Of a stretch of 64,000 nucleotides of DNA, positions 1 to 64,000 are shown piece by piece. How positions within the stretch are numbered: the first letter of the stretch is position 1; each line of letters opens with the position of its first letter. Where the stretch lies: NCBI RefSeq assembly GCF_003096655.1, contig NZ_QEKQ01000002.1, positions 434,001 to 498,000 of the forward strand. The letters run 5' to 3'. The position numbers and the translations under genes were made by a program. Under the pieces are notes generated by a model. That model worked only from the letters and a program-made list of their open reading frames with translations, was not told the origin of the DNA and searched no databases. The DNA is from Tamilnaduibacter salinus (GTDB taxonomy: Bacteria > Pseudomonadota > Gammaproteobacteria > Pseudomonadales > Oleiphilaceae).

Positions 1-1118
1 TCGGCGTGAACGGCGGCCTGTTTCTCAATGCCAAAACGGAGCAGCAGTTTGCCTCAGTCATTGCCCACGAGATTGCCCACCTGAGTCAGCGGCATTTCGC
101 CCGCCGGATGCAGCAGCAGGAGACGAGCGCCCCGATGACCGTTGCCGGCATGCTGGCCGGCATCATCCTCTCCGCCGTGACCCAGTCCGATGTGGGCATT
201 GCCGCGATCGCCGGCTCGCAGGCCATGGCCGTCCAGAACATGCTTCAGTACAGCCGCGCTCACGAAAAGGAAGCGGATCGCGTGGGCCTGGACATTCTGG
301 CCCAGGCGGGAATGGACCCCAAAGGCATGCCGAGGATGTTCGAGATCATGATGGACCGCAATCGGCTGCAGGGCGGCCAACCCCCTGAGTACCTGTCGAC
401 TCACCCCCTGACGCCAAGCCGTGTCTCCGATACCTGGAACCGCGCCCAACAGTACCCGGAGCGCGACGTCTCGGACTCGCTGGAGTACCACCTGATGCGG
501 GCCCGGCTGCAGGTCCGTTACGCCCGGTCTGACAAGGCGGCCCTGAATGCATTCGGGGCATTGGTCCGGGACGATGACGCCTCCCCCGCCGCCCGCTATG
601 GCCTTGCAGTGGCCCACCTGGCCAACAACCAGCCTGGAGAGGCCGAACCCATTCTGCGTCGGTTGCTCGATCAGTCATCCGGACGGATCACGTTCACCGT
701 TACGTTGGCCAAAGCGCTTCAAAGGCAGGGCCAATACGATGAGGCGCGAGAGCAACTGGAGGCCGCCCTCAGGCGGAACCCGGAAAACGACCCCATCACC
801 CTGCAACTGGCGGATGTGGAACTGGCCGCCGGAAACGCCTCAGTGGCCGCCAAATACTACGCGGAGGTCAATCGTCGGCACCCGGATAACGCCCATCTGT
901 GGCAGAAGCGTGCTGAGGCGGAAGGCCAGGCCCGCAATATCGTGAGCGTTCATCGGGCCCGGGCCGAGTTCCACCAGCTCACCGGCGATCTGGAAGCCGC
1001 CGAGCGCCAGTTGATGGAAGCGTTGGGCAAGGTGCCTGGCGGCTCCCCCGTCCAGGACGTCATCCAACAGAGGCTGACCAGCGTCCGGGAACGTCTGACC
1101 AGGCAGCGACAGTTCTGA
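1..1118 (+). CDS. bepA: BepA/YfgC-type M48 metalloprotease with TPR domain (5' partial)
   Basis: The N-terminus lies upstream of the window; the frame is open from base 3 and the first in-frame GTG at 6 is not a real start. The visible part opens with the M48 zinc site: HEIAH at visible residues 21-25, with the third ligand region HEKEAD about 65 residues later. A long helical tail (about residues 160-370) carries tetratricopeptide-like repeats. Family knowledge: BepA is a periplasmic protease and chaperone that degrades stalled LptD and assists BAM-dependent outer-membrane protein assembly. The neighbourhood next to nadA matches the Pseudomonas arrangement, which supports the BepA call. It is convergent with nadA, with only 31 bases between them. 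Confidence 0.88.
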   Translation, partial: GVNGGLFLNAKTEQQFASVIAHEIAHLSQRHFARRMQQQETSAPMTVAGMLAGIILSAVTQSDVGIAAIAGSQAMAVQNMLQYSRAHEKEADRVGLDILAQAGMDPKGMPRMFEIMMDRNRLQGGQPPEYLSTHPLTPSRVSDTWNRAQQYPERDVSDSLEYHLMRARLQVRYARSDKAALNAFGALVRDDDASPAARYGLAVAHLANNQPGEAEPILRRLLDQSSGRITFTVTLAKALQRQGQYDEAREQLEAALRRNPENDPITLQLADVELAAGNASVAAKYYAEVNRRHPDNAHLWQKRAEAEGQARNIVSVHRARAEFHQLTGDLEAAERQLMEALGKVPGGSPVQDVIQQRLTSVRERLTRQRQF

Positions 1119-1149
1119 GCCCGGACTCCCGACTCCCGCACCACAGTGA

Positions 1150-2211
1150 TCAGGCGTTCCCCGCGGCCTTGAGGTTCATACTCGCGGTAAAGTCCAGCAT
1201 CCGGTGCAGCGGACGCAGCGCCGCCTCGCGCAGCTCCGGATCCACATCAATGGTCTGGTCACCGCGTTTGAGCACGGCAAGCAGGTTTTCAAGCCCGTTC
1301 ATGGCCATCCAGGGACAATGCGCGCAGCTCCGGCAGGTCGCGCCATTGCCGGCCGTCGGTGCTTCGATCAGCGTCTTGTTCGGCGCCAACTGCTGCATCT
1401 TGTAGAAGATGCCATTGTCCGTTGCGACCACAAATGTCTCGTTGGACATGGTCTGAACGGCGTGGATCAGCTGGGAGGTGGAACCCACCACATCCGCCTT
1501 TTCCACTACCGATTCCGGTGATTCGGGATGAACAAGAATCGCCGCGTCTGGATAGAGCGCTCTCAGGTCGTCGACGCCCCGGGACTTGAACTCCTCATGA
1601 ACGATGCAGGAACCATCCCACATCAGCATGTCAGCGCCGGTCGTGCGCTCGATGTAGCGCCCCAGGTGCTTATCCGGCGCCCAGAGGATCTTCTCACCCC
1701 GGGAATCGAGATACTCGACGATGCTCTGCGCGCAACTGGATGTGACAACCCAGTCCGCGCGCGCTTTGACCGCCGCGGATGTGTTGGCGTAGACGACAAC
1801 GGTCCTGTCCGGGTGCTCATCACAGAAAGCGGCGAATTCATCGGGCGGGCAGCCCACATCCAGCGAGCAGGTCGCTTCGAGTGTGGGCATGAGGACGGTT
1901 TTTTCCGGCGTCAGGATCTTTGCGGTTTCCCCCATGAATCGCACGCCAGCCACCACAACCGTCGAAGCGGGGTGGTCTTTGCCAAACCGGGCCATCTCCA
2001 GCGAGTCCGCCACGCAACCGCCGGTCTCCTCCGCGAGGCGCTGGATGTCCGGATCGGTGTAATAGTGCGCCACCAACACCGCATCACGCTCGGCCAGAGC
2101 CTCCCGGATATCGGATTCCAGCCGGTCTTTCTCATCCCGGCTCAACGGGCGCGGCTCGGCCTCGTGTGCCAGATGTTCCTGAACCAGAATTCTTTCTTCC
2201 GCCTTGGTCAT
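1150..2211 (-). CDS. nadA: Quinolinate synthase NadA
   Basis: NadA condenses iminoaspartate with dihydroxyacetone phosphate to give quinolinate in de novo NAD synthesis, using an oxygen-sensitive 4Fe-4S cluster. The 353-residue protein has the cluster cysteines expected from the E. coli enzyme: C115, C202 and C299, the last in a CRSCAHC motif (residues 293-299). The frame stays open upstream to 2268, but ATG at 2211 is preceded by GGGAAGAGG at good spacing and gives the usual family length, so it is preferred. A TATAAT with an extended TG lies about 77 bases upstream. No nadB or nadC is in the window. Confidence 0.96.
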
Positions 2212-2287
2212 GAAGCCTCTTCCCGTATCACAATCGAGACGGCGGCGCTCTTGCCGCCTCCCCTGCACACTATGGGGTCATCTCCTC

Positions 2288-2296
2288 ATTATACCA
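2288..2296 (-). promoter_or_regulatory. Candidate extended -10 promoter for nadA
   Basis: On the minus strand the sequence reads TGGTATAAT, a perfect -10 hexamer (2288-2293) preceded by the TG of an extended -10 element. No good -35 hexamer is visible, as is common for extended -10 promoters. Transcription would start near 2281 and give a leader of about 70 bases before nadA. Confidence 0.5.
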
Positions 2297-2417
2297 ACCT
2301 CTGGCGCCACCGGATTGGCCTGTCATCAGAGTGACATCATCATAAGCCAGGCTGAGGGACGACTGGACCATCACTTCGGCCCGTCGCACGCCATGGTGCG
2401 ACGAATCCGCTACCCAT

Positions 2418-2446
2418 AAAAAAGGGGGAGCCGCGGCTCCCCCTCA
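2418..2446 (-). terminator. Intrinsic terminator after the tRNA-Lys pair
   Basis: A perfect GC-rich palindrome, GGGGGAGC facing GCTCCCCC (2424-2443), is followed on the minus strand by six T residues (2418-2423). It lies 34 bases downstream of the second tRNA-Lys gene to be transcribed and closes that transcript ahead of the nadA promoter. Confidence 0.85.
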
Positions 2447-2479
2447 TGGTGGCAGATGCGTCAGCGATCTGCCGTCTGT

Positions 2480-2555
2480 TGGTGGGTCGTGGAGGATTCG
2501 AACCTCCGACCAATTGGTTAAAAGCCAACTGCTCTACCAACTGAGCTAACGACCC
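2480..2555 (-). tRNA. tRNA-Lys (anticodon TTT), distal copy
   Basis: A 76-base cloverleaf with encoded CCA (2480-2482). The minus strand begins GGGTCGTTAGCTCAG and has anticodon loop CTTTTAA and T-loop GGTTCGAA. It appears identical to the copy at 2614-2689, with a 58-base spacer between them, so the two are probably co-transcribed. Confidence 0.97.
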
Positions 2556-2613
2556 GAAAGCGCGGTCGGATGTCGACCAGTGAATGCCCGTTAGGCACCC
2601 ATCGATAATCAGG

Positions 2614-2689
2614 TGGTGGGTCGTGGAGGATTCGAACCTCCGACCAATTGGTTAAAAGCCAACTGCTCTACCAACTGAGCTAACGACCC
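2614..2689 (-). tRNA. tRNA-Lys (anticodon TTT), proximal copy
   Basis: Same 76-base sequence and features as the other tRNA-Lys, with CCA encoded at 2614-2616. It is transcribed first, from the promoter at 2703-2730. In Pseudomonas tRNA-Lys genes sit in the same position between the tol-pal region and nadA. Confidence 0.97.
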
Positions 2690-2702
2690 AAACGAGGCGC
2701 AT

Positions 2703-2730
2703 ATGGTACGGATTTTTTTGCCCTTCGCAA
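2703..2730 (-). promoter_or_regulatory. Sigma-70-type promoter of the tRNA-Lys operon
   Basis: Minus strand: TTGCGA (2725-2730), 16-base spacer with an A-tract, then TACCAT (2703-2708), followed by GCGCC, the kind of GC-rich discriminator seen at stable-RNA promoters under stringent control. The start point would be a few bases before the tRNA. The similar promoters of both tRNA-Asn genes make this more believable. Confidence 0.65.
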
Positions 2731-2814
2731 CCCTTAATTTATGCGCGTAAACCGCGACCGGAACGCGCTGGACAGTCACTGATCAACGCGTTCAAAAATG
2801 CACCAGATGGGACG

Positions 2815-3606
2815 CTAACTCTCGCTACCTGACGCACCCATTCCCGCCAGATAGTCCTTGGCCAGTCCCGCTGCATTGCTGCCCGGATATTTCTCGCCAA
2901 CAGACCTCAACGTCTCTCGAGCCGCCTCAGACTCATCCATGCGGGCCTGAGTGACGCCCAGCTTGAATAGAGCATCAGGCCCTTTGCGGTGATCCTCAAA
3001 GCGATTGGTAACAATGGAAAACGCCTGCCGGGCCTGTTCCAGTTTCGGCATCGCCAAATAGACCTCGCCCAGCCAGTAATAGGCATTCACCGTCCGATCC
3101 CCCTGCGGATAGGTGTCGAGAAACTCGTACAGCGCGTCCACCGCAGCCGGAAAGTCTTTCTTCTCCTGAATCAGCGTCATGATCGCCTGATACGCCTGTT
3201 TTTCTTCCGCAGACGGCGCCCGGTACTCGGTCATCTCGACGACACTGGCCCCGCCTGTGTTCGCGCCATCACTGGCAGAAGCGGACGTTGCAGCACCGCC
3301 AGCATCCGACGTCTGGGCCTGTTGGCTGGAAAGATCCAGCAACCGCTGGTCCAGGTCAATGTAGCGCTCGCGAGCCTGGCGACTGAGCTGATCCAGCTGA
3401 TGCTGCTGCTCCTCAACCCGCCCACGCAGCTGACTGACCTCACGCTTGAGTTCCTCAACCAGGAAGTACAGTTCCGCCACACCCGGATTGGAGGACGCCT
3501 GGCGGCGCGCCTCCGAATCGGCACTCTGATAGGCCGGGACCGATTGCTGGGCAATGGCGGCACCACTGATCAGCAGCGCCACCAGACCAAACCCCCACTG
3601 ATTCAT
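2815..3606 (-). CDS. cpoB: Cell division coordinator CpoB (YbgF)
   Basis: A 263-residue periplasmic protein, the same length as E. coli CpoB. A signal peptide covers residues 1-19 (cleavage after AIA), followed by a glutamine-rich coiled coil (about 45-95) that trimerises in the family, a Ser/Ala/Gly-rich linker, and a C-terminal TPR domain (about 140-255). CpoB links PBP1B peptidoglycan synthesis with Tol-driven outer-membrane constriction during division. It is the last protein gene of the ybgC-tolQRAB-pal-cpoB cluster, 10 bases after pal. The queE and queC genes that follow it in Pseudomonas are absent here. Confidence 0.93.
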   Translation of the reverse strand: MNQWGFGLVALLISGAAIAQQSVPAYQSADSEARRQASSNPGVAELYFLVEELKREVSQLRGRVEEQQHQLDQLSRQARERYIDLDQRLLDLSSQQAQTSDAGGAATSASASDGANTGGASVVEMTEYRAPSAEEKQAYQAIMTLIQEKKDFPAAVDALYEFLDTYPQGDRTVNAYYWLGEVYLAMPKLEQARQAFSIVTNRFEDHRKGPDALFKLGVTQARMDESEAARETLRSVGEKYPGSNAAGLAKDYLAGMGASGSES

Positions 3607-3616
3607 GAGCAGGACC

Positions 3617-4210
3617 TTACTGGTAGATCAGTTCCACCCGACGGTTCTGGGCGTGCGCGCTCTCGGACGAGCCCATTTCCGCCGGCTTTTCTTCACCGTA
3701 GCTGACCGTCTCGATCTGACTGCGGGAGGCCCCGTTAATCACCAGGAAGCGCTGTACCGCATCGGCCCGACGCTCGCCCAGGGCCAGGTTGTATTCCTTG
3801 GTCCCGCGCTGGTCCGCATGGCCTTCCAGCCGGACTGACCGGTTGGGGTTCGACGCCAGGAATTTCGCGTGCGCGATCAGCACGTCCCGCGCCTCGGACT
3901 TGATCTCGGAGGTATCAAAGTCAAAGTAGAATGTGGTGATGTCACGCAGGGCCGCCTGCTCTTTCTTGGCAGCTTCCTGAGCCTGTTCCCGACGCTCTTC
4001 TTCCGTCAGCGTTGAGGAATCCACGCCGGACGATCCGTCGCCGCTGTACACCTCGCTGCCACCGTCCTGATCGACGGCAGACACATCGGACTCGTAGCCG
4101 GCATCCGCTGTGCCCTCCTGGCCGTCCTTGGTGCCACCGGTGGAACTGCAGCCTGCCACCAGGCCAAACGCAACGAGCATGGCCAGAAGGCCGGATTGAT
4201 GTCGAATCAT
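3617..4210 (-). CDS. pal: Peptidoglycan-associated lipoprotein Pal
   Basis: A 197-residue lipoprotein. The lipobox LVAGC puts the lipidated cysteine at residue 21. A long acidic Gly/Ser/Asp linker (about 25-80) precedes the OmpA-like peptidoglycan-binding domain, with GHADQRGTKEYN and LGERRADAV carrying the conserved Asp and Arg that bind diaminopimelate. Pal anchors the outer membrane to peptidoglycan and is released by TolB. The in-frame ATG at 4216 is only one base from the Shine-Dalgarno GGAG (4218-4221), whereas ATG 4210 is seven bases away, so 4210 is chosen. The acidic linker is longer than in E. coli Pal. Confidence 0.95.
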   Translation of the reverse strand: MIRHQSGLLAMLVAFGLVAGCSSTGGTKDGQEGTADAGYESDVSAVDQDGGSEVYSGDGSSGVDSSTLTEEERREQAQEAAKKEQAALRDITTFYFDFDTSEIKSEARDVLIAHAKFLASNPNRSVRLEGHADQRGTKEYNLALGERRADAVQRFLVINGASRSQIETVSYGEEKPAEMGSSESAHAQNRRVELIYQ

Positions 4211-4272
4211 GGTCATTCTCCTTTATTGAATGTCAGTGTCTTTCAGGGCTCTGTCCGTATCAACTGGTTGTA

Positions 4273-5601
4273 TCAGGAATTTCCGGTCCACGGCGACCAG
4301 GCCGGGTCCCTGACCTCGCCAAACCGCGCCGGCAGGGTATACGTGGATTCGCCGTCGGCCGTTACAACGGCCAGGACGCCTTCGTCGTCTTTCTGCGTGG
4401 CATAGATCAGAAGACGACCGTTGGGCGCCAGGCTTGGCGACTCATCGGAGCCGGTGCGGGTCAGCACAACCTCCTCGCGATTATTCAGGTTCAGGCGCGC
4501 AATCGAAAACTGCCCCTCACGCTGATGGACGTAAAAGACGTAGTCGCCATCCGGACCAAGCCGTGGGCGAGCATTGTAACGGCTGCCAAACGTCAGACGC
4601 TGGGGCTCACCGCCGTCGGCGTCCATACGATAGATCTGCGGACCTCCGGAGCGATCCGATGTGAACACGAAAGAGCTCCCGGCGCTCGACCAGCTTGGTT
4701 CGGTGTCGATCGCCCAGTGGTTCGTCATGCGGGTCAATCGCCGACTGGCAATGTCCATTTTGTACACTTCCGCGTTGCCATCCCGGGACAGCGTCAGCAA
4801 CAGGGCATCCCCATCCGGCGACCAGGCCGGGGCGGAATTCAGCCCCGGAAAGCTGGAGATTTTCTCCCGTTGACCGGACGCCAGCTCATGAATGTAAACC
4901 GCCGGGCGCCCGGTCTCAAACGAGACGTAAGCCAGCTTGCGCCCATCCGGTGACCAGGCCGGCGACAGGATCGGTTCGTCGCTTTTGAGCCGGACGCGCG
5001 AGCGCTGCCCATCCACATCACTGACATGAAGGCGGTAAACCGGCTCACCCTGCTCCTGCTCCAGCGTGACGTACGCCAGACGGGTGGAAAACACACCCCG
5101 GTTGCCAGTGATGGTCTGGTACACCCGATCACTGATGTGGTGCGCCAGCGTCCGGAGATTATCCCGGGCGACCGTTGCCGTCTCCCCCAGCAGCCGTTCC
5201 TGGCGGTTCACATCATAAAGCTCGAAGCGAGCGGACACCCGCTCTCCTTGACCAACGGGACTGAGCTCCCCTACCAGAACGTACTTCTGACCGAGCAGAC
5301 GCCAGTCGCGGAAAAAAATGTCCTTACCACGTGAGGGCAGGCTGAGCATCTTGTCCACGGACAAAGGACTGAATTCGCCAGTCATGCTCAGGTCACTCCG
5401 CACGATGGAAGCGACGTTCTCCTGAAACGAGAGGTTGCCGGTTTCACCGAATGGCACCACGGCCACCGGAATCGCATCCTCCGCGCCTTCGGTAATGCGG
5501 ATGACCAGTTCCGCCCGTACCGGGGCGGACATCGCCGCGACCAGGAACAACAACGTGGCGAGGCGAGCAAACAATGGCAGTCGGGAGATGGTTTTCATCA
5601 T
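4273..5601 (-). CDS. tolB: Tol-Pal system protein TolB
   Basis: A 442-residue periplasmic protein with a signal peptide ending near APVRA (residue 30), an N-terminal alpha/beta domain, and a six-bladed propeller from about residue 195 built from repeated PAWSPDG-type motifs. TolB cycles between Pal and TolA or colicin partners and relays energy from the TolQRA motor to the outer membrane. The start overlaps the tolA stop (ATGATGA), indicating translational coupling. Two adjacent ATG codons (5601 and 5598) are possible starts. Confidence 0.96.
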
Positions 5602-6548
5602 TGAAACTCTTCCGGATCGAATTCAATCGAAAAGGTTCGGAAATAACGCTCGAACGTATCACGGCTGTCCGGGACCGGGAAGCGCTCGAGACCGCGCACG
5701 GCGCTCAGTGCCGAATTATCGAAGGCCTGGCTGCCGCTGCTTTCGGTGATGCGCACGGAAGAAAGCTCGCCGGTCGGCAAAAGCTCAATCTCCAGTATCG
5801 CGGTCAAATCTTCCCGGGCGGAGGACGGGATGTACCAGTTCTGCGACAGCCTCTGGCGAATCAGTGCCCGGTATTTCTCACTCTCCGACAGCATTCGCTG
5901 CTCCTGCTGGCGTGCCGCCGCTGCTTCATTCTGACGTTGTTTCTCCGCCTCTTTCCGGGCTTCCCGGGCCTCTTCGGCCATCGCTTCGAGCCGCTGCTCC
6001 CGTCGCTGGCGCTCGGCTTCCCGTTCCTGGCGGCGTTGCTCTTCCTGGCGGCGTTTTTCGGCCGCCTCAGCCTCCTTTCGGGCCTGCTCTTTTTCGCGCT
6101 GGCGTTTTGCCTCCGCCTCGCGCCGGGCTTTTTCCCGTGCCTTTTCTTCCGCCTCGCGCTTGGCCTTGGCCGCTTCTTCCTCCGCAACCGACTGTGACTG
6201 AGGCTCGGGTTCTGGCTCCGGCTCTGGTGTCGGTTCAGGTTCAGGCTCTGGCTCCGGTTCGGGCTCTGGCTCCGGTTCGGGCTCTGGCTCCGGTTCAGGC
6301 GGCGGCGCGGGGGCCGGCTCCGGAGCGGGTTCGGGCGCTGGCGCCGGCTCAGGTGCCCGCAGCTCATCCGGCGTCACCAACGACGCCTGAATGCTGCGCG
6401 GTGTCGGCTCCGGAGGCGGCTCTGACCAGCTCCAGCCCACGAGCGCCAACAACGCAATGCTCCCGTGAAGTACGGCAGAGATGGTCAGCGGGCCGGTCCA
6501 GGCGGGCCGATTGGCAGGCGGACGACGGTCGCGGATTTCCTCGCTCAC
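5598..6548 (-). CDS. tolA: TolA inner-membrane/periplasmic linker protein
   Basis: 316 residues. One transmembrane helix (about 20-41) carries the SxxxH motif (S24, H28) that contacts TolQ. A Pro/Glu-rich segment (about 65-115, PEPEPE repeats) follows, then a long Lys/Arg/Glu/Ala helix (about 120-220) and a C-terminal TolA/TonB-like domain that binds TolB and Pal partners. TolA transmits proton-motive-force energy from TolQR across the periplasm. E. coli TolA has no PEPEPE block; TonB does, so this is a TonB-like spacer in a TolA context. Both ends show ATGA-type overlaps with tolR and tolB. Confidence 0.94.
6205..6345. repeat. Short tandem repeat inside tolA (Pro-Glu codons)
   Basis: A degenerate 6-base repeat encodes alternating Pro-Glu and Pro-Ala. 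Its core is three nearly perfect 18-base units at 6243-6260, 6261-6278 and 6279-6296. Because 18 is a multiple of three, gain or loss of units would change only the length of the periplasmic spacer and leave the frame intact. Confidence 0.8.
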
Positions 6549-6991
6549 GGCTTGTCCGGGTCCTCCGTGATCAGTCCGACGCCGGTGGCTCCGGCATCCT
6601 GTAACCGCGCCATCAACCGCACCACCACGCCGTAGTTCACGTTTTCGTCACCCCGAACGAGAACGTTCCCGTCGGACCGCCCGGAGAGCACTTTGGAGAC
6701 ACGTTCCTGCACGTCCGCAAGGGACATCGGCTCACTGCTGTCATCACCGACATCCACGTAATAGGCTCCGTTGGCGTCTACCGACACAACCAGTGGCTCC
6801 ACGTTCTTGTCTGCGGTCACTGGGTCGGCGGCCGTCTCTGGCAGATCCACGTTCACCCCCTGGGTCAGCATCGGCGCAGTGACCATGAAGATCACCAGCA
6901 GCACCAGCATCACGTCGATATAGGGCACCACGTTGATCTCCGACATGGGCCCCTTGCGATTGCTGTCCGATATGCGTACGCCTTTCATCAC
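6545..6991 (-). CDS. tolR: TolR motor subunit (ExbD/TolR family)
   Basis: A 148-residue inner-membrane protein with a single transmembrane helix (about 22-42) containing the essential protonatable Asp in [16 protein letters not shown] periplasmic ExbD/TolR domain follows. With TolQ it forms the proton channel that energises TolA. It is conserved and typical in length. Tandem ATG codons at 6991 and 6988 are both possible starts. It overlaps tolA by four bases and follows tolQ by 14 bases. Confidence 0.95.
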
Positions 6992-7005
6992 TGACTCTCC
7001 CGGCC

Positions 7006-7698
7006 TCAGGCCGCCCGTGTCGATTCACTGGCGTGAACCCGCCGGTGCAGGATGCTAGAGAACTCCTCGGCAAAGGTCTCGTAATTCTTGATCAGCGCCT
7101 CGGACCGGGCCGCGAAACGGTTATACGCCACCACCGCCGGAATCGCCGCAAACAGACCCATTGCCGTGGCGATCAAGGCCTCCGAGATGCCGGGGGCAAC
7201 CGTGGCCAGCGTCGCCTGCTGGACCTGGGCGAGACCGCGGAAGGAGTTCATGATGCCCCAGACAGTCCCGAACAGACCGATGTACGGGCTTGTGGAGCCA
7301 ACGGTCGCCAGGAACGGCAGATGCGCTTCAAGTGACTCCTGCTCCCGGGAGAGCGCCACCCGCATGGCTCGCTGGGTGCCGTCCATAACGGCATCCGGAT
7401 CACGGCTCTGCTGGCGCAGCCTCGAGAATTCCCGGAAGCCCGCTCGGAACACCGACTCCATACCGCTGTGGGGCGTTGGCTGGTTGGTGACGTCTTTATA
7501 GAGCTGGCCCAGGTCCATCCCGGACCAGAACTGCTCTTCAAAGTCGAGCTGGGCCCGGCGGGCTTTTTTGAAGACCTGCAGGCGCTGGAAAATCAGGGCC
7601 CACGACACCACCGACGCCGCAACGAGCAGCAGCATGACGAACTGCACCAGCAACGTCGCTTCGGCAATCAGACTCCAGATTGACAGCTGTGACTCCAT
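7006..7698 (-). CDS. tolQ: TolQ motor subunit (MotA/TolQ/ExbB family)
   Basis: 230 residues with three transmembrane helices: one near the N-terminus (about 15-40) and two in the C-terminal half that form the proton channel with TolR. The conserved GLFGTVWGIMNSFRGL segment is present. The frame is open to 7746, but that start would overlap ybgC. ATG 7698 has AGGAG directly upstream and gives the standard family length, so it is used. It lies 22 bases after ybgC in the tol operon. Confidence 0.95.
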   Translation of the reverse strand: MESQLSIWSLIAEATLLVQFVMLLLVAASVVSWALIFQRLQVFKKARRAQLDFEEQFWSGMDLGQLYKDVTNQPTPHSGMESVFRAGFREFSRLRQQSRDPDAVMDGTQRAMRVALSREQESLEAHLPFLATVGSTSPYIGLFGTVWGIMNSFRGLAQVQQATLATVAPGISEALIATAMGLFAAIPAVVAYNRFAARSEALIKNYETFAEEFSSILHRRVHASESTRAA

Positions 7699-7720
7699 GG
7701 GTACTCCTATACCAGCAAAC

Positions 7721-8173
7721 TCAGCCCGTTGACCGGGCACTTTCATGCGACTCCGTGTTCCGCGACGCCGCGTCCACGACGGCTTTCATGGTTTCCGGCA
7801 ACGGTCTGGGACGCCCCGAATCGAGCGCCACACAGGCCACACGGACATCCGCCTCCGCCAGAACCTGGCTATCCCGCTCCCGAACCACCCGTTGGCGAAA
7901 GCCCATCCACACCCGACCGCGCCCCGTCAGTTCCGCTGTCGCGACCAACTCATCGTCCAGAAATCCGGGCGCCGCGTAATGAATGTTCATTTTCTGGACC
8001 ACGTAACTGATGTTGTCCGACAGCCCTTCACGCAGCGCCACACCCTGACTGCGGACCCACTCTGTCCGGGCCCGCTCCATGTAATGGAGGTACTTGGCGT
8101 GAAAAACGATACCGCCGGCGTCCGTATCCTCGATATAGACCCGGATTGGCCACTGGAACACCTCATCGCTCAT
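7721..8173 (-). CDS. ybgC: YbgC acyl-CoA thioesterase of the Tol-Pal cluster
   Basis: A 150-residue single hotdog-domain protein. The 4-hydroxybenzoyl-CoA-thioesterase-type active-site motif [21 protein letters not shown] is near residues 12-32 with its catalytic Asp. YbgC hydrolyses acyl-CoA or acyl-ACP and interacts with phospholipid synthesis enzymes; its tight link to tol genes suggests a lipid-homeostasis role. It overlaps ruvB by four bases (ATGA), so here the tol operon is continuous with ruvCAB. Confidence 0.94.
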
Positions 8174-9192
8174 CCATTGCCTCCTTCGGAGGCGGGCGGA
8201 GTCACACCAAAGTGAAGATAGGCATGGGATGTCACCATTCGCCCACGCGGGGTGCGGACCATGTAGCCTTGCTGGATGAGGAAGGGCTCCAGCACATCCT
8301 CAATTGTGCCACGCTCCTCGCTGATGGCCGCCGATAGGCTTTCAACGCCCACCGGGCCACCGTCGAATTTCTCGATCATTGCCAACAGCAGGCGGCGGTC
8401 CATGTGGTCGAAGCCCTGCTGGTCCACCTTGAGCATGTTCAGGGCGCGGTCGGCGACGGATTCGGTAATCACCCCGTCGGATTTGACCTCCGCGTAGTCC
8501 CGAACGCGACGTAGCAGACGATTGGCAATCCGCGGCGTCCCCCGCGACCGACGGGCAATTTCAAGGGCCCCGCCGGACTCCACGTTGACGTCCATCAGTG
8601 TGGCAGAGCGCTGGATAATGCGGGTTAGATCGGTGGTGTCGTAAAACTCCAGCCGCTGCACAATGCCAAATCGATCCCGCAGTGGCGCGGTCAGCAGCCC
8701 CGCTCGTGTCGTCGCTCCGACCAGTGTAAAGGGCGGCAGATCCAGCTTGATGGAACGGGCCGCTGGCCCTTCACCGATCATGATATCGAGCTGGTAATCC
8801 TCCATCGCCGGGTAGAGCACTTCCTCGACGGCGGCGTTGAGACGGTGAATCTCATCAATGAACAGGACATCCCCCTGCTCCAGATTCGTCAGCATGGCCG
8901 CCAGATCGCCGGCCTTTTCAAGAACGGGGCCTGAGGTGGTCTTGATCGCCACGCCCATTTCATTGGCGATGATATTGGCCAGTGTGGTCTTACCCAGGCC
9001 GGGCGGGCCAAAAATCAGGGTGTGGTCCAGAGCCTCGCTCCGGCGACGGGCCGCCGGGATGAAAATCTCCATCTGCTCCCGAACGGAGGGCTGACCGACG
9101 TACTCATTCAGCAGCGTGGGCCGAATGGCGTGGTCCTGTCGTTCTTCACCGTCGCTGTGTTCCGCGGAGATCAGGCGATCCGATTCGATCAT
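8170..9192 (-). CDS. ruvB: Holliday junction branch migration helicase RuvB
   Basis: A 340-residue AAA+ motor. Walker A GPPGLGKT is at 62-69, Walker B with DEIH at 112-115, followed by the sensor region and a C-terminal winged helix. RuvB hexamers drive branch migration with RuvA. The frame is open upstream to 9228, but ATG 9192 (MIESDR) has AGGA at good spacing and matches the usual RuvB N-terminus. It follows ruvA and overlaps ybgC. No clear LexA box was seen upstream of the ruv genes. Confidence 0.97.
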
Positions 9193-9275
9193 GCGATTCC
9201 TGTTCTGACGTTGTTTCGCCGCCGACATTTTACAATGCCGTCAGCCGCTGTCACGTTACGCGCCGGCAATCCGGG

Positions 9276-9893
9276 TCACGCCATCATGTTCCGCAACGCC
9301 AGACGGATCAACTCCTGGGAGGTGTGGCCTTCGCCATCCACCTGGCTGAGCGCTTTGGCCGCTTCCTGCGGACGATAGCCAAGCGCGATCAGGGCCGCTT
9401 CCGCTTCCTCGCCGGGGCGCTCGCCCTGGGACACGGGCTGCTCCGGGCGCACCGCTTCCAGTGATACCTGGGCGTCGCCTGTGCCTTCCAGTGACCCCAG
9501 CTTGTCTCCCATTTCCATCACCAGCCGTTCGGCGGTTTTCTTCCCAACGCCGGGAATCTTGACCAGCGCGCTGGCGTCCTTGTTGTCGACGCACTGCACA
9601 AACTGCCGGGCGTCCAGACCGGAGAGAATGGTGAGCGCCAGTTTGGGGCCAACCCCGTTCACACGGATGAGCAACCGGAACAGATCCCGATCCAGGCGCG
9701 AGGCGAACCCGAACAGGTTATGGGCATCCTCGCGAACGGCAAAATGGGTATGCAGGGTCACCGCCTGCCCGGTCTCTGGAAGATGAAAGAAGGTCGTGTA
9801 GGGAATGTCCACTTCGTAACCCAAGCCGCCGCAATCCACCAGAGCCTGGCCAGGTGTTTTCTCAATCAGTTCGCCGCAGATACGACCGATCAT
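9276..9893 (-). CDS. ruvA: Holliday junction DNA-binding protein RuvA
   Basis: 205 residues: an N-terminal OB fold (MIGRICGEL), tandem helix-hairpin-helix motifs (about 70-130, including IPGVGKKTAERL) that bind the four-way junction, and a flexible linker followed by domain III (about 155-205), which contacts RuvB. The longer open frame to 9986 is ignored: MIGR is the universal RuvA start and an earlier start would run into ruvC. It begins 14 bases after ruvC. Confidence 0.97.
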   Translation of the reverse strand: MIGRICGELIEKTPGQALVDCGGLGYEVDIPYTTFFHLPETGQAVTLHTHFAVREDAHNLFGFASRLDRDLFRLLIRVNGVGPKLALTILSGLDARQFVQCVDNKDASALVKIPGVGKKTAERLVMEMGDKLGSLEGTGDAQVSLEAVRPEQPVSQGERPGEEAEAALIALGYRPQEAAKALSQVDGEGHTSQELIRLALRNMMA

Positions 9894-9907
9894 GCTGTTT
9901 TTCTCCT

Positions 9908-10429
9908 TCAGGACCGAATGCGCCCCTGGCGGACACGGTCCCCACCGGGTACGCGGGCCATGCTCTCGCTCATGTGGGCGTGACACAGGGCAATGCCGAG
10001 GGCGTCGGCAGCGTCGGACTGGGGGCGTTTGCGCAGTTTCAGCAGGCTTTGCACCATGTGCTGGACCTGGGTTTTATCGGCCCCGCCATTGCCGACCACC
10101 GCCTGCTTGACCTGACGGGCGGAATACTCGTGAACGACCAGCCCGCTATTGGCGGCGGCCACCATGGCCACACCCCGGGCCTGGCCCAGTTTCAGGGCGG
10201 AATCCGGATTGCGTGCCATGAATACCTGTTCGATGGCGAACTCCGTGGGCCGGTACTCGCCAATCAACGTGGCCAGACCCTGGTAGATGACCTGCAGGCG
10301 TTCCGCCATCGGACGATCACCGACACGGATACAGCCACTGTCCAGATATTCAATGCGGCGCCCCTCGCGACGCAGGACCCCATAGCCCGTGACCCGGGAG
10401 CCAGGGTCCACGCCGAGAATGATGCTCAC
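9908..10429 (-). CDS. ruvC: Crossover junction endodeoxyribonuclease RuvC
   Basis: A 173-residue Holliday junction resolvase of the RNase H fold. The four acidic catalytic residues are visible at D8 ([12 protein letters not shown]), E67, D139 and D142 ([10 protein letters not shown]). It cuts junctions symmetrically after RuvAB branch migration. It is first of the ruvC-ruvA-ruvB genes and starts 7 bases after the yebC stop, so yebC and ruvC are probably co-transcribed, as in many gammaproteobacteria. Confidence 0.97.
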
Positions 10430-10436
10430 GTGCGCC

Positions 10437-11186
10437 TCACGCGCTGACCTCGTCCATCACCTCCGCCGGAATGTCGGCGTTGGTGTAGACATTCTGAACG
10501 TCGTCCAGATCTTCGAGCATGTCGATCAGCTTGAGGATCGTGCCGGCCTGATCGCTGTCCAGCGTCACGTAGCTGGCCGGCACCTGGGTCACTTCGGCAT
10601 TGTCGGGCGTCAGGCCAGCCCTCACCAGTGACTGCTTGACGTCCAGAAACTGGTCCGGTGTGGTGACGATTTCAAACGAACCGTCGTCCTGCTCGGCTAC
10701 GTCCTCGGCCCCGGCCTCCAGGGCCGCTTCCATCAACGTTTCCTCCTGATGGTCCGGACCATAGGAAATAATGCCCTGTTTGGTGAACAGGAAGGCTACC
10801 GAGCCGTCGGTGCCGAGGTTGCCACCCATTTTATTGAAGCAATACCGGACGTCTGCCACCGTCCGGTTCTTGTTGTCGGTCATGGCCTCAACGAACATCG
10901 CCACGCCAAACGGGCCATACCCCTCGTAGGTCAGTTCGTCGTAGTTGTCACCCTCACCACCACCAGCACCGCGCTCAATCGCACGGTCGACCGTGTCCTT
11001 CTTCATGTTGGCGGTGTAGGCCTTGTCCATGACCGCCCGGAGGCGCGGATTGTCTTCCGGATGCGGCCCACCCTCGCGGGCCGCAACGGTCAGTTCACGA
11101 ATCAGTTTCGTGAAGATCTTACCCTTCTTCGCATCCTGTGCCGCTTTGCGGTGCTTGATGTTGGACCACTTACTGTGTCCTGCCAT
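10437..11186 (-). CDS. yebC: YebC/TACO1-family translation and transcription factor
   Basis: A 249-residue protein of standard length with the canonical start [21 protein letters not shown] and three-domain YebC fold. Family members relieve ribosome stalling at proline-rich stretches and have also been described as DNA-binding regulators; which role applies here cannot be read from sequence. The PEPEPE-rich TolA encoded 4 kb downstream could be a natural client if the proline-stalling role holds. It lies between aspS and ruvC. Confidence 0.96.
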
Positions 11187-11235
11187 GCCTTACTCCACTC
11201 TGCTGTCACGGATGGGACGGCATCACCGCCGATCC

Positions 11236-13041
11236 CTACGCCTGATCGCTACCCTTCGAATCGTCGCTTTCGACCTTCTGGGCCGGCTTGCGGCGACGGA
11301 TGTGCAGCTCCTTGAGCTGTTGGTCGTCCACATCACCGGGCGCCTGCGTCATCAGGCAGGTCGCGCTCTGGGTTTTCGGGAACGCGATCACGTCACGGAT
11401 GGAGCTGCTGTCGGTCATGAGCATGACCAGCCGGTCCAGGCCAAAGGCGAGACCGCCATGGGGCGGACACCCGTACTTCAGGGCGTCCAGCAGGAAGCCG
11501 AACTTGCCGCGCGCCTCTTCCTCGCCGATGCCAAGCACGCGGAAGACGGCTTGCTGCATGTCTTCATTGTGGATACGAATGGAGCCACCACCGAGCTCGG
11601 TACCGTTGAGCACCATGTCATAGGCCCGGGACAGTGCGGTTCCCGGCGACTCGGCCAGTTCATCGGCACTGCACGCCGGTGCCGTGAACGGGTGATGGAT
11701 CGGCGTCAGCGCCCCTGCGCTGTCTTCCTCGAACATCGGGAAGTCCACAACCCACAGCGGTGCCCACTCGCTGGTCAGCATGTCGAGATCGTGCCCCAGG
11801 CGCACGCGCAGGGCACCCAGCGCCTCGTTCACGACCGACGCCTTGTCGGCACCGAAGAACACGATGTCACCGTCGTCCGCCCCGACTCGCTCAATGATGG
11901 CGTTGGCCACATCATCGCCCAGGAACTTGATGATGGGTGACTGCAGCCCATCGACGCCCTGACTCAGGTCATTGACCTTGATGTAGGCGAGGCCTTTCGC
12001 CCCGTAAATGCCAACGAATTTCGTGTACTCGTCGATCTGCTTGCGGGTCAGCTCACCGCCGGCCGGTACACGCAGCGCGGCGACCCGGCCTTTGGGGTCG
12101 TTGGCCGGCCCGGAGAAGACCTTGAAGTCCACGCCCGACACGAGATCCTCGACATCAATGAGCTCCAGCGGAATCCGCAGGTCCGGCTTGTCCGAACCGT
12201 AGCGGCGCATCGCCTCGGCGTAGCTCATGCGCGGAAACTCCGGCAGGCGGACCTCGAGCAGATCATTGAACAGGTCGCGGATCATCGACTCGGTGATGCC
12301 CATCAGATCGTTCTCGTCGACGAACGAGGCCTCCAGGTCGATTTGGGTGAACTCCGGCTGTCGGTCGGCCCGCAGGTCCTCGTCGCGGAAACACTTGGCG
12401 ATCTGGTAGTAGCGATCCACGCCGGACACCATGAGCAGCTGCTTGAACAGTTGCGGCGACTGCGGCAGTGCAAAGAACTGGCCGTCGTGCGTCCGGCTGG
12501 GCACGAGGTAATCCCGGGCGCCTTCCGGCGTCGCGCGGGTCAGGATGGGCGTTTCCACGTCCATGAACTCATGCCGGTCCAGGAAGTTGCGGATGTATGT
12601 GGTGATCCGGGAACGGGTGCGCAGCCGGTCAATCATCTCCGGGCGACGCAGGTCCACATAACGGTAGCGCAGGCGCACGTCCTCACCCACGTCCTTATGT
12701 TCGTCCAGCGGGAACGGCGGCGTGGCGGCCGCATTGAGGATGTCCAGCGACTGACAGAGCACTTCTACCTGACCGGTGGGCATGTTGTCGTTCTCGGTCC
12801 CGGCCGGCCGGCGACGGACCCGACCGGTCATCCGAATCACGAACTCACTGCGGATCTGCTCAGCCCGCTCGAAGCTCTCCGGGGTATCGGGATCGACGAC
12901 CACCTGCGCGAGGCCATCCCGGTCACGAAGATCGAGGAAGATCACGCCACCGTGGTCGCGACGTCGGTGAACCCAGCCGCACAGGGTCACGTCCTGATCA
13001 ATGTGTGATTCGTTGATTGCACCGCAATAGTGACTGCGCAT
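11236..13041 (-). CDS. aspS: Aspartyl-tRNA synthetase
   Basis: 601 residues, the bacterial type: an N-terminal OB anticodon-binding domain (about 1-110), a class II core with motif 2 ([18 protein letters not shown]) and motif 3 (GLAFGLDRL near the C-terminus), and the bacterial GAD insertion between them. The C-terminal tail is short and acidic ([10 protein letters not shown]). It charges tRNA-Asp; whether it also mischarges tRNA-Asn cannot be told here. The start has AGGAACGG just upstream and a TATAAT about 40 bases upstream. Confidence 0.97.
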
Positions 13042-13080
13042 TACCGTTCCTGTTTGTCTGATGTGATCTTGAAACCGGCC

Positions 13081-13086
13081 ATTATA
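13081..13086 (-). promoter_or_regulatory. Candidate -10 element for aspS
   Basis: A perfect TATAAT on the minus strand, about 40 bases before the aspS start codon. A convincing -35 hexamer at 16-18 bases was not found, so the assignment rests on the -10 and its position. Confidence 0.4.
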
Positions 13087-13212
13087 ACCACATCGGCACG
13101 CAAAATCAGGCAGCGGGATGTGATCGGGAACCCGCGCCGCGAAAGATGACGCCAGCGCACTCGGGAGGTAACATGGCGAACCGATTCAACACCAGCGTCG
13201 GGAGTCCTGTGA

Positions 13213-13842
13213 GTGTCCGCACGAGCCGAACAGAAATTGAGAACCCGCCGCGCCCTGATGGACGCGGCCCTGCGCCAGCTCAGCGCCGACCGGGGGTTTG
13301 GCAGCCTCAGTCTGCGGGAAGTCGCTCGCGAGGCCGGCATTGCTCCGACCTCCTTCTACCGCCATTTCGCGGAACTCGATGAGCTGGGGCTGGCACTGGT
13401 CGATGAAGGCGGCGTTGCGCTACGCCAGCTTATGCGCCAGGCCCGCAAACGCATTGCCCGCAACGGCAGCGTCATCAACACGTCCGTTGATACCTTCATG
13501 GAATATCTGGGGGACAACGCCAACCTGTTCCGGCTGATGCTGCGGGAGAAAACCGGCGTCTCGAAGTCCTTCCGGACCGCCATCCATGCCGAGATCGATC
13601 ATTTCGTCACAGAGCTGGCAGACGACCTGCACCGCTTTGGTGAAGAGGAAAACAAGCCACTGGCGGACTCAAGGATGGTGGCCGAAGCCATGGTGACGCT
13701 GGTGTTCAACCAGGGCGCTGACGCGCTTGATGCGACCCGTCAGGAGAAAGAGGCCCTGAGCCATCGGCTCAAGCTGGAGCTGCGTATGGTTCTGGTGGGA
13801 GCGCAATCGCTGGCGCGCCGCGGCGGCGCCTCCAGGCGATAA
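13213..13842 (+). CDS. fabR: FabR-like TetR-family repressor of unsaturated fatty acid synthesis
   Basis: 209 residues. The N-terminal half matches remembered E. coli FabR almost continuously: [12 protein letters not shown], then [19 protein letters not shown] (the helix-turn-helix, about 37-56) and [13 protein letters not shown]. FabR represses fabA and fabB and senses the ratio of unsaturated to saturated acyl thioesters. The GTG start has GGGAG eight bases upstream and gives the FabR N-terminus. A second ATG in another frame (13173) has an even better ribosome site and overlaps this start. E. coli fabR is followed by yijD, which is not seen here. Confidence 0.9.
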
Positions 13843-13845
13843 ATG

Positions 13846-14286
13846 TCACGCTCCGGTGCCGCCCGCCTGTTCAAAACAGTCGATCACGGGCCGGAGGCGT
13901 TCTTTCACGGTCGCCAGCGTCTGCTCATCGTAGGCCAACGGCGGATGCACGCCCCAGATCGGCCCCGGCCAGGCCGGGTCTTCCTCAAACCGAACGACGT
14001 GATGGAGGTGGAGCTGCGGCACCTGATTACCCAGCGCCGCCACATTCAGCTTGTCCCCACCGAATTCCGCCAAGAGCGCCCGCCCAATGGCACTGGACTC
14101 GTTCAGTAACTGGTGCTGGTCGCCCTCGGTAAGCTCATGAATCTCTCGAACATCCAGGCACTTAGGAACCAGTAACAGCCAGGGGTACTGCTGGTCGTCC
14201 ATCAGCCGCAGTAGACTCAGACGGCTCTCCGCCAACGGCCAGGTGTCGGCCGCCAGCCGCTCGTGCAGTGCGAATTCACCCGCCAT
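13846..14286 (-). CDS. HIT-domain nucleotide-binding protein
   Basis: A 146-residue histidine-triad superfamily protein. The motif QLHLHHVV places histidines at 93, 95 and 96, near the conserved Asn of the NVAALGNQVPQLH segment; the following EDPAWPGPIWG is typical of a bacterial HIT subgroup. HIT proteins hydrolyse or transfer nucleotide phosphates (for example dinucleoside polyphosphates or adenosine phosphoramidates); the substrate is not predictable. Its ATG overlaps the end of its frame neighbour by one base (ugd lies downstream). Its 3' end is 3 bases from the convergent fabR. Confidence 0.88.
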   Translation of the reverse strand: MAGEFALHERLAADTWPLAESRLSLLRLMDDQQYPWLLLVPKCLDVREIHELTEGDQHQLLNESSAIGRALLAEFGGDKLNVAALGNQVPQLHLHHVVRFEEDPAWPGPIWGVHPPLAYDEQTLATVKERLRPVIDCFEQAGGTGA

Positions 14287-15632
14287 TATTCCGCCACCGA
14301 GAATTGGTTACATCCCCGGCCAATGGCGTAATACGTCAGCCCGTGACGGGTCACCATCTCCGGCGCGTAAATGTTGCGCCCGTCGAACACCACCGGCGAG
14401 GCCAGAGCGGCGGCCACCTGGGCAAAGTCCGGCGAACGGAACTCCTTCCACTCGGTGCAGACCACCAGAGCATCGGCGCCTTTCAGGGCCTGCTCCTTGG
14501 TGCCGCATAACTGCAACCCGGCCTCATCCCCGTACAGTCGCTGGGTTTCCTCCATGGCTTCCGGGTCGAAGGCCTGGACGCGCGCACCGGCCTGCCAGAG
14601 CTGCTCCATGAGCGTGCGGGACGGCGCCTCGCGCATATCATCCGTATTGGGCTTGAAGGACAGCCCCCAAAGCGCAACCGTCCTGCCGGACAGCTCGCCC
14701 CGGAAATAGTGGCTGACCTTGTCGAACAGCACATGCTTCTGGGCCTCGTTGACCTTTTCCACCGCGTTCAGCAGATTGGCCGGATAATCGCAGTCGCGCG
14801 CCGTCCGGGCCAGTGCCTTGACGTCTTTCGGGAAGCAGGAGCCACCGTAACCACAGCCGGGGTAGATGAAGTGGTAACCGATCCGCGGGTCGGAGCCGAT
14901 GCCCCGACGGACATCCTCCACGTCGGCGCCAAGGCGCTCCGCCAGGTTCGACACCTCATTCATGAAGCTGATTTTGGTGGCCAGCATCGCGTTGGCCGCG
15001 TACTTGGTCAGCTCCGCCGAGCGGATGTCCATGAAAATGGTCCGGTCGTGACTGCGGTTGAACGGGTAGTAGACTTCCCGCAACAGCGCCCGGGGGCGTT
15101 CGCTGTCGGTGCCGATGATGATCCGGTCCGGCTTCATGAAGTCGGCCACCGCCGCGCCCTCTTTCAGGAACTCCGGATTCGACACCACATCGAATGGCAG
15201 CTCAACGCCCCGGTGGTCCAGTTCGGACTGTACGGCCGCCTTCACTTTGTCGCCAGTTCCGACCGGCACCGTGGACTTGTCGATCACCACCTTGTAATCA
15301 CTCATGTGACGCCCGATCGTCCGCGCGACGGACACAACGTACTGAAGATCCGCCGAGCCGTCTTCATCCGGCGGTGTCCCCACGGCGATGAACTGAATTT
15401 CCCCATGGTTCACCGCTTCCTCAGTGTCCGTGGAAAACGTCAGCCGACCGGCCTCGGTGGTGTGCTGGATGATGGTTTCGAGCCCCGGCTCGTAAATGGG
15501 AACGATGCCATCACGCAGCTTGTCGACCTTCTCCTGATCCACATCCATGCAGAGCACGTGATGACCGACATCCGCCAGACAGGCGCCTGTGACAAGGCCG
15601 ACATACCCGGTGCCAAAAATGGAAATCTTCAT
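14286..15632 (-). CDS. ugd: UDP-glucose 6-dehydrogenase
   Basis: 448 residues. The N-terminal Rossmann motif GTGYVG (7-12) binds NAD; the catalytic cysteine is in [10 protein letters not shown] near residue 265, and the C-terminal UDP-binding domain follows. It oxidises UDP-glucose twice to UDP-glucuronate, a precursor for surface polysaccharides and some lipid A modifications. It lies just downstream of galE, so the two UDP-sugar enzymes probably form one transcription unit. The gene ends exactly where the HIT gene starts. Confidence 0.96.
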
Positions 15633-15656
15633 AACGTTGTGCGTTCCTTCAGAGGA

Positions 15657-16640
15657 TTATTGCTTGTTGCGTTGCCAGCACTCTTCCCAGGCCAGCGCCG
15701 TGCGAACGATCGTGGTCAGATCATCATGATCCGGCTCCCACCCCAGAACCTGCCGGATGCGCCGGTTGTCCGCCATCAGTGCTTCCGGATCCCCGGCACG
15801 CCGATCGGTTGTCTCCACGGGAAAGTCCACACCGGACACCCGCTTGACCTCATCGATCACCTCACGGACCGTAAAGCCCCGGCCATAGCCGCAATTGAGC
15901 ACCTGCGACTCGCCGCCGGCGGCCATATGGTCCAGCGCCATCACGTGAGCTTTCGCGAGATCCTCCACGTGGATATAGTCCCGGACGCAGGTGCCATCCC
16001 GAGTCCCGTAGTCGGTCCCGAAGATTTTCATGCCGTCACGGGCTCCGGTCGCGCATTCACAGGCAACCTTGATCAGATGCGTCGCCTCGGGCGTTGCCTG
16101 TCCCAGGGACGCATCGGTACTGGCACCGGCCACATTGAAATAACGCAGGACGACGTAACGCAGATCCGACGCCGCGGACAGGTCCATCATCATCCGCTCA
16201 CTCATCATCTTGGACGCGCCGTAGGGGTTGATCGGCGCCAGCGGCAACTCTTCGGTCAACGTGGTCTGATCGGGCATGCCATACACGGCCGCCGTGGACG
16301 AAAACACCATATGGCGGACATCGTGGCGGTCAATGGCCCGTAACAGGTTCAGCGTATTGCGGGTGTTGTTACTGTAATATTTCAGCGGGTCGGCCACCGA
16401 CTCCGGCACGATGATGTGCGCCGCAAAATGCAGCACGGCCTCAATACCACGCCCCTCGAAAACCTGGTCAAGCGCCGACTCATCCGCCAGGTCACCGACC
16501 ACGAGTTCGGCGTCGCCCACCGCCCAGCGATAGCCGGTGGACAGGTTATCAAACACGGTGACATCGTGCCCGGCCGCGACCAGTTGCCGCACGACATGAC
16601 TGCCAATATAACCGGCTCCGCCGGTCACCAGTACGTTCAT
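15657..16640 (-). CDS. galE: UDP-glucose 4-epimerase
   Basis: A 327-residue extended SDR enzyme. The NAD-binding GGAGYIG is at 7-13, and the catalytic triad is S115 (FSSTAAVYG), Y140 and K144 (YGASK). It interconverts UDP-glucose and UDP-galactose for exopolysaccharide or LPS synthesis. Adjacent ugd, 24 bases downstream on the same strand, shares its substrate. No other polysaccharide genes are in the window. Confidence 0.95.
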   Translation of the reverse strand: MNVLVTGGAGYIGSHVVRQLVAAGHDVTVFDNLSTGYRWAVGDAELVVGDLADESALDQVFEGRGIEAVLHFAAHIIVPESVADPLKYYSNNTRNTLNLLRAIDRHDVRHMVFSSTAAVYGMPDQTTLTEELPLAPINPYGASKMMSERMMMDLSAASDLRYVVLRYFNVAGASTDASLGQATPEATHLIKVACECATGARDGMKIFGTDYGTRDGTCVRDYIHVEDLAKAHVMALDHMAAGGESQVLNCGYGRGFTVREVIDEVKRVSGVDFPVETTDRRAGDPEALMADNRRIRQVLGWEPDHDDLTTIVRTALAWEECWQRNKQ

Positions 16641-16675
16641 GGCTTTTCCTTCCCTGCTCCGCGTTGGCGTTCGAG

Positions 16676-17191
16676 CTACCGGGACGTGCGCCTCGCCTCC
16701 CGACGGCTCGCAAAAAACTGCGTCATCCTTGAGCGACAGCGCGACTCCAGAATGCCACCGGTGACGGCCACCTCCCAGTTCAGACTTTCCCGCTCAAGCA
16801 ACCGATCCGCCGACGACACGGCCCCGGCCTTGGGTTCCGGCGCGCCGTAGACCAGCCGCGATATTCTGGCATGAACCAGTGCACCCGCACACATGGTGCA
16901 GGGCTCGATCGTAACGTACAGCGTCGCACCGCTGAGGCGGTAGTTACCAGTGCGCGCCGCCGCATCGCGCAGTGCACGGACCTCAGCATGCGCGGTCGGA
17001 TCGCATCCGCTGATCGGAGCATTGAACGCCGCGCCGATCTCACGACCATCGGCGACGACAACGGCACCGACAGGCACCTCATCCTGCGACGCCGCCTGAT
17101 CCGCCAGCGACAGTGCCCGGCTCATCCAGTGCTCGTCCGTACGCAGCAGATGACTGACACTCTCACTGCCCTTCCATTCGGCCATGGACAC
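16676..17191 (-). CDS. tadA: tRNA-specific adenosine deaminase TadA
   Basis: 171 residues of the cytidine/deoxycytidylate deaminase fold. The zinc and catalytic motifs are HAE (68-70, with catalytic E70) and PCTMCAGAL (zinc ligands C98 and C101). It converts adenosine 34 of tRNA-Arg(ACG) to inosine and is essential in E. coli. An internal start at the HWMSRAL methionine would give a shorter form; the longer one is kept because the frame is open and the start is 7 bases after guaA. It probably belongs to the guaB-guaA transcript. Confidence 0.94.
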   Translation of the reverse strand: MSMAEWKGSESVSHLLRTDEHWMSRALSLADQAASQDEVPVGAVVVADGREIGAAFNAPISGCDPTAHAEVRALRDAAARTGNYRLSGATLYVTIEPCTMCAGALVHARISRLVYGAPEPKAGAVSSADRLLERESLNWEVAVTGGILESRCRSRMTQFFASRREARRTSR

Positions 17192-17197
17192 CGGGCA

Positions 17198-18775
17198 CTA
17201 CTCCCATTCGATTGTCGCGGGCGGCTTGGAGGAAATGTCGTAAGTCACCCGGGACACGCCCGTGATTTCGTTGATGATCCGGCTGGAGACGGTTTCCAGC
17301 AGCTCATAGGGCAAGCGGGCCCAGCGGGCCGTCATAAAGTCTACGGTCTCAACCGCCCGGACCGCGACCACATACTCATAGCGACGCGAATCACCCACAA
17401 CGCCCACCGACTTGACCGGGAGAAACACGGCGAAAGCCTGGCTGACCTTGTGGTACCAGTCGGCCCGATGCAATTCCTCCAGGAAGATGGCGTCCGCCCG
17501 GCGCAGGATGTCCGCATACTCCTTGCGGACTTCGCCAAGAATCCGCACACCCAGACCCGGCCCCGGGAAGGGGTGGCGATAGAGCATGTCGTAAGGCAGC
17601 CCCAGCTCAAGACCAATCCGGCGCACCTCATCCTTAAACAGTTCGCGCAGCGGCTCGACCAACTTGAGCTTCATCTTCTCGGGCAGGCCGCCCACATTGT
17701 GATGGGATTTGATGACGTGCGCCTTACCGGTCTTGGACGCGGCCGATTCAATCACATCCGGGTAGATCGTGCCCTGGGCGAGCCAGTTGACGTCAGTAAT
17801 CTCCGCCGCCTGCGCATCGAACACCTCAATGAAGGTGTTGCCGATGATCCGGCGTTTGTCTTCCGGATCTTCGACGCCTTCCAGGCGGGAGAGAAACAGA
17901 TCCTCTGAGTCGGCACGGATCACCCGAACGCCCATACTGCGGGAAAACATGTCCATCACCTGGTCGCCCTCGTGCAGGCGCAGAAGGCCATTGTCCACGA
18001 ACACGCAGGTGAGCTGATCGCCAATGGCCCGGTGCAGCAGTGCAGCGGTGACGGAGGAGTCCACGCCACCGGACAGCCCCAGAAGCACCTTCTCATCACC
18101 AACCTGCTCGCGAATGCGGGCAACGGCGTCCTCGACGATCTGGGCCGGCGTCCACCAGGCCTCGCATTCACAGATATCAAGCACGAAATGCTCCAGAATG
18201 CGGCGCCCCTGCAACGTGTGCGTCACCTCCGGATGGAACTGCACGCCGTACAGATGACGGCTGGTGTCCTGCATGGCAGCGATCGGCGCACTCTCGGTTG
18301 ACGCCAGCAGCTCGAAGCCTTCCGGCATCTTCACCACCTTGTCGCCATGACTCATCCAGACGTCCAGCAGTGAGACCCCCTGATCCGTCAGATGATCCGT
18401 GATGCCCTGAAGCAGTTTCCCGGACGCACGGACCTTGACCTGGGCATAGCCGAATTCCCGTGTCTCCGAGGAGGCAACGCGACCACCAAGCTGTTCGGCC
18501 ATCGTCTGCATGCCATAACAGATCCCCAACACCGGAACACCACGATCAAACAGCCCCTCGGGCGCCCGCGGCCCGCCGAGCTTGGTCACCGACTCCGGTC
18601 CACCGGCCAGAATGATGCCCCGCGGCTGGTATTCATCCAGCTCGTCGGCGGAAATATCGTAGGGGCGGACTTCGCAGTAAACACCGATCTCCCGGACGCG
18701 ACGGGCGATCAACTGCGTGTACTGGGAGCCGAAATCGAGAATCAGAATGCGATGATCGTGGATGTCTTGAGCCAT
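17198..18775 (-). CDS. guaA: GMP synthase (glutamine-hydrolysing)
   Basis: A 525-residue two-domain enzyme. The class I glutamine amidotransferase domain has C86 (GICYGMQ), H180 and E182 (HPEVTH); the ATP pyrophosphatase domain has the PP-loop LSGGVDSS (about 233-240), followed by the C-terminal dimerisation domain ending in the usual EWE. It converts XMP to GMP, the step after GuaB, whose gene is directly upstream. A terminator-like hairpin sits between the two genes. Confidence 0.97.
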
Positions 18776-18801
18776 GAATGCCTCTACGCTGAAAACAGAA
18801 A

Positions 18802-18828
18802 CGGGGCAGAGAGCGCCCCCCTGCCCCG
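18802..18828 (-). terminator. Terminator-like hairpin between guaB and guaA
   Basis: CGGGGCAG (18802-18809) pairs with CTGCCCCG (18821-18828) around an 11-base loop; on the minus strand it is followed by TTTCTGTTTTC. The T-tract is interrupted, so it may attenuate the guaB transcript and reduce guaA expression without fully stopping it. It could also act as a 3' stabilising hairpin. Confidence 0.55.
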
Positions 18829-18891
18829 GTTATTCAGAAAGGACTGACGGCGCGTCGCGAGATCACTCCTGCACTCCACGCCGCGCAATCG

Positions 18892-20355
18892 TCAGCCAAC
18901 CCGGTAGTTCGGTGCTTCCTTGGTGATGGTCACGTCGTGAACATGACTCTCACGCATACCAGCACTGGTGATCCGGGCGAACTGGGGCCGTGTCCGCATA
19001 TCTTCCATGGTTTCACAGCCGGTATAGCCCATGGAAGCGCGCACACCGCCCATCAGCTGGTGGACAATGGCCCGCATCGGACCCTTGCAGGCGACACGGC
19101 CTTCGATGCCCTCCGGCACCAGCTTGTCCACACCTTCGCTGGCATCCTGGAAGTAGCGATCGCTGGAGCCCTGCCCCATCGCGCCAATGGAACCCATGCC
19201 CCGGTAGGCCTTGTAGCTCCGGCCCTGGAACAGCTCCACTTCGCCCGGCGCCTCGTCGGTGCCCGCCAGAAGGCTGCCGGCCATGACGCTGTAGGCGCCG
19301 GCGGCCAGCGCTTTGGCCAGATCACCGGAGAACCGCACACCACCGTCCGCAATCAGGGGCACGCCACGATCTTTCAGGGCGGCCGCGACGTTGGAAACAG
19401 CTGTAATCTGCGGAACACCGATACCAGCCACGACGCGCGTTGTGCAGATCGACCCCGGACCGATGCCCACTTTGACCGCATCCGCACCGGCGTCCACCAG
19501 CGCGATGGCGGCATCGGCGGTGGCAATATTGCCGCCAATGACCTGAATATCGGGGTAATGCTCCTTGGCCCACCGAACCCGCTCAATCACCCCGACGGAG
19601 TGACCGTGCGCGGTGTCGATAACCACCACGTCGACGCCGGCTTTCACGAGCGCTTCAATCCGCGCTTCGGTGTCACCGCCCGTGCCAACGGCCGCGCCGA
19701 CACGAAGCCGACCCTGCTCATCCTTGCAGGCCAGCGGGTAGTCCTTGGCTTTCTGGATGTCTTTGACGGTGATCAGACCCCGAAGCTGAAAGTCATCGTT
19801 CACCACCAGCACTTTCTCGATCCGGTGTCGGTGCAGCAGATCCTTAACCTCGTCGAGACTGGCGCTTTCCGGTGCTGTGACCAGTTTCTCGCGGGGGGTC
19901 ATGATGTCGGAAACCCGCGTGTCCAGACGGCTTTCGAAACGAATGTCACGGCCGGTCACAATTCCCACCAGATCGTCCCCGTCGACAACCGGCAGACCGG
20001 AGATACTGTTGGCATCGGTGATTCCAATCAGTTCGCTCACAGTGGTATGGGGCGATACCGTGATGGGGTCCTTGACGACGCCACTCTCATACTTCTTCAC
20101 TTTGCGAACAGCGGCCGCCTGCTGCTCCACCGTCATGTTCTTGTGGACAATACCAATGCCGCCTTCCTGGGCCATGGCGATTGCCAGATCAGAACCAGTC
20201 ACCGAATCCATAGCGGCCGATACAAGGGGGATATTCAGCTTGATATCGCGTGTCAGGCGGGTTTCAAGGTTGACGTCCTTGGGCATGACCTCGGAGTATC
20301 CGGGGATCAACAGCACGTCATCAAAGGTAAGGGCTTCTTCAGCAATTCGCAGCAT
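18892..20355 (-). CDS. guaB: IMP dehydrogenase
   Basis: A 487-residue TIM-barrel enzyme with a tandem CBS (Bateman) regulatory insert at about 93-205. The catalytic Cys304 lies in GPGSICTTR, with the mobile flap further on. It oxidises IMP to XMP, the committed step to GMP. It begins a guaB-guaA(-tadA) cluster and has a strong promoter at 20407-20435. The gene is divergent from xseA, as in E. coli where xseA and guaB are also adjacent. Confidence 0.97.
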
Positions 20356-20406
20356 GGAACCTGCCTTTTCACAACCGGATTGACATGAGTGCGGGTTAAT
20401 CGACGT

Positions 20407-20435
20407 ATTATAATGATCCAGGCCCTCTCAGTAAA
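20407..20435 (-). promoter_or_regulatory. Sigma-70 promoter of guaB
   Basis: Minus strand: TTTACT (20430-20435), 17-base spacer, perfect TATAAT (20407-20412). The predicted start is near 20400, giving a leader of about 45 bases. The palindromic ATTATAAT means a plus-strand -10 for xseA could overlap it (20409-20414), but the only TTGACA nearby (20380-20385) is 23 bases away and therefore poorly placed. No PurR box was recognised. Confidence 0.7.
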
Positions 20436-20525
20436 CTCCGGATATCAGCGACTGAAAAGCCATCTTATTGAAATTCTGGCCGTTTCCCGGCACCCTGTTT
20501 CTTTTCGGAAAGCCCGTATACCACC

Positions 20526-21902
20526 ATGATCAACGAACGGCCTCCCCAACAGCCCCGCGCCCTCTCGGTCAGCGAACTCAACCAGCAGGTTCGACACCTT
20601 CTGGAGGTGAGTTTCCTTCAGGTGTGGGTGGAAGGCGAACTGTCCGGCTTCGCACGCCCGAAGTCCGGCCACTGGTACTTCACTCTGAAAGACAGTCGCG
20701 CCCAGGTGAGCTGCGCGATGTTCCGAGGGCATAACCAGAAGGTTCGCCAGATTCCGGCCGAAGGCGACCAGGTGCTGATCCGCGGCAAAGTGTCCCTGTA
20801 TCAACCCCGCGGTAACTATCAGATCATCGTCGAGAGCATGGAGCCGGCCGGGCTCGGCGCTCTCCAGCAGGCATTCGAGGCGTTGCGCGCCCGCTTACAG
20901 GACGAAGGGCTGTTCAACGCGGACCGCAAACGGGCGCTACCCACCCTGCCACGACACATCGGCGTGGTGACCTCTCGCTCGGGCGCCGCCATCCACGATA
21001 TTCTGACGGTTCTGAAACGCCGCTGCCCGGGCATTCCGATCACGCTCTACCCCACCTCGGTCCAGGGGGACAACGCAGCGGGCGAGATCGTTCAGGCGAT
21101 CGATCTCGCCGTCCGGCATGGCCAGGCGGACGTGTTGATCATCGGTCGTGGTGGCGGCTCGCTGGAAGATCTTTGGCCCTTCAATGAGGAAGTCGTCGCC
21201 CGGGCGATGGCGAACTGCCCGATACCGACAGTCAGCGCGGTCGGCCACGAAGTGGACGTCAGCATCGCCGATTTCGTCGCGGATCACCGGGCGCCCACGC
21301 CCTCGGCCGCCGCCGAACACCTCGCGCCGGACCAGCAGCGCTGGCAGCAGACGCTGCAGCACCAGACCGCGCGCCTGAACGCGCTGATGCAACGCCAACT
21401 GCGCCAGTGGCGGCAACGCCTAGATCAGTTAGCCGGTCGCCTGCGACACCCCCGCCGTGATCTCCAGCTCTGGCAACAGCGACTGGATGAACTCGAGAGC
21501 CGGCTCTCCGGACAGATGCAGAGCCGGCTGCGCCAGCACCGCGAGCGCCTCGACCAACATCAACGTCGGCTCCACGGCCAGTCCCCCGATCAGCGGCTCA
21601 AAGAGCGCACGCAGCAGCTTTCCCAGCTCCGGGATCGACTCGGACGGGAAGTCAACCGCCAGCTGCAGCAACAACAGGCCCGCCTCCAGCACACGGCCGA
21701 AAACCTGCACCTGGTCAGCCCGCTGGCGACGCTCGAACGGGGTTACGCCATTGTCAGTACAGCGGAAAAGCCCGTCATCCGCGACGCCGCCGCCCTCGCA
21801 CCCGGTGATGCGATTCAGGCAAGGCTTGGAAAAGGCCATATCGACGCGACCGTGTCAGCGAGCCATCCTGAAAATGACTCAGGGGACTCATCCGGAACGT
21901 AG
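20526..21902 (+). CDS. xseA: Exodeoxyribonuclease VII large subunit
   Basis: 458 residues, close to E. coli XseA (456). An N-terminal OB fold (about 10-105, with GHWYFTLKD) is followed by the catalytic domain with VVTSRSGAAIHDI, GRGGGSLEDLWPFN and SAVGHEVD, and then a long Gln/Arg-rich helical region (about 280-400) that holds the small XseB subunits. It degrades single-stranded DNA from both ends into oligonucleotides. The xseB gene is not in the window. Confidence 0.96.
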   Translation: MINERPPQQPRALSVSELNQQVRHLLEVSFLQVWVEGELSGFARPKSGHWYFTLKDSRAQVSCAMFRGHNQKVRQIPAEGDQVLIRGKVSLYQPRGNYQIIVESMEPAGLGALQQAFEALRARLQDEGLFNADRKRALPTLPRHIGVVTSRSGAAIHDILTVLKRRCPGIPITLYPTSVQGDNAAGEIVQAIDLAVRHGQADVLIIGRGGGSLEDLWPFNEEVVARAMANCPIPTVSAVGHEVDVSIADFVADHRAPTPSAAAEHLAPDQQRWQQTLQHQTARLNALMQRQLRQWRQRLDQLAGRLRHPRRDLQLWQQRLDELESRLSGQMQSRLRQHRERLDQHQRRLHGQSPDQRLKERTQQLSQLRDRLGREVNRQLQQQQARLQHTAENLHLVSPLATLERGYAIVSTAEKPVIRDAAALAPGDAIQARLGKGHIDATVSASHPENDSGDSSGT

Positions 21903-22023
21903 CCGCCCGCACCCTCGACATAGCTACCCCACACCCTCTTAGCCTATCGTCTAGTAGCGCTCCCCGCTGACACCTCCGACAGTGACACCATCGTTCGCTG
22001 AAAAAAAACAAGGTGGTGTCCTG

Positions 22024-23898
22024 ATGCGTTACCGCGAAGTCTTTCAGCAGTCCATCGAACAACCGGAAGCCTTCTGGCGGGACAAAGCGTCCTGGATTGA
22101 CTGGTTCCAATCGCCAGAAACCATTCTTTCCCAACGGGAGGACGGTCACTACGACTGGTTCCCCGACGGCACGCTGAACACGGCGGATCTGGCGCTTGAC
22201 GCCCATATCCGGGCCGGCCGGGGCGATCAGCTCGCGCTCATCCATGATTCTCCCGTCACCGGCACCAAACAGCAGTTCACCTACCGGGAACTTACCGAGC
22301 GCGTCGCCCGATTCGCCGGCGCACTCCGCGACCAGGGCGTCGGACCCGGCGACCGGGTCATCATCTACATGCCCATGGTACCGGAGACGGTGATCGGTAT
22401 GCTGGCCTGCGCCCGTCTGGGCGCGATTCATTCAGTGGTGTTCGGCGGCTTCGCCTCGCGGGAGCTGGCCGTCCGCATTGACGATGCCAGACCGACGCTC
22501 GTGCTGACCGCTTCCTGCGGTATCGAAGTGGATCGGGTGATTGAATACAAACCGCTGGTGGACGCCGCCCTGGAAGAAGCGACCCACAAACCGGACACCT
22601 GCGTCGTCCTCGCGCGGCCACAGGCCCGGGCCGATCTGAAGGACGGACGGGATCTCGACTGGCAGACGCTGGAGCAGGCAGGCAACCCCGTTGACCCGGT
22701 GCCAGTCCGTGCCACCGACCCGCTCTATATTCTTTACACGTCCGGCACCACCGGCAAACCTAAGGGGGTCGTCCGGGACAACGGCGGACATGCCGTGGCC
22801 ATGCGATACAGCATGTCCCTGGTCTATAACGCCGAACCCGGCGACGTGTTCTGGGCAGCATCGGATGTCGGCTGGGTCGTCGGTCACAGCTACATCGTTT
22901 ACGCCCCCCTCATCACCGGCTGCACCACCGTCCTGTATGAAGGCAAGCCCGTGAAGACACCGGATGCGGGGGCGTTCTGGCGCGTATGTGCCGACTACGG
23001 GGTGAACATCCTGTTTACCGCGCCAACCGCGTTCCGGGCGGTTCGCAAGGAAGACCCCGAGGCCGACGAACTGGCTAAATACGACATCCGGTCCCTCAAG
23101 CGCATTCTCCTGGCCGGCGAGCGCCTCGATCCGCCGACCTATGACTGGCTCACCGAGAAGACCGAACTGCCAATCCTGGACCACTGGTGGCAGACCGAGA
23201 CCGGCTGGGCCATCTGCTGCAATCCCATCGGCATTGAAACGCTGCCGACCAAGCCGGGATCGGCGACGGTTCCCTCACCCGGATTCGACGTGGACATTCT
23301 CGACGTTTCCGGTGAGCCCGTCGGCCCCGGCGAACAGGGCCAGGTGGCGGTTCGTCTTCCGCTGCCTCCCGGCTGCCTGACCACTGTCTGGGGCGATCCT
23401 GGCCGATTCCGGCGCACCTATCTCGATCCCGCCCCCGGCTATTACCACTCTGGCGACGGCGGCTTCATCGACGAGAATGGCTATGTGTTCATCATGGGCC
23501 GGACCGATGACGTGATCAACGTTGCCGGCCACCGTCTTTCCACAGGCGAGATGGAGGAGGTCGTCGCCGGCCACCCGGCGGTCGCCGAATGCTGTGTGAT
23601 CGGTGTCCGTGATGAGATGCGCGGCCAGGTACCGGTGGGCCTCGTTCTGCTCAAGGATGGTGCCACCATCGGCGCCGATGAACTGGAGGACGAGTTGGTC
23701 GAAATGGTGCGCGAGCAGATCGGCGCGGTGGCATGCTTCCGGCGTGCCGAGGTAGTGGACCGGCTGCCCAAGACGCGCTCCGGCAAAATCCTCCGCCGGG
23801 TACTGCGGGATATCGCGGACGGTGAGGATTACGCAACACCGTCCACGATCGATGACCCGGCCATACTGGGGGAAATCGAAAACCAGTTGCGCCCGTGA
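22024..23898 (+). CDS. prpE: Propionyl-CoA synthetase-type acyl-CoA ligase
   Basis: A 624-residue AMP-forming acyl-CoA synthetase of the ACS family. The P-loop YTSGTTGKPKGVV is followed at once by RDNGGHAVA, characteristic of PrpE, not AcsA. Other core motifs are HWWQTETGW and, near the C-terminus, the lysine region KTRSGKILRR. It activates propionate (and probably acetate) to the CoA thioester. ATG 22024 has AGGTGGTG upstream and matches the PrpE start MRYREVF; an earlier in-frame start (21982) is less likely. No prpB, prpC or prpD neighbours are present, so it may act outside a methylcitrate operon. Confidence 0.9.
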   Translation: MRYREVFQQSIEQPEAFWRDKASWIDWFQSPETILSQREDGHYDWFPDGTLNTADLALDAHIRAGRGDQLALIHDSPVTGTKQQFTYRELTERVARFAGALRDQGVGPGDRVIIYMPMVPETVIGMLACARLGAIHSVVFGGFASRELAVRIDDARPTLVLTASCGIEVDRVIEYKPLVDAALEEATHKPDTCVVLARPQARADLKDGRDLDWQTLEQAGNPVDPVPVRATDPLYILYTSGTTGKPKGVVRDNGGHAVAMRYSMSLVYNAEPGDVFWAASDVGWVVGHSYIVYAPLITGCTTVLYEGKPVKTPDAGAFWRVCADYGVNILFTAPTAFRAVRKEDPEADELAKYDIRSLKRILLAGERLDPPTYDWLTEKTELPILDHWWQTETGWAICCNPIGIETLPTKPGSATVPSPGFDVDILDVSGEPVGPGEQGQVAVRLPLPPGCLTTVWGDPGRFRRTYLDPAPGYYHSGDGGFIDENGYVFIMGRTDDVINVAGHRLSTGEMEEVVAGHPAVAECCVIGVRDEMRGQVPVGLVLLKDGATIGADELEDELVEMVREQIGAVACFRRAEVVDRLPKTRSGKILRRVLRDIADGEDYATPSTIDDPAILGEIENQLRP

Positions 23899-23940
23899 AC
23901 AGGGGGGCCAGCCTCCTGTTCCGTCATCCGTTTTTCACTT

Positions 23941-23968
23941 TTGACGGGTATTGTTCAAAGACTATACT
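23941..23968 (+). promoter_or_regulatory. Sigma-70 promoter of the cold-shock gene
   Basis: TTGACG (23941-23946), 16-base spacer, TATACT (23963-23968); both hexamers match five of six positions. Transcription from about 23975 would give a leader close to 200 bases, the kind of long 5' UTR found on E. coli cspA-type mRNAs. Confidence 0.75.
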
Positions 23969-23974
23969 GAATTT

Positions 23975-24171
23975 GTTCCCGGCTCCTGCCGGGAGCATCG
24001 ATATTGCTGTGAATCGACAGCGGTCATCGGTGTAAGCGTGGCAATGACCGGTTCCTGCCGTTCGGTTGACGCCTTCCTGATCTGCCCTGCCTGTTTACAG
24101 CAAAACCGGGCACCCACGTCACGAGCTGACAAGGCCCGGCTCTCTCGGAAAGGCAATAACAGGAAAGACTC
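23975..24171 (+). promoter_or_regulatory. Long structured 5' leader of the cold-shock gene
   Basis: The roughly 197-base leader contains inverted repeats: CCCGGC/GCCGGG at about 23979-23993, and CGGTCAT (24021-24027) with ATGACCG (24044-24050). The ribosome site AGGAAAG is nine bases before the ATG. By analogy with cspA leaders it may fold differently with temperature; this is inference from length and symmetry only. Confidence 0.5.
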
Positions 24172-24381
24172 ATGTCAGAAACGAAAACCGGTCAGGTGAA
24201 GTGGTTCAACGAAGCCAAGGGATTCGGCTTTATCGAACAGGAAGGCGACAAGGACGTGTTCGTGCACTATAGCGCGATCAATGGCACAGGATTCCGCACG
24301 CTGACGGAAGGTCAGCAGGTGTCCTTCAATGTCACTCAGGGTCCGAAAGGACCTCAGGCGGAGAACGTGACGCCCATGTAA
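24172..24381 (+). CDS. Cold-shock protein (CspA family)
   Basis: A 69-residue single cold-shock domain. RNP1 KGFGFI (16-21) and RNP2 VFVHYSAI (about 29-36) are intact, with the aromatic residues that stack on RNA or single-stranded DNA bases. CSD proteins act as RNA chaperones that melt mRNA structure. It stands alone between prpE and the convergent leuA, with its own promoter, long leader and terminator. The particular paralogue (constitutive or cold-induced) cannot be told from the protein, though the leader favours cold control. Confidence 0.96.
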
Positions 24382-24430
24382 ATGCGCAGGGCACGAACCG
24401 GGGAGTCCAGTGAGACTCCCCCCGTCCGGA

Positions 24431-24455
24431 CGCCGGCCTCAGGGCCGGCGTTTTT
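24431..24455 (+). terminator. Intrinsic terminator after the cold-shock gene
   Basis: CGCCGGCC pairs with GGCCGGCG around a short loop (24431-24450), followed by TTTTT (24451-24455). A second hairpin, GGGGAGTC/GACTCCCC, lies just before it (about 24400-24422). The T-tract overlaps the last codon of the convergent leuA. Confidence 0.88.
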
Positions 24456-26136
24456 ATGCGGTCTTCTCGGCCTTATGGGAATCCGTTGCGGTGACCCGGT
24501 TGGCGACGGCCGACAACAGGGCCTGAAGCGTCGCAGACGTAGTGTCCTCCGCCAGCGCCGCCGAACTGTGGGTATGGCCATCGACCTGGATGCGGATACA
24601 GGCCAGTGCGTTGGCGTTGGTTCCTTCTCCAAGCGCGAATTCGTCGTAGTTCTCCACTGCCAGCTGGAAGCCATGACGCTTTTCCAGGGCTGCGGCGACC
24701 GCTTCGACGGCACCAAGACCTTCTCCTTCCAGCCGTGTGCGCTGCTCGTCCTCGCCAAACTCGATGACCGCGGTCACCCGATCGTCAGTGCGATGCAGAT
24801 CGTAGGTTCTCAGGCGCCATTCGGGGCGCACGGCAAGATAGCGATCACCGAACAACCGGTGAACGGTTTCCGAATCCACTTCTCCCCCGTCGAGTTCGGC
24901 AGTCTGCTGGACCTCGCGGGCAAACTCGATCTGCAACCAGCGGGGCATCGAGATGTTGTAGTCGCGCTCCAGTACGTAAGCGACACCGCCCTTGCCAGAC
25001 TGGCTGTTGATCCGGACCACCTCTTCATAGCGCCGCCCCAGGTCGCGCGGATCAATCGGCAGGTACGCAATCTCCCACTGATCCCCTTCCTGATACTGCG
25101 CCAGACACTTGCGAATCGCGTCCTGATGACTGCCAGAGAACGCCGTGAACACCAGTTCGCCGGCATAAGGGTGGCGCGGGTGCGTTGCAATCTCGGTGCA
25201 GGCCTCCACGACATCGGTGATCTCCGCCATACCGGAAAGATCCACCCGGGGATCCACACCCTGTGAATACAGGTTCATGGCCATGGTGACCAGGTCCATG
25301 TTCCCCGTACGCTCGCCGTTACCCATCAGCGTGCCTTCCACCCGGTCCGCGCCCGCCATCACGGCCAGTTCCGCCGCTGCGACGGCACAGCCCCGGTCGT
25401 TGTGCGTGTGGACGCTGATGCGGAAATGGTCCCGATACCTGACGTTGTCGTTGATCCATTCGATCTGGTCGGCAAAGACATTTGGCGTTGCCATTTCGAC
25501 CGTCGCCGGCAGATTGATGACCACCGGCTGCCCCTGGTCCGGGCGCCAGACGTCGTTGACGGCATCCACGACTTCCCGTGCGTAGTCCAGCTCGGTGCCG
25601 GTGAAACTCTCCGGTGAGTACTGGAAGATCCAGTTGGTATCAGGATCCTTGTCCGCATGGGATTTGACGATCCGGGCGCCGTTGATGGCAATTTCCTTCA
25701 CACCCTCGCGGTCCATGCGGAAGACTTTTTCCCGCTGGACGGTGGAGGTGCTGTTGTACACGTGGACCACCACGTTCGGCGCCCCCTTCACAGCCTCAAA
25801 TGTCCGCGCAATCAGCTCCGGACGGGCCTGGGTCAGCACCTGAATGTAGACGTCCGACGGGATCCGGTCCTCTTCAATCAACCGTCGGCAGAAATCGAAA
25901 TCGGGTTGGCTGGCCGCCGGAAAGCCCACTTCGATCTCCTTGAATCCGACCTTGACGAGCAGATCGAACAGGCGCGTTTTCTGCGCCACCGTCATGGGCT
26001 TCACAAGCGCCTGGTTGCCATCCCGAAGGTCCACAGCACACCAGTCCGGCGCTTTGCGGATGACCTGATCGGGCCAGCGGCGGTCGGTTTTCCGGACCGG
26101 TTCAAAGGCAACGTATTTGCGATGATCAAATCCCAT
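24454..26136 (-). CDS. leuA: 2-Isopropylmalate synthase, long LeuA2 type
   Basis: 560 residues. The HMGL-like TIM barrel starts with VDLRDGNQALVKPM (general DRDG-type metal site), and HTHNDRG and GNGERTGN carry further active-site residues. The C-terminal LeuA regulatory domain (about 430-555) gives leucine feedback inhibition in the family. It makes 2-isopropylmalate from 2-oxoisovalerate and acetyl-CoA, the first leucine-specific step. ATG 26136 with GAGAGG upstream matches the typical LeuA2 start. The frame stays open 45 codons further up through hairpin-rich DNA. It stands apart from leuCDB. Confidence 0.95.
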   Translation of the reverse strand: MGFDHRKYVAFEPVRKTDRRWPDQVIRKAPDWCAVDLRDGNQALVKPMTVAQKTRLFDLLVKVGFKEIEVGFPAASQPDFDFCRRLIEEDRIPSDVYIQVLTQARPELIARTFEAVKGAPNVVVHVYNSTSTVQREKVFRMDREGVKEIAINGARIVKSHADKDPDTNWIFQYSPESFTGTELDYAREVVDAVNDVWRPDQGQPVVINLPATVEMATPNVFADQIEWINDNVRYRDHFRISVHTHNDRGCAVAAAELAVMAGADRVEGTLMGNGERTGNMDLVTMAMNLYSQGVDPRVDLSGMAEITDVVEACTEIATHPRHPYAGELVFTAFSGSHQDAIRKCLAQYQEGDQWEIAYLPIDPRDLGRRYEEVVRINSQSGKGGVAYVLERDYNISMPRWLQIEFAREVQQTAELDGGEVDSETVHRLFGDRYLAVRPEWRLRTYDLHRTDDRVTAVIEFGEDEQRTRLEGEGLGAVEAVAAALEKRHGFQLAVENYDEFALGEGTNANALACIRIQVDGHTHSSAALAEDTTSATLQALLSAVANRVTATDSHKAEKTA

Positions 26137-26381
26137 AATCGATCCTCTCTGTTCATCCTGCCCGCAGTCGGGCGCTCTCGACAGGCTTGTGGCCATTTCC
26201 GGTGCCAGGGTTGGCACCCTGGGAGTCTGCACCAACCTGAAAACGGGTGGGTTTTCAGCGGCTTTGCCCATTGTCTTCAGATTACATCACAGGCGGCGCA
26301 ATGTGCTTGCTTTTTTGCACCCACGGCCCGTTATTTTAGTCTATCCTGTCCGAAATACGCCATTTATTGACCGAACCTGCC
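26137..26381. promoter_or_regulatory. Divergent control region between leuA and an Lrp-type gene
   Basis: This 245-base gap holds several inverted repeats: CTGAAAAC/GTTTTCAG (about 26237-26258), CCAGGGT/ACCCTGG (about 26206-26223), and an A/T-tract flanked by GCA repeats (26303-26320). AT-rich candidates for -10 elements of leuA lie around 26330-26345 on the minus strand. Lrp-type regulators often control the adjacent divergent gene, so this is a likely operator region. Confidence 0.45.
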
Positions 26382-26870
26382 ATGTCAGACAAGAAACTCG
26401 TCAAAATCGACCGAACGGACCGACGCATCCTGGAAGAACTTCAGCACCACGGCGAACTGACCAACCAGCAGCTCTCGGAGCGGGTGGGACTGTCCCCATC
26501 CCCCTGCTCGCGCCGGGTCCGGGCGCTGGAGGACGCCGGCATCATTCTGCGCCGGGTCACGGTGCTGGATCACAAGCAACTGGGCCTGTCGCTGACCGCC
26601 ATCATCCTGATCGGCATGGATCGGCACACACCGGAGCGCTTCGGCGCCTTCGAAAGCCGGGTCGCGACCTACCCGGAGGTTCAGGAGTGTTATCTCATTA
26701 CCGGCCAGGATGCGGACTACATGCTCAAGGTCGTGGTGCCGGACATGGACCACTATCACGCGTTCCTGCTGAACAAGATCACCCGCATTCAGGGCGTGAG
26801 CGGGGTTCACTCCAGCTTCGTGCTTCGGCGGGTCATCGACAGCACGGCGCTGCCGCTGGGCTACCTCTGA
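26382..26870 (+). CDS. Lrp/AsnC-family transcriptional regulator
   Basis: 162 residues. The N-terminal helix-turn-helix NQQLSERVGLSPSPCSRRVRALEDAG (about 24-50) is followed by the RAM ligand-binding domain, with GQDADYMLKV as its conserved core. Family members form octamers or dimers that respond to amino acids. Being divergent from leuA, it may regulate leucine synthesis. ATG 26382 is preferred over the in-frame TTG at 26367, though neither has a strong ribosome site. Similarity to E. coli Lrp in the HTH is good, but a global Lrp role is not shown. Confidence 0.9.
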   Translation: MSDKKLVKIDRTDRRILEELQHHGELTNQQLSERVGLSPSPCSRRVRALEDAGIILRRVTVLDHKQLGLSLTAIILIGMDRHTPERFGAFESRVATYPEVQECYLITGQDADYMLKVVVPDMDHYHAFLLNKITRIQGVSGVHSSFVLRRVIDSTALPLGYL

Positions 26871-26903
26871 CAAGCGCCACCCCGCCGGCCCGGGAGTCAG
26901 CTT

Positions 26904-27518
26904 CTATGGGTCGCTGACGGTGGCCAGGTACTGGTGAATCATGCGCTTCAGCTCTGAGAGCAACCGATCCGCCTCCGATTCCGGCAGGGTCATTGCCAGT
27001 CGCAGGATAGTGCCCGCCGCGCGGGGCACCATCAGGCTCGCGGACCAGCGGCGGTCTTCCGGTGAGTCCGGGAAATGGTGGGTCAGCCACTCATAGAGAT
27101 CCCGGGCGTTGGTGTGGAGCTCGCGGAGATCCAGCGCCTGCAGTTCCGGCATCGATTCCACGCCGGTCCAGATGGCGCGGTAGGCCGGCTCATTGCAATA
27201 GAAGTCGTAATAGAGATCGATCAGTGTATCGACCACGTCAGCCGGTGTCAGACGGTGAAGCTGCTCACGCATCGCCTGCTCCATGCGCTCCACATGGTCC
27301 TCGGCAAGTGCACAAACGATGGCCGATTTGTTCGGGAAGTAGCGATACAGCGACGCCAGCGACATTTCCGAACTCCGGGCGATGGCGGACATACTGACGC
27401 CATCCACGCCCTTCTCGGTAATCATGGACGCGGCGTGACTCAGGATGGCCTCCACCCGCTCCCGGCTGCGCGCCTGGACGGGGCGCCGCCTGGGGGCCAG
27501 ATCGTTCTGCTCACTCAT
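26904..27518 (-). CDS. TetR/AcrR-family transcriptional regulator
   Basis: 204 residues. The N-terminal TetR DNA-binding domain (about 15-65) ends with the typical helix-turn-helix MSAIARSSEMSLASLYRYFPNKSAIV. The rest is a helical ligand-binding domain without a recognisable ligand signature. The gene lies immediately downstream of a hotdog thioesterase on the same strand, 27 bases apart, so it may regulate that gene or an acyl-CoA-related pathway. Target unknown. Confidence 0.9.
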   Translation of the reverse strand: MSEQNDLAPRRRPVQARSRERVEAILSHAASMITEKGVDGVSMSAIARSSEMSLASLYRYFPNKSAIVCALAEDHVERMEQAMREQLHRLTPADVVDTLIDLYYDFYCNEPAYRAIWTGVESMPELQALDLRELHTNARDLYEWLTHHFPDSPEDRRWSASLMVPRAAGTILRLAMTLPESEADRLLSELKRMIHQYLATVSDP

Positions 27519-27545
27519 GAATGGCCGTCGACTCCTTCGGAACCG

Positions 27546-27965
27546 TTATTGTTGCGGGGGTAACGCATAACTGCCGGTGACATGCGCGACGATAGCCTGC
27601 GGATCATCATCGGACATTACCCGCACCTCACAGAATGCCAGCCGGCGACCATGCTTGAGCACCACGGCTTCAGCCACCAGGTCCGTCGGGGCCGGCTTTT
27701 TCAGGAAATTGATGTTCAGGTTACTGGTCACCGCCATTTCCGCCTTGCCTGATGAGGCCAGGATGGCCGCATACATGCTCGCGTCCGCCAACGCCATCTG
27801 TACCGGACCGGACAGGGTGCCGCCCGGGCGGAGATGGCTGCTGGAGAACGGAATGCGGGTGCGGGCAAACCCCGGCGCGACCGACTCCACCCGGAAATCG
27901 AGATCGCTGGCCATGGGCAGGCCACCCTCAATCAATTCCTGCACGTCCCCGGCACTCAGGCTCAT
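27546..27965 (-). CDS. PaaI-family hotdog thioesterase
   Basis: A 139-residue single hotdog domain with the PaaI-type pattern: RPGGTLSGPVQMALADASMYAAI, SNLNINFLKKP, and the C-terminal VAHVTGSYALP typical of one PaaI subgroup. Family members hydrolyse acyl-CoA or aryl-CoA thioesters; the substrate is not predictable. The canonical HGG of the active-site loop is replaced by PGGTLSG. It forms a likely two-gene unit with the downstream TetR regulator. Confidence 0.85.
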   Translation of the reverse strand: MSLSAGDVQELIEGGLPMASDLDFRVESVAPGFARTRIPFSSSHLRPGGTLSGPVQMALADASMYAAILASSGKAEMAVTSNLNINFLKKPAPTDLVAEAVVLKHGRRLAFCEVRVMSDDDPQAIVAHVTGSYALPPQQ

Positions 27966-28153
27966 TGGGTCACTCCGTCTATTGGCATGAAACGGCTCAC
28001 CTGTACGTTACTGATCGTGCTCCGTACAATACCGTTCCGATTGCCTGAAATAAAGAAAGCGCCGGCCTGAGCGCCCGGCACACCATCATCACCCGGCCCG
28101 CCGGACACCCGTCACGGGTCGGAGTTTTCCTCAACAAGAATGGAACAGTGACC

Positions 28154-29875
28154 ATGCGAGCGAGCCGCTATCTGATTGCCACTCTCAAGGAAACGCCTGC
28201 CGACGCCGAGATCATCAGCCATCAGCTGATGCTGCGCGCCGGCATGATCCGCAAGCTGGCAGCGGGCCTGTACACCTGGCTGCCAATGGGGCTGCGCGTG
28301 CTGCGCAAGGTCGAGCGGATCGTGCGCGAGGAGATGGACCGCAGCGGCGCCCAGGAACTGTTGATGTCCGCGGTCCAGCCCGCCGAGCTCTGGCAGGAAT
28401 CCGGGCGGTGGGATGAATACGGTGATGAACTGCTCCGGATCAAGGACCGGCATGAACGGGACTTCTGCTACGGGCCAACTCATGAGGAAGTCATTACCGA
28501 CCTCATCCGCAATGAGCTGAAAAGCTACAAGGAACTGCCCGCCAACTTCTACCAGATCCAGACCAAGTTCCGGGATGAGCGTCGCCCACGATTCGGCGTC
28601 ATGCGGGCGCGTGAGTTTCTGATGAAAGACGCCTATTCATTCCACCCGGACGATGCCTCGCTGGACGACATGTATCAGGTCATGCACGACACCTACTGCC
28701 GCATCTTCGACCGGCTGGGGCTGGACTACCGGCCGGTCCAGGCCGATTCCGGCGCCATCGGCGGCAGCGCGTCCCACGAGTTCCATGTGCTCGCGGATTC
28801 GGGCGAGGACGAGATCACATTCAGCAGCGGTGGCCGGTATGCCGCCAACATCGAAAAGGCGGAAGCCCTGGCACCGACCGGGGAGCGCCCTGCTCCGACG
28901 GAGTCGATGACTGAGGTCGACACCCCGGGGCAGCGAACCATCGCCGACATCAGTGAGTTCCTGCACGTGGACGTCACACGGACCGTGAAGACGCTGGTCG
29001 TGAAGAGCGATGACGAAGACAACCCACTGGTCGCGCTGATCCTGCGCGGCGACCATGAGCTCAACGACGTCAAGGCGGAAAAGGTCGGCGGGATTGCCGA
29101 GCCGCTGACCATGGCCACAGAGGAGGAAATCCGGGCAGCGGTCGGTTGCGGCACCGGTTCGATTGGCCCGGTCAGACTGCCCATTCCGGTGATCGTCGAC
29201 CGCAGCGCCGCCCATCTGGCGGATTTCGTCTGCGGCGCCAACCGGGATGACGCCCACCTCACCGGCGTCAACTGGGAGCGCGACGTCAGACTGGATCGCG
29301 TTGAAGACCTGCGCAACGTCGTGGCCGGCGATCCGAGCCCGGACGGTGACGGCACTCTGGAAATGTGTCGCGGCATCGAGGTGGGTCACATTTTCAAGCT
29401 GGGCCGCAAGTACAGTGAAGCCATGAACGCCACCGTGCTGGATGAAAACGGCAAATCCGTCACGCTCGCGATGGGGTGCTACGGCATTGGCGTCTCGCGG
29501 ATCGTTGCGGCCGCCATCGAACAGAATCACGACGACCGGGGCATTATCTGGCCCGGCAGCATTGCCCCGTTCAATGTCGCCATCGTGACGCTCAACGCCC
29601 ACAAATCCCCGGAAGTGATGGAGGCGGCGGAAAAGCTCTACGATCAGCTTCGTCAGGCCGGTTTCGATCCGTTCCTGGACGACCGCAAGGAGCGTCCGGG
29701 GGTGAAGTTTGCGGATCTGGAATTAATGGGCATCCCGCATCGCGTGGTCGTTTCCGACCGCGGCCTCCAGGCCGGCACGTTCGAGTACAAGGGCCGGCAG
29801 GACGCCGAGAAACAGGATCTGCCGGTGGACGAGGTCCTGCCCTTCCTGATCAACACCATTCCGGTGAATCACTGA
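28154..29875 (+). CDS. proS: Prolyl-tRNA synthetase
   Basis: 573 residues, like the E. coli enzyme (572), and starting with the same pattern ([31 protein letters not shown]). It is a class II synthetase with motif 2 around [17 protein letters not shown] and motif 3 at GCYGIGVSR. The bacterial editing (INS) domain, about residues 225-400, hydrolyses Ala-tRNA-Pro. The C-terminal anticodon domain follows. ATG 28154 is chosen over GTG 28148 by family length. A TACAAT (28025-28030) upstream could be its -10. Confidence 0.97.
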
Positions 29876-29907
29876 CCCGCTTGCGGGCGGCCGGGGGCTG
29901 ATCAAAA

Positions 29908-30486
29908 ATGAGTGGTATGTGGCGCTCGCTGATTCTCGTGGCTGGCCTCCTTGTCGGGGCCGGCCCGGTCCAGGCCAATTCCACCGATTCCGACCCGGAG
30001 CTTCGCGCCGAGCTCAAGGCGGCGGCGCGCAGTGCCGGCAGCTTCACTGATCGCTTTGAAGCCGAAGTCTGGCTGGTCGACATGTCCCAGCGAATTCAGG
30101 ACTGGGTCGGAGACACCGGTGAACGGATGCGCATCCTGAAACTCGTTCACCGGGAAGCCACCCGAGCTGGTCTGGAACCCGAGCTGGTGCTGTCAGTGAT
30201 TCACGTCGAGAGTCTGTTCAACCGCTTTGCCATTTCATCCGCCGGAGCCCAGGGCCTGATGCAGGTCATGCCGTTCTGGAAACGGGAAATCGGGCGTCAG
30301 GGCGACAACCTGACCCGCATCGAAACCAACCTGCGCTACGGCACCACCATCCTCAAACATTATCTGGAACGGGAGGACGGGGACCTGATCCGCGCCCTCG
30401 CCCGTTATAACGGCAGCCTCGGTCAGACCTGGTACCCCGAACGGGTGATGAAGGCCTGGGATGCGCATTATTTTGTGGACCACTGA
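29908..30486 (+). CDS. Lytic transglycosylase, SLT/GH23 domain
   Basis: 192 residues. A signal peptide covers about 1-24 (cleavage after VQA). The catalytic domain spans about 85-185, with catalytic Glu in VIHVESLFNRFAISSAGAQGLMQVMPFW, the usual E-S and GLMQVMP motifs, and later LRYGTTILKHYL and ALARYNGS. It cleaves glycan strands of peptidoglycan to 1,6-anhydromuropeptides. It follows proS by 32 bases on the same strand. It is shorter than Slt70 and carries no extra domain. Confidence 0.92.
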   Translation: MSGMWRSLILVAGLLVGAGPVQANSTDSDPELRAELKAAARSAGSFTDRFEAEVWLVDMSQRIQDWVGDTGERMRILKLVHREATRAGLEPELVLSVIHVESLFNRFAISSAGAQGLMQVMPFWKREIGRQGDNLTRIETNLRYGTTILKHYLEREDGDLIRALARYNGSLGQTWYPERVMKAWDAHYFVDH

Positions 30487-30560
30487 ACCGGTAGCGTCCT
30501 CAATCCGGCCAGCGCCCCGGCTGATTCGCTTGCCGACCGGCCGCGGTTGACCCTCACGGG

Positions 30561-31538
30561 TCATTCTCCAAGAGGCTCGGCCATCGGCATCCGGACCGTT
30601 TCCCGAAGGGCCTCGTTGAACGGAGCCAACGCCTTGTGGCGTTTCAGGGAGGGCCACCCCGCCTCGGCTTCCGGAAAGTGTCGGCGTGTGTAATTAACCC
30701 ATTGCTTGAGCCGGCCGGTGACATGGCGCTCCTCCACATGGTCCGCCAGCCGCTCCCCGTAACGCTGGATCAACCCGACCACGTCCGGCCACCCCATGGG
30801 GGTCGTCGGCTCACCGCGCTGCGAGGCACGGATCTGCCGTGCCAGATCCGGACGGGCAATCAGCCCCCGGCCGATCATGACCTGATCGCAGCCCGTCACC
30901 TCCCGGCAGCGCCAGTAGTCATCGACACTCCACACATCGCCGTTGGCAATCACCGGAAGGCCGACGGACTGTCGGATCTCGGCAATGGACTCCCAATAGG
31001 CCGGCGGGCGATAGCCGTCCACCTTACTCCGGGCATGCACACACAACTCTGCCGCACCCGCCGCTTCCACCGCCCTGGCGCAGGCCACGCCCATCGACCG
31101 ATCCCCATAGCCCAGTCGAATCTTGGCCGTGACAGGAATGTGCGACGGAACAGCGCCGCGGACGGCAGACACCAGGTCCGCCATCAGCGGCGGGTCATCG
31201 AGGAGAACGGCACCACCACGGTGTTTGTTGACGGTTTTCGCCGGACACCCGAAGTTCAGATCAATCTGCGGCGCGCCGAGCGCCGCCGCCCGCGCTGCAT
31301 GGCGCGCCATCTGCTCACAGTCGGATCCGAGGAGCTGGAGCGCAACAGGAATGCCCCGCGGGGTCTGCCAGCCCTGATCCATTTCCGGGGCGTAACGATG
31401 GAAAACGCGCGGGGGCAAAAGCCCGTTGGTAACACGGACAAATTCGGTGACACAGCGGTCAATACCGCCAACATCGGTAAGCAGATCCCGGACAAGATCG
31501 TCGACAAGCCCTTCCATGGGGGCAAGAAAAAGGCGCAT
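30561..31538 (-). CDS. dusC: tRNA-dihydrouridine synthase C
   Basis: A 325-residue FMN TIM-barrel enzyme. It begins with LAPMEGLVDDLVRDLLT, as in DusC; the catalytic cysteine lies in LNFGCPAKTVNKHRGG, and NADPH/FMN motifs VIANGDVWS and VMIGRG follow. Family DusC members reduce U16 of tRNA. The start has no strong ribosome site, in contrast to a 30-codon frame 62 bases upstream on the same strand that has an excellent one. Confidence 0.93.
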   Translation of the reverse strand: MRLFLAPMEGLVDDLVRDLLTDVGGIDRCVTEFVRVTNGLLPPRVFHRYAPEMDQGWQTPRGIPVALQLLGSDCEQMARHAARAAALGAPQIDLNFGCPAKTVNKHRGGAVLLDDPPLMADLVSAVRGAVPSHIPVTAKIRLGYGDRSMGVACARAVEAAGAAELCVHARSKVDGYRPPAYWESIAEIRQSVGLPVIANGDVWSVDDYWRCREVTGCDQVMIGRGLIARPDLARQIRASQRGEPTTPMGWPDVVGLIQRYGERLADHVEERHVTGRLKQWVNYTRRHFPEAEAGWPSLKRHKALAPFNEALRETVRMPMAEPLGE

Positions 31539-31600
31539 AAACAGGTCGCTTTGATGACTGAGGCGCCTATTCTATCCCGACAACGCCAATAGAAAAGAGA

Positions 31601-31693
31601 TTACTGGGACAGCGCGAAATTCCCGTACAGATCCAGCCAGAAGCGAACGCTTGTCGGCCGGGCGTTTTGTGCGGCATTGGACTGGTTTTCCAT
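31601..31693 (-). CDS. Putative 30-residue peptide upstream of dusC
   Basis: An ATG-to-TAA frame of 30 codons encodes a peptide beginning MENQSNAAQNAR and ending FWLDLYGNFALSQ. The ATG has a strong ribosome site, GGGAGGGA, eight or so bases upstream, and a possible -10 TATGCT lies about 30 bases further up. It runs in the same direction as dusC. The aromatic C-terminal half suggests a conserved short peptide or leader rather than random coding, but no family is recognised. It could be a regulatory upstream ORF for dusC or an independent small protein. Confidence 0.5.
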   Translation of the reverse strand: MENQSNAAQNARPTSVRFWLDLYGNFALSQ

Positions 31694-31794
31694 GATGACA
31701 TCCCTCCCTTCACATTAATGAGCATAGCCCATCCGGGAGAGAAAGGGACAATCAATCGTTTCGAGAACCTCGAAAGGGAATGACTATAAAAAAA

Positions 31795-32013
31795 TCAGAT
31801 CTGAACGATGCCCTGAAAATGGCCCTCGCCATCAAACTCGATGCGAAAGCTGCCATGAATCCCGTCCCGCAGGGCATAGCGGGACAGGATGCGGGCCGGG
31901 AAGCGGACACTCCGTCCGTCCCGGGCCACAGCGTGAACATCATGGGCCGAGCCCTCGTAGAGCTTGACCCACTCGTCAGGGTCAATGGCGATGTCCACGA
32001 TCACGTGCGGCAT
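31795..32013 (-). CDS. DUF2835-family small protein
   Basis: 72 residues matching the DUF2835 pattern as remembered from Pseudomonas: an N-terminal beta strand (MPHVIVDIAI), then YEGSAHDVHAVARDGRSVRFPARILSRYALRDGIHGSF and a final FDGEGHFQGI. The family is of unknown function. Its start lies four bases after the htpG stop, so it is probably translated from the htpG message and could be heat-induced. The next gene on this strand is the small peptide frame about 100 bases on. Confidence 0.85.
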   Translation of the reverse strand: MPHVIVDIAIDPDEWVKLYEGSAHDVHAVARDGRSVRFPARILSRYALRDGIHGSFRIEFDGEGHFQGIVQI

Positions 32014-32017
32014 GGCA

Positions 32018-33934
32018 TCAGCTTTCCGTACCGCTCATGTCCAGCAGCAGCCGGTTCAGGCGGCTGACATAGGCCCCCGGGTCGGTGAGTTGCTCACCAC
32101 TGGCCAGGGTCGCCTGGTCAAACAGCACCGCCGCCAGTTCCCCGAACCGGTCGTCTGACGACTCGCTTTCCAGACGCTGCACCAGCGGGTGCTCGGTGTT
32201 GATCTCGAAAATTGGCTTGCTGTCCGGCACGGGTTGACCGGCGGCTTCCATAATTTTCTTCATCTGGGCACCGAGGTCGTAGTCACCGACAACCAGGCAG
32301 GCCGGTGAGTCTGTCAGGCGATTGGTGACACGCACTTCCTGAACGCGGTCTTCCAATGCCGTCTTGACCCGATCCAGCAGATTCTTGTGCGCCTCAGTGG
32401 CCTCCTCCTGCTGTTTTTTGTCATCTTCGGTCTCGACTTCATCCAGATCCAGCTCGCCACGCGCCACGTCCTGCAGGTGATGACCGTCGAACTCGCTGAG
32501 GTAGCCCATCATCCACTCATCAATGCGGTCGGAGAGGATCAGCACCTCGATGCCCTTCTTGCGGAAAACCTCAAGGTGCGGGCTGCTCTTGGCGGCCTGG
32601 AAGCTGTCGGCGGTAATGTAATAGATCTTCTTCTGACCGTCTTTCATGCGCTCGACATAGTCGGCTAGGCCGACATTCTGGGTCGGCTCGCCGGAGTGCG
32701 TGGACGCAAAGCGCAGCAGACCCGCGATCTTTTCGCGGTTGCCGAAGTCTTCCGCCGGGCCTTCCTTCATGACCGTGCCGAATTCGTTCCAGAACGTCTG
32801 GTAGGCCTCTGGGTCCTTTTTCGCCAGTTTCTTCAGCATGTCCAGAACGCGCTTGGTCAGCGCCGTCTTGATCGTCTCAACGGTGCTGTCGTTCTGCAGG
32901 ATCTCCCGGGAGACGTTCAAGGACAGGTCGTTGGAATCGAGAACGCCCTTCACGAAACGCAGGTAGAGCGGCAGGAACTGCTCGGCGTGATCCATGATGA
33001 ACACGCGCTGCACATACAGTTTGATACCCCGCGGCGCCTCACGGTTGTAAAGGTCGAACGGCGCACGGCCCGGAATGTAGAGCAGGCTGGTGTAGTTGAG
33101 CTTGCCCTCAACGGTATTGTGGGACCAGGTCAGCGGATCCTCGAAATCGTGGGCAATGTGCTTGTAGAAGCCCTTGTACTCGTCGTCGCTGATTTCATTG
33201 CGCGGCAGCGTCCAGAGCGCGGTCGCCTCGTTGACAGTTTCGTCCTCGGGCGTCTCGTCGTCGCCCTCGTCATCGCTGCTCTTTTCGGCCTTCATGATGA
33301 CGGGGAATGAAATATGGTCGGAGTACTTCTTGACCAGGTGGCGCAGACGCTGGCCGTCCGCAAACTCGGACGCGTCTGATTTCAGGTGCAGAACGATGGA
33401 CGTGCCTCTTTGTTCCAGCTCCACCGGCTCCAGCGTGAACTCCCCATCGCCTTTGGAGTCCCAGTGCACGCCTTCACTGACCGGTCGCCCGGCGCGACGG
33501 GTAAAGACTTCAACCCGGTCGGCCACGATGAAGGAGGAATAGAAGCCCACACCGAACTGGCCGATCAGCTTGCTGTCTTTTTTCTCGTCACCCGTGAGCT
33601 GATTCAGGAACTCCGCTGTGCCCGAGCGCGCGATGGTGCCCAGGTTTTCCACCACGTCCTCCCGGGTCATGCCAATACCGTTGTCACTGAGCGTGACCGT
33701 GTTGGCCTCGGCATCGTAGTCCAGACGAATATTGAGTTCCGGATCGTTCTCGAACAGGGATTCATCCTTCAGGGCCGCGAAGCGGAGCTTGTCTTCCGCG
33801 TCAGACGCATTGGAAATCAGCTCCCGCAGGAAGATTTCCTTGTTCGAGTACAGGGAGTGGATCATCAGGTGAAGCAGCTGCTTCACCTCGGTCTGAAACC
33901 CGAGGGTCTCTTTCTGTGTCGTTTCAGCCGTCAT
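32018..33934 (-). CDS. htpG: Chaperone HtpG (bacterial Hsp90)
   Basis: 638 residues. The N-terminal GHKL ATPase domain has [22 protein letters not shown] and [11 protein letters not shown]; a middle domain and a C-terminal dimerisation domain follow. Position three after ASDA is Glu where many homologues have Ala, a mild variation. HtpG remodels client proteins together with DnaK. An acidic segment (about 220-237, [14 protein letters not shown]) is inserted between the N and middle domains, more like the eukaryotic charged linker than E. coli HtpG. A sigma-32-type promoter lies upstream. Confidence 0.97.
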
Positions 33935-34009
33935 CGTGGCGTCGTCTCCTTGCTGTCAGACTTCGGACTCACGACCAGCCCGCGGACTGGTCACCGGATC
34001 ATGACGGAA

Positions 34010-34037
34010 AAGTGGGGACGGCGTGACGGTTTTCAAG
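34010..34037 (-). promoter_or_regulatory. Sigma-32 heat-shock promoter of htpG
   Basis: Minus strand: CTTGAAA (34031-34037), 13-base spacer, CCCCACTT (34010-34017). This matches the known sigma-32 pattern CTTGAAA then CCCCATNT with one mismatch in the -10. The start would be near 34003 and the leader about 70 bases. Position directly upstream of a heat-shock gene supports it. Confidence 0.75.
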
Positions 34038-34052
34038 AGGCCGGGCGGCCAA

Positions 34053-34487
34053 TCAGTCTTCCATGATGAAGTGCGCCCGCGCCGTGGCGATCGGCTGCTG
34101 GCGGGATTTCTGCCAGGCCGTGACCATGACATTGGCCACACGGTTACCCTGGCGGGTGAGATGACACTCGGCGTAGCTCTCGCGGTCGAGGCCCGCGCGG
34201 AGGTAATCGAGTGAGAAGTCGACAATCCGGGGCATCCGCAGCGACTCCTGGGACATCATCAGGTAGATGGCCGCAGACACTTCCATGAAACCACCGATGA
34301 CACCACCGTGAAGGGCCGGCAGAATCGGATTGCCCAGATTCTCTTTCTTGCGCGGCAGACGGAAGATCAGGTCGTCTCCGAACTGGTCGCACTGCAGTCC
34401 GATCGTTCGGGCATAGGGGATGCTGTCCAGCATGCGGGAGAAATCGCCGGTCTCCTGGGTGTAGTGCAGAATCGACGGGCTGGTCAC
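34053..34487 (-). CDS. PaaI-family hotdog thioesterase, second of a tandem pair
   Basis: A 144-residue hotdog protein with the active-site pattern NPILPALHGGVIGGFMEVSAAIYL and the strand VDFSLDYLRAG. It overlaps the upstream paralogue by four bases (ATGA) and resembles it in layout, suggesting an old tandem duplication; such pairs may form heteromeric thioesterases. Substrate unknown; an acyl-CoA is likely. The HGG loop is intact. Confidence 0.87.
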   Translation of the reverse strand: MTSPSILHYTQETGDFSRMLDSIPYARTIGLQCDQFGDDLIFRLPRKKENLGNPILPALHGGVIGGFMEVSAAIYLMMSQESLRMPRIVDFSLDYLRAGLDRESYAECHLTRQGNRVANVMVTAWQKSRQQPIATARAHFIMED

Positions 34488-34981
34488 TCGCTCTCTCCGG
34501 TAATCAGGTCTCGGTAGGATTTGGGCGTCGCTTCCGGGCCGATCCGCATGAAGGTGCCCACACAGTTGGCGACGGTCCGGCTTCGCGAGCCCTGATAAGC
34601 CTCACAGCGGGTAAAGATGATGTTGCGGGTCACCCGATAGACTTCCGCATGAGCGTACACAGGTTCATCGGGCTCCGCCGCCCGCATGTAATCCACCCGG
34701 AGGTCCAGCGTGGGGCACAGCTCGAACTCCGGCAATGCGCAGATCACGACCGACCCGCAGGCCGTGTCCATCAGCGTCGTGATGGCGCCGCCATGGATGA
34801 CCCGCGACTCCGGATTGCCGATGATCTTCTCACTGTAGGGCAGCCTCAGCGTCAGCGCGTTTTCGGTCGCATCAGTCACCTCAATACCCAGCTCAGTGGC
34901 ATGCGTCAGGGTGCCGACAAACCGGCCGACCCGCCCGAAACGGATAGCGTCATTCATGCTGATTCGGTCCTGAGGATTCAT
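34484..34981 (-). CDS. PaaI-family hotdog thioesterase, first of a tandem pair
   Basis: A 165-residue hotdog protein. The motif NPESRVIHGGAITTLMDTACG is the usual PaaI loop with catalytic Asp or Glu position; TLDLRVDYMRAAEP follows. ATG 34981 has no ribosome site, and an internal ATG at 34957 (MNDAIRF) with AGGA upstream could be the true start. It is divergent from the M48 lipoprotein gene and translationally coupled to the next thioesterase. Confidence 0.88.
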   Translation of the reverse strand: MNPQDRISMNDAIRFGRVGRFVGTLTHATELGIEVTDATENALTLRLPYSEKIIGNPESRVIHGGAITTLMDTACGSVVICALPEFELCPTLDLRVDYMRAAEPDEPVYAHAEVYRVTRNIIFTRCEAYQGSRSRTVANCVGTFMRIGPEATPKSYRDLITGESE

Positions 34982-35069
34982 GAAAACGCGCTAATGATAC
35001 GCCATCCGCGCCCCCCATCACAGTCGTATACAATAAGGCCCAAACCTCAGGAAGAAGGAGTCTGTTCCC

Positions 35070-36362
35070 ATGGAATCGCTGTCGAGAGGCTGGCGTTGGC
35101 TGATTGCCGTTTTCGGTCTTGTCCTGCTGCAGGGCTGTACTGTCAATCCCGTTACCGGCGAACGGCAGCTTTCACTGATCCCGGAAAGCCAGACCCGGGA
35201 GATGGGCGTTCAACAGTACGAGCCGACCATCCAGATGCAGGGCGGCCAGTACTACACCGATCCGGAACTGACCGTCTACGTCAACAACATTGGCCAGAAA
35301 CTGGCCGCGGTGAGTGATCGCCCCGACCTGCCCTACGAATTCGTTGTCCTCAACAGCGGTGTCCCGAACGCCTGGGCCCTTCCCGGCGGCAAGATCGCGA
35401 TCAACCGGGGGCTTCTGACCGAGATGGAAAACGAGGCGCAACTCGCCGCCGTGCTGGCCCATGAGATTGTCCATGCCGCTGCCCGTCACAGCGCCCAGCG
35501 CATGCAGCAGGGCATGATTATCAATGCGGGCATGGCGGGACTGGGCATGGCCCTGTCAGACAACGACTATGCCGGTCTGATCATGGGAGGCGCGGCGCTC
35601 GGCAGTCAGCTGACCATGGCCCAGTACAGCCAGGACCATGAGCTGGAATCGGACAGGCACGGCATTCGCTACATGGCGAAAGCCGGTTACGATCCCCGGG
35701 CCGCCGTTGAGCTCCAGAAGATTTTCCTGCGGCTGTCCGAAAACCGGGAAAGCAGCTGGATCAACGGCCTCTTTGCCTCACACCCGCCTTCCCAGGCGCG
35801 AGTGGACGCCAACCGGGAAACCGTCCAGTCCATGACGGACCTTCCCGACTTCAGGGGCACCGAACGGTTCAACAAACGCCTCGCGTACCTCCGTGACAGG
35901 AAACCGGCATATCGTAAAGCCAAACAGGCCCGGGAAAAGGCAGAAGACGGTCATCTCGATCAGGCAATGACCCTGGTGAACGAGGCCATCGCCATCGAAT
36001 CCGAGGAGGCCGCATTCCACGCGCTCAAGGGCCAGATACTGTCGAACCAGAAGCAGCCCGAAGCGGCCCTGTCGGCCTTTGATCGGGCGGTCAACCTCTA
36101 TCCACAGATGTTCAGCTACCGCCTGGAACGAGGGCTGCTCCATCTGGAGCAGGACCATCTTGAGCTGGCCCGCGAAGATCTCGCAACAGCCAACGAAACG
36201 GTACCGACATCGATCGCCACCCTGCGGCTGGGGGACATTGCCCGCCAGCAAGGCGATACCAAACAGGCCATTGCCTACTATCAGCGCGCGGCCGAAGCCG
36301 GCGGCGAGGTGGGACAGGAAGCGCTCCGGAAACTTCAGAATCTGACCAAAGCCGGGTCCTGA
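35070..36362 (+). CDS. M48-family metalloprotease lipoprotein with TPR repeats
   Basis: 430 residues. Lipobox LLQGC puts the lipidated cysteine near residue 23, so it is probably anchored in the outer membrane. The zinc site HEIVH (about 132-136) and downstream HELESDRHG give an active M48 peptidase; the C-terminal 150 residues carry TPR repeats. It resembles BepA/LoiP-type envelope quality-control proteases and is a paralogue of the gene at the left edge of the window. Start supported by AAGAAGGAG. Confidence 0.9.
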   Translation: MESLSRGWRWLIAVFGLVLLQGCTVNPVTGERQLSLIPESQTREMGVQQYEPTIQMQGGQYYTDPELTVYVNNIGQKLAAVSDRPDLPYEFVVLNSGVPNAWALPGGKIAINRGLLTEMENEAQLAAVLAHEIVHAAARHSAQRMQQGMIINAGMAGLGMALSDNDYAGLIMGGAALGSQLTMAQYSQDHELESDRHGIRYMAKAGYDPRAAVELQKIFLRLSENRESSWINGLFASHPPSQARVDANRETVQSMTDLPDFRGTERFNKRLAYLRDRKPAYRKAKQAREKAEDGHLDQAMTLVNEAIAIESEEAAFHALKGQILSNQKQPEAALSAFDRAVNLYPQMFSYRLERGLLHLEQDHLELAREDLATANETVPTSIATLRLGDIARQQGDTKQAIAYYQRAAEAGGEVGQEALRKLQNLTKAGS

Positions 36363-36368
36363 TCCCAA

Positions 36369-36396
36369 GGCCCGCTGTTGCTCCCGACAGCGGGCC
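36369..36396 (+). terminator. Stem-loop after the M48 gene (no T-tract)
   Basis: A perfect 10-base stem, GGCCCGCTGT/ACAGCGGGCC, with an 8-base loop begins seven bases after the M48 stop codon. No T-run follows, so it may be a Rho-assisted stop or an RNA 3' end stabiliser. Confidence 0.5.
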
Positions 36397-36459
36397 ACCC
36401 CCACGACGTTTCACACCCCCTCCCTGGCCCGATACGACTGATCGACGACCTGATTCTGG

Positions 36460-36487
36460 TTGACTTCTAGAGCAAAAACTCTAAAAA
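36460..36487 (+). promoter_or_regulatory. Candidate promoter with palindrome for the SCP2-like/ADH operon
   Basis: TTGACT (36460-36465), 16-base spacer, TAAAAA (36482-36487). The spacer holds the palindrome TAGAG-CAAAAA-CTCTA (about 36468-36483), which could be an operator. The promoter would put the start about 25 bases before the ATG at 36520. Confidence 0.45.
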
Positions 36488-36519
36488 TTGACGCCACAGT
36501 TAATGAATGGAATGGGCAC

Positions 36520-37068
36520 ATGTTGGCAAAACGCATCAAACCCATGGCTCTTCAGGCCAGACGGCTTTACGTGGAGACCATGTTTCAGGTCATGGGCCGG
36601 GCCCTGCAGGCGGTCAGCGAAGTGGATCGCTCAGTGCAGGAGGAGGCGCGCGCCTTGCCGGACGGATTCCTCTTTGAAATGACGGTCATGCCGAACGGGC
36701 CGAAACTCGTCGTGGAGCACCAGGGCGACGGCCGGTTCCAGTACCTGACGTCGGAGCCACCCCGGCCCGTCGATCTGTCGATTCAGTTCAAGCACATCGC
36801 TCACGCGTTCCTTGTGGTGTCGTTCCAGGAGAAGACCTCGGTGGCGTTTGCAAATGACCGGATGCTGGTCGACGGCGACATTGACCGGGCCATCCGGATG
36901 ACGCGCATCCTGAATCGTCTGGAAGCCTTCATCCTGCCGAAACTGATCGCCGAACGCGCCGTGAAGGAATACCCGCAGAGCCTCGGTCTGCCGGAAAAAG
37001 TCCTCAGCGCCGCACGGATCTACCTCAAAGTGGCGACCCATTTCGTTGAAACAGCGAGAGCATCATGA
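36520..37068 (+). CDS. SCP2-like protein of unknown function
   Basis: 182 residues from ATG 36520; an in-frame TTG at 36460 would lengthen it, but that TTG is part of the likely -35. After a helical N-terminus the middle (about 50-130) resembles an SCP2 sterol/lipid-carrier fold: alternating strands, then VAFANDRMLVDGDIDRAIRMTRILN, which looks like the SCP2 GD motif followed by a helix. This is pattern judgement, not a firm family match. It overlaps the alcohol dehydrogenase start by four bases, so the two are coupled; it might bind the lipid-like substrate. Confidence 0.7.
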   Translation: MLAKRIKPMALQARRLYVETMFQVMGRALQAVSEVDRSVQEEARALPDGFLFEMTVMPNGPKLVVEHQGDGRFQYLTSEPPRPVDLSIQFKHIAHAFLVVSFQEKTSVAFANDRMLVDGDIDRAIRMTRILNRLEAFILPKLIAERAVKEYPQSLGLPEKVLSAARIYLKVATHFVETARAS

Positions 37069-38252
37069 GTCAGCACTATTACGAGTTCTTCTGCCCCGTC
37101 AAAGTCGTGGCCGGCAAAGCGGCCCTGGAGCATATTCCCTACGAGCTGTCCGGGTTGTCCGCTTCCCGGCCGATGGTCATTACTGATAAGGGCGTCCGCG
37201 GCGCAGGTCTGCTTGACCCGGTGATCGAAGCCTGTGAGGAAGGCGGCCAGGAAATCGTGACGATTTTCGACGACGTACCGCCGGATTCCTCCAAGGAAGT
37301 GGTCCGTCAGATCGCCAGCGCCTATCGGGAAGCCAAGTGTGACTCCATCATCGCTATTGGCGGCGGCTCGCCCATCGATACCGCCAAAGCCGTGAACATC
37401 CTTGTATCCGAAGGCGGCGATGACATCGCCGCCTATGCGGGCGCCGGCGTACTGAAACGGCCCCTGCGACCGTTCTTTGTCGTGCCAACGACCGCCGGTA
37501 CCGGCTCCGAGGTCACGGCGGTCGCGGTCATCGCGGATACCGAGAAGTCGGTCAAACTCCCGTTCACCTCCTCGTTCCTGTTACCGAATGCGGCGATCAT
37601 TGACCCCCGCATGACACTGACACTGCCGCCTCACGTCACGGCCATGACCGCCATGGATGCCATGACCCATGCCACGGAGGCGTTTACCTGTCTGGCGAAA
37701 AACCCGCTGAGCGATGCCCACGCCACGGCAGCGGTGCGCAAGATCAGCACCAACCTGCCCAGAGTGATGGAAAACCCGAAGGACAGCGACGCCCGGCTGG
37801 AGCTGGCACAGGCCTCAACCATGGCCGGAATCGCGTTTTCCAATTCGATGGTGGGCATGGTCCACTCACTGGGGCACGCAACGGGCGCGATCTGCCACCT
37901 GCCGCACGGGCTGTGCATGAGCCTGTTCCTTCCCTATGTGTTGGAATACAACCTGGAGGCCATTCGTGAGCCCCTGGGAGAACTGCTGCTCTACATGGCG
38001 GGGCCGGACGTTTACGCGACGACGCCCACCAGTCGCCGGGCGGAAACCTGCATCGCCGCGATCCGCAAGCTTCGGGACCAGCTGTGGCAGTACTGCGAGC
38101 TGCCCCGGACCCTTCAGGAAACCGGTAAAGTCAGCGAAGATCAACTGGAAGCCATCGCTCACAGTGCGCTCGACGACGGCACCATCATGTTCAACCCGAA
38201 GGAAACCAGCATCGAGGACATCCGCAACGTCCTTCGTCGAGCCTGGGGATAA
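37065..38252 (+). CDS. Iron-containing alcohol dehydrogenase
   Basis: A 395-residue group III alcohol dehydrogenase. The nucleotide-binding motif GGGSPIDTAKA is near residue 100; metal ligands are in MDAMTHATEAF, VHSLGHATGAICHLPHG and the second of these. Such enzymes oxidise alcohols or reduce aldehydes with NAD(P)H; substrate unclear, but coupling to an SCP2-like protein suggests a long-chain or hydrophobic one. The 3' side is followed by 474 bases without a gene that hold a stem-loop and repeats. Confidence 0.93.
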   Translation: MSQHYYEFFCPVKVVAGKAALEHIPYELSGLSASRPMVITDKGVRGAGLLDPVIEACEEGGQEIVTIFDDVPPDSSKEVVRQIASAYREAKCDSIIAIGGGSPIDTAKAVNILVSEGGDDIAAYAGAGVLKRPLRPFFVVPTTAGTGSEVTAVAVIADTEKSVKLPFTSSFLLPNAAIIDPRMTLTLPPHVTAMTAMDAMTHATEAFTCLAKNPLSDAHATAAVRKISTNLPRVMENPKDSDARLELAQASTMAGIAFSNSMVGMVHSLGHATGAICHLPHGLCMSLFLPYVLEYNLEAIREPLGELLLYMAGPDVYATTPTSRRAETCIAAIRKLRDQLWQYCELPRTLQETGKVSEDQLEAIAHSALDDGTIMFNPKETSIEDIRNVLRRAWG

Positions 38253-38334
38253 CCACTCCGCCTGCATCGTTTGGAGGCATCCGTATCGACGGAGAATCGT
38301 GGAACACGCTGCCGCTGGTCGTTTCGCGGAAAAT

Positions 38335-38389
38335 CGCGGCCTGTCAGCGGCGCGCCCTTCTGGGGCCCCTGAAAGGTCTGACAGCCGCG
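38335..38389. repeat. Long stem-loop downstream of the alcohol dehydrogenase
   Basis: CGCGGCCTGTCAG (38335-38347) pairs with CTGACAGCCGCG (38378-38389), a 12-base-pair stem with one bulged C; the loop contains a smaller palindrome, AGGGGCCCC-like. No T-tract follows. It abuts the first repeat copy (38397-38487) and may be part of the same repetitive element or the operon terminator. Confidence 0.6.
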
Positions 38390-38396
38390 TTGCGCT

Positions 38397-38487
38397 GACT
38401 CGATTTGGAACCGCCAAACCGTCGCCATCGCGCGTTGCTCTCGGAGCGTTCAGAGGCTCCGTCAGCGAATGAACCAGACGAGACACT
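38397..38487 (-). repeat. Repeat copy A (inverted relative to copy B)
   Basis: A 91-base sequence that, read on the minus strand, begins AGTGTCTCGTCTGG and aligns over nearly its whole length with 38562-38645 read on the plus strand. A 23-base core (38411-38433 versus 38611-38633) is identical; the rest shows scattered differences. Only one terminal repeat is clear here, so it is a degenerate or partial copy. Confidence 0.8.
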
Positions 38488-38561
38488 CCCCCCAAGACGC
38501 ACGCCACTCTTTCTGGCAGAATACCCCGCCGAACCGGTCGGTTCATGATTCGTTAGACTCT

Positions 38562-38671
38562 AGTGTCCCGTCTGGTCCATCGCTGAGGGACTGACAGGTT
38601 TGGAACCAAAGCGCGATGGCGACGGTTTGGCGGCTCCAAATCAAGCCAGTGAATGAATCAGAAGAGACACT
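38562..38671 (+). repeat. Repeat copy B, a 110-base MITE-like element with terminal inverted repeats
   Basis: The left end begins AGTGTCCCGTCTGG (38562) and the right end, read on the minus strand from 38671, begins AGTGTCTCTTCTGA. The two 24-25-base ends match at about 19 positions. The interior holds the 23-base core shared with copy A. No transposase frame and no clear target duplication are seen. It lies within the upstream region of the binding-protein gene and supplies the spurious extra N-terminal codons of that frame (from 38616). Confidence 0.72.
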
Positions 38672-38726
38672 GACCAGCCCGTCTTTTATGGATGCGCCCC
38701 TGCCCTTCGGTATTGCGGAACGACAG

Positions 38727-39530
38727 ATGATGTCAAAGCCCATAAAACACGCTCTATTTGCCTTGGTGCTCATTCTGGCGGTCTGGGTCTCGATCGCGAA
38801 CGCCGCGCAGTCTCGCCACAGCGACCTGAGCCAGACTCACCCAATTCCGGAAGTGATCCGGTTCAACGTCTCTCCAGACGGCTATCCGCCCTATATCATC
38901 GTCGATGATACGTCCGATAAATCCGTCGAAGGCATTGTCTGGGACATTGTCCATTTGGCATGTCAACGACTTGGTTGCCGCCTTAAGCCCCGACGGGTTC
39001 CCAGAAAACGCTTGGAATCGCTGCTGCTCAAAGACTACGTGAACGTCACAGCAATGGCCCCTTTATGGATGGAGGATCCGGACAAATACCTTTTCTCCAA
39101 TCCGCTGGTTCCCATTCGGGAGGTTCTGTTTTTCCGCGCCGGCGATCGATTTGCGTTTGAATCTCCTGACGACATCAAAGGGAAGACCATTGTCACGCAC
39201 ATTGGTTATCGATACCCGGCGGTACAGCACCTGTTCCGGAGTGGACAGGCCAAGCGATTCGATGTGCCACAGGACAAGGATATGTTCCGATATTTGCTCC
39301 ACGGCTCACGCTTTGACGCCCTGATTGCCGACAACCTGGTTGGTCGTTGGCTGATGGAACAAAACCAGTGGGATGGTCAATTCGTCGTGTCTGACAATCA
39401 CCTCAGCCGCATTCATTACCGCCTAATGGTCCGCCCGGACATGAAAGGGTTCATCGACGCTTTCAATCAAGTCCTCTCCGACCTGAAAGACACGGGTAAA
39501 ATCAAGGCGATTATCCAACGTTACCTCTAG
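38727..39530 (+). CDS. Orphan periplasmic solute-binding protein (SBP family 3)
   Basis: 267 residues from ATG 38727. A signal peptide (about 1-28, ending IANAA) precedes a family-3 binding fold: VSPDGYPPYIIVDD, GIVWDIVHLACQRLG, the second-lobe segment DDIKGKTIVTHIGYRYPAV, and a closing LKDTGKIKAIIQRYL. No permease or ATPase is adjacent on this strand, so it is an orphan. Base composition looks less GC-rich than neighbours. It is enclosed by repeat ends at 38647-38671 and 39561-39585, suggesting acquisition. The longer frame from 38616 reads through the repeat and is probably not the real start. Confidence 0.85.
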   Translation: MMSKPIKHALFALVLILAVWVSIANAAQSRHSDLSQTHPIPEVIRFNVSPDGYPPYIIVDDTSDKSVEGIVWDIVHLACQRLGCRLKPRRVPRKRLESLLLKDYVNVTAMAPLWMEDPDKYLFSNPLVPIREVLFFRAGDRFAFESPDDIKGKTIVTHIGYRYPAVQHLFRSGQAKRFDVPQDKDMFRYLLHGSRFDALIADNLVGRWLMEQNQWDGQFVVSDNHLSRIHYRLMVRPDMKGFIDAFNQVLSDLKDTGKIKAIIQRYL

Positions 39531-39560
39531 GGAATTTAGGGAATTGATCAGCTCTTCCCT

Positions 39561-39586
39561 TGTGTCCCGTCTGGTTAATTCGTTGA
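39561..39586 (+). repeat. Isolated repeat end (copy D)
   Basis: A 25-base match (GTGTCCCGTCTGGTTAATTC at its core) to the terminal repeats of copies A, B and C, in the same orientation as the left end of copy B. It lies 30 bases after the binding-protein gene. The interior of the repeat is not recognisable to its right, before the ybbP 3' end. Confidence 0.72.
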
Positions 39587-39656
39587 CCTACTGCGTACCG
39601 CTGACGCCTCTGGTCAAGGCGCTGGCACGACGTCTATCGCGCAGACTCCCAGTTGG

Positions 39657-42149
39657 CTACTCCAAGCGGCGCAGCAGCAGCATGGGCGACACCTGCAATA
39701 CCGGGCGCAGTTGCCAACGCCCGAACAGCGAGAGAACCACCGCACTCAGGACTGGGAAGGCGATTAGAACCGGCCAGTGCCAGCGGAACGCACCTTCAAA
39801 CATCCGGTACTGAAGCGCCCAGACCGCCACCTCTGCGGCCATGACTCCCAACAGCCCGGCCAGCCCGCCAAGCAGCGCGAATTCCATCATGGTACTGCGA
39901 GTCAGTAACCGCTGATGGGCGCCAAGCGTGCGCAGCAACGCGCCTTCCCGCTGGCGATCCTGGAGCGTCGCACTCACGACCGCCGCCATAACGACCAGCG
40001 CAGCGGCCAGTACGAGGGCCAGAATTGCCTCAATCGCCTGGGTGACCTGACCGACGATGTCCCGTATACGGTCAATGATGTGGTCCAGCTCGAGAACCGA
40101 CACGGTGGGGAACGATGCGGTGAAGTCATTCAGGACCGACTTTCTGGACGGGTCCAGGTAAAAACTCGTGATCCAGGTCGCCGGGAGGTCCGTCAGTGCC
40201 CCCTCGGGCGGGAAGACCATGTAAAAGTTCGGACGCATGCTGTCCCACTGGACAGTCCGAATGCTTTTCACCGGCTCGGCGATCGTCTCCGATCCGATCG
40301 TAAACCCGAGGCGGTCACCCACATCCACACCAAGACGCTCCGCCAGCTCCGCCTCGATGGACACGCCTCGACGCTGCCCGGCATCAAACCAGTCACCGGC
40401 AACGATCGCGTTGTTGTCCGACAACGCCTCCATCCATGTCAGGTTCAGTTCCCGGTTCAGGGCATTGACCTCCTCGTCCTTGCTGACGGCCTGACGCACC
40501 GGTTGCCCGTTGATCTCCGTCAGTCGCCCCCGAACCATGGGGTACAGCCGCCCCAGCGACACATCCCGTTCAGTGAGAAAATCCCGCACGTCTTCGACCG
40601 CGTCGGGGGCGATGTTGATCAGGAAATGGTTCGGGGTGTCTTCCGGGAGCTGCGACTGCCAGTCGTCCAGTAACGACGAGCGGACCAGCACGAGAATCGC
40701 AGCCAGCATCAGGGTCATCGCGAATACCGACATTTGCGCGAGGCTCGCCCGACGGTGGCGATACAACCCAACCAACGCCAGTCGCCAGGCGTTGCCGCCA
40801 CCGGACACCCGGCGCAGGGCCATCATCAGACACCACCCCATCACCGCCAGAACCCCCAGCAAGGCCGCCAGCCCGCCCAGCAACGCCAGCACCAACTCCA
40901 GTTCCCGCGCATACAGCCAGACCAGACCAAACACCGCGATTAGCGCCACCAGCCCATCCCGGAGAGCGCCCTGCCCGGTTTCGCCAGGCTGGCTGCGCAG
41001 TACACGCATCGCCGGCACATGCCGCAAACGACGAATGGGCGGATAAGCGAAGGCGAACAATGCGACGAGCGCCGTCGCCAGTGCCGGACCGAGTGCCAAC
41101 CAGTCCATCCGGTACGCCATGGGCTGGTCCAGCAGGCGACTGATGAGGAGAGACAGCCCCCAGGAAAGAGGGATGGCCAGCAGAATGCCACCGATCAGGC
41201 CACATACGGCCCAGGCGGTCAGCCGCGCCAGGTAGCCCCGGGCGATGTGGGGGCCGGCCTGGCCCAGCGTTTTGAGCAGTGCCACGGTGTCCCGTTGACG
41301 CAGCGCATACTGCCGACTCGCCACCGCCACGGCCACCGACGACAGCAACACGGCGAGACTGCCGCCCAGCAACAGGAATCGCTCGGCCTTGCGCAGGGAG
41401 TCGGACAGCGTCTGACCATCCCGGATCGACGCCCACTCATGACTGGGGGACAGCCTTGGCCGGAGCCACTCATAAAAGGCATCCAGCGCCGCCTCCTCAC
41501 CAGCAAAGAAGTTCTCGTACTCCACCCGCGATCCGTCCTGAATCACGCCGGTGGACGGCACATCCGTATCGTGCATGAGAATCCGGGGGGCCAGCGCGGA
41601 CATCGCAAAGCCGCCATCCGGCTGGCGCAGCAGGAGCCCGGTCACGGTCAGCGCGCGGTTGCCGACCTCAATGGCATCGCCGATCTGGATTTCGAGCAGG
41701 CGCAACAGCCTGGGATTGATCCAGACCTCCCCGGGTGGTGGCCCAGCGCTGACCTGACGCCGGGGCGCCTCCGGCGTCGCCTGCATCTCGATCTGACCCC
41801 GCAGCGGGTACTCATCACTGGCGGCGTTGACACTCACGAGCTGGAACCGCCCACCGCCATAGACCATGGTGGAGAACTCCACCACGCGAGCGGTCGCAAT
41901 GCCACGTTGATTCGCCTCATCCCGCCAAGCCTGAGGTACAGGTTGACCGTTTTCCGCCTCAAGCTGGCGGTCACCGGCCATGAAGGCACTCGCGGAGGTC
42001 ACCAGGGTGTGCTGCAACTGGCTGGCAAACAGCGCAATGGTGGCGACAGTGGCCACCGCCACAACCAACGCGGAGAGGACAATCCGAACCTCCCGTTCAC
42101 GCCAGTCTCTCAGCGTCTTGCGAAACCAGCCTGCCGGCGCGGATCTCAT
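39657..42149 (-). CDS. ybbP: ABC transporter permease YbbP (FtsX family)
   Basis: An 830-residue permease with two FtsX-type halves. One transmembrane helix lies near the N-terminus, groups of three lie around 255-375, a pair near 400-445, one near 480, and a final set of three at about 700-815, with large periplasmic MacB-like domains between. YbbP works with YbbA, encoded just upstream with a four-base overlap. The system is thought to act with the TesA lysophospholipase in the periplasm; tesA lies next door here too, as in E. coli. It may extract hydrophobic compounds. Confidence 0.93.
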   Translation of the reverse strand: MRSAPAGWFRKTLRDWREREVRIVLSALVVAVATVATIALFASQLQHTLVTSASAFMAGDRQLEAENGQPVPQAWRDEANQRGIATARVVEFSTMVYGGGRFQLVSVNAASDEYPLRGQIEMQATPEAPRRQVSAGPPPGEVWINPRLLRLLEIQIGDAIEVGNRALTVTGLLLRQPDGGFAMSALAPRILMHDTDVPSTGVIQDGSRVEYENFFAGEEAALDAFYEWLRPRLSPSHEWASIRDGQTLSDSLRKAERFLLLGGSLAVLLSSVAVAVASRQYALRQRDTVALLKTLGQAGPHIARGYLARLTAWAVCGLIGGILLAIPLSWGLSLLISRLLDQPMAYRMDWLALGPALATALVALFAFAYPPIRRLRHVPAMRVLRSQPGETGQGALRDGLVALIAVFGLVWLYARELELVLALLGGLAALLGVLAVMGWCLMMALRRVSGGGNAWRLALVGLYRHRRASLAQMSVFAMTLMLAAILVLVRSSLLDDWQSQLPEDTPNHFLINIAPDAVEDVRDFLTERDVSLGRLYPMVRGRLTEINGQPVRQAVSKDEEVNALNRELNLTWMEALSDNNAIVAGDWFDAGQRRGVSIEAELAERLGVDVGDRLGFTIGSETIAEPVKSIRTVQWDSMRPNFYMVFPPEGALTDLPATWITSFYLDPSRKSVLNDFTASFPTVSVLELDHIIDRIRDIVGQVTQAIEAILALVLAAALVVMAAVVSATLQDRQREGALLRTLGAHQRLLTRSTMMEFALLGGLAGLLGVMAAEVAVWALQYRMFEGAFRWHWPVLIAFPVLSAVVLSLFGRWQLRPVLQVSPMLLLRRLE

Positions 42150-42856
42150 TCGTCCACCTCCATCCCGGCAGCAAGCGCCGGTTCGGACAGACGACCCGCC
42201 TCAATCGAAAAACGGCGTTGGCAGCGCTCGGCCAGTTGCTCATCGTGCGTCACCATCACCAGCGTCGTGCCCTGCTCACGATTCAGCGCCATCAACAGAT
42301 CCGAGACGGCCTGGCCCGTATCGTTATCCAGGTTTCCGGTGGGTTCATCGGCAAACAGAATTCGGGGTTGTGCGGCGAACGCCCGGGCGATGGCCACGCG
42401 CTGCTGCTCACCCCCAGACAATTGCCGGGGCGTGTGCTGAAGCCGCTCCCCCAGCCCCACACGCTCAAGCAACTCCCGCGCCTGGTGCGCGGGTGACGGA
42501 TGACTGGCCAGCTCAAGAGGCAGCATGACGTTCTCCAGCGCAGTCAGCGACGGCAGTAACTGAAAGGACTGGAAAACGAACCCGACCCGATGCGCCCGCA
42601 TACGCGCCCGGTCATCCTCGTCCATCTGGCTGATGACTTCCCCATCCAGGGAAACGGCGCCTTCCGTCGGGGTATCGAGACCGGCCATCAGCCCGAGCAG
42701 CGTGGTTTTGCCCGATCCGGAGCGACCGACGATGGCGGCGGACTCGCCGGTCTCAATCGCCAGCTCAATGTCCCGGAGTATCGTCAGGGACTCGTTGCCG
42801 GGGTTGACCCGATGGGTCAGTTGGCGGACTTCCAGAATCGGGTGGGTGGTTGCCAC
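42146..42856 (-). CDS. ybbA: ABC transporter ATPase YbbA
   Basis: 236 residues. Walker A GRSGSGKTT, signature LSGGEQQRVAIARA and Walker B ILFADEPTGNLD are all intact, as in the MacB/LolD group. A frame open to 42988 exists, but GTG 42856 sits just after a perfect AGGAGG and gives family length, so it is the start. It is divergent from tesA with 97 bases between the start codons, the E. coli arrangement. Confidence 0.94.
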   Translation of the reverse strand: MATTHPILEVRQLTHRVNPGNESLTILRDIELAIETGESAAIVGRSGSGKTTLLGLMAGLDTPTEGAVSLDGEVISQMDEDDRARMRAHRVGFVFQSFQLLPSLTALENVMLPLELASHPSPAHQARELLERVGLGERLQHTPRQLSGGEQQRVAIARAFAAQPRILFADEPTGNLDNDTGQAVSDLLMALNREQGTTLVMVTHDEQLAERCQRRFSIEAGRLSEPALAAGMEVDE

Positions 42857-42953
42857 GGAACCTCCTGTTGGATAATGTCTCGGCGAATTAATGCCTCTCC
42901 GAGACGGGACGCTCGTATTGGTGAAGACGCTTGTCAGAACTTCAGGAATGACA

Positions 42954-43628
42954 ATGAATACGCGAAAAATGTTCCCGGGATCAATCATTTTGCTGTTCTT
43001 CTGCCTGCTGGCCGGGCCTGCCCTGGCGGATGATCAGCGCCTGCTCATTCTCGGCGACAGTCTCAGTGCCGCCTACGGTGTGCCAACAGAGAAAGCCTGG
43101 GTCGCCCTGCTCCGGGAGCGTCTCGATCAACAGGGGTATACCGGCTGGCAGGTTGTGAACGCCAGCATCAGCGGGGAGACCACGGACGGCGGCGTCCGTC
43201 GGTTGCCCGATCTGCTGGAGAAGCACTCACCGGCGGTTGTTGTGATCGAACTCGGCGGCAACGATGGTCTCCGGGGATTTCCGCCACGCGTGACCAGAGA
43301 CGCTCTGGCCACCATGATCCGCCGTTCGCGTGAGAGCGACGCACGGGTGCTGCTCGTTGGTATGCAGATGCCGCCCAACCTTGGTAAGCGCTATACCGAG
43401 GCTTTTCGCGCGATCTATCCCGACCTGGCCAAAGAGTATGACACCGCCCTGGTCCCCTTCTTTCTCAAAGGCATCTACAACCAACAGGCCATGATGCAGA
43501 GTGACGGTATCCATCCGACCGCCAGCGCCCAACCGACACTTCTGGACAACGTCTGGCCCCATCTGGAGCCGCTGCTCGCTCAGGCGTCCTCCGAGAGAAA
43601 CGCAACGGCGCGTCGTTCCGACCAGTAA
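42954..43628 (+). CDS. tesA: Periplasmic esterase/lysophospholipase TesA
   Basis: A 224-residue SGNH hydrolase. A signal peptide ends at GPALA (about residue 25); block I GDSLSAAYG has the nucleophilic Ser, block III GGNDGLRG the Asn, and block V DGIHPTASAQ the Asp-His pair. TesA (protease I/thioesterase I) hydrolyses lysophospholipids and acyl thioesters. ATG 42954 with AGGA at spacing six is preferred over 42948. Its last 49 bases overlap the convergent yheT-like gene. Confidence 0.94.
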   Translation: MNTRKMFPGSIILLFFCLLAGPALADDQRLLILGDSLSAAYGVPTEKAWVALLRERLDQQGYTGWQVVNASISGETTDGGVRRLPDLLEKHSPAVVVIELGGNDGLRGFPPRVTRDALATMIRRSRESDARVLLVGMQMPPNLGKRYTEAFRAIYPDLAKEYDTALVPFFLKGIYNQQAMMQSDGIHPTASAQPTLLDNVWPHLEPLLAQASSERNATARRSDQ

Positions 43629-44578
43629 TACCCATCCGGGTCCCGGTCCACAAACCCCACATGACCACCCCAGGGAGGCGCCTCCAGCCGCACCTGCCGG
43701 CCCAGCACCTCCGGGTCGGACGGATAGCATTCCCGGGACAGGAATGGGTCATCTTCGGCGTTGAGGATCAGCGACGGCACGGCGATGTCATTCAACCTCC
43801 CCAGGCAGGAACATCGTGCCCAGTACGCCTCTGCATCCCGGAAGCCATGCAGCGGCGCCGTATAGCGGTCGTCGAACTCCCGAAACGTCCGGATCCGGTC
43901 AAACCCGGTCACGCTGATCCGATCCGGGAATGCCGACGCCTTATGAGCCATTTTCCGGCCCAGATCCTTCAGAAACCGGTTCATGTAGATCCGTCGGCTG
44001 GGCAGGGCCAACACGGCGGCGCTGCCCGCCAGATCGCAGGGGACCGAAAAACCGAGGCCATGGGTAATCCGTTCGTCCAGCCCACTCCCCTGCTCCGCCA
44101 GATACAGCATCGTCAGATTCCCGCCCATTGAGAATCCGGCAAGCGCCAGCTGTTCATAACCCGCCGGGTCCGCCAGGGCCCGCCGGACGACGCAGTCCAG
44201 ATCCTCCGTCGCTCCACTGTGGTAAAACCGCGGCTGATGGTTCATCCGCCCGCCACAGGACCGGAAATTCCAGGCCAGAACATCCCAGCCGCCGGCCAGC
44301 AACGCCCGCGCCAGCCCCAGCATGTAAGGTCGTCGGCTGTGCCCCTCCAGGCCATGACTCAGGATGGCCAGGCGGCGATTGCCCGCCCGGTACCAGTCCA
44401 TGTGCAACCGGTCATCGTCCGGCGTGGCGACCACATCGCTCTGCGGTTCGAAGAGCGTGACCCGTCGGAATAGCGTCGGCCAGATCGACTGCAGATGGCC
44501 ATTGCGCAGCCAGACAGGTGGTCTATAGTCCGATCCCGCGTGCGCCACGGGGTCCGGCTGGGGTTCGATGATGCTCAT
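43580..44578 (-). CDS. yheT: YheT-family alpha/beta hydrolase
   Basis: 332 residues. Starts with the family pattern PPVWLRNGHLQSIWPTLFRR, followed by SHGLEGHSRRPYM, the nucleophile elbow GFSMGGN and the final His in PPWGGHVGF. These COG0429 hydrolases act on ester or short acyl substrates; the physiological substrate is unknown. ATG 44578 has GGGA seven bases upstream; the ATG at 44593 has none. It runs 49 bases into the 3' end of tesA on the other strand. Confidence 0.92.
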   Translation of the reverse strand: MSIIEPQPDPVAHAGSDYRPPVWLRNGHLQSIWPTLFRRVTLFEPQSDVVATPDDDRLHMDWYRAGNRRLAILSHGLEGHSRRPYMLGLARALLAGGWDVLAWNFRSCGGRMNHQPRFYHSGATEDLDCVVRRALADPAGYEQLALAGFSMGGNLTMLYLAEQGSGLDERITHGLGFSVPCDLAGSAAVLALPSRRIYMNRFLKDLGRKMAHKASAFPDRISVTGFDRIRTFREFDDRYTAPLHGFRDAEAYWARCSCLGRLNDIAVPSLILNAEDDPFLSRECYPSDPEVLGRQVRLEAPPWGGHVGFVDRDPDGYYWSERRAVAFLSEDA

Positions 44579-44600
44579 GGCGAATTCCCGCATGGGAGGG

Positions 44601-44629
44601 TTGACCGCCTCCCGGAAGTTGCTTACTAT
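44601..44629 (+). promoter_or_regulatory. Promoter of tRNA-Asn copy 1
   Basis: TTGACC (44601-44606), 17-base spacer, TACTAT (44624-44629), then GCGCGCC, a stringent-type discriminator. The layout repeats at the second tRNA-Asn gene (56377-56405), which strengthens both calls. Confidence 0.82.
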
Positions 44630-44649
44630 GCGCGCCGTCTTACCGACAG

Positions 44650-44725
44650 TCCCCGATAGCTCAGTTGGTAGAGCGCCTGACTGTTAATCAGGTTGTCGCT
44701 GGTTCGAGCCCAGCTCGGGGAGCCA
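44650..44725 (+). tRNA. tRNA-Asn (anticodon GTT), copy 1
   Basis: A 76-base cloverleaf from TCCCCGATAGCTCAG to GAGCCA with CCA encoded (44723-44725). The anticodon loop is CTGTTAA. It appears identical to the gene at 56429-56504. It has its own promoter and terminator. Confidence 0.98.
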
Positions 44726-44734
44726 GATTCCGGA

Positions 44735-44764
44735 AAAGCCGCTGTGATCACAGCGGCTTTTTTT
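44735..44764 (+). terminator. Intrinsic terminator of tRNA-Asn copy 1
   Basis: AAAGCCGCTGTGATCACAGC-type palindrome (44735-44760) followed by a run of seven T residues. The stem AAGCCGCTG/CAGCGGCTT resembles the one after the second tRNA-Asn. Confidence 0.93.
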
Positions 44765-44774
44765 ATGCCCGGCT

Positions 44775-46073
44775 TCAGGACGTCACCTCACTCAGAGCCA
44801 GATACCGGCGCAACACCTGATACAGCGTGTGGCCATCCCGGGCACCGCACATCTCACGGATGGAATGCATCGCAAACTGGGGCACGCCGATGTCCAGTGT
44901 CCGGACACCCAGATTCCCGGCCGTCAGCGGGCCGATGGTGCTCCCACATCCCATGTCGCTTCGGACCACAAAGCTCTGACACGGCAATCCCAGAGAGTCA
45001 CTGATGTGCCGGTACAGGCCCGCAGTGCGACTGTTGGTCGCGTAGCGCTGGTTGTTGTTGATCTTGATGACCGGTCCCTCGTTCAACAATGGCCCGTGGT
45101 TATCGTCGTACCGGTCCGCGTAGTTCGGGTGAACGCCGTGGGCATTGTCGGCCGAGACCATCATGGAGCGTGCGATCACCTGCGGACGGGCGTCCGCGCC
45201 GACCCAGCGATCCAGTACGTTGGCCAGAAACGGCCCCTGGGCCCCTTCGGCCGACATGCTGCCAACTTCCTCGTGATCGTTACAGACCAGCAGTGCCGGC
45301 TGTTCCGGATCGGTATCCAGCAGTGATTGCAGACCGATAAAGCAGCTCAGCAGGTTGTCCAGACGCGCGGAGGCGATGAACTCATCCTGCAACCCCACCA
45401 GCGACGGCGGCTGGGTGTCATAGAGGCTCAGCTCGTAGTCCAGAACCTGGCGCACATCACACCCCGGATACTGGGCACAGAGCTGCTGGCGCAGCAGATC
45501 CCGGAACGGCCTGCGCTCATCGCCGCCGGACTGCATCAGGACCGGCGGGAGGTCGGTCTGGGGGTTCACGCTGCGGTTGCTGTTCGCTTCCTTGTCGAGG
45601 TGAATCGCCAGACTCGGAATCGTGACCACCGGGCGACGGAAGTCCACCAGCGCATCACGGACCTGCCCTTCCCGGTCGACGTAGCTGACGCGGCCGGCAA
45701 TCGACAGATCCCGGTCAAACCAGGGGTTCAGCAATGCACCGCCATAGACCTCCACCCCCAATTGATAGAGCCCCTTGGCGGTGAGCTCCGGGTTGGGCTT
45801 CACCCGCAGGCAGGGGCTGTCCGTATGAGCCCCGATCATGCGGACTCCAGCCTCCGTGGGTGCCCGTGAGCCGGTCTGAAAGGCAATGATGGAGGAGTCA
45901 TTACGGGTCACGTAGTACCGGCAGCCCGCCTCCAGCGTCCATGGTTCGGCCTCGTCCAGGCGGTGGAAACCGTGGGCCTCCAGACGATGGCTCATCTGTT
46001 CGACGGCGTGGTACGGCGTGGGGGACTGGCGGAGAAAGTCGAAAAGTTGCTCGTTGAAAACAGCGTATTCCAT
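44775..46073 (-). CDS. apeB: M18-family aspartyl aminopeptidase
   Basis: 432 residues. Zinc ligands and catalytic residues are visible: [36 protein letters not shown] and [13 protein letters not shown]18 enzymes are large dodecameric cytoplasmic peptidases that remove N-terminal acidic residues. The gene stands alone between the tRNA-Asn terminator and the divergent 46216 gene. The length is standard. Confidence 0.94.
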
Positions 46074-46215
46074 AGCGTATGGGCGTCCCGAAAATCGTCA
46101 GAGAAGGTGCGAGTATCGCATGTTGTCGGGCCCAGCCAAACACCATCGAACCACGACCCACGGGCCGGTAGAATAGTGGTTCTATCCACCGGATCCCGTC
46201 AGGAGAGTCACCACC

Positions 46216-46716
46216 ATGGGACTGCCCCAGTTTCTTGATATCGAGTTTGCCGCCACCGCTACCGGCTATCTGCCCACGGCCATGGCCTGGTCGCTGGCAG
46301 ACGGCCGCATGAAAACCGTGGTCGTGACCCCGGAGGACGACTGGCTCCCCGACGATCCGGACGATCACGAACTGGACCTGACCTATCTTCAGGAACAGGG
46401 CGCCCCCGCGCTGGATGTTGTGCAGGAGCTGAGTGAGGACCTGGGCGACACGACCGTTTTCGTTGATGGGCTCGACCCGGACGAATCGCTGCTGGAATGG
46501 CTGTTCGAAAGTCTGGGCCGCCCGCTGCCGTTCGAGGTCACGACGGTCGACCGGTTGATCCACGGAGTCGATTCTGGCGAGCTGGAAGACTGGCGTCGGG
46601 AACTGATGGTCACCCACGGCCTGGAACCCCAGCTCCCCGAGAGCGGCGTGTATGCCCTGCTGCTGCTGGCAAGGGATGCGGGGCTCATACAGGGCATGGA
46701 AGCCGGCGAATTGTGA
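46216..46716 (+). CDS. Acidic protein with 3'-5' exonuclease-like N-terminus
   Basis: 166 residues, very rich in Asp and Glu. The start FLDIEFAATATGYLPTAMAWS looks like the FLDxE ... SxPxxxGWS opening of DEDD exonuclease-fold proteins of the Rv2179c-like type, and TVFVDGLDPDESLLEWLFESLG fits the next acidic motif. The later His and Asp motifs are not clear, so it may be a degenerate or inactive member. This is pattern judgement only. A good AGGAG precedes ATG. Neighbours give no functional hint. Confidence 0.6.
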   Translation: MGLPQFLDIEFAATATGYLPTAMAWSLADGRMKTVVVTPEDDWLPDDPDDHELDLTYLQEQGAPALDVVQELSEDLGDTTVFVDGLDPDESLLEWLFESLGRPLPFEVTTVDRLIHGVDSGELEDWRRELMVTHGLEPQLPESGVYALLLLARDAGLIQGMEAGEL

Positions 46717-46792
46717 TGTGCATCGACGCAAGGACCGACGTCAGCCGTCACAATCGGTGATCCGCATTCGCAAGGCCAGGATCGCCGATACT

Positions 46793-47422
46793 ATGAATAA
46801 CCCCCGATCGACCGCCCGACTGCTGGCAGCGCTTCTTATCGCCCTGCCCATGGCTGTTTCGGCCCAGTCCGCCCGACAGAAGGCCCCCCAGGCGCCTGAA
46901 CCGGAAGACCGCACGGACCGGACCTACGTGGGTGTGTATGGAACAGCTCTGGAGTTCCGAACCCTCGGCGCGGACGGTGTCTCTGAATGGGGTGATGCGG
47001 CAACGGTCGTACTGGGCTCACACCTGTCGGAATACGTCCACGTTGAGCTTCGATACACAAAAGGGCTGGGCGACACCAAGGTCTCGGAGGCGTTCACGAT
47101 CGATTTCAATCGGGCGGCTTCGTGGTATATGGGCCTGCACTACCCGATCACCTACTACGCCAATGTCTACGCGCAGGCGGGGTTTTCACACATGGACGGC
47201 GAAAGCCGCCTCACCCCTGCCGACGAGGACACCACAACGCCCTTCGACGAGTTCCCGGAGGAATACCCGGAACAGTCCTTCGCCGTCAGCTGGATTGCCG
47301 GAATCGACCTGGAAATCATCGACAACGGTTACTTTGTCCTGGAAGCCGGACGGTTATTCGAGGACACCGAATCCCGGAGTCACGCCTTCCAGTTTCACAG
47401 CGGCCTTCGATACGAGTTCTAG
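46793..47422 (+). CDS. Outer-membrane beta-barrel protein
   Basis: 209 residues. A signal peptide ends at AVSAQ (about residue 25). The mature protein has alternating amphipathic strands with aromatic girdle residues (YVGVYGTAL, YVHVELRYTKG, ASWYMGLHYPI, NVYAQAGFS) and ends in GLRYEF, a C-terminal Phe as needed for BAM recognition. It fits the eight-stranded OmpA/OmpW-like small barrel class; function unknown. The start 46793 is chosen because the longer frame lacks a signal peptide at its front. Confidence 0.85.
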   Translation: MNNPRSTARLLAALLIALPMAVSAQSARQKAPQAPEPEDRTDRTYVGVYGTALEFRTLGADGVSEWGDAATVVLGSHLSEYVHVELRYTKGLGDTKVSEAFTIDFNRAASWYMGLHYPITYYANVYAQAGFSHMDGESRLTPADEDTTTPFDEFPEEYPEQSFAVSWIAGIDLEIIDNGYFVLEAGRLFEDTESRSHAFQFHSGLRYEF

Positions 47423-47453
47423 GAGTCTGCGCGGTAGAAAGTCGCAGACTCCT
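47421..47453. terminator. Stem-loop between convergent genes
   Basis: AGGAGTCTGCG (47421-47431) and CGCAGACTCCT (47443-47453) form a perfect 11-base-pair stem that starts inside the stop codon of the barrel gene. It lies between convergent transcripts and has only a short T-poor tail, so it could serve both strands with Rho. Confidence 0.6.
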
Positions 47454-47467
47454 CGTGTTCCGTCGGA

Positions 47468-49642
47468 TTAACCATCGTGTCGGATCCGCCAGCACTGGTG
47501 GATCCGCTCGTTTCGGCGGAAGTCGCGGTCAATGGTCTCCCGTGTGATGTCCGTGACCTCGTAGCGCTCACTGATCACGTCGGACAGCCGAAAACGACGG
47601 AAGTTGGTGGAGAAGATCAGCACCCCGCCCGGCGCCAGCCGCAGCATTGCCCGGTGCACCAGCCACTCGTGATCGCGCTGAATGTCCAGCACATCCTCCA
47701 TTCGTGCGGAGTTGGAGAAGGTCGGCGGGTCCATGAAGATCAGATCGAACCCCGTGTCGGCGCCTTCCGGTCGCTGTGACAGCCACTGGAGACAATCGGC
47801 CTGTTCCAGTCGGTGCGCCTTCTCATCAAGGCCATTGAGCTGCAGATTGTCCCGCGCCCAGTCCAGGTAGGTGCGCGACATATCGACGCTGAGGGTCTCG
47901 CGGGCGCCGCCCATCGCCGCGTGCACCGAGGCGGCGCCAGTATAGGCGAACAGATTCAGAAAGCGTCCGCCGCTGGCATGACGCTGAATCCACTGACGGA
48001 TCGGACGATGGTCCAGAAAGAGGCCGGTGTCCAGATAATCCTTCAGGTTGACCAAAAGCTCGCAGCCACCCTCCATGACAACCTGTCGGTCGCCACTGCG
48101 ATTCTGCTTCTCGTATTGCTGGCGTCCGACCTGCCGCTGACGCTGCTTGCAGATCACATCCTCCGGCGACACACCGAGCACGTCCGGGATCATCGCCAGT
48201 GCTTCACCAAGCCGCTCACGGGCCGAACGGGGATCGACCGATTTTGGCGGTGCGTATTCCTGCACGTGCACCCGGTCGCCATAGCAGTCGATGGCCATGG
48301 CGTACTCCGGCATATCCGCATCATAAACGCGGAAGCACTCGATCCCCTGTTTTCGGGCCCATTGCCCCAGCGCTTTTCGGTTCTTGCGCAGGCGGTTCGC
48401 GAACATGTCCGCCCGCTCCCGGTTGGCGATCCGCGGCGTGACGGGCTCGGCCTCGCCAGGCTTCCTGACCCGGGTCTCGTTGGCCGGCTGCACATCGAAA
48501 AGGAGCAGTTGGGCGGGAATCCGACCGTTGAACAACCGGTACTGGCGATCACTGCGCAGGCCAATGGCATGCCCCAGCTCCGGCTTGCCGGTAAACACGC
48601 CCAGGCGCCAGCCCTGTGCCTCGGACCGGACCATGTTGCCCAGCACTTCGTAGACGCCGGCCAGCTCACCATCGGCCTTCAGGCGCTCGCCATAGGGCGG
48701 ATTGGTCAGAATCAGGCCCGACGCCGCGCGGGACTCGTTACGGAAATCGCTCAGCGCCCGACGCTCCACGTGCACCACATCACCAAGACCGGCCCGCTCA
48801 ATGTTGCGCCAGGCTGTTGCAATGACCCGGCGGTCCTGATCGTAGCCGCGCAGGCGGGCCCGCACCGTTCGTCGCCCGTTCCGGGCCCGTTCCTGCGCTT
48901 CTCTGAGCACGCGATCCCAGACCATGGGCTGATGCCCCGGCCAGCGCTCAAACCCGAACTGCTCCCGGTTCAGGCCCGGCGCCTGATCCATGGCCATTAA
49001 CGCGCCCTCGATCAGCAGCGTACCGGAGCCGCACATCGGGTCGGTCAGATCCCCACCCTGGCGGGCAATGTCCGGCCAACCGGAGCGCAGCAACAGCGCT
49101 GCGGCGAGATTCTCCCGTAACGGTGCCTGCCCTTTCTCCGTCCGGTAACCGCGCTTATGGAGACTGTCGCCACACAGGTCGAGACCGATGTGGGCCTCGT
49201 CACGATGCAGGCGGACGGTAATGCGCAGGTCCGGGTCCCGGGTGTCCACGCCAGGGCGGACGCCGGAGGGCTTGCGCAATGCGTCGACAACGGCGTCCTT
49301 CGTCCTCTGGGTGCCGTACTGACTGTTTCGGATCGCCTTGTTGCTTCCCAAAAACGTCACCAGAAACCGCCCGGAGACCGACAGGTGCTGACGCCAGTCC
49401 ACCTGCTGGACACCGTCGTAAAGCGCATCACCATCGGTCGCATCCACCGTCGCCAGGTGGAGGACCACCCGGTTGGCGAGACGGGACCACAGGCAGCACC
49501 GGTAGACGGATTCGAGCGACCCGCGTGCCCAGACTCCGGCCGGAGCCTGCCGCACCGGAGTCAGTCCCAATACCTGAAGTTCCTCCTCAAGAAGGTACTC
49601 CACGCCCTTGGGACACGTAATAAAAAGATCCGATTCGGACAC
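47468..49642 (-). CDS. rlmL: Bifunctional 23S rRNA methyltransferase RlmKL
   Basis: A 724-residue fusion. An N-terminal THUMP domain (about 45-155) is followed by the RlmL methyltransferase, with DPMCGSGTLLIEGALMA and NPPYGERL, and the RlmK methyltransferase, with LFAYTGAASVHAAMGGA and MDPPTFSNS. RlmL makes m2G2445 and RlmK makes m7G2069 in 23S rRNA. Full length as in E. coli (702). It faces rmf across a 264-base gap and is convergent with the barrel gene. Confidence 0.96.
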   Translation of the reverse strand: MSESDLFITCPKGVEYLLEEELQVLGLTPVRQAPAGVWARGSLESVYRCCLWSRLANRVVLHLATVDATDGDALYDGVQQVDWRQHLSVSGRFLVTFLGSNKAIRNSQYGTQRTKDAVVDALRKPSGVRPGVDTRDPDLRITVRLHRDEAHIGLDLCGDSLHKRGYRTEKGQAPLRENLAAALLLRSGWPDIARQGGDLTDPMCGSGTLLIEGALMAMDQAPGLNREQFGFERWPGHQPMVWDRVLREAQERARNGRRTVRARLRGYDQDRRVIATAWRNIERAGLGDVVHVERRALSDFRNESRAASGLILTNPPYGERLKADGELAGVYEVLGNMVRSEAQGWRLGVFTGKPELGHAIGLRSDRQYRLFNGRIPAQLLLFDVQPANETRVRKPGEAEPVTPRIANRERADMFANRLRKNRKALGQWARKQGIECFRVYDADMPEYAMAIDCYGDRVHVQEYAPPKSVDPRSARERLGEALAMIPDVLGVSPEDVICKQRQRQVGRQQYEKQNRSGDRQVVMEGGCELLVNLKDYLDTGLFLDHRPIRQWIQRHASGGRFLNLFAYTGAASVHAAMGGARETLSVDMSRTYLDWARDNLQLNGLDEKAHRLEQADCLQWLSQRPEGADTGFDLIFMDPPTFSNSARMEDVLDIQRDHEWLVHRAMLRLAPGGVLIFSTNFRRFRLSDVISERYEVTDITRETIDRDFRRNERIHQCWRIRHDG

Positions 49643-49802
49643 GATGGCTCACCTGCGATATGTCATAAAAAAATAAACCCACTGACATCTAGACGAAATC
49701 AGTAGTGTACAACAGCCCGGAACTGGTCTTACCTTAATCAGTGACGCGTCTTTTCAAAGCCGGTTATAGGTGACCGGTGACAGGATCCTGCGTGCCGATA
49801 TC

Positions 49803-49822
49803 CATGTCCAGTAACGGACATG
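49803..49822 (+). promoter_or_regulatory. Inverted repeat in the rmf upstream region
   Basis: CATGTCC (49803-49809) and GGACATG (49816-49822) with a 6-base loop, about 85 bases before the rmf ATG. A weak promoter-like pair, GTGACG and TATAGG, lies about 40-70 bases further upstream. It could be an operator or a leader hairpin. The rest of the 264-base rlmL-rmf gap shows nothing further. Confidence 0.4.
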
Positions 49823-49906
49823 ATCGTTTCCGGCTTTTGGCCAGGCGAAACGATTCGGCGCGGTGTGCGCACTCATGTTCCCGAAAACCATGAGGTGAGG
49901 ACCAAC

Positions 49907-50116
49907 ATGAAAAGACAGAAAAGAGATCCGAATGCCCGCGCCTTCAAACGAGGCTATCTGGCCGGTGTTTCCGGTAAACCCAAGGACAGCTGCCCTCTCG
50001 AAAAACTGGAAACTCGACAGGAATGGTTTAACGGCTGGCGGGAAGGACGAACAGACCAGTGGGAAGGCCTGACCGGCGTCTCAGGTATCCACCGAATGCC
50101 TAACATGACCACCTGA
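49907..50116 (+). CDS. rmf: Ribosome modulation factor
   Basis: 69 residues. The start MKRQKRDPNARAFKRGYLAG and the block CPLEKLETRQEWFNGWREGR match RMF; the C-terminal WEGLTGVSGIHRM extension is as in the longer Pseudomonas-type RMF, unlike the 55-residue E. coli form. RMF dimerises 70S ribosomes to 100S in stationary phase by occluding the anti-Shine-Dalgarno. The ATG at 49907 follows GAGGTGAGG. The open frame from 49820 is not needed. Confidence 0.93.
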   Translation: MKRQKRDPNARAFKRGYLAGVSGKPKDSCPLEKLETRQEWFNGWREGRTDQWEGLTGVSGIHRMPNMTT

Positions 50117-50297
50117 ACCCAATCACTCACTGATCTGTCAGAAGGAACCACGATCTCTTTCGTTGTTGATCAACACAAACTGGATAGCATCGAAAAGACA
50201 ACACAACCCTAGGGGGCCACTCGCCCCCTCTCCAAAAAATGATGTCATCGCCACGGGGTTTATTCCCCGCCCGAGCCCGCTTGGCGGACTCATCCCA

Positions 50298-50337
50298 GAG
50301 GGGCTTTCGACCGAGGTTGAAAGCCCCTCACTTTTTT
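50298..50337 (+). terminator. Intrinsic terminator of the rmf transcript
   Basis: GAGGGGCTTTC (50298-50308) pairs perfectly with GAAAGCCCCTC (50319-50329), followed by ACTTTTTT. The pyrD stop codon (50328-50330) is inside its right arm. The 180-base rmf 3' UTR before it also has a small GGGGGC/GCCCCC hairpin (about 50213-50230). Confidence 0.85.
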
Positions 50338-51362
50338 CCGGCCCCGGCAATCGCCTCGACCGCCTCCTGCACCAGGGCAGGTCCTTTGTAGATCAGTCCC
50401 GTGTAGATCTGCACCAGCGATGCGCCGGCCTCAATTTTCTCCCGCGCCGAGACCCCATCCTCAATCCCACCAACACCTATAATGGGCATCTGGTCTCCCA
50501 GATGGCGCCGCAACGCGTGAATCATGCGCAGGGACGGCTCCCGCACCGGGCGACCGCTCAGCCCGCCCGCTTCGCCAGCCAGAGGGTGCCCCTTCACGGC
50601 GGCACGGTCCACGGTGGTATTGGTTGCGATCACCGCATCCAGGCCGGACGCCAGCAACGCATCAGCGACAAACGCGATGGCGGCGTCGTCCATGTCCGGA
50701 GCGATCTTGACGGCAATCGGGACATAACGGCCAGTTTTGTCCTGCTGTCGGGTCTGCTCTGCTTTCACGGACGCCAGAAGATCCCGAAGCGCATCCCCGA
50801 ACTGGAGATCACGCAACCCCGGCGTGTTGGGCGACGATACATTCACGGTGATGTAATCCGCGCAGGGATACACCGCCTCAATACCCGCCCGATAATCCCC
50901 GGCGGCCTGGTCTTCCGGCGTGCTCTTGTTCTTGCCCACATTGATGCCCAGAACGCCCCGATAGCCGGATTGGCGAACATTCCCGACCAGCGCTTCCAGG
51001 CCGTGGTTGTTGAATCCCATTCGGTTGATGATGGCGCCATGCTCCGGCAACCGGAACAGACGCGGTTTCGGGTTCCCAGGCTGAGGCTGCGGCGTCACCG
51101 TTCCGATTTCCACAAAGCCGAATCCCAACGACCCAAGTGCATCGATGTGTTCGCCATTCTTGTCCAGCCCGGCCGCCAGACCGACCGGGTTGGGAAAGGT
51201 CAGCCCCATGACGTCAACGGGATGGGCCGGTACGCGACGTTGCCACCCCGTCAGCAACCCCAGTCGGTGCGCCCCGTCGAGCGCCATCAGGGTCACCCGG
51301 TGCGCCACCTCTGCGGGCAGGCAACGCAGGCAAAAGAGTAGCGCTCGGACCAGTGAAACCAT
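50328..51362 (-). CDS. pyrD: Dihydroorotate dehydrogenase, class 2 (quinone)
   Basis: 344 residues. The N-terminal membrane-associating helices (VSLVRALLFCLRCLPAEVAHR) mark class 2; FMN-barrel motifs GLAAGLDKNGEH, MGFNNHG and VNVSSPNTPGLRDLQ (catalytic Ser) follow. It oxidises dihydroorotate to orotate with ubiquinone in pyrimidine synthesis. The start at 51362 has GGGGA upstream; the alternative ATG at 51386 sits directly on an AGGA and is less likely. Its 3' end lies in the rmf terminator. Confidence 0.95.
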   Translation of the reverse strand: MVSLVRALLFCLRCLPAEVAHRVTLMALDGAHRLGLLTGWQRRVPAHPVDVMGLTFPNPVGLAAGLDKNGEHIDALGSLGFGFVEIGTVTPQPQPGNPKPRLFRLPEHGAIINRMGFNNHGLEALVGNVRQSGYRGVLGINVGKNKSTPEDQAAGDYRAGIEAVYPCADYITVNVSSPNTPGLRDLQFGDALRDLLASVKAEQTRQQDKTGRYVPIAVKIAPDMDDAAIAFVADALLASGLDAVIATNTTVDRAAVKGHPLAGEAGGLSGRPVREPSLRMIHALRRHLGDQMPIIGVGGIEDGVSAREKIEAGASLVQIYTGLIYKGPALVQEAVEAIAGAGKK

Positions 51363-51386
51363 AAAATCCCCGAGTGGTTTGGTCAT

Positions 51387-51755
51387 TCCTGAGATGGATT
51401 GAAGAAGCGCGGATTATACCGGAAGCGACGCCGGGGACGAACCATCCGGTCAGACGGAACTTGTCCACATGAGCGTCAATGACGTCTAAATGACTGTCTC
51501 GTGAAGATCTTGCGACATTGTCCACGAAATCTGTGGATAACTCTGTTGAAAATCCGGCTTCAGCGTTCCTGATCCCTTGTCACTGGCGGTCATCTGCAAA
51601 TTGGTTACTTTTTGATCAATTATTAATCTCTTAAAAATCAGTTGGTTATGATCCGAAAAAGCCTGTTTGTGACAAGGTTTAACGATTATTCAACAACGCC
51701 CTCCTGGTCGGGCACTTGTGCATAAATGTCAACAGAGGAACGGGGCAAACGATCG
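51387..51755. other. AT-rich intergenic region with DnaA boxes and GATC sites
   Basis: This gap between pyrD and the CDF gene holds two sequences that fit the DnaA box TTATNCACA exactly on the minus strand (51532-51540 and 51717-51725), near-matches TTGTCCACA (51461-51469) and TTGTCCACG (51518-51526), an AT-rich stretch (about 51598-51660), and GATC at 51506, 51571, 51614, 51650 and 51751. This looks origin-like or DnaA-regulatory. Gene orientation around it does not diverge as expected for the chromosomal origin, so it may be a DnaA-binding control or titration site. Confidence 0.5.
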
Positions 51756-52946
51756 ATGTCAACAGCTTCCGGGCCTGATCGCACCTGGCGGCGCCGGGAT
51801 GCGGCCGCGGCCACTCGCGTCACCCTCGTCGGCATGGTGCTTGATGCACTGCTTGGCGTCTTCAAGTGCGTTGTCGGGATGGTGTTCCATTCCCAGGCGC
51901 TGGTGGTGGACGGCATTCACTCCTTTTCGGATGTGCTGTCGGACACCGTCGTTCTGGGGCTCATGCGCGCCTCGAGACGCGCCCCGGACTGGAATCATCC
52001 CTATGGCCATGAGCGCTTCGAGACCATTGGCACCCTGCTGCTGGGCAGCTTTCTGATCGCCATTGCCGGCGCCGTATCGTGGGACAGCCTCCACCACCTC
52101 ATTGCCGCCCCCACCGACATCGTCGCGCCCGGCTGGCCGGTGCTGGTTGTCGCCCTTGTGTCGGTCCTCAGCAAGGAGTGGATCTATCACTACACACGTC
52201 GCGTCGGCTTGCGGATCGAGTCAGACCTGATTGTCGCCAACGCCTGGCACAGTCGGACGGACGCCCTGTCCTCCATTGTGGTGCTGATCGGCGCCGCCGG
52301 TGCCATGGCGGGCTACCCCTGGCTGGACGCCGTCGCGGCCATCGTGGTCGGGCTGGTCGTTGCTCACATCGGCTGGCAGCTCACCTGGGCCAGCCTTCGG
52401 GAACTGGTCGACACGGCACTCGATGGAGAAACCACCCGAACCCTGTACCGACTGGCCGGGGAGACCGAAGGCGTCGCCGATGTGCATGCGCTGCGCAGCC
52501 GGCGAATGGGCAGCGGCGTGCTGCTGGATCTGCATCTGCGGGTCAATCCGCGCATCAGTGTGTCCGAAGGACACGAAATTGGCGTGAACGTGCGGGAGCG
52601 GGTGAAGCAGGCTTTCCCTAAAATCCGGGAAGTCACGTTCCACATCGACGCCGAGGACGATTCGCACGGCGAGCCGGACCGGACACCAACACCCGGCCGC
52701 CCGTCCATTGAAGCCTCTCTGCGTCGGCGCTGGGAGCCACTACTTGGCGATGCACACCTGCACGACCTGATTCTCCACTATCTGGATCACACGGTTTCCG
52801 TGGACGTGTACATCAGCGCCAGTGACCGGCTGGATCGCGCGGTCACGACGCAACGCTTGCAGGACGCCTCATCCGACCTGCCCTGGCTGTCTGATGTAAG
52901 CATCTGGTACGACAAGCCACCCATTTCTTCAGGCAGTGCGGATTGA
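51756..52946 (+). CDS. Cation diffusion facilitator with duplicated C-terminal domain
   Basis: 396 residues. Six transmembrane helices fall between about 20 and 210; the metal sites are HSFSDVLSD (helix II) and HSRTDALSS (helix V), so binding is through His-Asp pairs as for Zn, Fe or Mn exporters. The usual cytoplasmic domain (about 215-300) is followed by a second, similar-looking beta-alpha-beta segment (about 315-390). ATG 51756 is chosen over ATG 51726 because it has a GGGG-type site and the first lies in the DnaA box region; both share the sequence ATGTCAACAG. It overlaps uvrB by 18 bases. Confidence 0.88.
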
Positions 52947-54944
52947 CGCTTCCTTGAGCGCCTGAACCTCATCCCGAAGCCGGGCGGCTTTCTCGAAGTC
53001 CAGGTCGGAGGCGGCCTTGTACATTTCGTCTTCAAGTTTCGAAATGTCCTTGAGCAGCTCTTCCGGGGCCTTGTCGCCCACTCTTGCACGGTAAGCTTCC
53101 GCCTCTTCCGCGGCTTTCTCCCCCGGCCGCTCAGGCTGTCGCCCGGCGGCTCCTTCCATGATGTCTGCAACCTTCTTGTTCAGCCCGGTGGGCGTGATGC
53201 CATGGGCCTCGTTATGGGCCTGCTGCTTGGCCCGGCGCCGGCTGGTTTCGTCAATCGCGCGCTGCATCGACCCGGTAATCTGGTCGCCATAGAGAATGGC
53301 CTTACCACGCACATTCCGCGCGGCACGGCCAATGGTCTGGATCAGGGATCGCTCGGAGCGCAGAAACCCTTCCTTGTCGGCGTCCAGGATCGCCACCAGG
53401 GCCACTTCCGGCATATCCAACCCCTCCCGGAGCAGGTTGATCCCGACCAGCACATCAAACTCACCGCGGCGCAGGTCACGGATGATCTCCACCCGCTCGA
53501 CGGTGTCGATGTCGGAATGCAGATACCGCACGGCAACATCGTGCTCCTGAAGGAAATCCGTCAGATCCTCTGCCATGCGTTTGGTCAGGGTCGTTACCAG
53601 AACCCGTTCCCGGGCCTCGATACGCTGATGGATTTCGGACAGCAGATCATCGACCTGTGTCGACGCACTCCGGACCTCGATTTCCGGATCCAGCAGGCCG
53701 GTTGGACGCACGACCTGCTCCACGACCTGACCACTGTGCCGTTGTTCATAATCAGCGGGGGTAGCGGAAACGAAGATCATCTGCGGCGCGATGCGCTCCC
53801 ACTCATCGAATCGCATGGGCCGGTTGTCCAGTGCCGATGGCAGGCGGAAGCCGTATTCCACCAGCGTCTCCTTGCGCGAGCGGTCGCCCTTGTACATGGC
53901 ACCGATCTGGGAAATGGTGACGTGGGATTCGTCCACCACCAGCATCGCGTCCGTTGGCAGATAATCAAACAGCGTCGGAGGGGCCTCGCCCGGCGCGCGT
54001 CCAGACAGGTATCGGGAATAGTTCTCGATGCCGTTGCAGTAGCCCAGCTCCAGCATCATTTCGATGTCATAACGGGTCCGTTCCTCCAGTCGCTGCGCTT
54101 CCAGCAATTTGTTGTTGTCGCGCAGTTGGGTGAGGCGCTCGTCCAGCTCCACCTTGATCCTTTCGACCGCATCGAGCACCACCTGGCGCGGCGTCACATA
54201 GTGCGTCTTCGGGTAGATCGTCACGCGCGGCACGCGTCGGAGAATCTCGCCGGTCAGCGGATCGAAGTAACTGAGGTTCTCGATCTCGTCATCGAACAGC
54301 TCGATGCGGATCGCCTCATTCTCGGATTCGGCCGGAAACACATCGATCACATCGCCCCGGACCCGATAATTGGCACGATGGAACTCGACGTCGTTCCGGG
54401 TGTACTGCAGCTCGGCCAGACGACGAAGGATGGCCCGCTGGTCCACTTCGTCGCCGCGGTCGAGGTGCAGCATCATCTTCAGGTAGGACTGTGGGTCGCC
54501 CAGACCGTAGATGGACGACACGGTGGCGACAATGATCGCATCCTGACGCTCCAGCAGCGCCTTGGTCGCCGACAGGCGCATCTGCTCAATGTGCTCGTTC
54601 ACCGAGGCGTCCTTCTCGATGAAGGTGTCCGACGACGGCACATAGGCCTCCGGCTGGTAGTAGTCGTAATACGAGACGAAGTACTCGACCGCATTGTCCG
54701 GAAAGAACTCCCTGAATTCGCCGTACAGCTGGGCGGCCAGGGTCTTGTTGTGCGCCATGATAATGGTCGGACGCTGAACGCGCTCAATCACATTGGCAAT
54801 GGTGAAGGTTTTCCCGGAACCGGTCACACCGAGCAGCGTCTGGTGGGCAAGACCCGATTCGATACCATCCACAACCCCATCAATGGCTTCCGGCTGATCG
54901 CCGGCCGGACGGTAATCGGACGCCACTCTGAATGCCTGACTCAT
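52929..54944 (-). CDS. uvrB: Excinuclease ABC subunit B
   Basis: 671 residues. Walker A GVTGSGKT is at 39-46; the damage-probing beta-hairpin [16 protein letters not shown] is near 92-107; helicase motifs include VVDESHVT and GRAARN; the C-terminal UVR domain (about 630-665) binds UvrC. UvrB verifies DNA lesions with UvrA and recruits UvrC. ATG 54944 has GAGGAG upstream; the longer frame to 55088 is not needed. No LexA box was recognised upstream. Its stop overlaps the CDF gene. Confidence 0.97.
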
Positions 54945-55160
54945 ACCCTCTCCTCTTGGGAAAACGTCGCCAATAACCGGCAAGCCCCTTGCGAATCCAC
55001 CATGACGACAACGGCGATCCGTCTGGGTTTCCTTATCCCGGCGCAGTCGACATGGTAACATTCCCCCCTGAGCCACGGAGTCATTCACTCCGACAGCGCA
55101 GACCCGGCCCGGATGGGCCGTCTGTGATTGCCTCTAACGACTCATCGAAGGAGCGCTAGT

Positions 55161-56345
55161 TTGGACCGTCAACTGTCAAACCGAGTACAAGCGATCAAAC
55201 CCTCCCCGACCCTCGCTGTCACCAACAAAGCGGCGGAACTAAGGGCCGCGGGCCAGGACATCATTGGCTTGGGCGCCGGGGAGCCGGATTTCGACACCCC
55301 GGACCACATCAAGGAGGCCGCCATTGAGGCCATCCAGGGTGGCCAGACGAAATACACGGCAGTGGACGGCACTCCGGCCCTGAAGAGCGCGATCATCGAC
55401 AAATTCAAGCGGGACAACGGACTGGAATACGAGGCAAACCAGATTCTGGTCTCCAGTGGCGGTAAGCAGAGTTTCTTCAACCTGGCTCTGGCCACACTGA
55501 ATCCCGGGGATGAGGTGGTGATCCCGGCGCCCTACTGGGTGTCCTATCCGGATATGGTCAAGGTGGCGGAGGGCACCCCGGTGATCCTTGAAACCTCCGC
55601 GGACACCCGTTTCAAGATCACGCCGGAGCAGCTTGAGAACGCCATTACCGAGAAGACGCGCCTGTTCGTGATCAACAGCCCGTCCAACCCCAGCGGCATG
55701 GCGTATTCACTGGAGGAGCTTCAGGCCATCGGCGCGGTGCTGGAAAAGCATCCGGAGATCATGATCGCCACCGATGACATGTACGAACCGATCCTCTGGA
55801 CCGGTCGACCGTTTGCCAACATCGTCAACGCGACGCCGTCACTCAAGGATCGGACGTTCGTCCTGAATGGCGTCTCCAAAGCGTACTCCATGACCGGGTG
55901 GCGGATTGGCTATGCCGCGGGGCCGGCCGACGTGATCGGCTCCATGAAGAAGATCCAGTCCCAGAGCACCTCCAACCCGGCGTCGATTTCCCAGGCCGCC
56001 GCCCAGGCAGCGCTCGAGGGGTCCCAGGACTGTGTTGGCGAAATGGTCAGCGCCTTCCGTGAACGCCATGACTGGCTGGTTGATGCCCTGAATGAGCTGC
56101 CCGGCGTTGAGTGCCTCAAAGGCGACGGTACCTTCTACGCCTTCCCGAGCTTTCAGGCGGTTATCGACGCGCGCGATGATGTCGACACCGACGTGGAACT
56201 CGCCGAACTGTTGCTGAAAGAGGCCGGAGTCGCGCTGGTTCCGGGCTCCGCGTTCGGCTGCCCCGGGCACATGCGCCTGAGCTTCGCGACCGGTTTGGAC
56301 ACGTTGAAGAACGCGGTCAGCCGTCTTGCCACGGCATTGGGGTAA
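55161..56345 (+). CDS. aspC: Aspartate aminotransferase (class I, type Ib)
   Basis: 394 residues from TTG 55161. AAGGAG lies eight bases upstream and the N-terminus LSNRVQAIKPSPTLAV matches the type Ib family, so the rare start is preferred over the ATG at 55128 or GTG-type alternatives. The PLP lysine is in NGVSKAYSMTGWRIG (about residue 235); GEPDFDTP and NSPSNPSG are typical substrate and cofactor motifs. It interconverts aspartate and oxaloacetate with glutamate. It may also accept aromatic or prephenate substrates, as some type Ib enzymes do. Confidence 0.93.
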   Translation: MDRQLSNRVQAIKPSPTLAVTNKAAELRAAGQDIIGLGAGEPDFDTPDHIKEAAIEAIQGGQTKYTAVDGTPALKSAIIDKFKRDNGLEYEANQILVSSGGKQSFFNLALATLNPGDEVVIPAPYWVSYPDMVKVAEGTPVILETSADTRFKITPEQLENAITEKTRLFVINSPSNPSGMAYSLEELQAIGAVLEKHPEIMIATDDMYEPILWTGRPFANIVNATPSLKDRTFVLNGVSKAYSMTGWRIGYAAGPADVIGSMKKIQSQSTSNPASISQAAAQAALEGSQDCVGEMVSAFRERHDWLVDALNELPGVECLKGDGTFYAFPSFQAVIDARDDVDTDVELAELLLKEAGVALVPGSAFGCPGHMRLSFATGLDTLKNAVSRLATALG

Positions 56346-56376
56346 TCGTCTTGGGTCTCTTTTTTCAGAGGTTCCC

Positions 56377-56405
56377 TTGACCGCCGGCGAAGGCCATCGT
56401 AGTAT
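56377..56405 (+). promoter_or_regulatory. Promoter of tRNA-Asn copy 2
   Basis: TTGACC (56377-56382), 17-base spacer, TAGTAT (56400-56405), then ACGCGCC. It mirrors the promoter at 44601-44629, although the spacer sequences differ. Confidence 0.82.
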
Positions 56406-56428
56406 ACGCGCCTCGTCGCTGACGATGC

Positions 56429-56504
56429 TCCCCGATAGCTCAGTTGGTAGAGCGCCTGACTGTTAATCAGGTTGTCGCTGGTTCGAGCCCAGCTCGGGGA
56501 GCCA
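56429..56504 (+). tRNA. tRNA-Asn (anticodon GTT), copy 2
   Basis: A 76-base gene that appears identical to the one at 44650-44725, with encoded CCA (56502-56504) and anticodon loop CTGTTAA. It sits alone between aspC and the convergent pyrF. Confidence 0.98.
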
Positions 56505-56512
56505 CTATTCCG

Positions 56513-56548
56513 AAAAAAGCCGCTGAGTCTGATCAGCGGCTTTTTTTT
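56513..56548 (+). terminator. Intrinsic terminator of tRNA-Asn copy 2
   Basis: AAAAAGCCGCTGA pairs with TCAGCGGCTTTTT, followed by a total of eight T residues (56541-56548). The stem is much like that after copy 1. From here to the pyrF stop (56694) nothing else is recognised. Confidence 0.93.
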
Positions 56549-56693
56549 ATGTCTGTTCGAAAAATGGCCGGAAACCGTCGAACCGTCGGTTGGGCTGACA
56601 ACGGACGCCCAACAACGCACCGGGTTGCCCTCATGCGATCGTTGGGCTCCTTCGTCAACGCAACCTCCCCGGTTCGCCGACCATCCCGGCGAT

Positions 56694-57419
56694 TCAGTTC
56701 AACGCCGTTGTCACTTCCGCCTGAATCTCTTCCAGCGCCTCCAGCGGCCGATCCGCCTGGGTGATCGGCCGCCCGATCACCAGATAATCACTACCGGCAT
56801 ACAACGCCTCGCTGGGCGTCATGATGCGCTTCTGATCGTCCGTCGCGGCGAATGCGGGACGAATGCCGGGGGTCACCAGCTGGAAGCGCGGCCCTCTCGA
56901 TTCGCGCAATATCGGCGCCTCCTGAGCCGAGCAGACCACACCATCGAGACCGGCGTTATAGGCGAGAGACGAGAGACGGTCCACCTGCTCCTCCGGCGAC
57001 CCCGCTACACCGATCTGGCGCAGATCGTCCGCCCCGAAACTCGTCAGCACCGTGACCCCGATCAACAACGGCCGGTCATTACCAGCGACCTTCTCCAACC
57101 GCTCCCGACAGGCCGCCATCATCGTCTCACCACCCGAGGCGTGAACATTCACCATCCAGACCCCCAGATCGGCGGCGGCCTCCACCGCAGCCGCCGCGGT
57201 GTTGGGAATGTCATGGTATTTCAGGTCTAGAAAGACACCGAAGCCCCGGCGGGTCAGTTGCCGCACAAAATCCGGACCAAAGCGGGTGAACATTTCCTTG
57301 CCGACCTTGAGCCGGCACAGGCCAGGATCGAGTTGGTCAACCAATTCCAATCCGGGGGTCTGATCCGCAAAGTCCAGGGCGACAATGACACGGGGGCCGG
57401 TGACGTCGGCGTACAGCAT
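56694..57419 (-). CDS. pyrF: Orotidine 5'-phosphate decarboxylase
   Basis: A 241-residue TIM-barrel enzyme. The catalytic motif [10 protein letters not shown] gives D65, K67 and D70; [12 protein letters not shown] and GIRP with a later VIGRPIT bind substrate phosphate. It converts OMP to UMP, the last step of UMP synthesis; pyrD lies 5.3 kb away. It is the last gene of the rpsA-ihfB-lapA-lapB-pyrF series, as in E. coli. Confidence 0.96.
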
Positions 57420-57451
57420 GATTCACTCCAATGGGGGGTCAAACGTTGGGA

Positions 57452-58621
57452 TTATTCGGCTTCCACGCCCTGAATCGGCTGGATGGTTTCCCAGTTCTTG
57501 CAGCTCGGACACAGCCAGTGCAACTGGCGTCCCTCAAAGCCGCAGTTCGTGCACCGGTACGTTGGCCGGCTCGCCAGCAGCATCTGACCGATCCGGCTCA
57601 CCAGCCGGCCCTCGTCCGTGGTCATCCCTTTCTCATATCCAGCAAGCGCCACCAGACGAAGCAGGCCACGCACACTCGGGCGCTTTTCCAGCTCCTCACG
57701 CAACAGATCAATAGCAGCCCGCCGGCCAGACCCCCGCTCCACCGACTCCACCAGAGCCAATAACAGGCTGGTGCTGGGCCAGGCTTCATACAGTTTTCTC
57801 AGGCGGCGGGTCAGGCGCCCCACCTGGTTCCGGGCCCGCGCCTGCTGCATGAGCTGTTCGATGGCTTCCGGACCGAACGCCGGGTTCTGGTCGAAGACCT
57901 TCAAAAGAACCTTGGTGACTTCCCGATCGTTTCCCTGACGCTGCTGAATGTCCGCCAGCAGAAAGTTCGCGCGCACGCAGGTCGGGTCTTTCTCAAGCGC
58001 CTCCCGGGCCAGCCGCCGGGACTCCCAGCGGTCATCCCGCTGCAGGGCCTCGTCCGCCATCTCACAGGTCAGGTACCCTAGCTGCTTTTTCAGGGCGTCG
58101 TCCGACTCATGGCTGGCAAGCACCTCGGCCACCTGCCGGGCCTTGTCCCACTCGCGCTCCTGCTGATAGAGCTCGATCAGCTGGTTGGACGCCTTACGAC
58201 TGTAGTCCCGGCTGCCAAGCAGCTCCTGCAGTAACGCTTCGGCACGGTCCAGAAGACCAGCCTTCATGTAGTCCTCTGCCAGCTCCTGAGTCACCTGAGG
58301 GGAGAATCGGGACGGTAGTTCAGGGCGGGCCAGCAGGTTCTGGTGGATCAGAATGGCGCGGTCGGTCTCACCTTTCAGGCGAAAGTGGGCGCCGACGGAC
58401 AGGTGCAGATTGACGGTATCGCGGTTGACTGCCAACGACTGAACAAAATTCTCAATCGCCTGATCGGAATAGTTGGTAAAGAGGAACTGAAGCCGGTCCC
58501 GAACCGACGGCTCGTCATGAATGCCGCGGCCACGCCGGGTTTCACTGCGCCCCCACCGGCCCATGAACCAACCCGCCGCAACCGCTATCACCAGTAACAG
58601 CCAGTGCAATACGGTGTCCAT
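57452..58621 (-). CDS. lapB: LPS assembly regulator LapB (YciM)
   Basis: 389 residues, as in E. coli. One N-terminal transmembrane helix (about 5-22) anchors a cytoplasmic array of TPR repeats (about 65-345), closed by a rubredoxin-type metal site, YRCTNCGFEGRQLHWLCPSCKNW. LapB delivers LpxC to FtsH for degradation and so sets LPS synthesis. Its start overlaps the lapA stop by one base, and pyrF follows 33 bases later. Confidence 0.95.
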   Translation of the reverse strand: MDTVLHWLLLVIAVAAGWFMGRWGRSETRRGRGIHDEPSVRDRLQFLFTNYSDQAIENFVQSLAVNRDTVNLHLSVGAHFRLKGETDRAILIHQNLLARPELPSRFSPQVTQELAEDYMKAGLLDRAEALLQELLGSRDYSRKASNQLIELYQQEREWDKARQVAEVLASHESDDALKKQLGYLTCEMADEALQRDDRWESRRLAREALEKDPTCVRANFLLADIQQRQGNDREVTKVLLKVFDQNPAFGPEAIEQLMQQARARNQVGRLTRRLRKLYEAWPSTSLLLALVESVERGSGRRAAIDLLREELEKRPSVRGLLRLVALAGYEKGMTTDEGRLVSRIGQMLLASRPTYRCTNCGFEGRQLHWLCPSCKNWETIQPIQGVEAE

Positions 58622-58923
58622 CAGTGCGTCCGGGCGGGCTCCGAGCTCGCCTTGTTCAGGGATTTTTCAGCCTGGGACAGTTTACGCCGAAGCTGACGAC
58701 GCTCGGCGGAAACTTTCAGAGTGGCAACAGTCGTCACCAGAATGCCGATCACCGCCCCGGCGACAAACGCCAGTATGAGCCAGAAGGCCACACCGTAGGA
58801 CGCCGTCTGAAAAAACAGGAAATTCAGTGACACGGTTTCCTGATTATTCAGGGAAAAGATCAGTGCCACCAGAATCAAAAAGATGACAACCAGAGCAAGT
58901 ATGACTTTCTGCAGCCAGGCCAT
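58621..58923 (-). CDS. lapA: LapA inner-membrane protein (DUF1049)
   Basis: A 100-residue protein with two transmembrane helices (about 8-28 and 43-65) and a C-terminal cytoplasmic coiled coil (about 70-95). The pattern SLNNQETVSLNFLF between helices is the DUF1049 hallmark. It is coupled to lapB by a one-base overlap; LapA is linked with LapB in LPS assembly. It lies after ihfB with about 121 bases between. Confidence 0.92.
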   Translation of the reverse strand: MAWLQKVILALVVIFLILVALIFSLNNQETVSLNFLFFQTASYGVAFWLILAFVAGAVIGILVTTVATLKVSAERRQLRRKLSQAEKSLNKASSEPARTH

Positions 58924-59044
58924 TGGTCAGCGGCTCCCTCTCATCATTGTGACCCGCGCGATGTCAGCACATACTACCACACCGCAGGCGGGCGTCGCCT
59001 GACGCGTCGTGCCGGTCCGGGACCATTATCGGCGTCCGACGCCC

Positions 59045-59341
59045 TCAGTAACCACGCTTCATGCTGGCATCGACCCGCTCACGGAGGGTTTTGCCGGGCT
59101 TGAAATGCGGGACGTATTTGGCGGGAAGCTGCACAGGGTCGCCGGTTTTGGGGTTCCGCCCGGTCCGGGCTGCCCGGTAATGCAGCGAGAAGCTACCGAA
59201 ACCGCGAATTTCAATACGCTGCCCTTCGGCCAGCGACTGCGACATGTGTTCGATGATGGTTTTGACCGCCAGCTCCACATCCTTCACCGAGAGCTGGGTC
59301 TGCTTGGAGGCAATCAGCTCGACCAGTTCCGATTTTGTCAT
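59045..59341 (-). CDS. ihfB: Integration host factor beta subunit
   Basis: A 98-residue HU/IHF protein. It begins [11 protein letters not shown] like E. coli Ihf[25 protein letters not shown] forms the beta-arm, including the Pro that intercalates DNA (RNPKTG). IHF bends DNA at specific sites for recombination, replication and transcription. AGAAGGA precedes the ATG. Its location after rpsA is conserved; a strong terminator separates the two, so ihfB probably has its own promoter in 59342-59426. Confidence 0.96.
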
Positions 59342-59426
59342 TGGTTTTTCCTTCTCATTCTCGACAGGAAATCCGGTCCGGACTTCTCTTCCATGAGACT
59401 AGTTTAGCCAAAGCCAAAAAAAAGAC

Positions 59427-59452
59427 AAAAAAAACGGGCTGTTACAGCCCGT
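59427..59452 (-). terminator. Intrinsic terminator after rpsA
   Basis: ACGGGCTG/CAGCCCGT stem flanked by T-runs on both strands: eight T residues on the minus strand (59427-59434) and seven on the plus strand (59452-59458). It lies 27 bases after the rpsA stop and separates rpsA from ihfB. Confidence 0.92.
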
Positions 59453-59479
59453 TTTTTTCATTTCGGCGACAGCGCCCCG

Positions 59480-61168
59480 TTACTCTTTCGGGTTCTGCTG
59501 CTGCATCTGTTCCTTGATCAGATCGCCGATGGTCGTCGCACTGGACGTGTCAGCGGACTTCTCACGAACGCTCTGAAGCGCCGCCTTGTCGTCCTCGACA
59601 TCCTTGGACTTGACCGAGAGGTTGATGACGCGGTTCTTGCGATCGATGCTGATGATCTTCGCTTCCACTTCATCGCCTTCGTTCAGCACGTTGCGGGCGT
59701 CTTCCACCCGGTCACGGCTGATCTCGGACGCCTTCAGGACCGCTTCCACTTCCTCGTTGAGAGACACGGTCGCGGACTTCGCGTCGACGCTCACAACAGT
59801 GCCGCTCACGATGGAGCCCTTGTCGTTGAGCTGAACGAACTCGGCGAACGGATCGCTTTCGAGCTGCTTGATGCCCAGGGAAATGCGCTCGCGCTCCGGA
59901 TCCACAGACAGGATGACGGTTTCAACTTCGTCGCCCTTCTTGTACTCGCGGACCGCTTCTTCACCGGACTCGTTCCAGCTGATGTCGGACAGGTGAACCA
60001 GACCGTCGATGCCGCCTTCCAGACCGATGAAGATGCCGAAGTCCGTGATGGACTTGATCTTACCGGTGATGCGGTCGCCCTTGTTGTAGTTCGCGGAGAA
60101 CTCTTCCCAGGGGTTGGCCTGACACTGCTTGATACCCAGCGAGATCCGACGACGCTCTTCGTCGATGTCGAGGATCATCACTTCGATGTCGTCGCCGACC
60201 TGGACCACCTTGGACGGATGGATGTTCTTGTTGGTCCAGTCCATTTCGGACACGTGGACCAGACCTTCCACCCCTTCTTCCAGCTCGGCAAAGCAGCCGT
60301 AGTCGGTCAGGTTGGTGACATTGGCCGCAACACGCATGCCTTCCGGATAGCGATCCTTGATGTTGACCCAGGGATCTTCGCCCAGCTGCTTCAGACCCAG
60401 AGATACCCGGTTCCGCTCGCGGTCGAACTTCAGGACCTTGACGGTGATCTCGTCACCCACATTGACGATCTCGCTCGGATGCTTGATCCGCTTCCACGCC
60501 ATGTCAGTGATGTGCAGCAGGCCGTCAACACCACCCAGATCAACGAACGCACCGTAGTCGGTCAGGTTCTTGACGATACCCTTGATTTCCAGACCTTCGG
60601 TCAGGGTCTCAAGCAGTGCTTCGCGCTCGGCACTGTTCTCGGCTTCCAGAACCGCGCGGCGGGAAACCACCACGTTGTTGCGCTTCTGGTCGAGCTTGAT
60701 GACCTTGAATTCCAGTTCCTTGTTTTCGAGATGCGCGGTGTCGCGCACAGGGCGCACATCCACCAGCGACCCCGGCAGGAACGCCCGGATGCCACTCAGA
60801 TCGACGGTGAAACCGCCCTTTACCTTGCCGCTGATCATGCCCTTGACGACTTCTTCGTCCTCGAAGCGCTTCTCCAGCACCTTCCACGCTTCGGCCCGCT
60901 TGGCCTTTTCGCGTGACAGGCGTGTGGCGCCAAAGCCGTCCTCAACTGCGTCGAGAGCCACGTCAACTACGTCACCGACCGCAATTTCCAGCGTTCCTTC
61001 CTTGTCCAGGAACTGGCTGGCCGGGATGGTCCCCTCGGACTTGAGACCCGCATTCACGGTGACCCAGTCGTTATCGATATCCACCACGGTCCCCTGGACG
61101 ATGGAACCGGGCTGCATGTCAATGTCTTTTAAGCTCTCTTCAAAAAGATCCGCAAAGCTCTCGCTCAT
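59480..61168 (-). CDS. rpsA: 30S ribosomal protein S1
   Basis: 562 residues with six S1 RNA-binding repeats; repeats 3-6 are clear from [50 protein letters not shown] and [17 protein letters not shown]1 helps the 30S subunit bind and unfold mRNAs. The start ATG 61168 ([12 protein letters not shown]) is the known S1 start and has AGGA upstream; the frame to 61216 is not needed. It is in the conserved cmk-rpsA-ihfB order. Confidence 0.97.
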
Positions 61169-61296
61169 TCTATGTCCTATGATCAACGCAAGTGTTCCCC
61201 GTGCTACCAGCGACACGGTCTGTTCAAAATCACCGGAATCCGCTCAAGGCTGGCGATTCGTCCGGATTTCCGGTGGCCAATAACAAAAAGGTGCGG

Positions 61297-61980
61297 TCAG
61301 GCGCGACTGGCGGCGGCCAATGCCCTTTCCAACACCTCTTCGATGCTTAAACCTGTCGAGTCAATGACTTGCGCATCCCCGGCCGGTTTAAGAGGAGCAC
61401 TCGACCGATTCATGTCGCGGTCATCACGTGCCCTGATATCCTCTAAAAGGTCGTCAATACTAACACTCACACCGGAGTCCAGCAACTGACGATGGCGCCG
61501 CTGGGCCCGCTCCTCGGCGCTTGCGGTCAGAAACAGCTTGACCGGAGCATCGGGGAACACCACGGTCCCCATGTCACGTCCGTCCGCCACCAGACCCGGC
61601 GACACCCGGAAATCCCGCTGGCGTTGCAGCAGGGCATCCCGCACTGACTGGATCACCGCGACCCGGGAGGCATTATCGCCACACTCTTCTGTGCGGATAG
61701 CCCGCGTCACGTCGACACCATCCAACAGAACCCGGGCCGGCTCGCCGGGTGGCGTCGGCTCAAACGCCACGTTGAGATCCTGCGCCTCCCGCGTCAGTGC
61801 CGCTTCATCGTCCAGATCAACGCCATGTCGCATGGCCGCCAGAGCCGTCAGCCGGTAAAGCGCCCCGCTGTCCAGCAGATGATAGCCCAGCTTCCGGGCG
61901 AGCATCTGGGTGACCGTGCCCTTGCCGGAACCGCCCGGCCCGTCGACGGTGATCACTGGAATTTCCTTCGCATCGCTCAT
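61297..61980 (-). CDS. cmk: Cytidylate kinase
   Basis: 227 residues. The P-loop GPGGSGKGT is at 14-22; [11 protein letters not shown] and [12 protein letters not shown] carry substrate-binding Asp and Arg. It phosphorylates CMP and dCMP. ATG 61980 overlaps the aroA stop (ATGA), indicating coupling; the in-frame TTG at 61986 is less likely. It lies upstream of rpsA in the usual order. Confidence 0.97.
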
Positions 61981-64000
61981 TCGCAAGCCTCTACTGTCAG
62001 CCGGATGCCGACCTCCTGGGCCAGTCGGTCAAATCCGGGAAATGAGGTGGCGACGTTGGCACAATCGGTGATCGTTATCTCGCCTTCCGCCCGCAGCGAC
62101 GCGACGGCGAACGCCATGGCAACACGGTGATCGCCGTGACTGTCCACCGTGCCGCCCCGCAGTGCCTGTCCACCAGGGATCTCGATGCCATCGTCGGTCA
62201 CCGTACTGTCCACGCCAATCGCCGCAAGCCCATCGGCCATCACCTGAATACGATCGCTTTCCTTGACCCGCAACTCTTCCGCGCCCGTCAGCAGTGTCGT
62301 TCCTTCAGCGCAAGCCGCTGCGATGAACAGCACCGGGAACTCATCAATGGCCAGCGGCACCTGATCCTCGGGAATCCGAATACCCCTGAGCGGCGCGTAC
62401 CGAACCCGGAGGTCCGCGACCGGCTCACCCCCGATTTCGCGCTCGTTCTCCAGCGTGATATCCGCCCCCATCTCGCGGAGAATCGTGATCACGCCGGTAC
62501 GCGTGGGGTTGATACCGACATGCTGCAACCGGAGGTCAGCCCCCGGTGCCACTGACGCGGCCACCAGAAAGAACGCCGCCGAGGATATATCCGAAGGCAC
62601 ATCAATCGGGCCGCCTGTCAGTCGGCCACCACCGCTCAGGCGCGCGGTGTTCCCGTCACGCGTCACCGGATAGCCAAACCCGTTGAGCATCCGCTCGGTG
62701 TGATCCCGGGTCGGCGCCGGCTCCGCGACCGATGTGTCTCCGTTGGCATAGAGCCCCGCGAGAAGCAGGCAGGATTTGACCTGCGCGCTGGCCACCGGCA
62801 TGTCATAGTGAAAACCCGTCAGCGTCTGTCCGCCCCGCAGACGCAGCGGCGGCTTCCCGCCCTCGCCAGTCTCAATGACGGCGCCCATCTGACGCAGGGG
62901 GTCGGCCACCCGGTTCATGGGACGACGGGAGAGACTGGCGTCCCCGGTCAGCTCCGTGTCGAACCGCTGTCCGGCGAGCAGTCCCGCAAACAGTCGCATG
63001 GCGGTCCCCGAATTCCCCAGATAGAGCGGGCCGTGGGGAGGCTGAAGTCCATGGAGACCAACGCCATGGATACGGACAACCCCCTGATCCGGCCCCTCAA
63101 TGGTGACGCCCATGTCCCGGAAAGCCTGCAGGGTCGCGAGACTGTCCTCACCCTCCAGAAAGCCGGTCACTTCGGTCGTCCCTTCCGCCAGCGCCCCGAG
63201 CATGATGCTGCGATGGGACATCGACTTGTCGCCGGGAACCCGGATGTCCCCCTGAGCGGCGCCGCCCGGCTGGAGCCGGAAGGTCACCTGGTTCTGTTGT
63301 TCTGTGTTCACGTACGCCTGCCCTGACAGCATTTTTGAGAAGTGTTCCCGGGCCGCCCTGGCCCGGCTGAAAACCTGCAACAACCGTTCACCATCCTGTG
63401 ATTCGATCGCCTGGCGAAGCTGGCCTAGATCGGCCGTGAAGTGATCGATCATGTTGAGCACGGCCTCCCGGTTAGAGAGGAAAATGTCGTGCCACATGAT
63501 CGGATCACTGGCTGCGATGCGGGTAAAATCCCGAAACCCGCCGGCCGCATACCGGAAAATGTCGAGATTGTCGTCTTCTCCGGCCAGGGTGTCGACCAGA
63601 GAAAAAGCAATCAGGTGGGGAAGATGGCTGGTCGCGGCCAGAACCTCGTCGTGGCGGTCCACCGACATAGTCAGCACCCGGGCGCCACACCCTTCCCAGA
63701 GCCGGGTCAGCTGATCCAAGGCCTCCGGCGCCACCGAGTCCGGGGGCGTCAGAATGATCTTATGGCGATCGAACAGATCGCCGTGCGCGGCCCGGATGCC
63801 GCTTTTCTCGGACCCGGCAATCGGATGGCCGGGAATCACCCGCTCCGGCCACTCCCCGAAGACCGCCTGTACCGACTGAATGAAGCTGCCCTTGGTACTG
63901 CCCACATCGGTCAGAATCGCATGGTCACTGAGGGCCGGACGAACCGCCTCAAGGACGTCGCGTGTTGCCCGCACCGGCACCGCCACCACCACCAGATCAG
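61977..64000 (-). CDS. Prephenate dehydrogenase / EPSP synthase fusion (5' partial)
   Basis: The N-terminus is beyond the window; the frame reads through to base 64000. Visible residues 1-230 belong to a TyrA-type dehydrogenase ([31 protein letters not shown], and the [13 protein letters not shown] segment). From about 240 to 670 it is AroA, 5-enolpyruvylshikimate-3-phosphate synthase ([33 protein letters not shown], and later HGDHRVAMA). The fusion joins two steps of aromatic amino acid synthesis and is known from Pseudomonas and relatives. The stop overlaps cmk. Confidence 0.95.

Follow-up and report, generated by a model that had tools for sequence, protein, structure and literature searches.

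Inverted repeats in a Tamilnaduibacter salinus contig as probable degraded copies of a MITE with IS630-type ends and a widely shared fold

MITEs are usually viewed as passive leftovers of insertion sequences (ISs) and are defined by their ends. The described system that works most like the element reported here is RUP (repeat unit of pneumococcus) together with IS630-Spn1. In the available excerpts of two papers (PMC2229807, PMC3049150), RUP resembles our element in carrying no gene, in having terminal repeats like those of the IS630 family, in targeting TA, and in having ends that pair in the transcript. It differs in its length of 107 bp and in its hosts, pneumococcus and, at lower density, S. 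mitis, and arms with a small hairpin are not described for it in those excerpts. Identity of the element with RUP was rejected on size (263/264 bp against 107 bp); the sequences were not compared. IS630 and ISY100 of the Tc1/mariner group share the TA duplication with the element but encode their own transposase. From the part of the ISY100 work available (PMC2170065), this family cuts, pastes, and duplicates TA, and a title cited there (Tenzen and Ohtsubo 1991) gives the preference of IS630 for TA in CTAG. MITEPsy1 of Pseudomonas syringae, which was trapped while moving, is given in excerpts of PMC3189936 as 100 nt long with ends GGAAGGTCTGAAAAAGCC, a 4-nt duplication, and insertion at CTAG or YTAA; it is thought to be moved by ISPsy2, the MITE is listed as "IS5?", and similar sequences are reported there from Marinobacter aquaeolei. 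Insertion at CTAG is shared with our element, while the ends differ and the sequences were not compared. ERIC/RU-1, Correia/NEMIS, and other bacterial MITEs are likewise described, in the partial sources available, as forming a short stable stem-loop, some with TA termini. As excerpted, Delihas 2007 (PMC2229807) describes bacterial repeats, with the exception of CIR of Caulobacter, as a 5'-3' stem-loop without arms. Chunjie of Geobacter (235 bp) and QMITE1/2 of Coxiella fall in the same size range and have shortened forms, but they occur in other hosts, and QMITE2 has direct repeats of 7 to 9 bp (PMC10969869, in part). A search of the open-licence literature, which did not cover ISfinder, found no MITE of such a kind from Marinobacter and no description of the fold reported below.

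The window analysed is the whole 64,000-nt stretch of T. salinus contig NZ_QEKQ01000002.1, and the repeats in question lie between positions 38309 and 39622. A preliminary description, made from the letters alone, had noticed two inverted relatives, copies A and B, sharing an identical 23-base core. This was borne out: the core was read directly from the sequence in both copies, and the inverted pair comprises arms of 43 nt at 38395-38437 and 38607-38649 that are 91% complementary. In copy A the core occupies 38411-38433 (plus strand); it is part of arm 2 of the full element (alignment A1) and is inverted in A relative to B. Copy A itself had been placed at 38397-38487 and proved to be longer. 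It was assigned to 38309-38486 on the plus strand, where the covariance model described below scored 80.1 bits (E = 1.9e-22, model positions 1-264), while blastn aligned 38343-38486 to the right part of a full element (L011) with 89% identity over 148 nt. The segment 38309-38338 is supported by the model only. Copy A covers the right-hand portion of the element (reference about 117-264), with the right end GACAC intact at 38486, the first hairpin arm absent, and the left end decayed, and under the model it is probably a form that has lost the first arm.

Copy B lies on the minus strand at 38563-38670 and runs from GTGTC (38563) to GACAC (38670). The claim that it is bounded by terminal inverted repeats was upheld, although its size is 108 bp rather than 110 bp, the outer A and T belonging to the flank. 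Aligned to the 264-bp reference it matches at 89 of 108 positions and lacks reference positions 29-175, an assignment that blastn also supports; it was therefore taken as a short deletion form rather than as the unit, which is usually 263 or 264 bp. Locus L241 resembles it, lacking reference 20-166. The flanking CTA (38560-38562) and TGA (38671-38673) were read directly and represent the two halves of the TA target, the right one decayed since TAG is usual here. Most of both arms is absent from copy B, and its fold barely beats shuffled sequences (z = -1.34; 22 of 200 shuffles as good, DNA parameters). Copy D, at 39562-39622 on the plus strand, is indeed a further end as had been proposed, but more than an end alone: it is the first 61 nt of the full element, with 98.4% identity to L016 over 61 nt by blastn, and is preceded by CTT where CTA is usual. 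A degenerate end suggested at 38538-38557 was reported by neither blastn nor the covariance model and is treated as unproven. The open reading frame called at window positions 38616-39530 starts within copy B; by eye, a start near 38730, ahead of a signal-peptide-like stretch of a solute-binding-like protein, looks likelier. We consider it likely that the window copies are degraded copies of a MITE that is moved by IS630 transposases in Marinobacter, and that this MITE is an old element whose fold has been kept while its sequence and ends were replaced.

The intact element is 263 or 264 bp long and carries two 26-bp terminal repeats, GTGTC...GACAC. In the T. salinus genome (3.40 Mb, 23 contigs), 66 matches to a 291-base query were obtained, some of which are one place on both strands since the query holds inverted copies. 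The end pattern, at up to 3 mismatches, matched 57 times (31 + 26) against 0 for the reversed pattern. Counted from the listing, these end motifs comprise 15 facing pairs (30 motifs) and 27 solo ends. Fourteen copies with both ends were extracted, every one of 264 bp, and the fifteenth pair encloses a 175-bp form (L236). Seven copies of this genome, L011 counted, are 96 to 100% identical to L011. Among all loci collected to that point there were 80 end pairs, 66 of them distinct, and 50 of these 66 measured 263 or 264 bp. The element is too short for a transposase of the family (frames of 364 to 385 aa), and it meets the criteria used for bacterial MITEs: a length below 500 bp without a transposase, terminal inverted repeats, target duplication with an empty site, and many dispersed, similar copies. 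The proposal of a MITE-type element that has no gene and needs a foreign transposase thus agrees with the many copies, the copies in relatives, the TA flanks, the empty site, and the IS630-family ISs having the same ends. The search of the genome and of related genomes that had been recommended found many dispersed copies, in other genomes also, so that neither outcome that would have refuted the proposal, an absence of further copies or their occurrence only within a longer non-mobile sequence, was met.

Several features of individual copies were also observed. Solo or truncated ends are numerous in the T. salinus genome (L226-L235, L237-L245) and outnumber the facing pairs. Short forms of 171 to 194 bp (L028, L037, L045, L087, L126, L236) have deletions wholly or largely within one hairpin arm, as would be expected if a folded arm had been passed over. 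Arm 1 and more is lost in L038 and L044, and the deletions in L075, L232, L233, L237, L240, L242, and copy B are not of the one-arm kind. A 765-bp element of Marinobacter bryozoorum (L120:5175-5939) has both MITE ends, with a 177-aa open reading frame replacing most of the interior; the product is membrane-protein-like by eye and has no Pfam match, and the element is possibly a case of a gene carried by the MITE. The right flanks of L011 and L018 have nearly identical GGAGYCTGCGCGGYAGAAAGTCGCACCG after the TA, which is another, unidentified repeat.

Of 64 distinct insertions (150-300 bp), 40 are flanked by TA at either end and 38 by the fuller context CTA..TAG, while CTAG accounts for only 364 of 18,366 NTAN sites in loci from a scan of named genomes. 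The comparison of occupied and empty sites called for in the preliminary description was possible for one empty site. One copy (L012) lies in a T. salinus gene encoding a transglutaminase-like domain (PF01841, 30.2 bits, cut-off 23), and at the corresponding spot the orthologous locus L183 carries the continuous sequence CTCTCTAGCCC. The L012 insertion therefore amounts to 264 bp + TA, the right copy of the TA now being TC. Eight orthologous loci from relatives were compared, and all five that aligned usefully (L181-L184, L188, but not L185-L187) are uninterrupted. At CTAG sites, a 2-bp TA duplication cannot be distinguished from a 4-bp CTAG duplication with an element reading TGTC..GACA, and the TA rule was followed; L064 favours duplication of TA, and one IS (L162) favours 4 bp. 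In the part of PMC3606827 available, ISHsp2 of the IS630 family is stated to duplicate TTAA. In L009, L019, L015, and L041 the element abuts, at the TA, another copy or a sequence beginning GTGTCCC, which suggests repeated insertion at the same TA.

The end sequence, which had not been recognised as a known family, proved to be common to IS630-family elements. In contigs of M. segnicrescens the same end adjoins a reading frame with an IS630-type C terminus (PF13358, 38.4 bits, cut-off 28.6). Five ISs of 1180 to 1182 bp in the genus of M. changyiensis have both ends of the element and TA on both sides, and the three of their transposases that were scanned matched NF033545 (IS630) at 293 to 302 bits (cut-off 100). 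The ends of IS and MITE are alike at up to 19 of 19 nt. The possibility that the element is an internal-deletion derivative of the IS was rejected, as its interior is unlike that of the IS: of 712 blastn matches between IS and MITE, 710 touch an IS end (longest 32 nt), and the other 2 are of 13 and 16 nt (E = 0.53). The body would thus be an old element of its own rather than an internally deleted IS. In Marinobacter, these 1.18-kb ISs would supply the IS630-family transposase in trans, and the enzyme is inferred, from the ends and the TA, to cut the element out and paste it into the TA of CTAG. Mobilisation of the Marinobacter element by an IS630 transposase is an inference from sequence, namely from the same ends and the flanking TA; no transposition was observed.

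A protein search with the Marinobacter-type transposase gave matches at E <= 0.001 in 31 of 151 genomes of the family, a figure that includes some more distant IS630 proteins or fragments. In the T. salinus genome, a PF13358 search found no DDE_3 transposase, and nothing like the Marinobacter-type protein was found, despite 49 end matches there. As no transposase is now detectable, the copies in this genome would reflect a past or outside supply. To look for a concealed parent, the solo ends of the genome were inspected visually and with blastn, without a transposase search, and were found to be truncated or internally deleted copies. Ten genomes have 10 end matches or more; 8 of these, T. salinus among them, lack a match to the Marinobacter-type protein. 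The MITE thus outlives, or manages without, a resident parent.

A blastn search with the 264-bp element gave matches in 10 of 58 genomes (the query genome included), all of its own family. This family contains Marinobacter, judging from two pairs of identical loci, L031 and L049 (M. halodurans) and L033 and L070 (M. changyiensis). Within that family, the end pattern at up to 2 mismatches was present in 56 of 151 genomes (own included) and 5 of 16 genera. The scan of named genomes returned at least 101 matching stretches, and among the 80 matches listed, 77 were titled Marinobacter, the others being from Halomonas, a deltaproteobacterial entry, and a Nostoc MAG contig. The 264-bp element had no blastn match in plasmids or phages; three distant elements compared with plasmids gave one partial Halomonas match and two without a match, and among viral contigs a single contig held a single end.

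The full copies share a predicted fold consisting of an outer stem of about 30 bp, two hairpin arms of about 98 nt each, and a 7-nt hairpin, CCNNNGG, between the arms. For L011 (264 nt), the predicted energy was -177.8 kcal/mol (z = -18, with no shuffle as good), and the opposite strand gave z = -15. Alignment A1 contains 51 of the 55 distinct elements of 245 to 279 nt (L010, L013, L015, and L079 were excluded); 99 pairs were predicted, 97.3% of the cells are paired, and compensatory (double) changes occur in 56 of the 99 pairs. There were 537 double-changed cells, compared to 148.7 in shuffles and 40 to 86 in slid structures. Rfam had nothing at gathering score for sets of 3 and 10 loci.

A covariance model built on this fold revealed a wider family. 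At E <= 0.001, matches were obtained in 32 of 145 genomes (25 of 92 genera) of the order sample, in 45 of 229 (40 of 196) of the class sample, and in 42 of 299 (25 of 154) of the phylum sample; the samples overlap, each includes the T. salinus genome, and the E-values of the model are rough. Copy numbers are lower bounds, only 13, 8, or 6 candidates per genome having been scored. Marinobacter belongs to the Gammaproteobacteria (Pseudomonadota), and 29 of the 42 matching genomes in the phylum sample lie outside that class, 26 of them in one family (f229). Three genomes (G039, G047, G049) were negative by blastn yet positive with the model. The matches listed are mostly 259 to 269 nt long, some being shorter or partial. 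The folds of 74 distant elements, chosen mostly among the best model matches, were predicted without constraint. Among the first 44, 40 show all four parts (outer stem, first arm, small hairpin, second arm) at almost unchanged positions, and in 37 the small hairpin is of exactly 7 nt; the misses are two two-armed structures without the small hairpin, one irregular structure, and one failure (L293). A further 20 copies gave the shape in 18 cases (not in L343 and L344), and all 10 phylum-sample loci gave it, 6 of them from outside the class. Left out of this folding were L284, L287, and L294 (16 of 19 new class loci taken) and L305 (10 of 11 new phylum loci). The small hairpin is CCNNNGG in those printed, lies inside a longer hairpin in three, and has 8 nt in L302, and the dimensions are nearly constant in distant genomes at about 31, 98, 7, 98, and 31 nt. 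In a wide alignment, paired cells amount to 93.0% and double changes occur in 95 of the 99 pairs, although its rows were fitted to the fold model and comprise both strands of nearly every element. In one genome outside the family (G411), all 8 copies are 97 to 100% identical and have TA on both sides, if the terminal A and T are counted as TA. In the order-level set TA stands on both sides in only 14 of 28. Outside the family, 19 of 26 fold-bearing genomes had no DDE_3 match, and the loci examined from the other 7 yielded no IS630 bounded on each side by the element's ends. According to the model, the spread is class-wide in the Gammaproteobacteria and includes at least one family outside, and it would be across this range that sequence and ends turned over around a constant fold. 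The ends AGGGAAGCTCTGAAAA of L255 and L260 resemble, by eye only, those of MITEPsy1, so that a transposase from a different family may act on this group.

A possible role of the fold was sought in the mismatches that the stems tolerate. Were a single strand active as RNA, G.U would be expected far above A.C. In pairs common to the folds of both strands, the ratio of G.U to A.C was 69:46, compared to 25:4 in a control of RNase P RNAs from this family (Fisher p = 0.008; 28 of 30 loci, L207 and L224 excluded), and this weak excess of G.U speaks against a simple one-strand RNA. When the G.U and A.C events were separated by position, arm 1 had 29 against 5 and arm 2 had 8 against 17 (p = 4e-5), while the outer stem had 12 against 11. 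G.T and G.A are the stable mismatches, and A.C and C.T the unstable ones. The Marinobacter set has G.T 67, A.C 3, A.G 3, and C.T 6 in arm 1, and G.T 3, A.C 38, A.G 4, and C.T 36 in arm 2; the A.G and C.T counts of arm 1 run contrary to the rule. In the distant set (Watson-Crick-only folds), the counts are G.T 16, A.C 4, A.G 21, and C.T 7 in arm 1, G.T 6, A.C 27, A.G 2, and C.T 19 in arm 2, and G.T 18 and A.C 13 in the outer stem. Of 36 genomes, each represented by a single element, 28 obey the rule, 2 contradict it, and 6 tie; L293 was dropped from this count. Naming the other strand first would leave the pattern unchanged because reverse complementing swaps the arms. On each strand it is thus mostly the first arm encountered that retains stable mismatches. 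From this we infer selection acting on single strands that are read from either flank toward the interior, most simply as RNA, with lagging-strand DNA as the alternative. The fold would accordingly be selected in single-stranded form, with the first arm met mattering most. Kissing loops between the arm tips numbered 86 against a mean of 74.4 with re-paired loops (p = 0.015, 36 elements), a signal that is suggestive only. In distant elements the loop at the tip of arm 1 tends to have the form T...T and that of arm 2 the form A...A, and the two are sometimes fully complementary (TGGTT/AACCA).

The same asymmetry, each strand's 5' arm tolerating mainly G.T and G.A and its 3' arm A.C and C.T, could be read as the mark of a functional RNA element working in both directions, for instance in protecting mRNA 3' ends or in termination, that was spread by transposition and is kept by the host. 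Pneumococcal repeats are thought, according to excerpts of PMC3049150, to affect co-transcribed genes through their structure, which lends this explanation some support. It would lead one to expect a preference for gene 3' ends, and no such preference is seen in 51 insertion sites (21 tandem, 11 convergent, 11 divergent, 6 intragenic, and 2 at a contig edge), which occupy ordinary intergenic positions of all kinds; the overall strand bias is also weak. Judged by this placement, a two-way terminator was unsupported in comparison with 47 control CTAG sites of the same loci (23 intragenic, 13 tandem, 5 convergent, 5 divergent, and 1 at an edge). A host-kept RNA element is therefore doubtful but remains possible.

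It may also be asked whether the covariation requires selection at all. The same MITE could have a functionless fold in which template switching between the halves of a palindrome (quasipalindrome correction) makes the double changes. By parsimony, 119 double events led from one Watson-Crick pair to another, compared to single changes of 47 to G.U, 34 to A.C, and 49 to other mismatches. Such an excess of double changes over wobble intermediates is what template switching would produce, and several internal deletions fall largely within one arm, as if hairpins form in the DNA. It is possible that template switching accounts for part of the covariation. As the whole explanation it is unlikely, since it leaves unexplained the constant dimensions and the CCNNNGG hairpin in distant genomes, as well as the division of stable and unstable mismatches between arm 1 and arm 2, respectively.

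The ends of the element fall into groups (GTGTC, AGGGCCTGTTCACACT, AGGGAAGCTCTGAAAA, GTACTCTTTCAAGG, and CTAAGACAAACG) that are completely different from one another. It could be argued from this that the relatives outside the family are independent MITEs of the same shape, or generic palindromes admitted by a permissive model, the more so as the model holds only 0.589 bits of information per position and for 22 of 63 distant elements blastn found nothing similar in the Marinobacter set. A weak match was found for the other 41 of 63 (E < 1e-3 in a small database, L293 having been dropped), which speaks for common descent. Moreover, in a control run on 94 kb of sequence surrounding RNase P genes in the family, the model scored 9.2 bits at best, compared to 90 to 180 bits for the folded distant elements of the order and class samples, and 68 of the 74 elements refold freely into the shape, so that independent origin is held to be very improbable. 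Local duplication of an ordinary intergenic hairpin that is not mobile, such as a terminator or operator, would suit an inverted pair lying close together between two genes, but it is refuted by the dispersed copies and is at odds with their exact ends, TA flanks, and empty site.

Beyond the window copies as degraded IS630-moved MITEs, we tentatively propose, short of an even expectation, a mobile class defined by its fold: a four-way junction of about 264 nt whose ends, and presumably transposases, perhaps from more than a single family, have been repeatedly exchanged and whose 5' arms are selected in single-stranded form. Here it is the ends that change, while the fold of the body persists through a bacterial class and beyond. 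Whether the fold serves transposition, survival in the host, or the RNA of neighbouring genes is now testable, and the covariance model provides a means to annotate a repeat family unmatched in Rfam. If a fold-defined class is the true description, what is conserved in this mobile DNA would be a shape.
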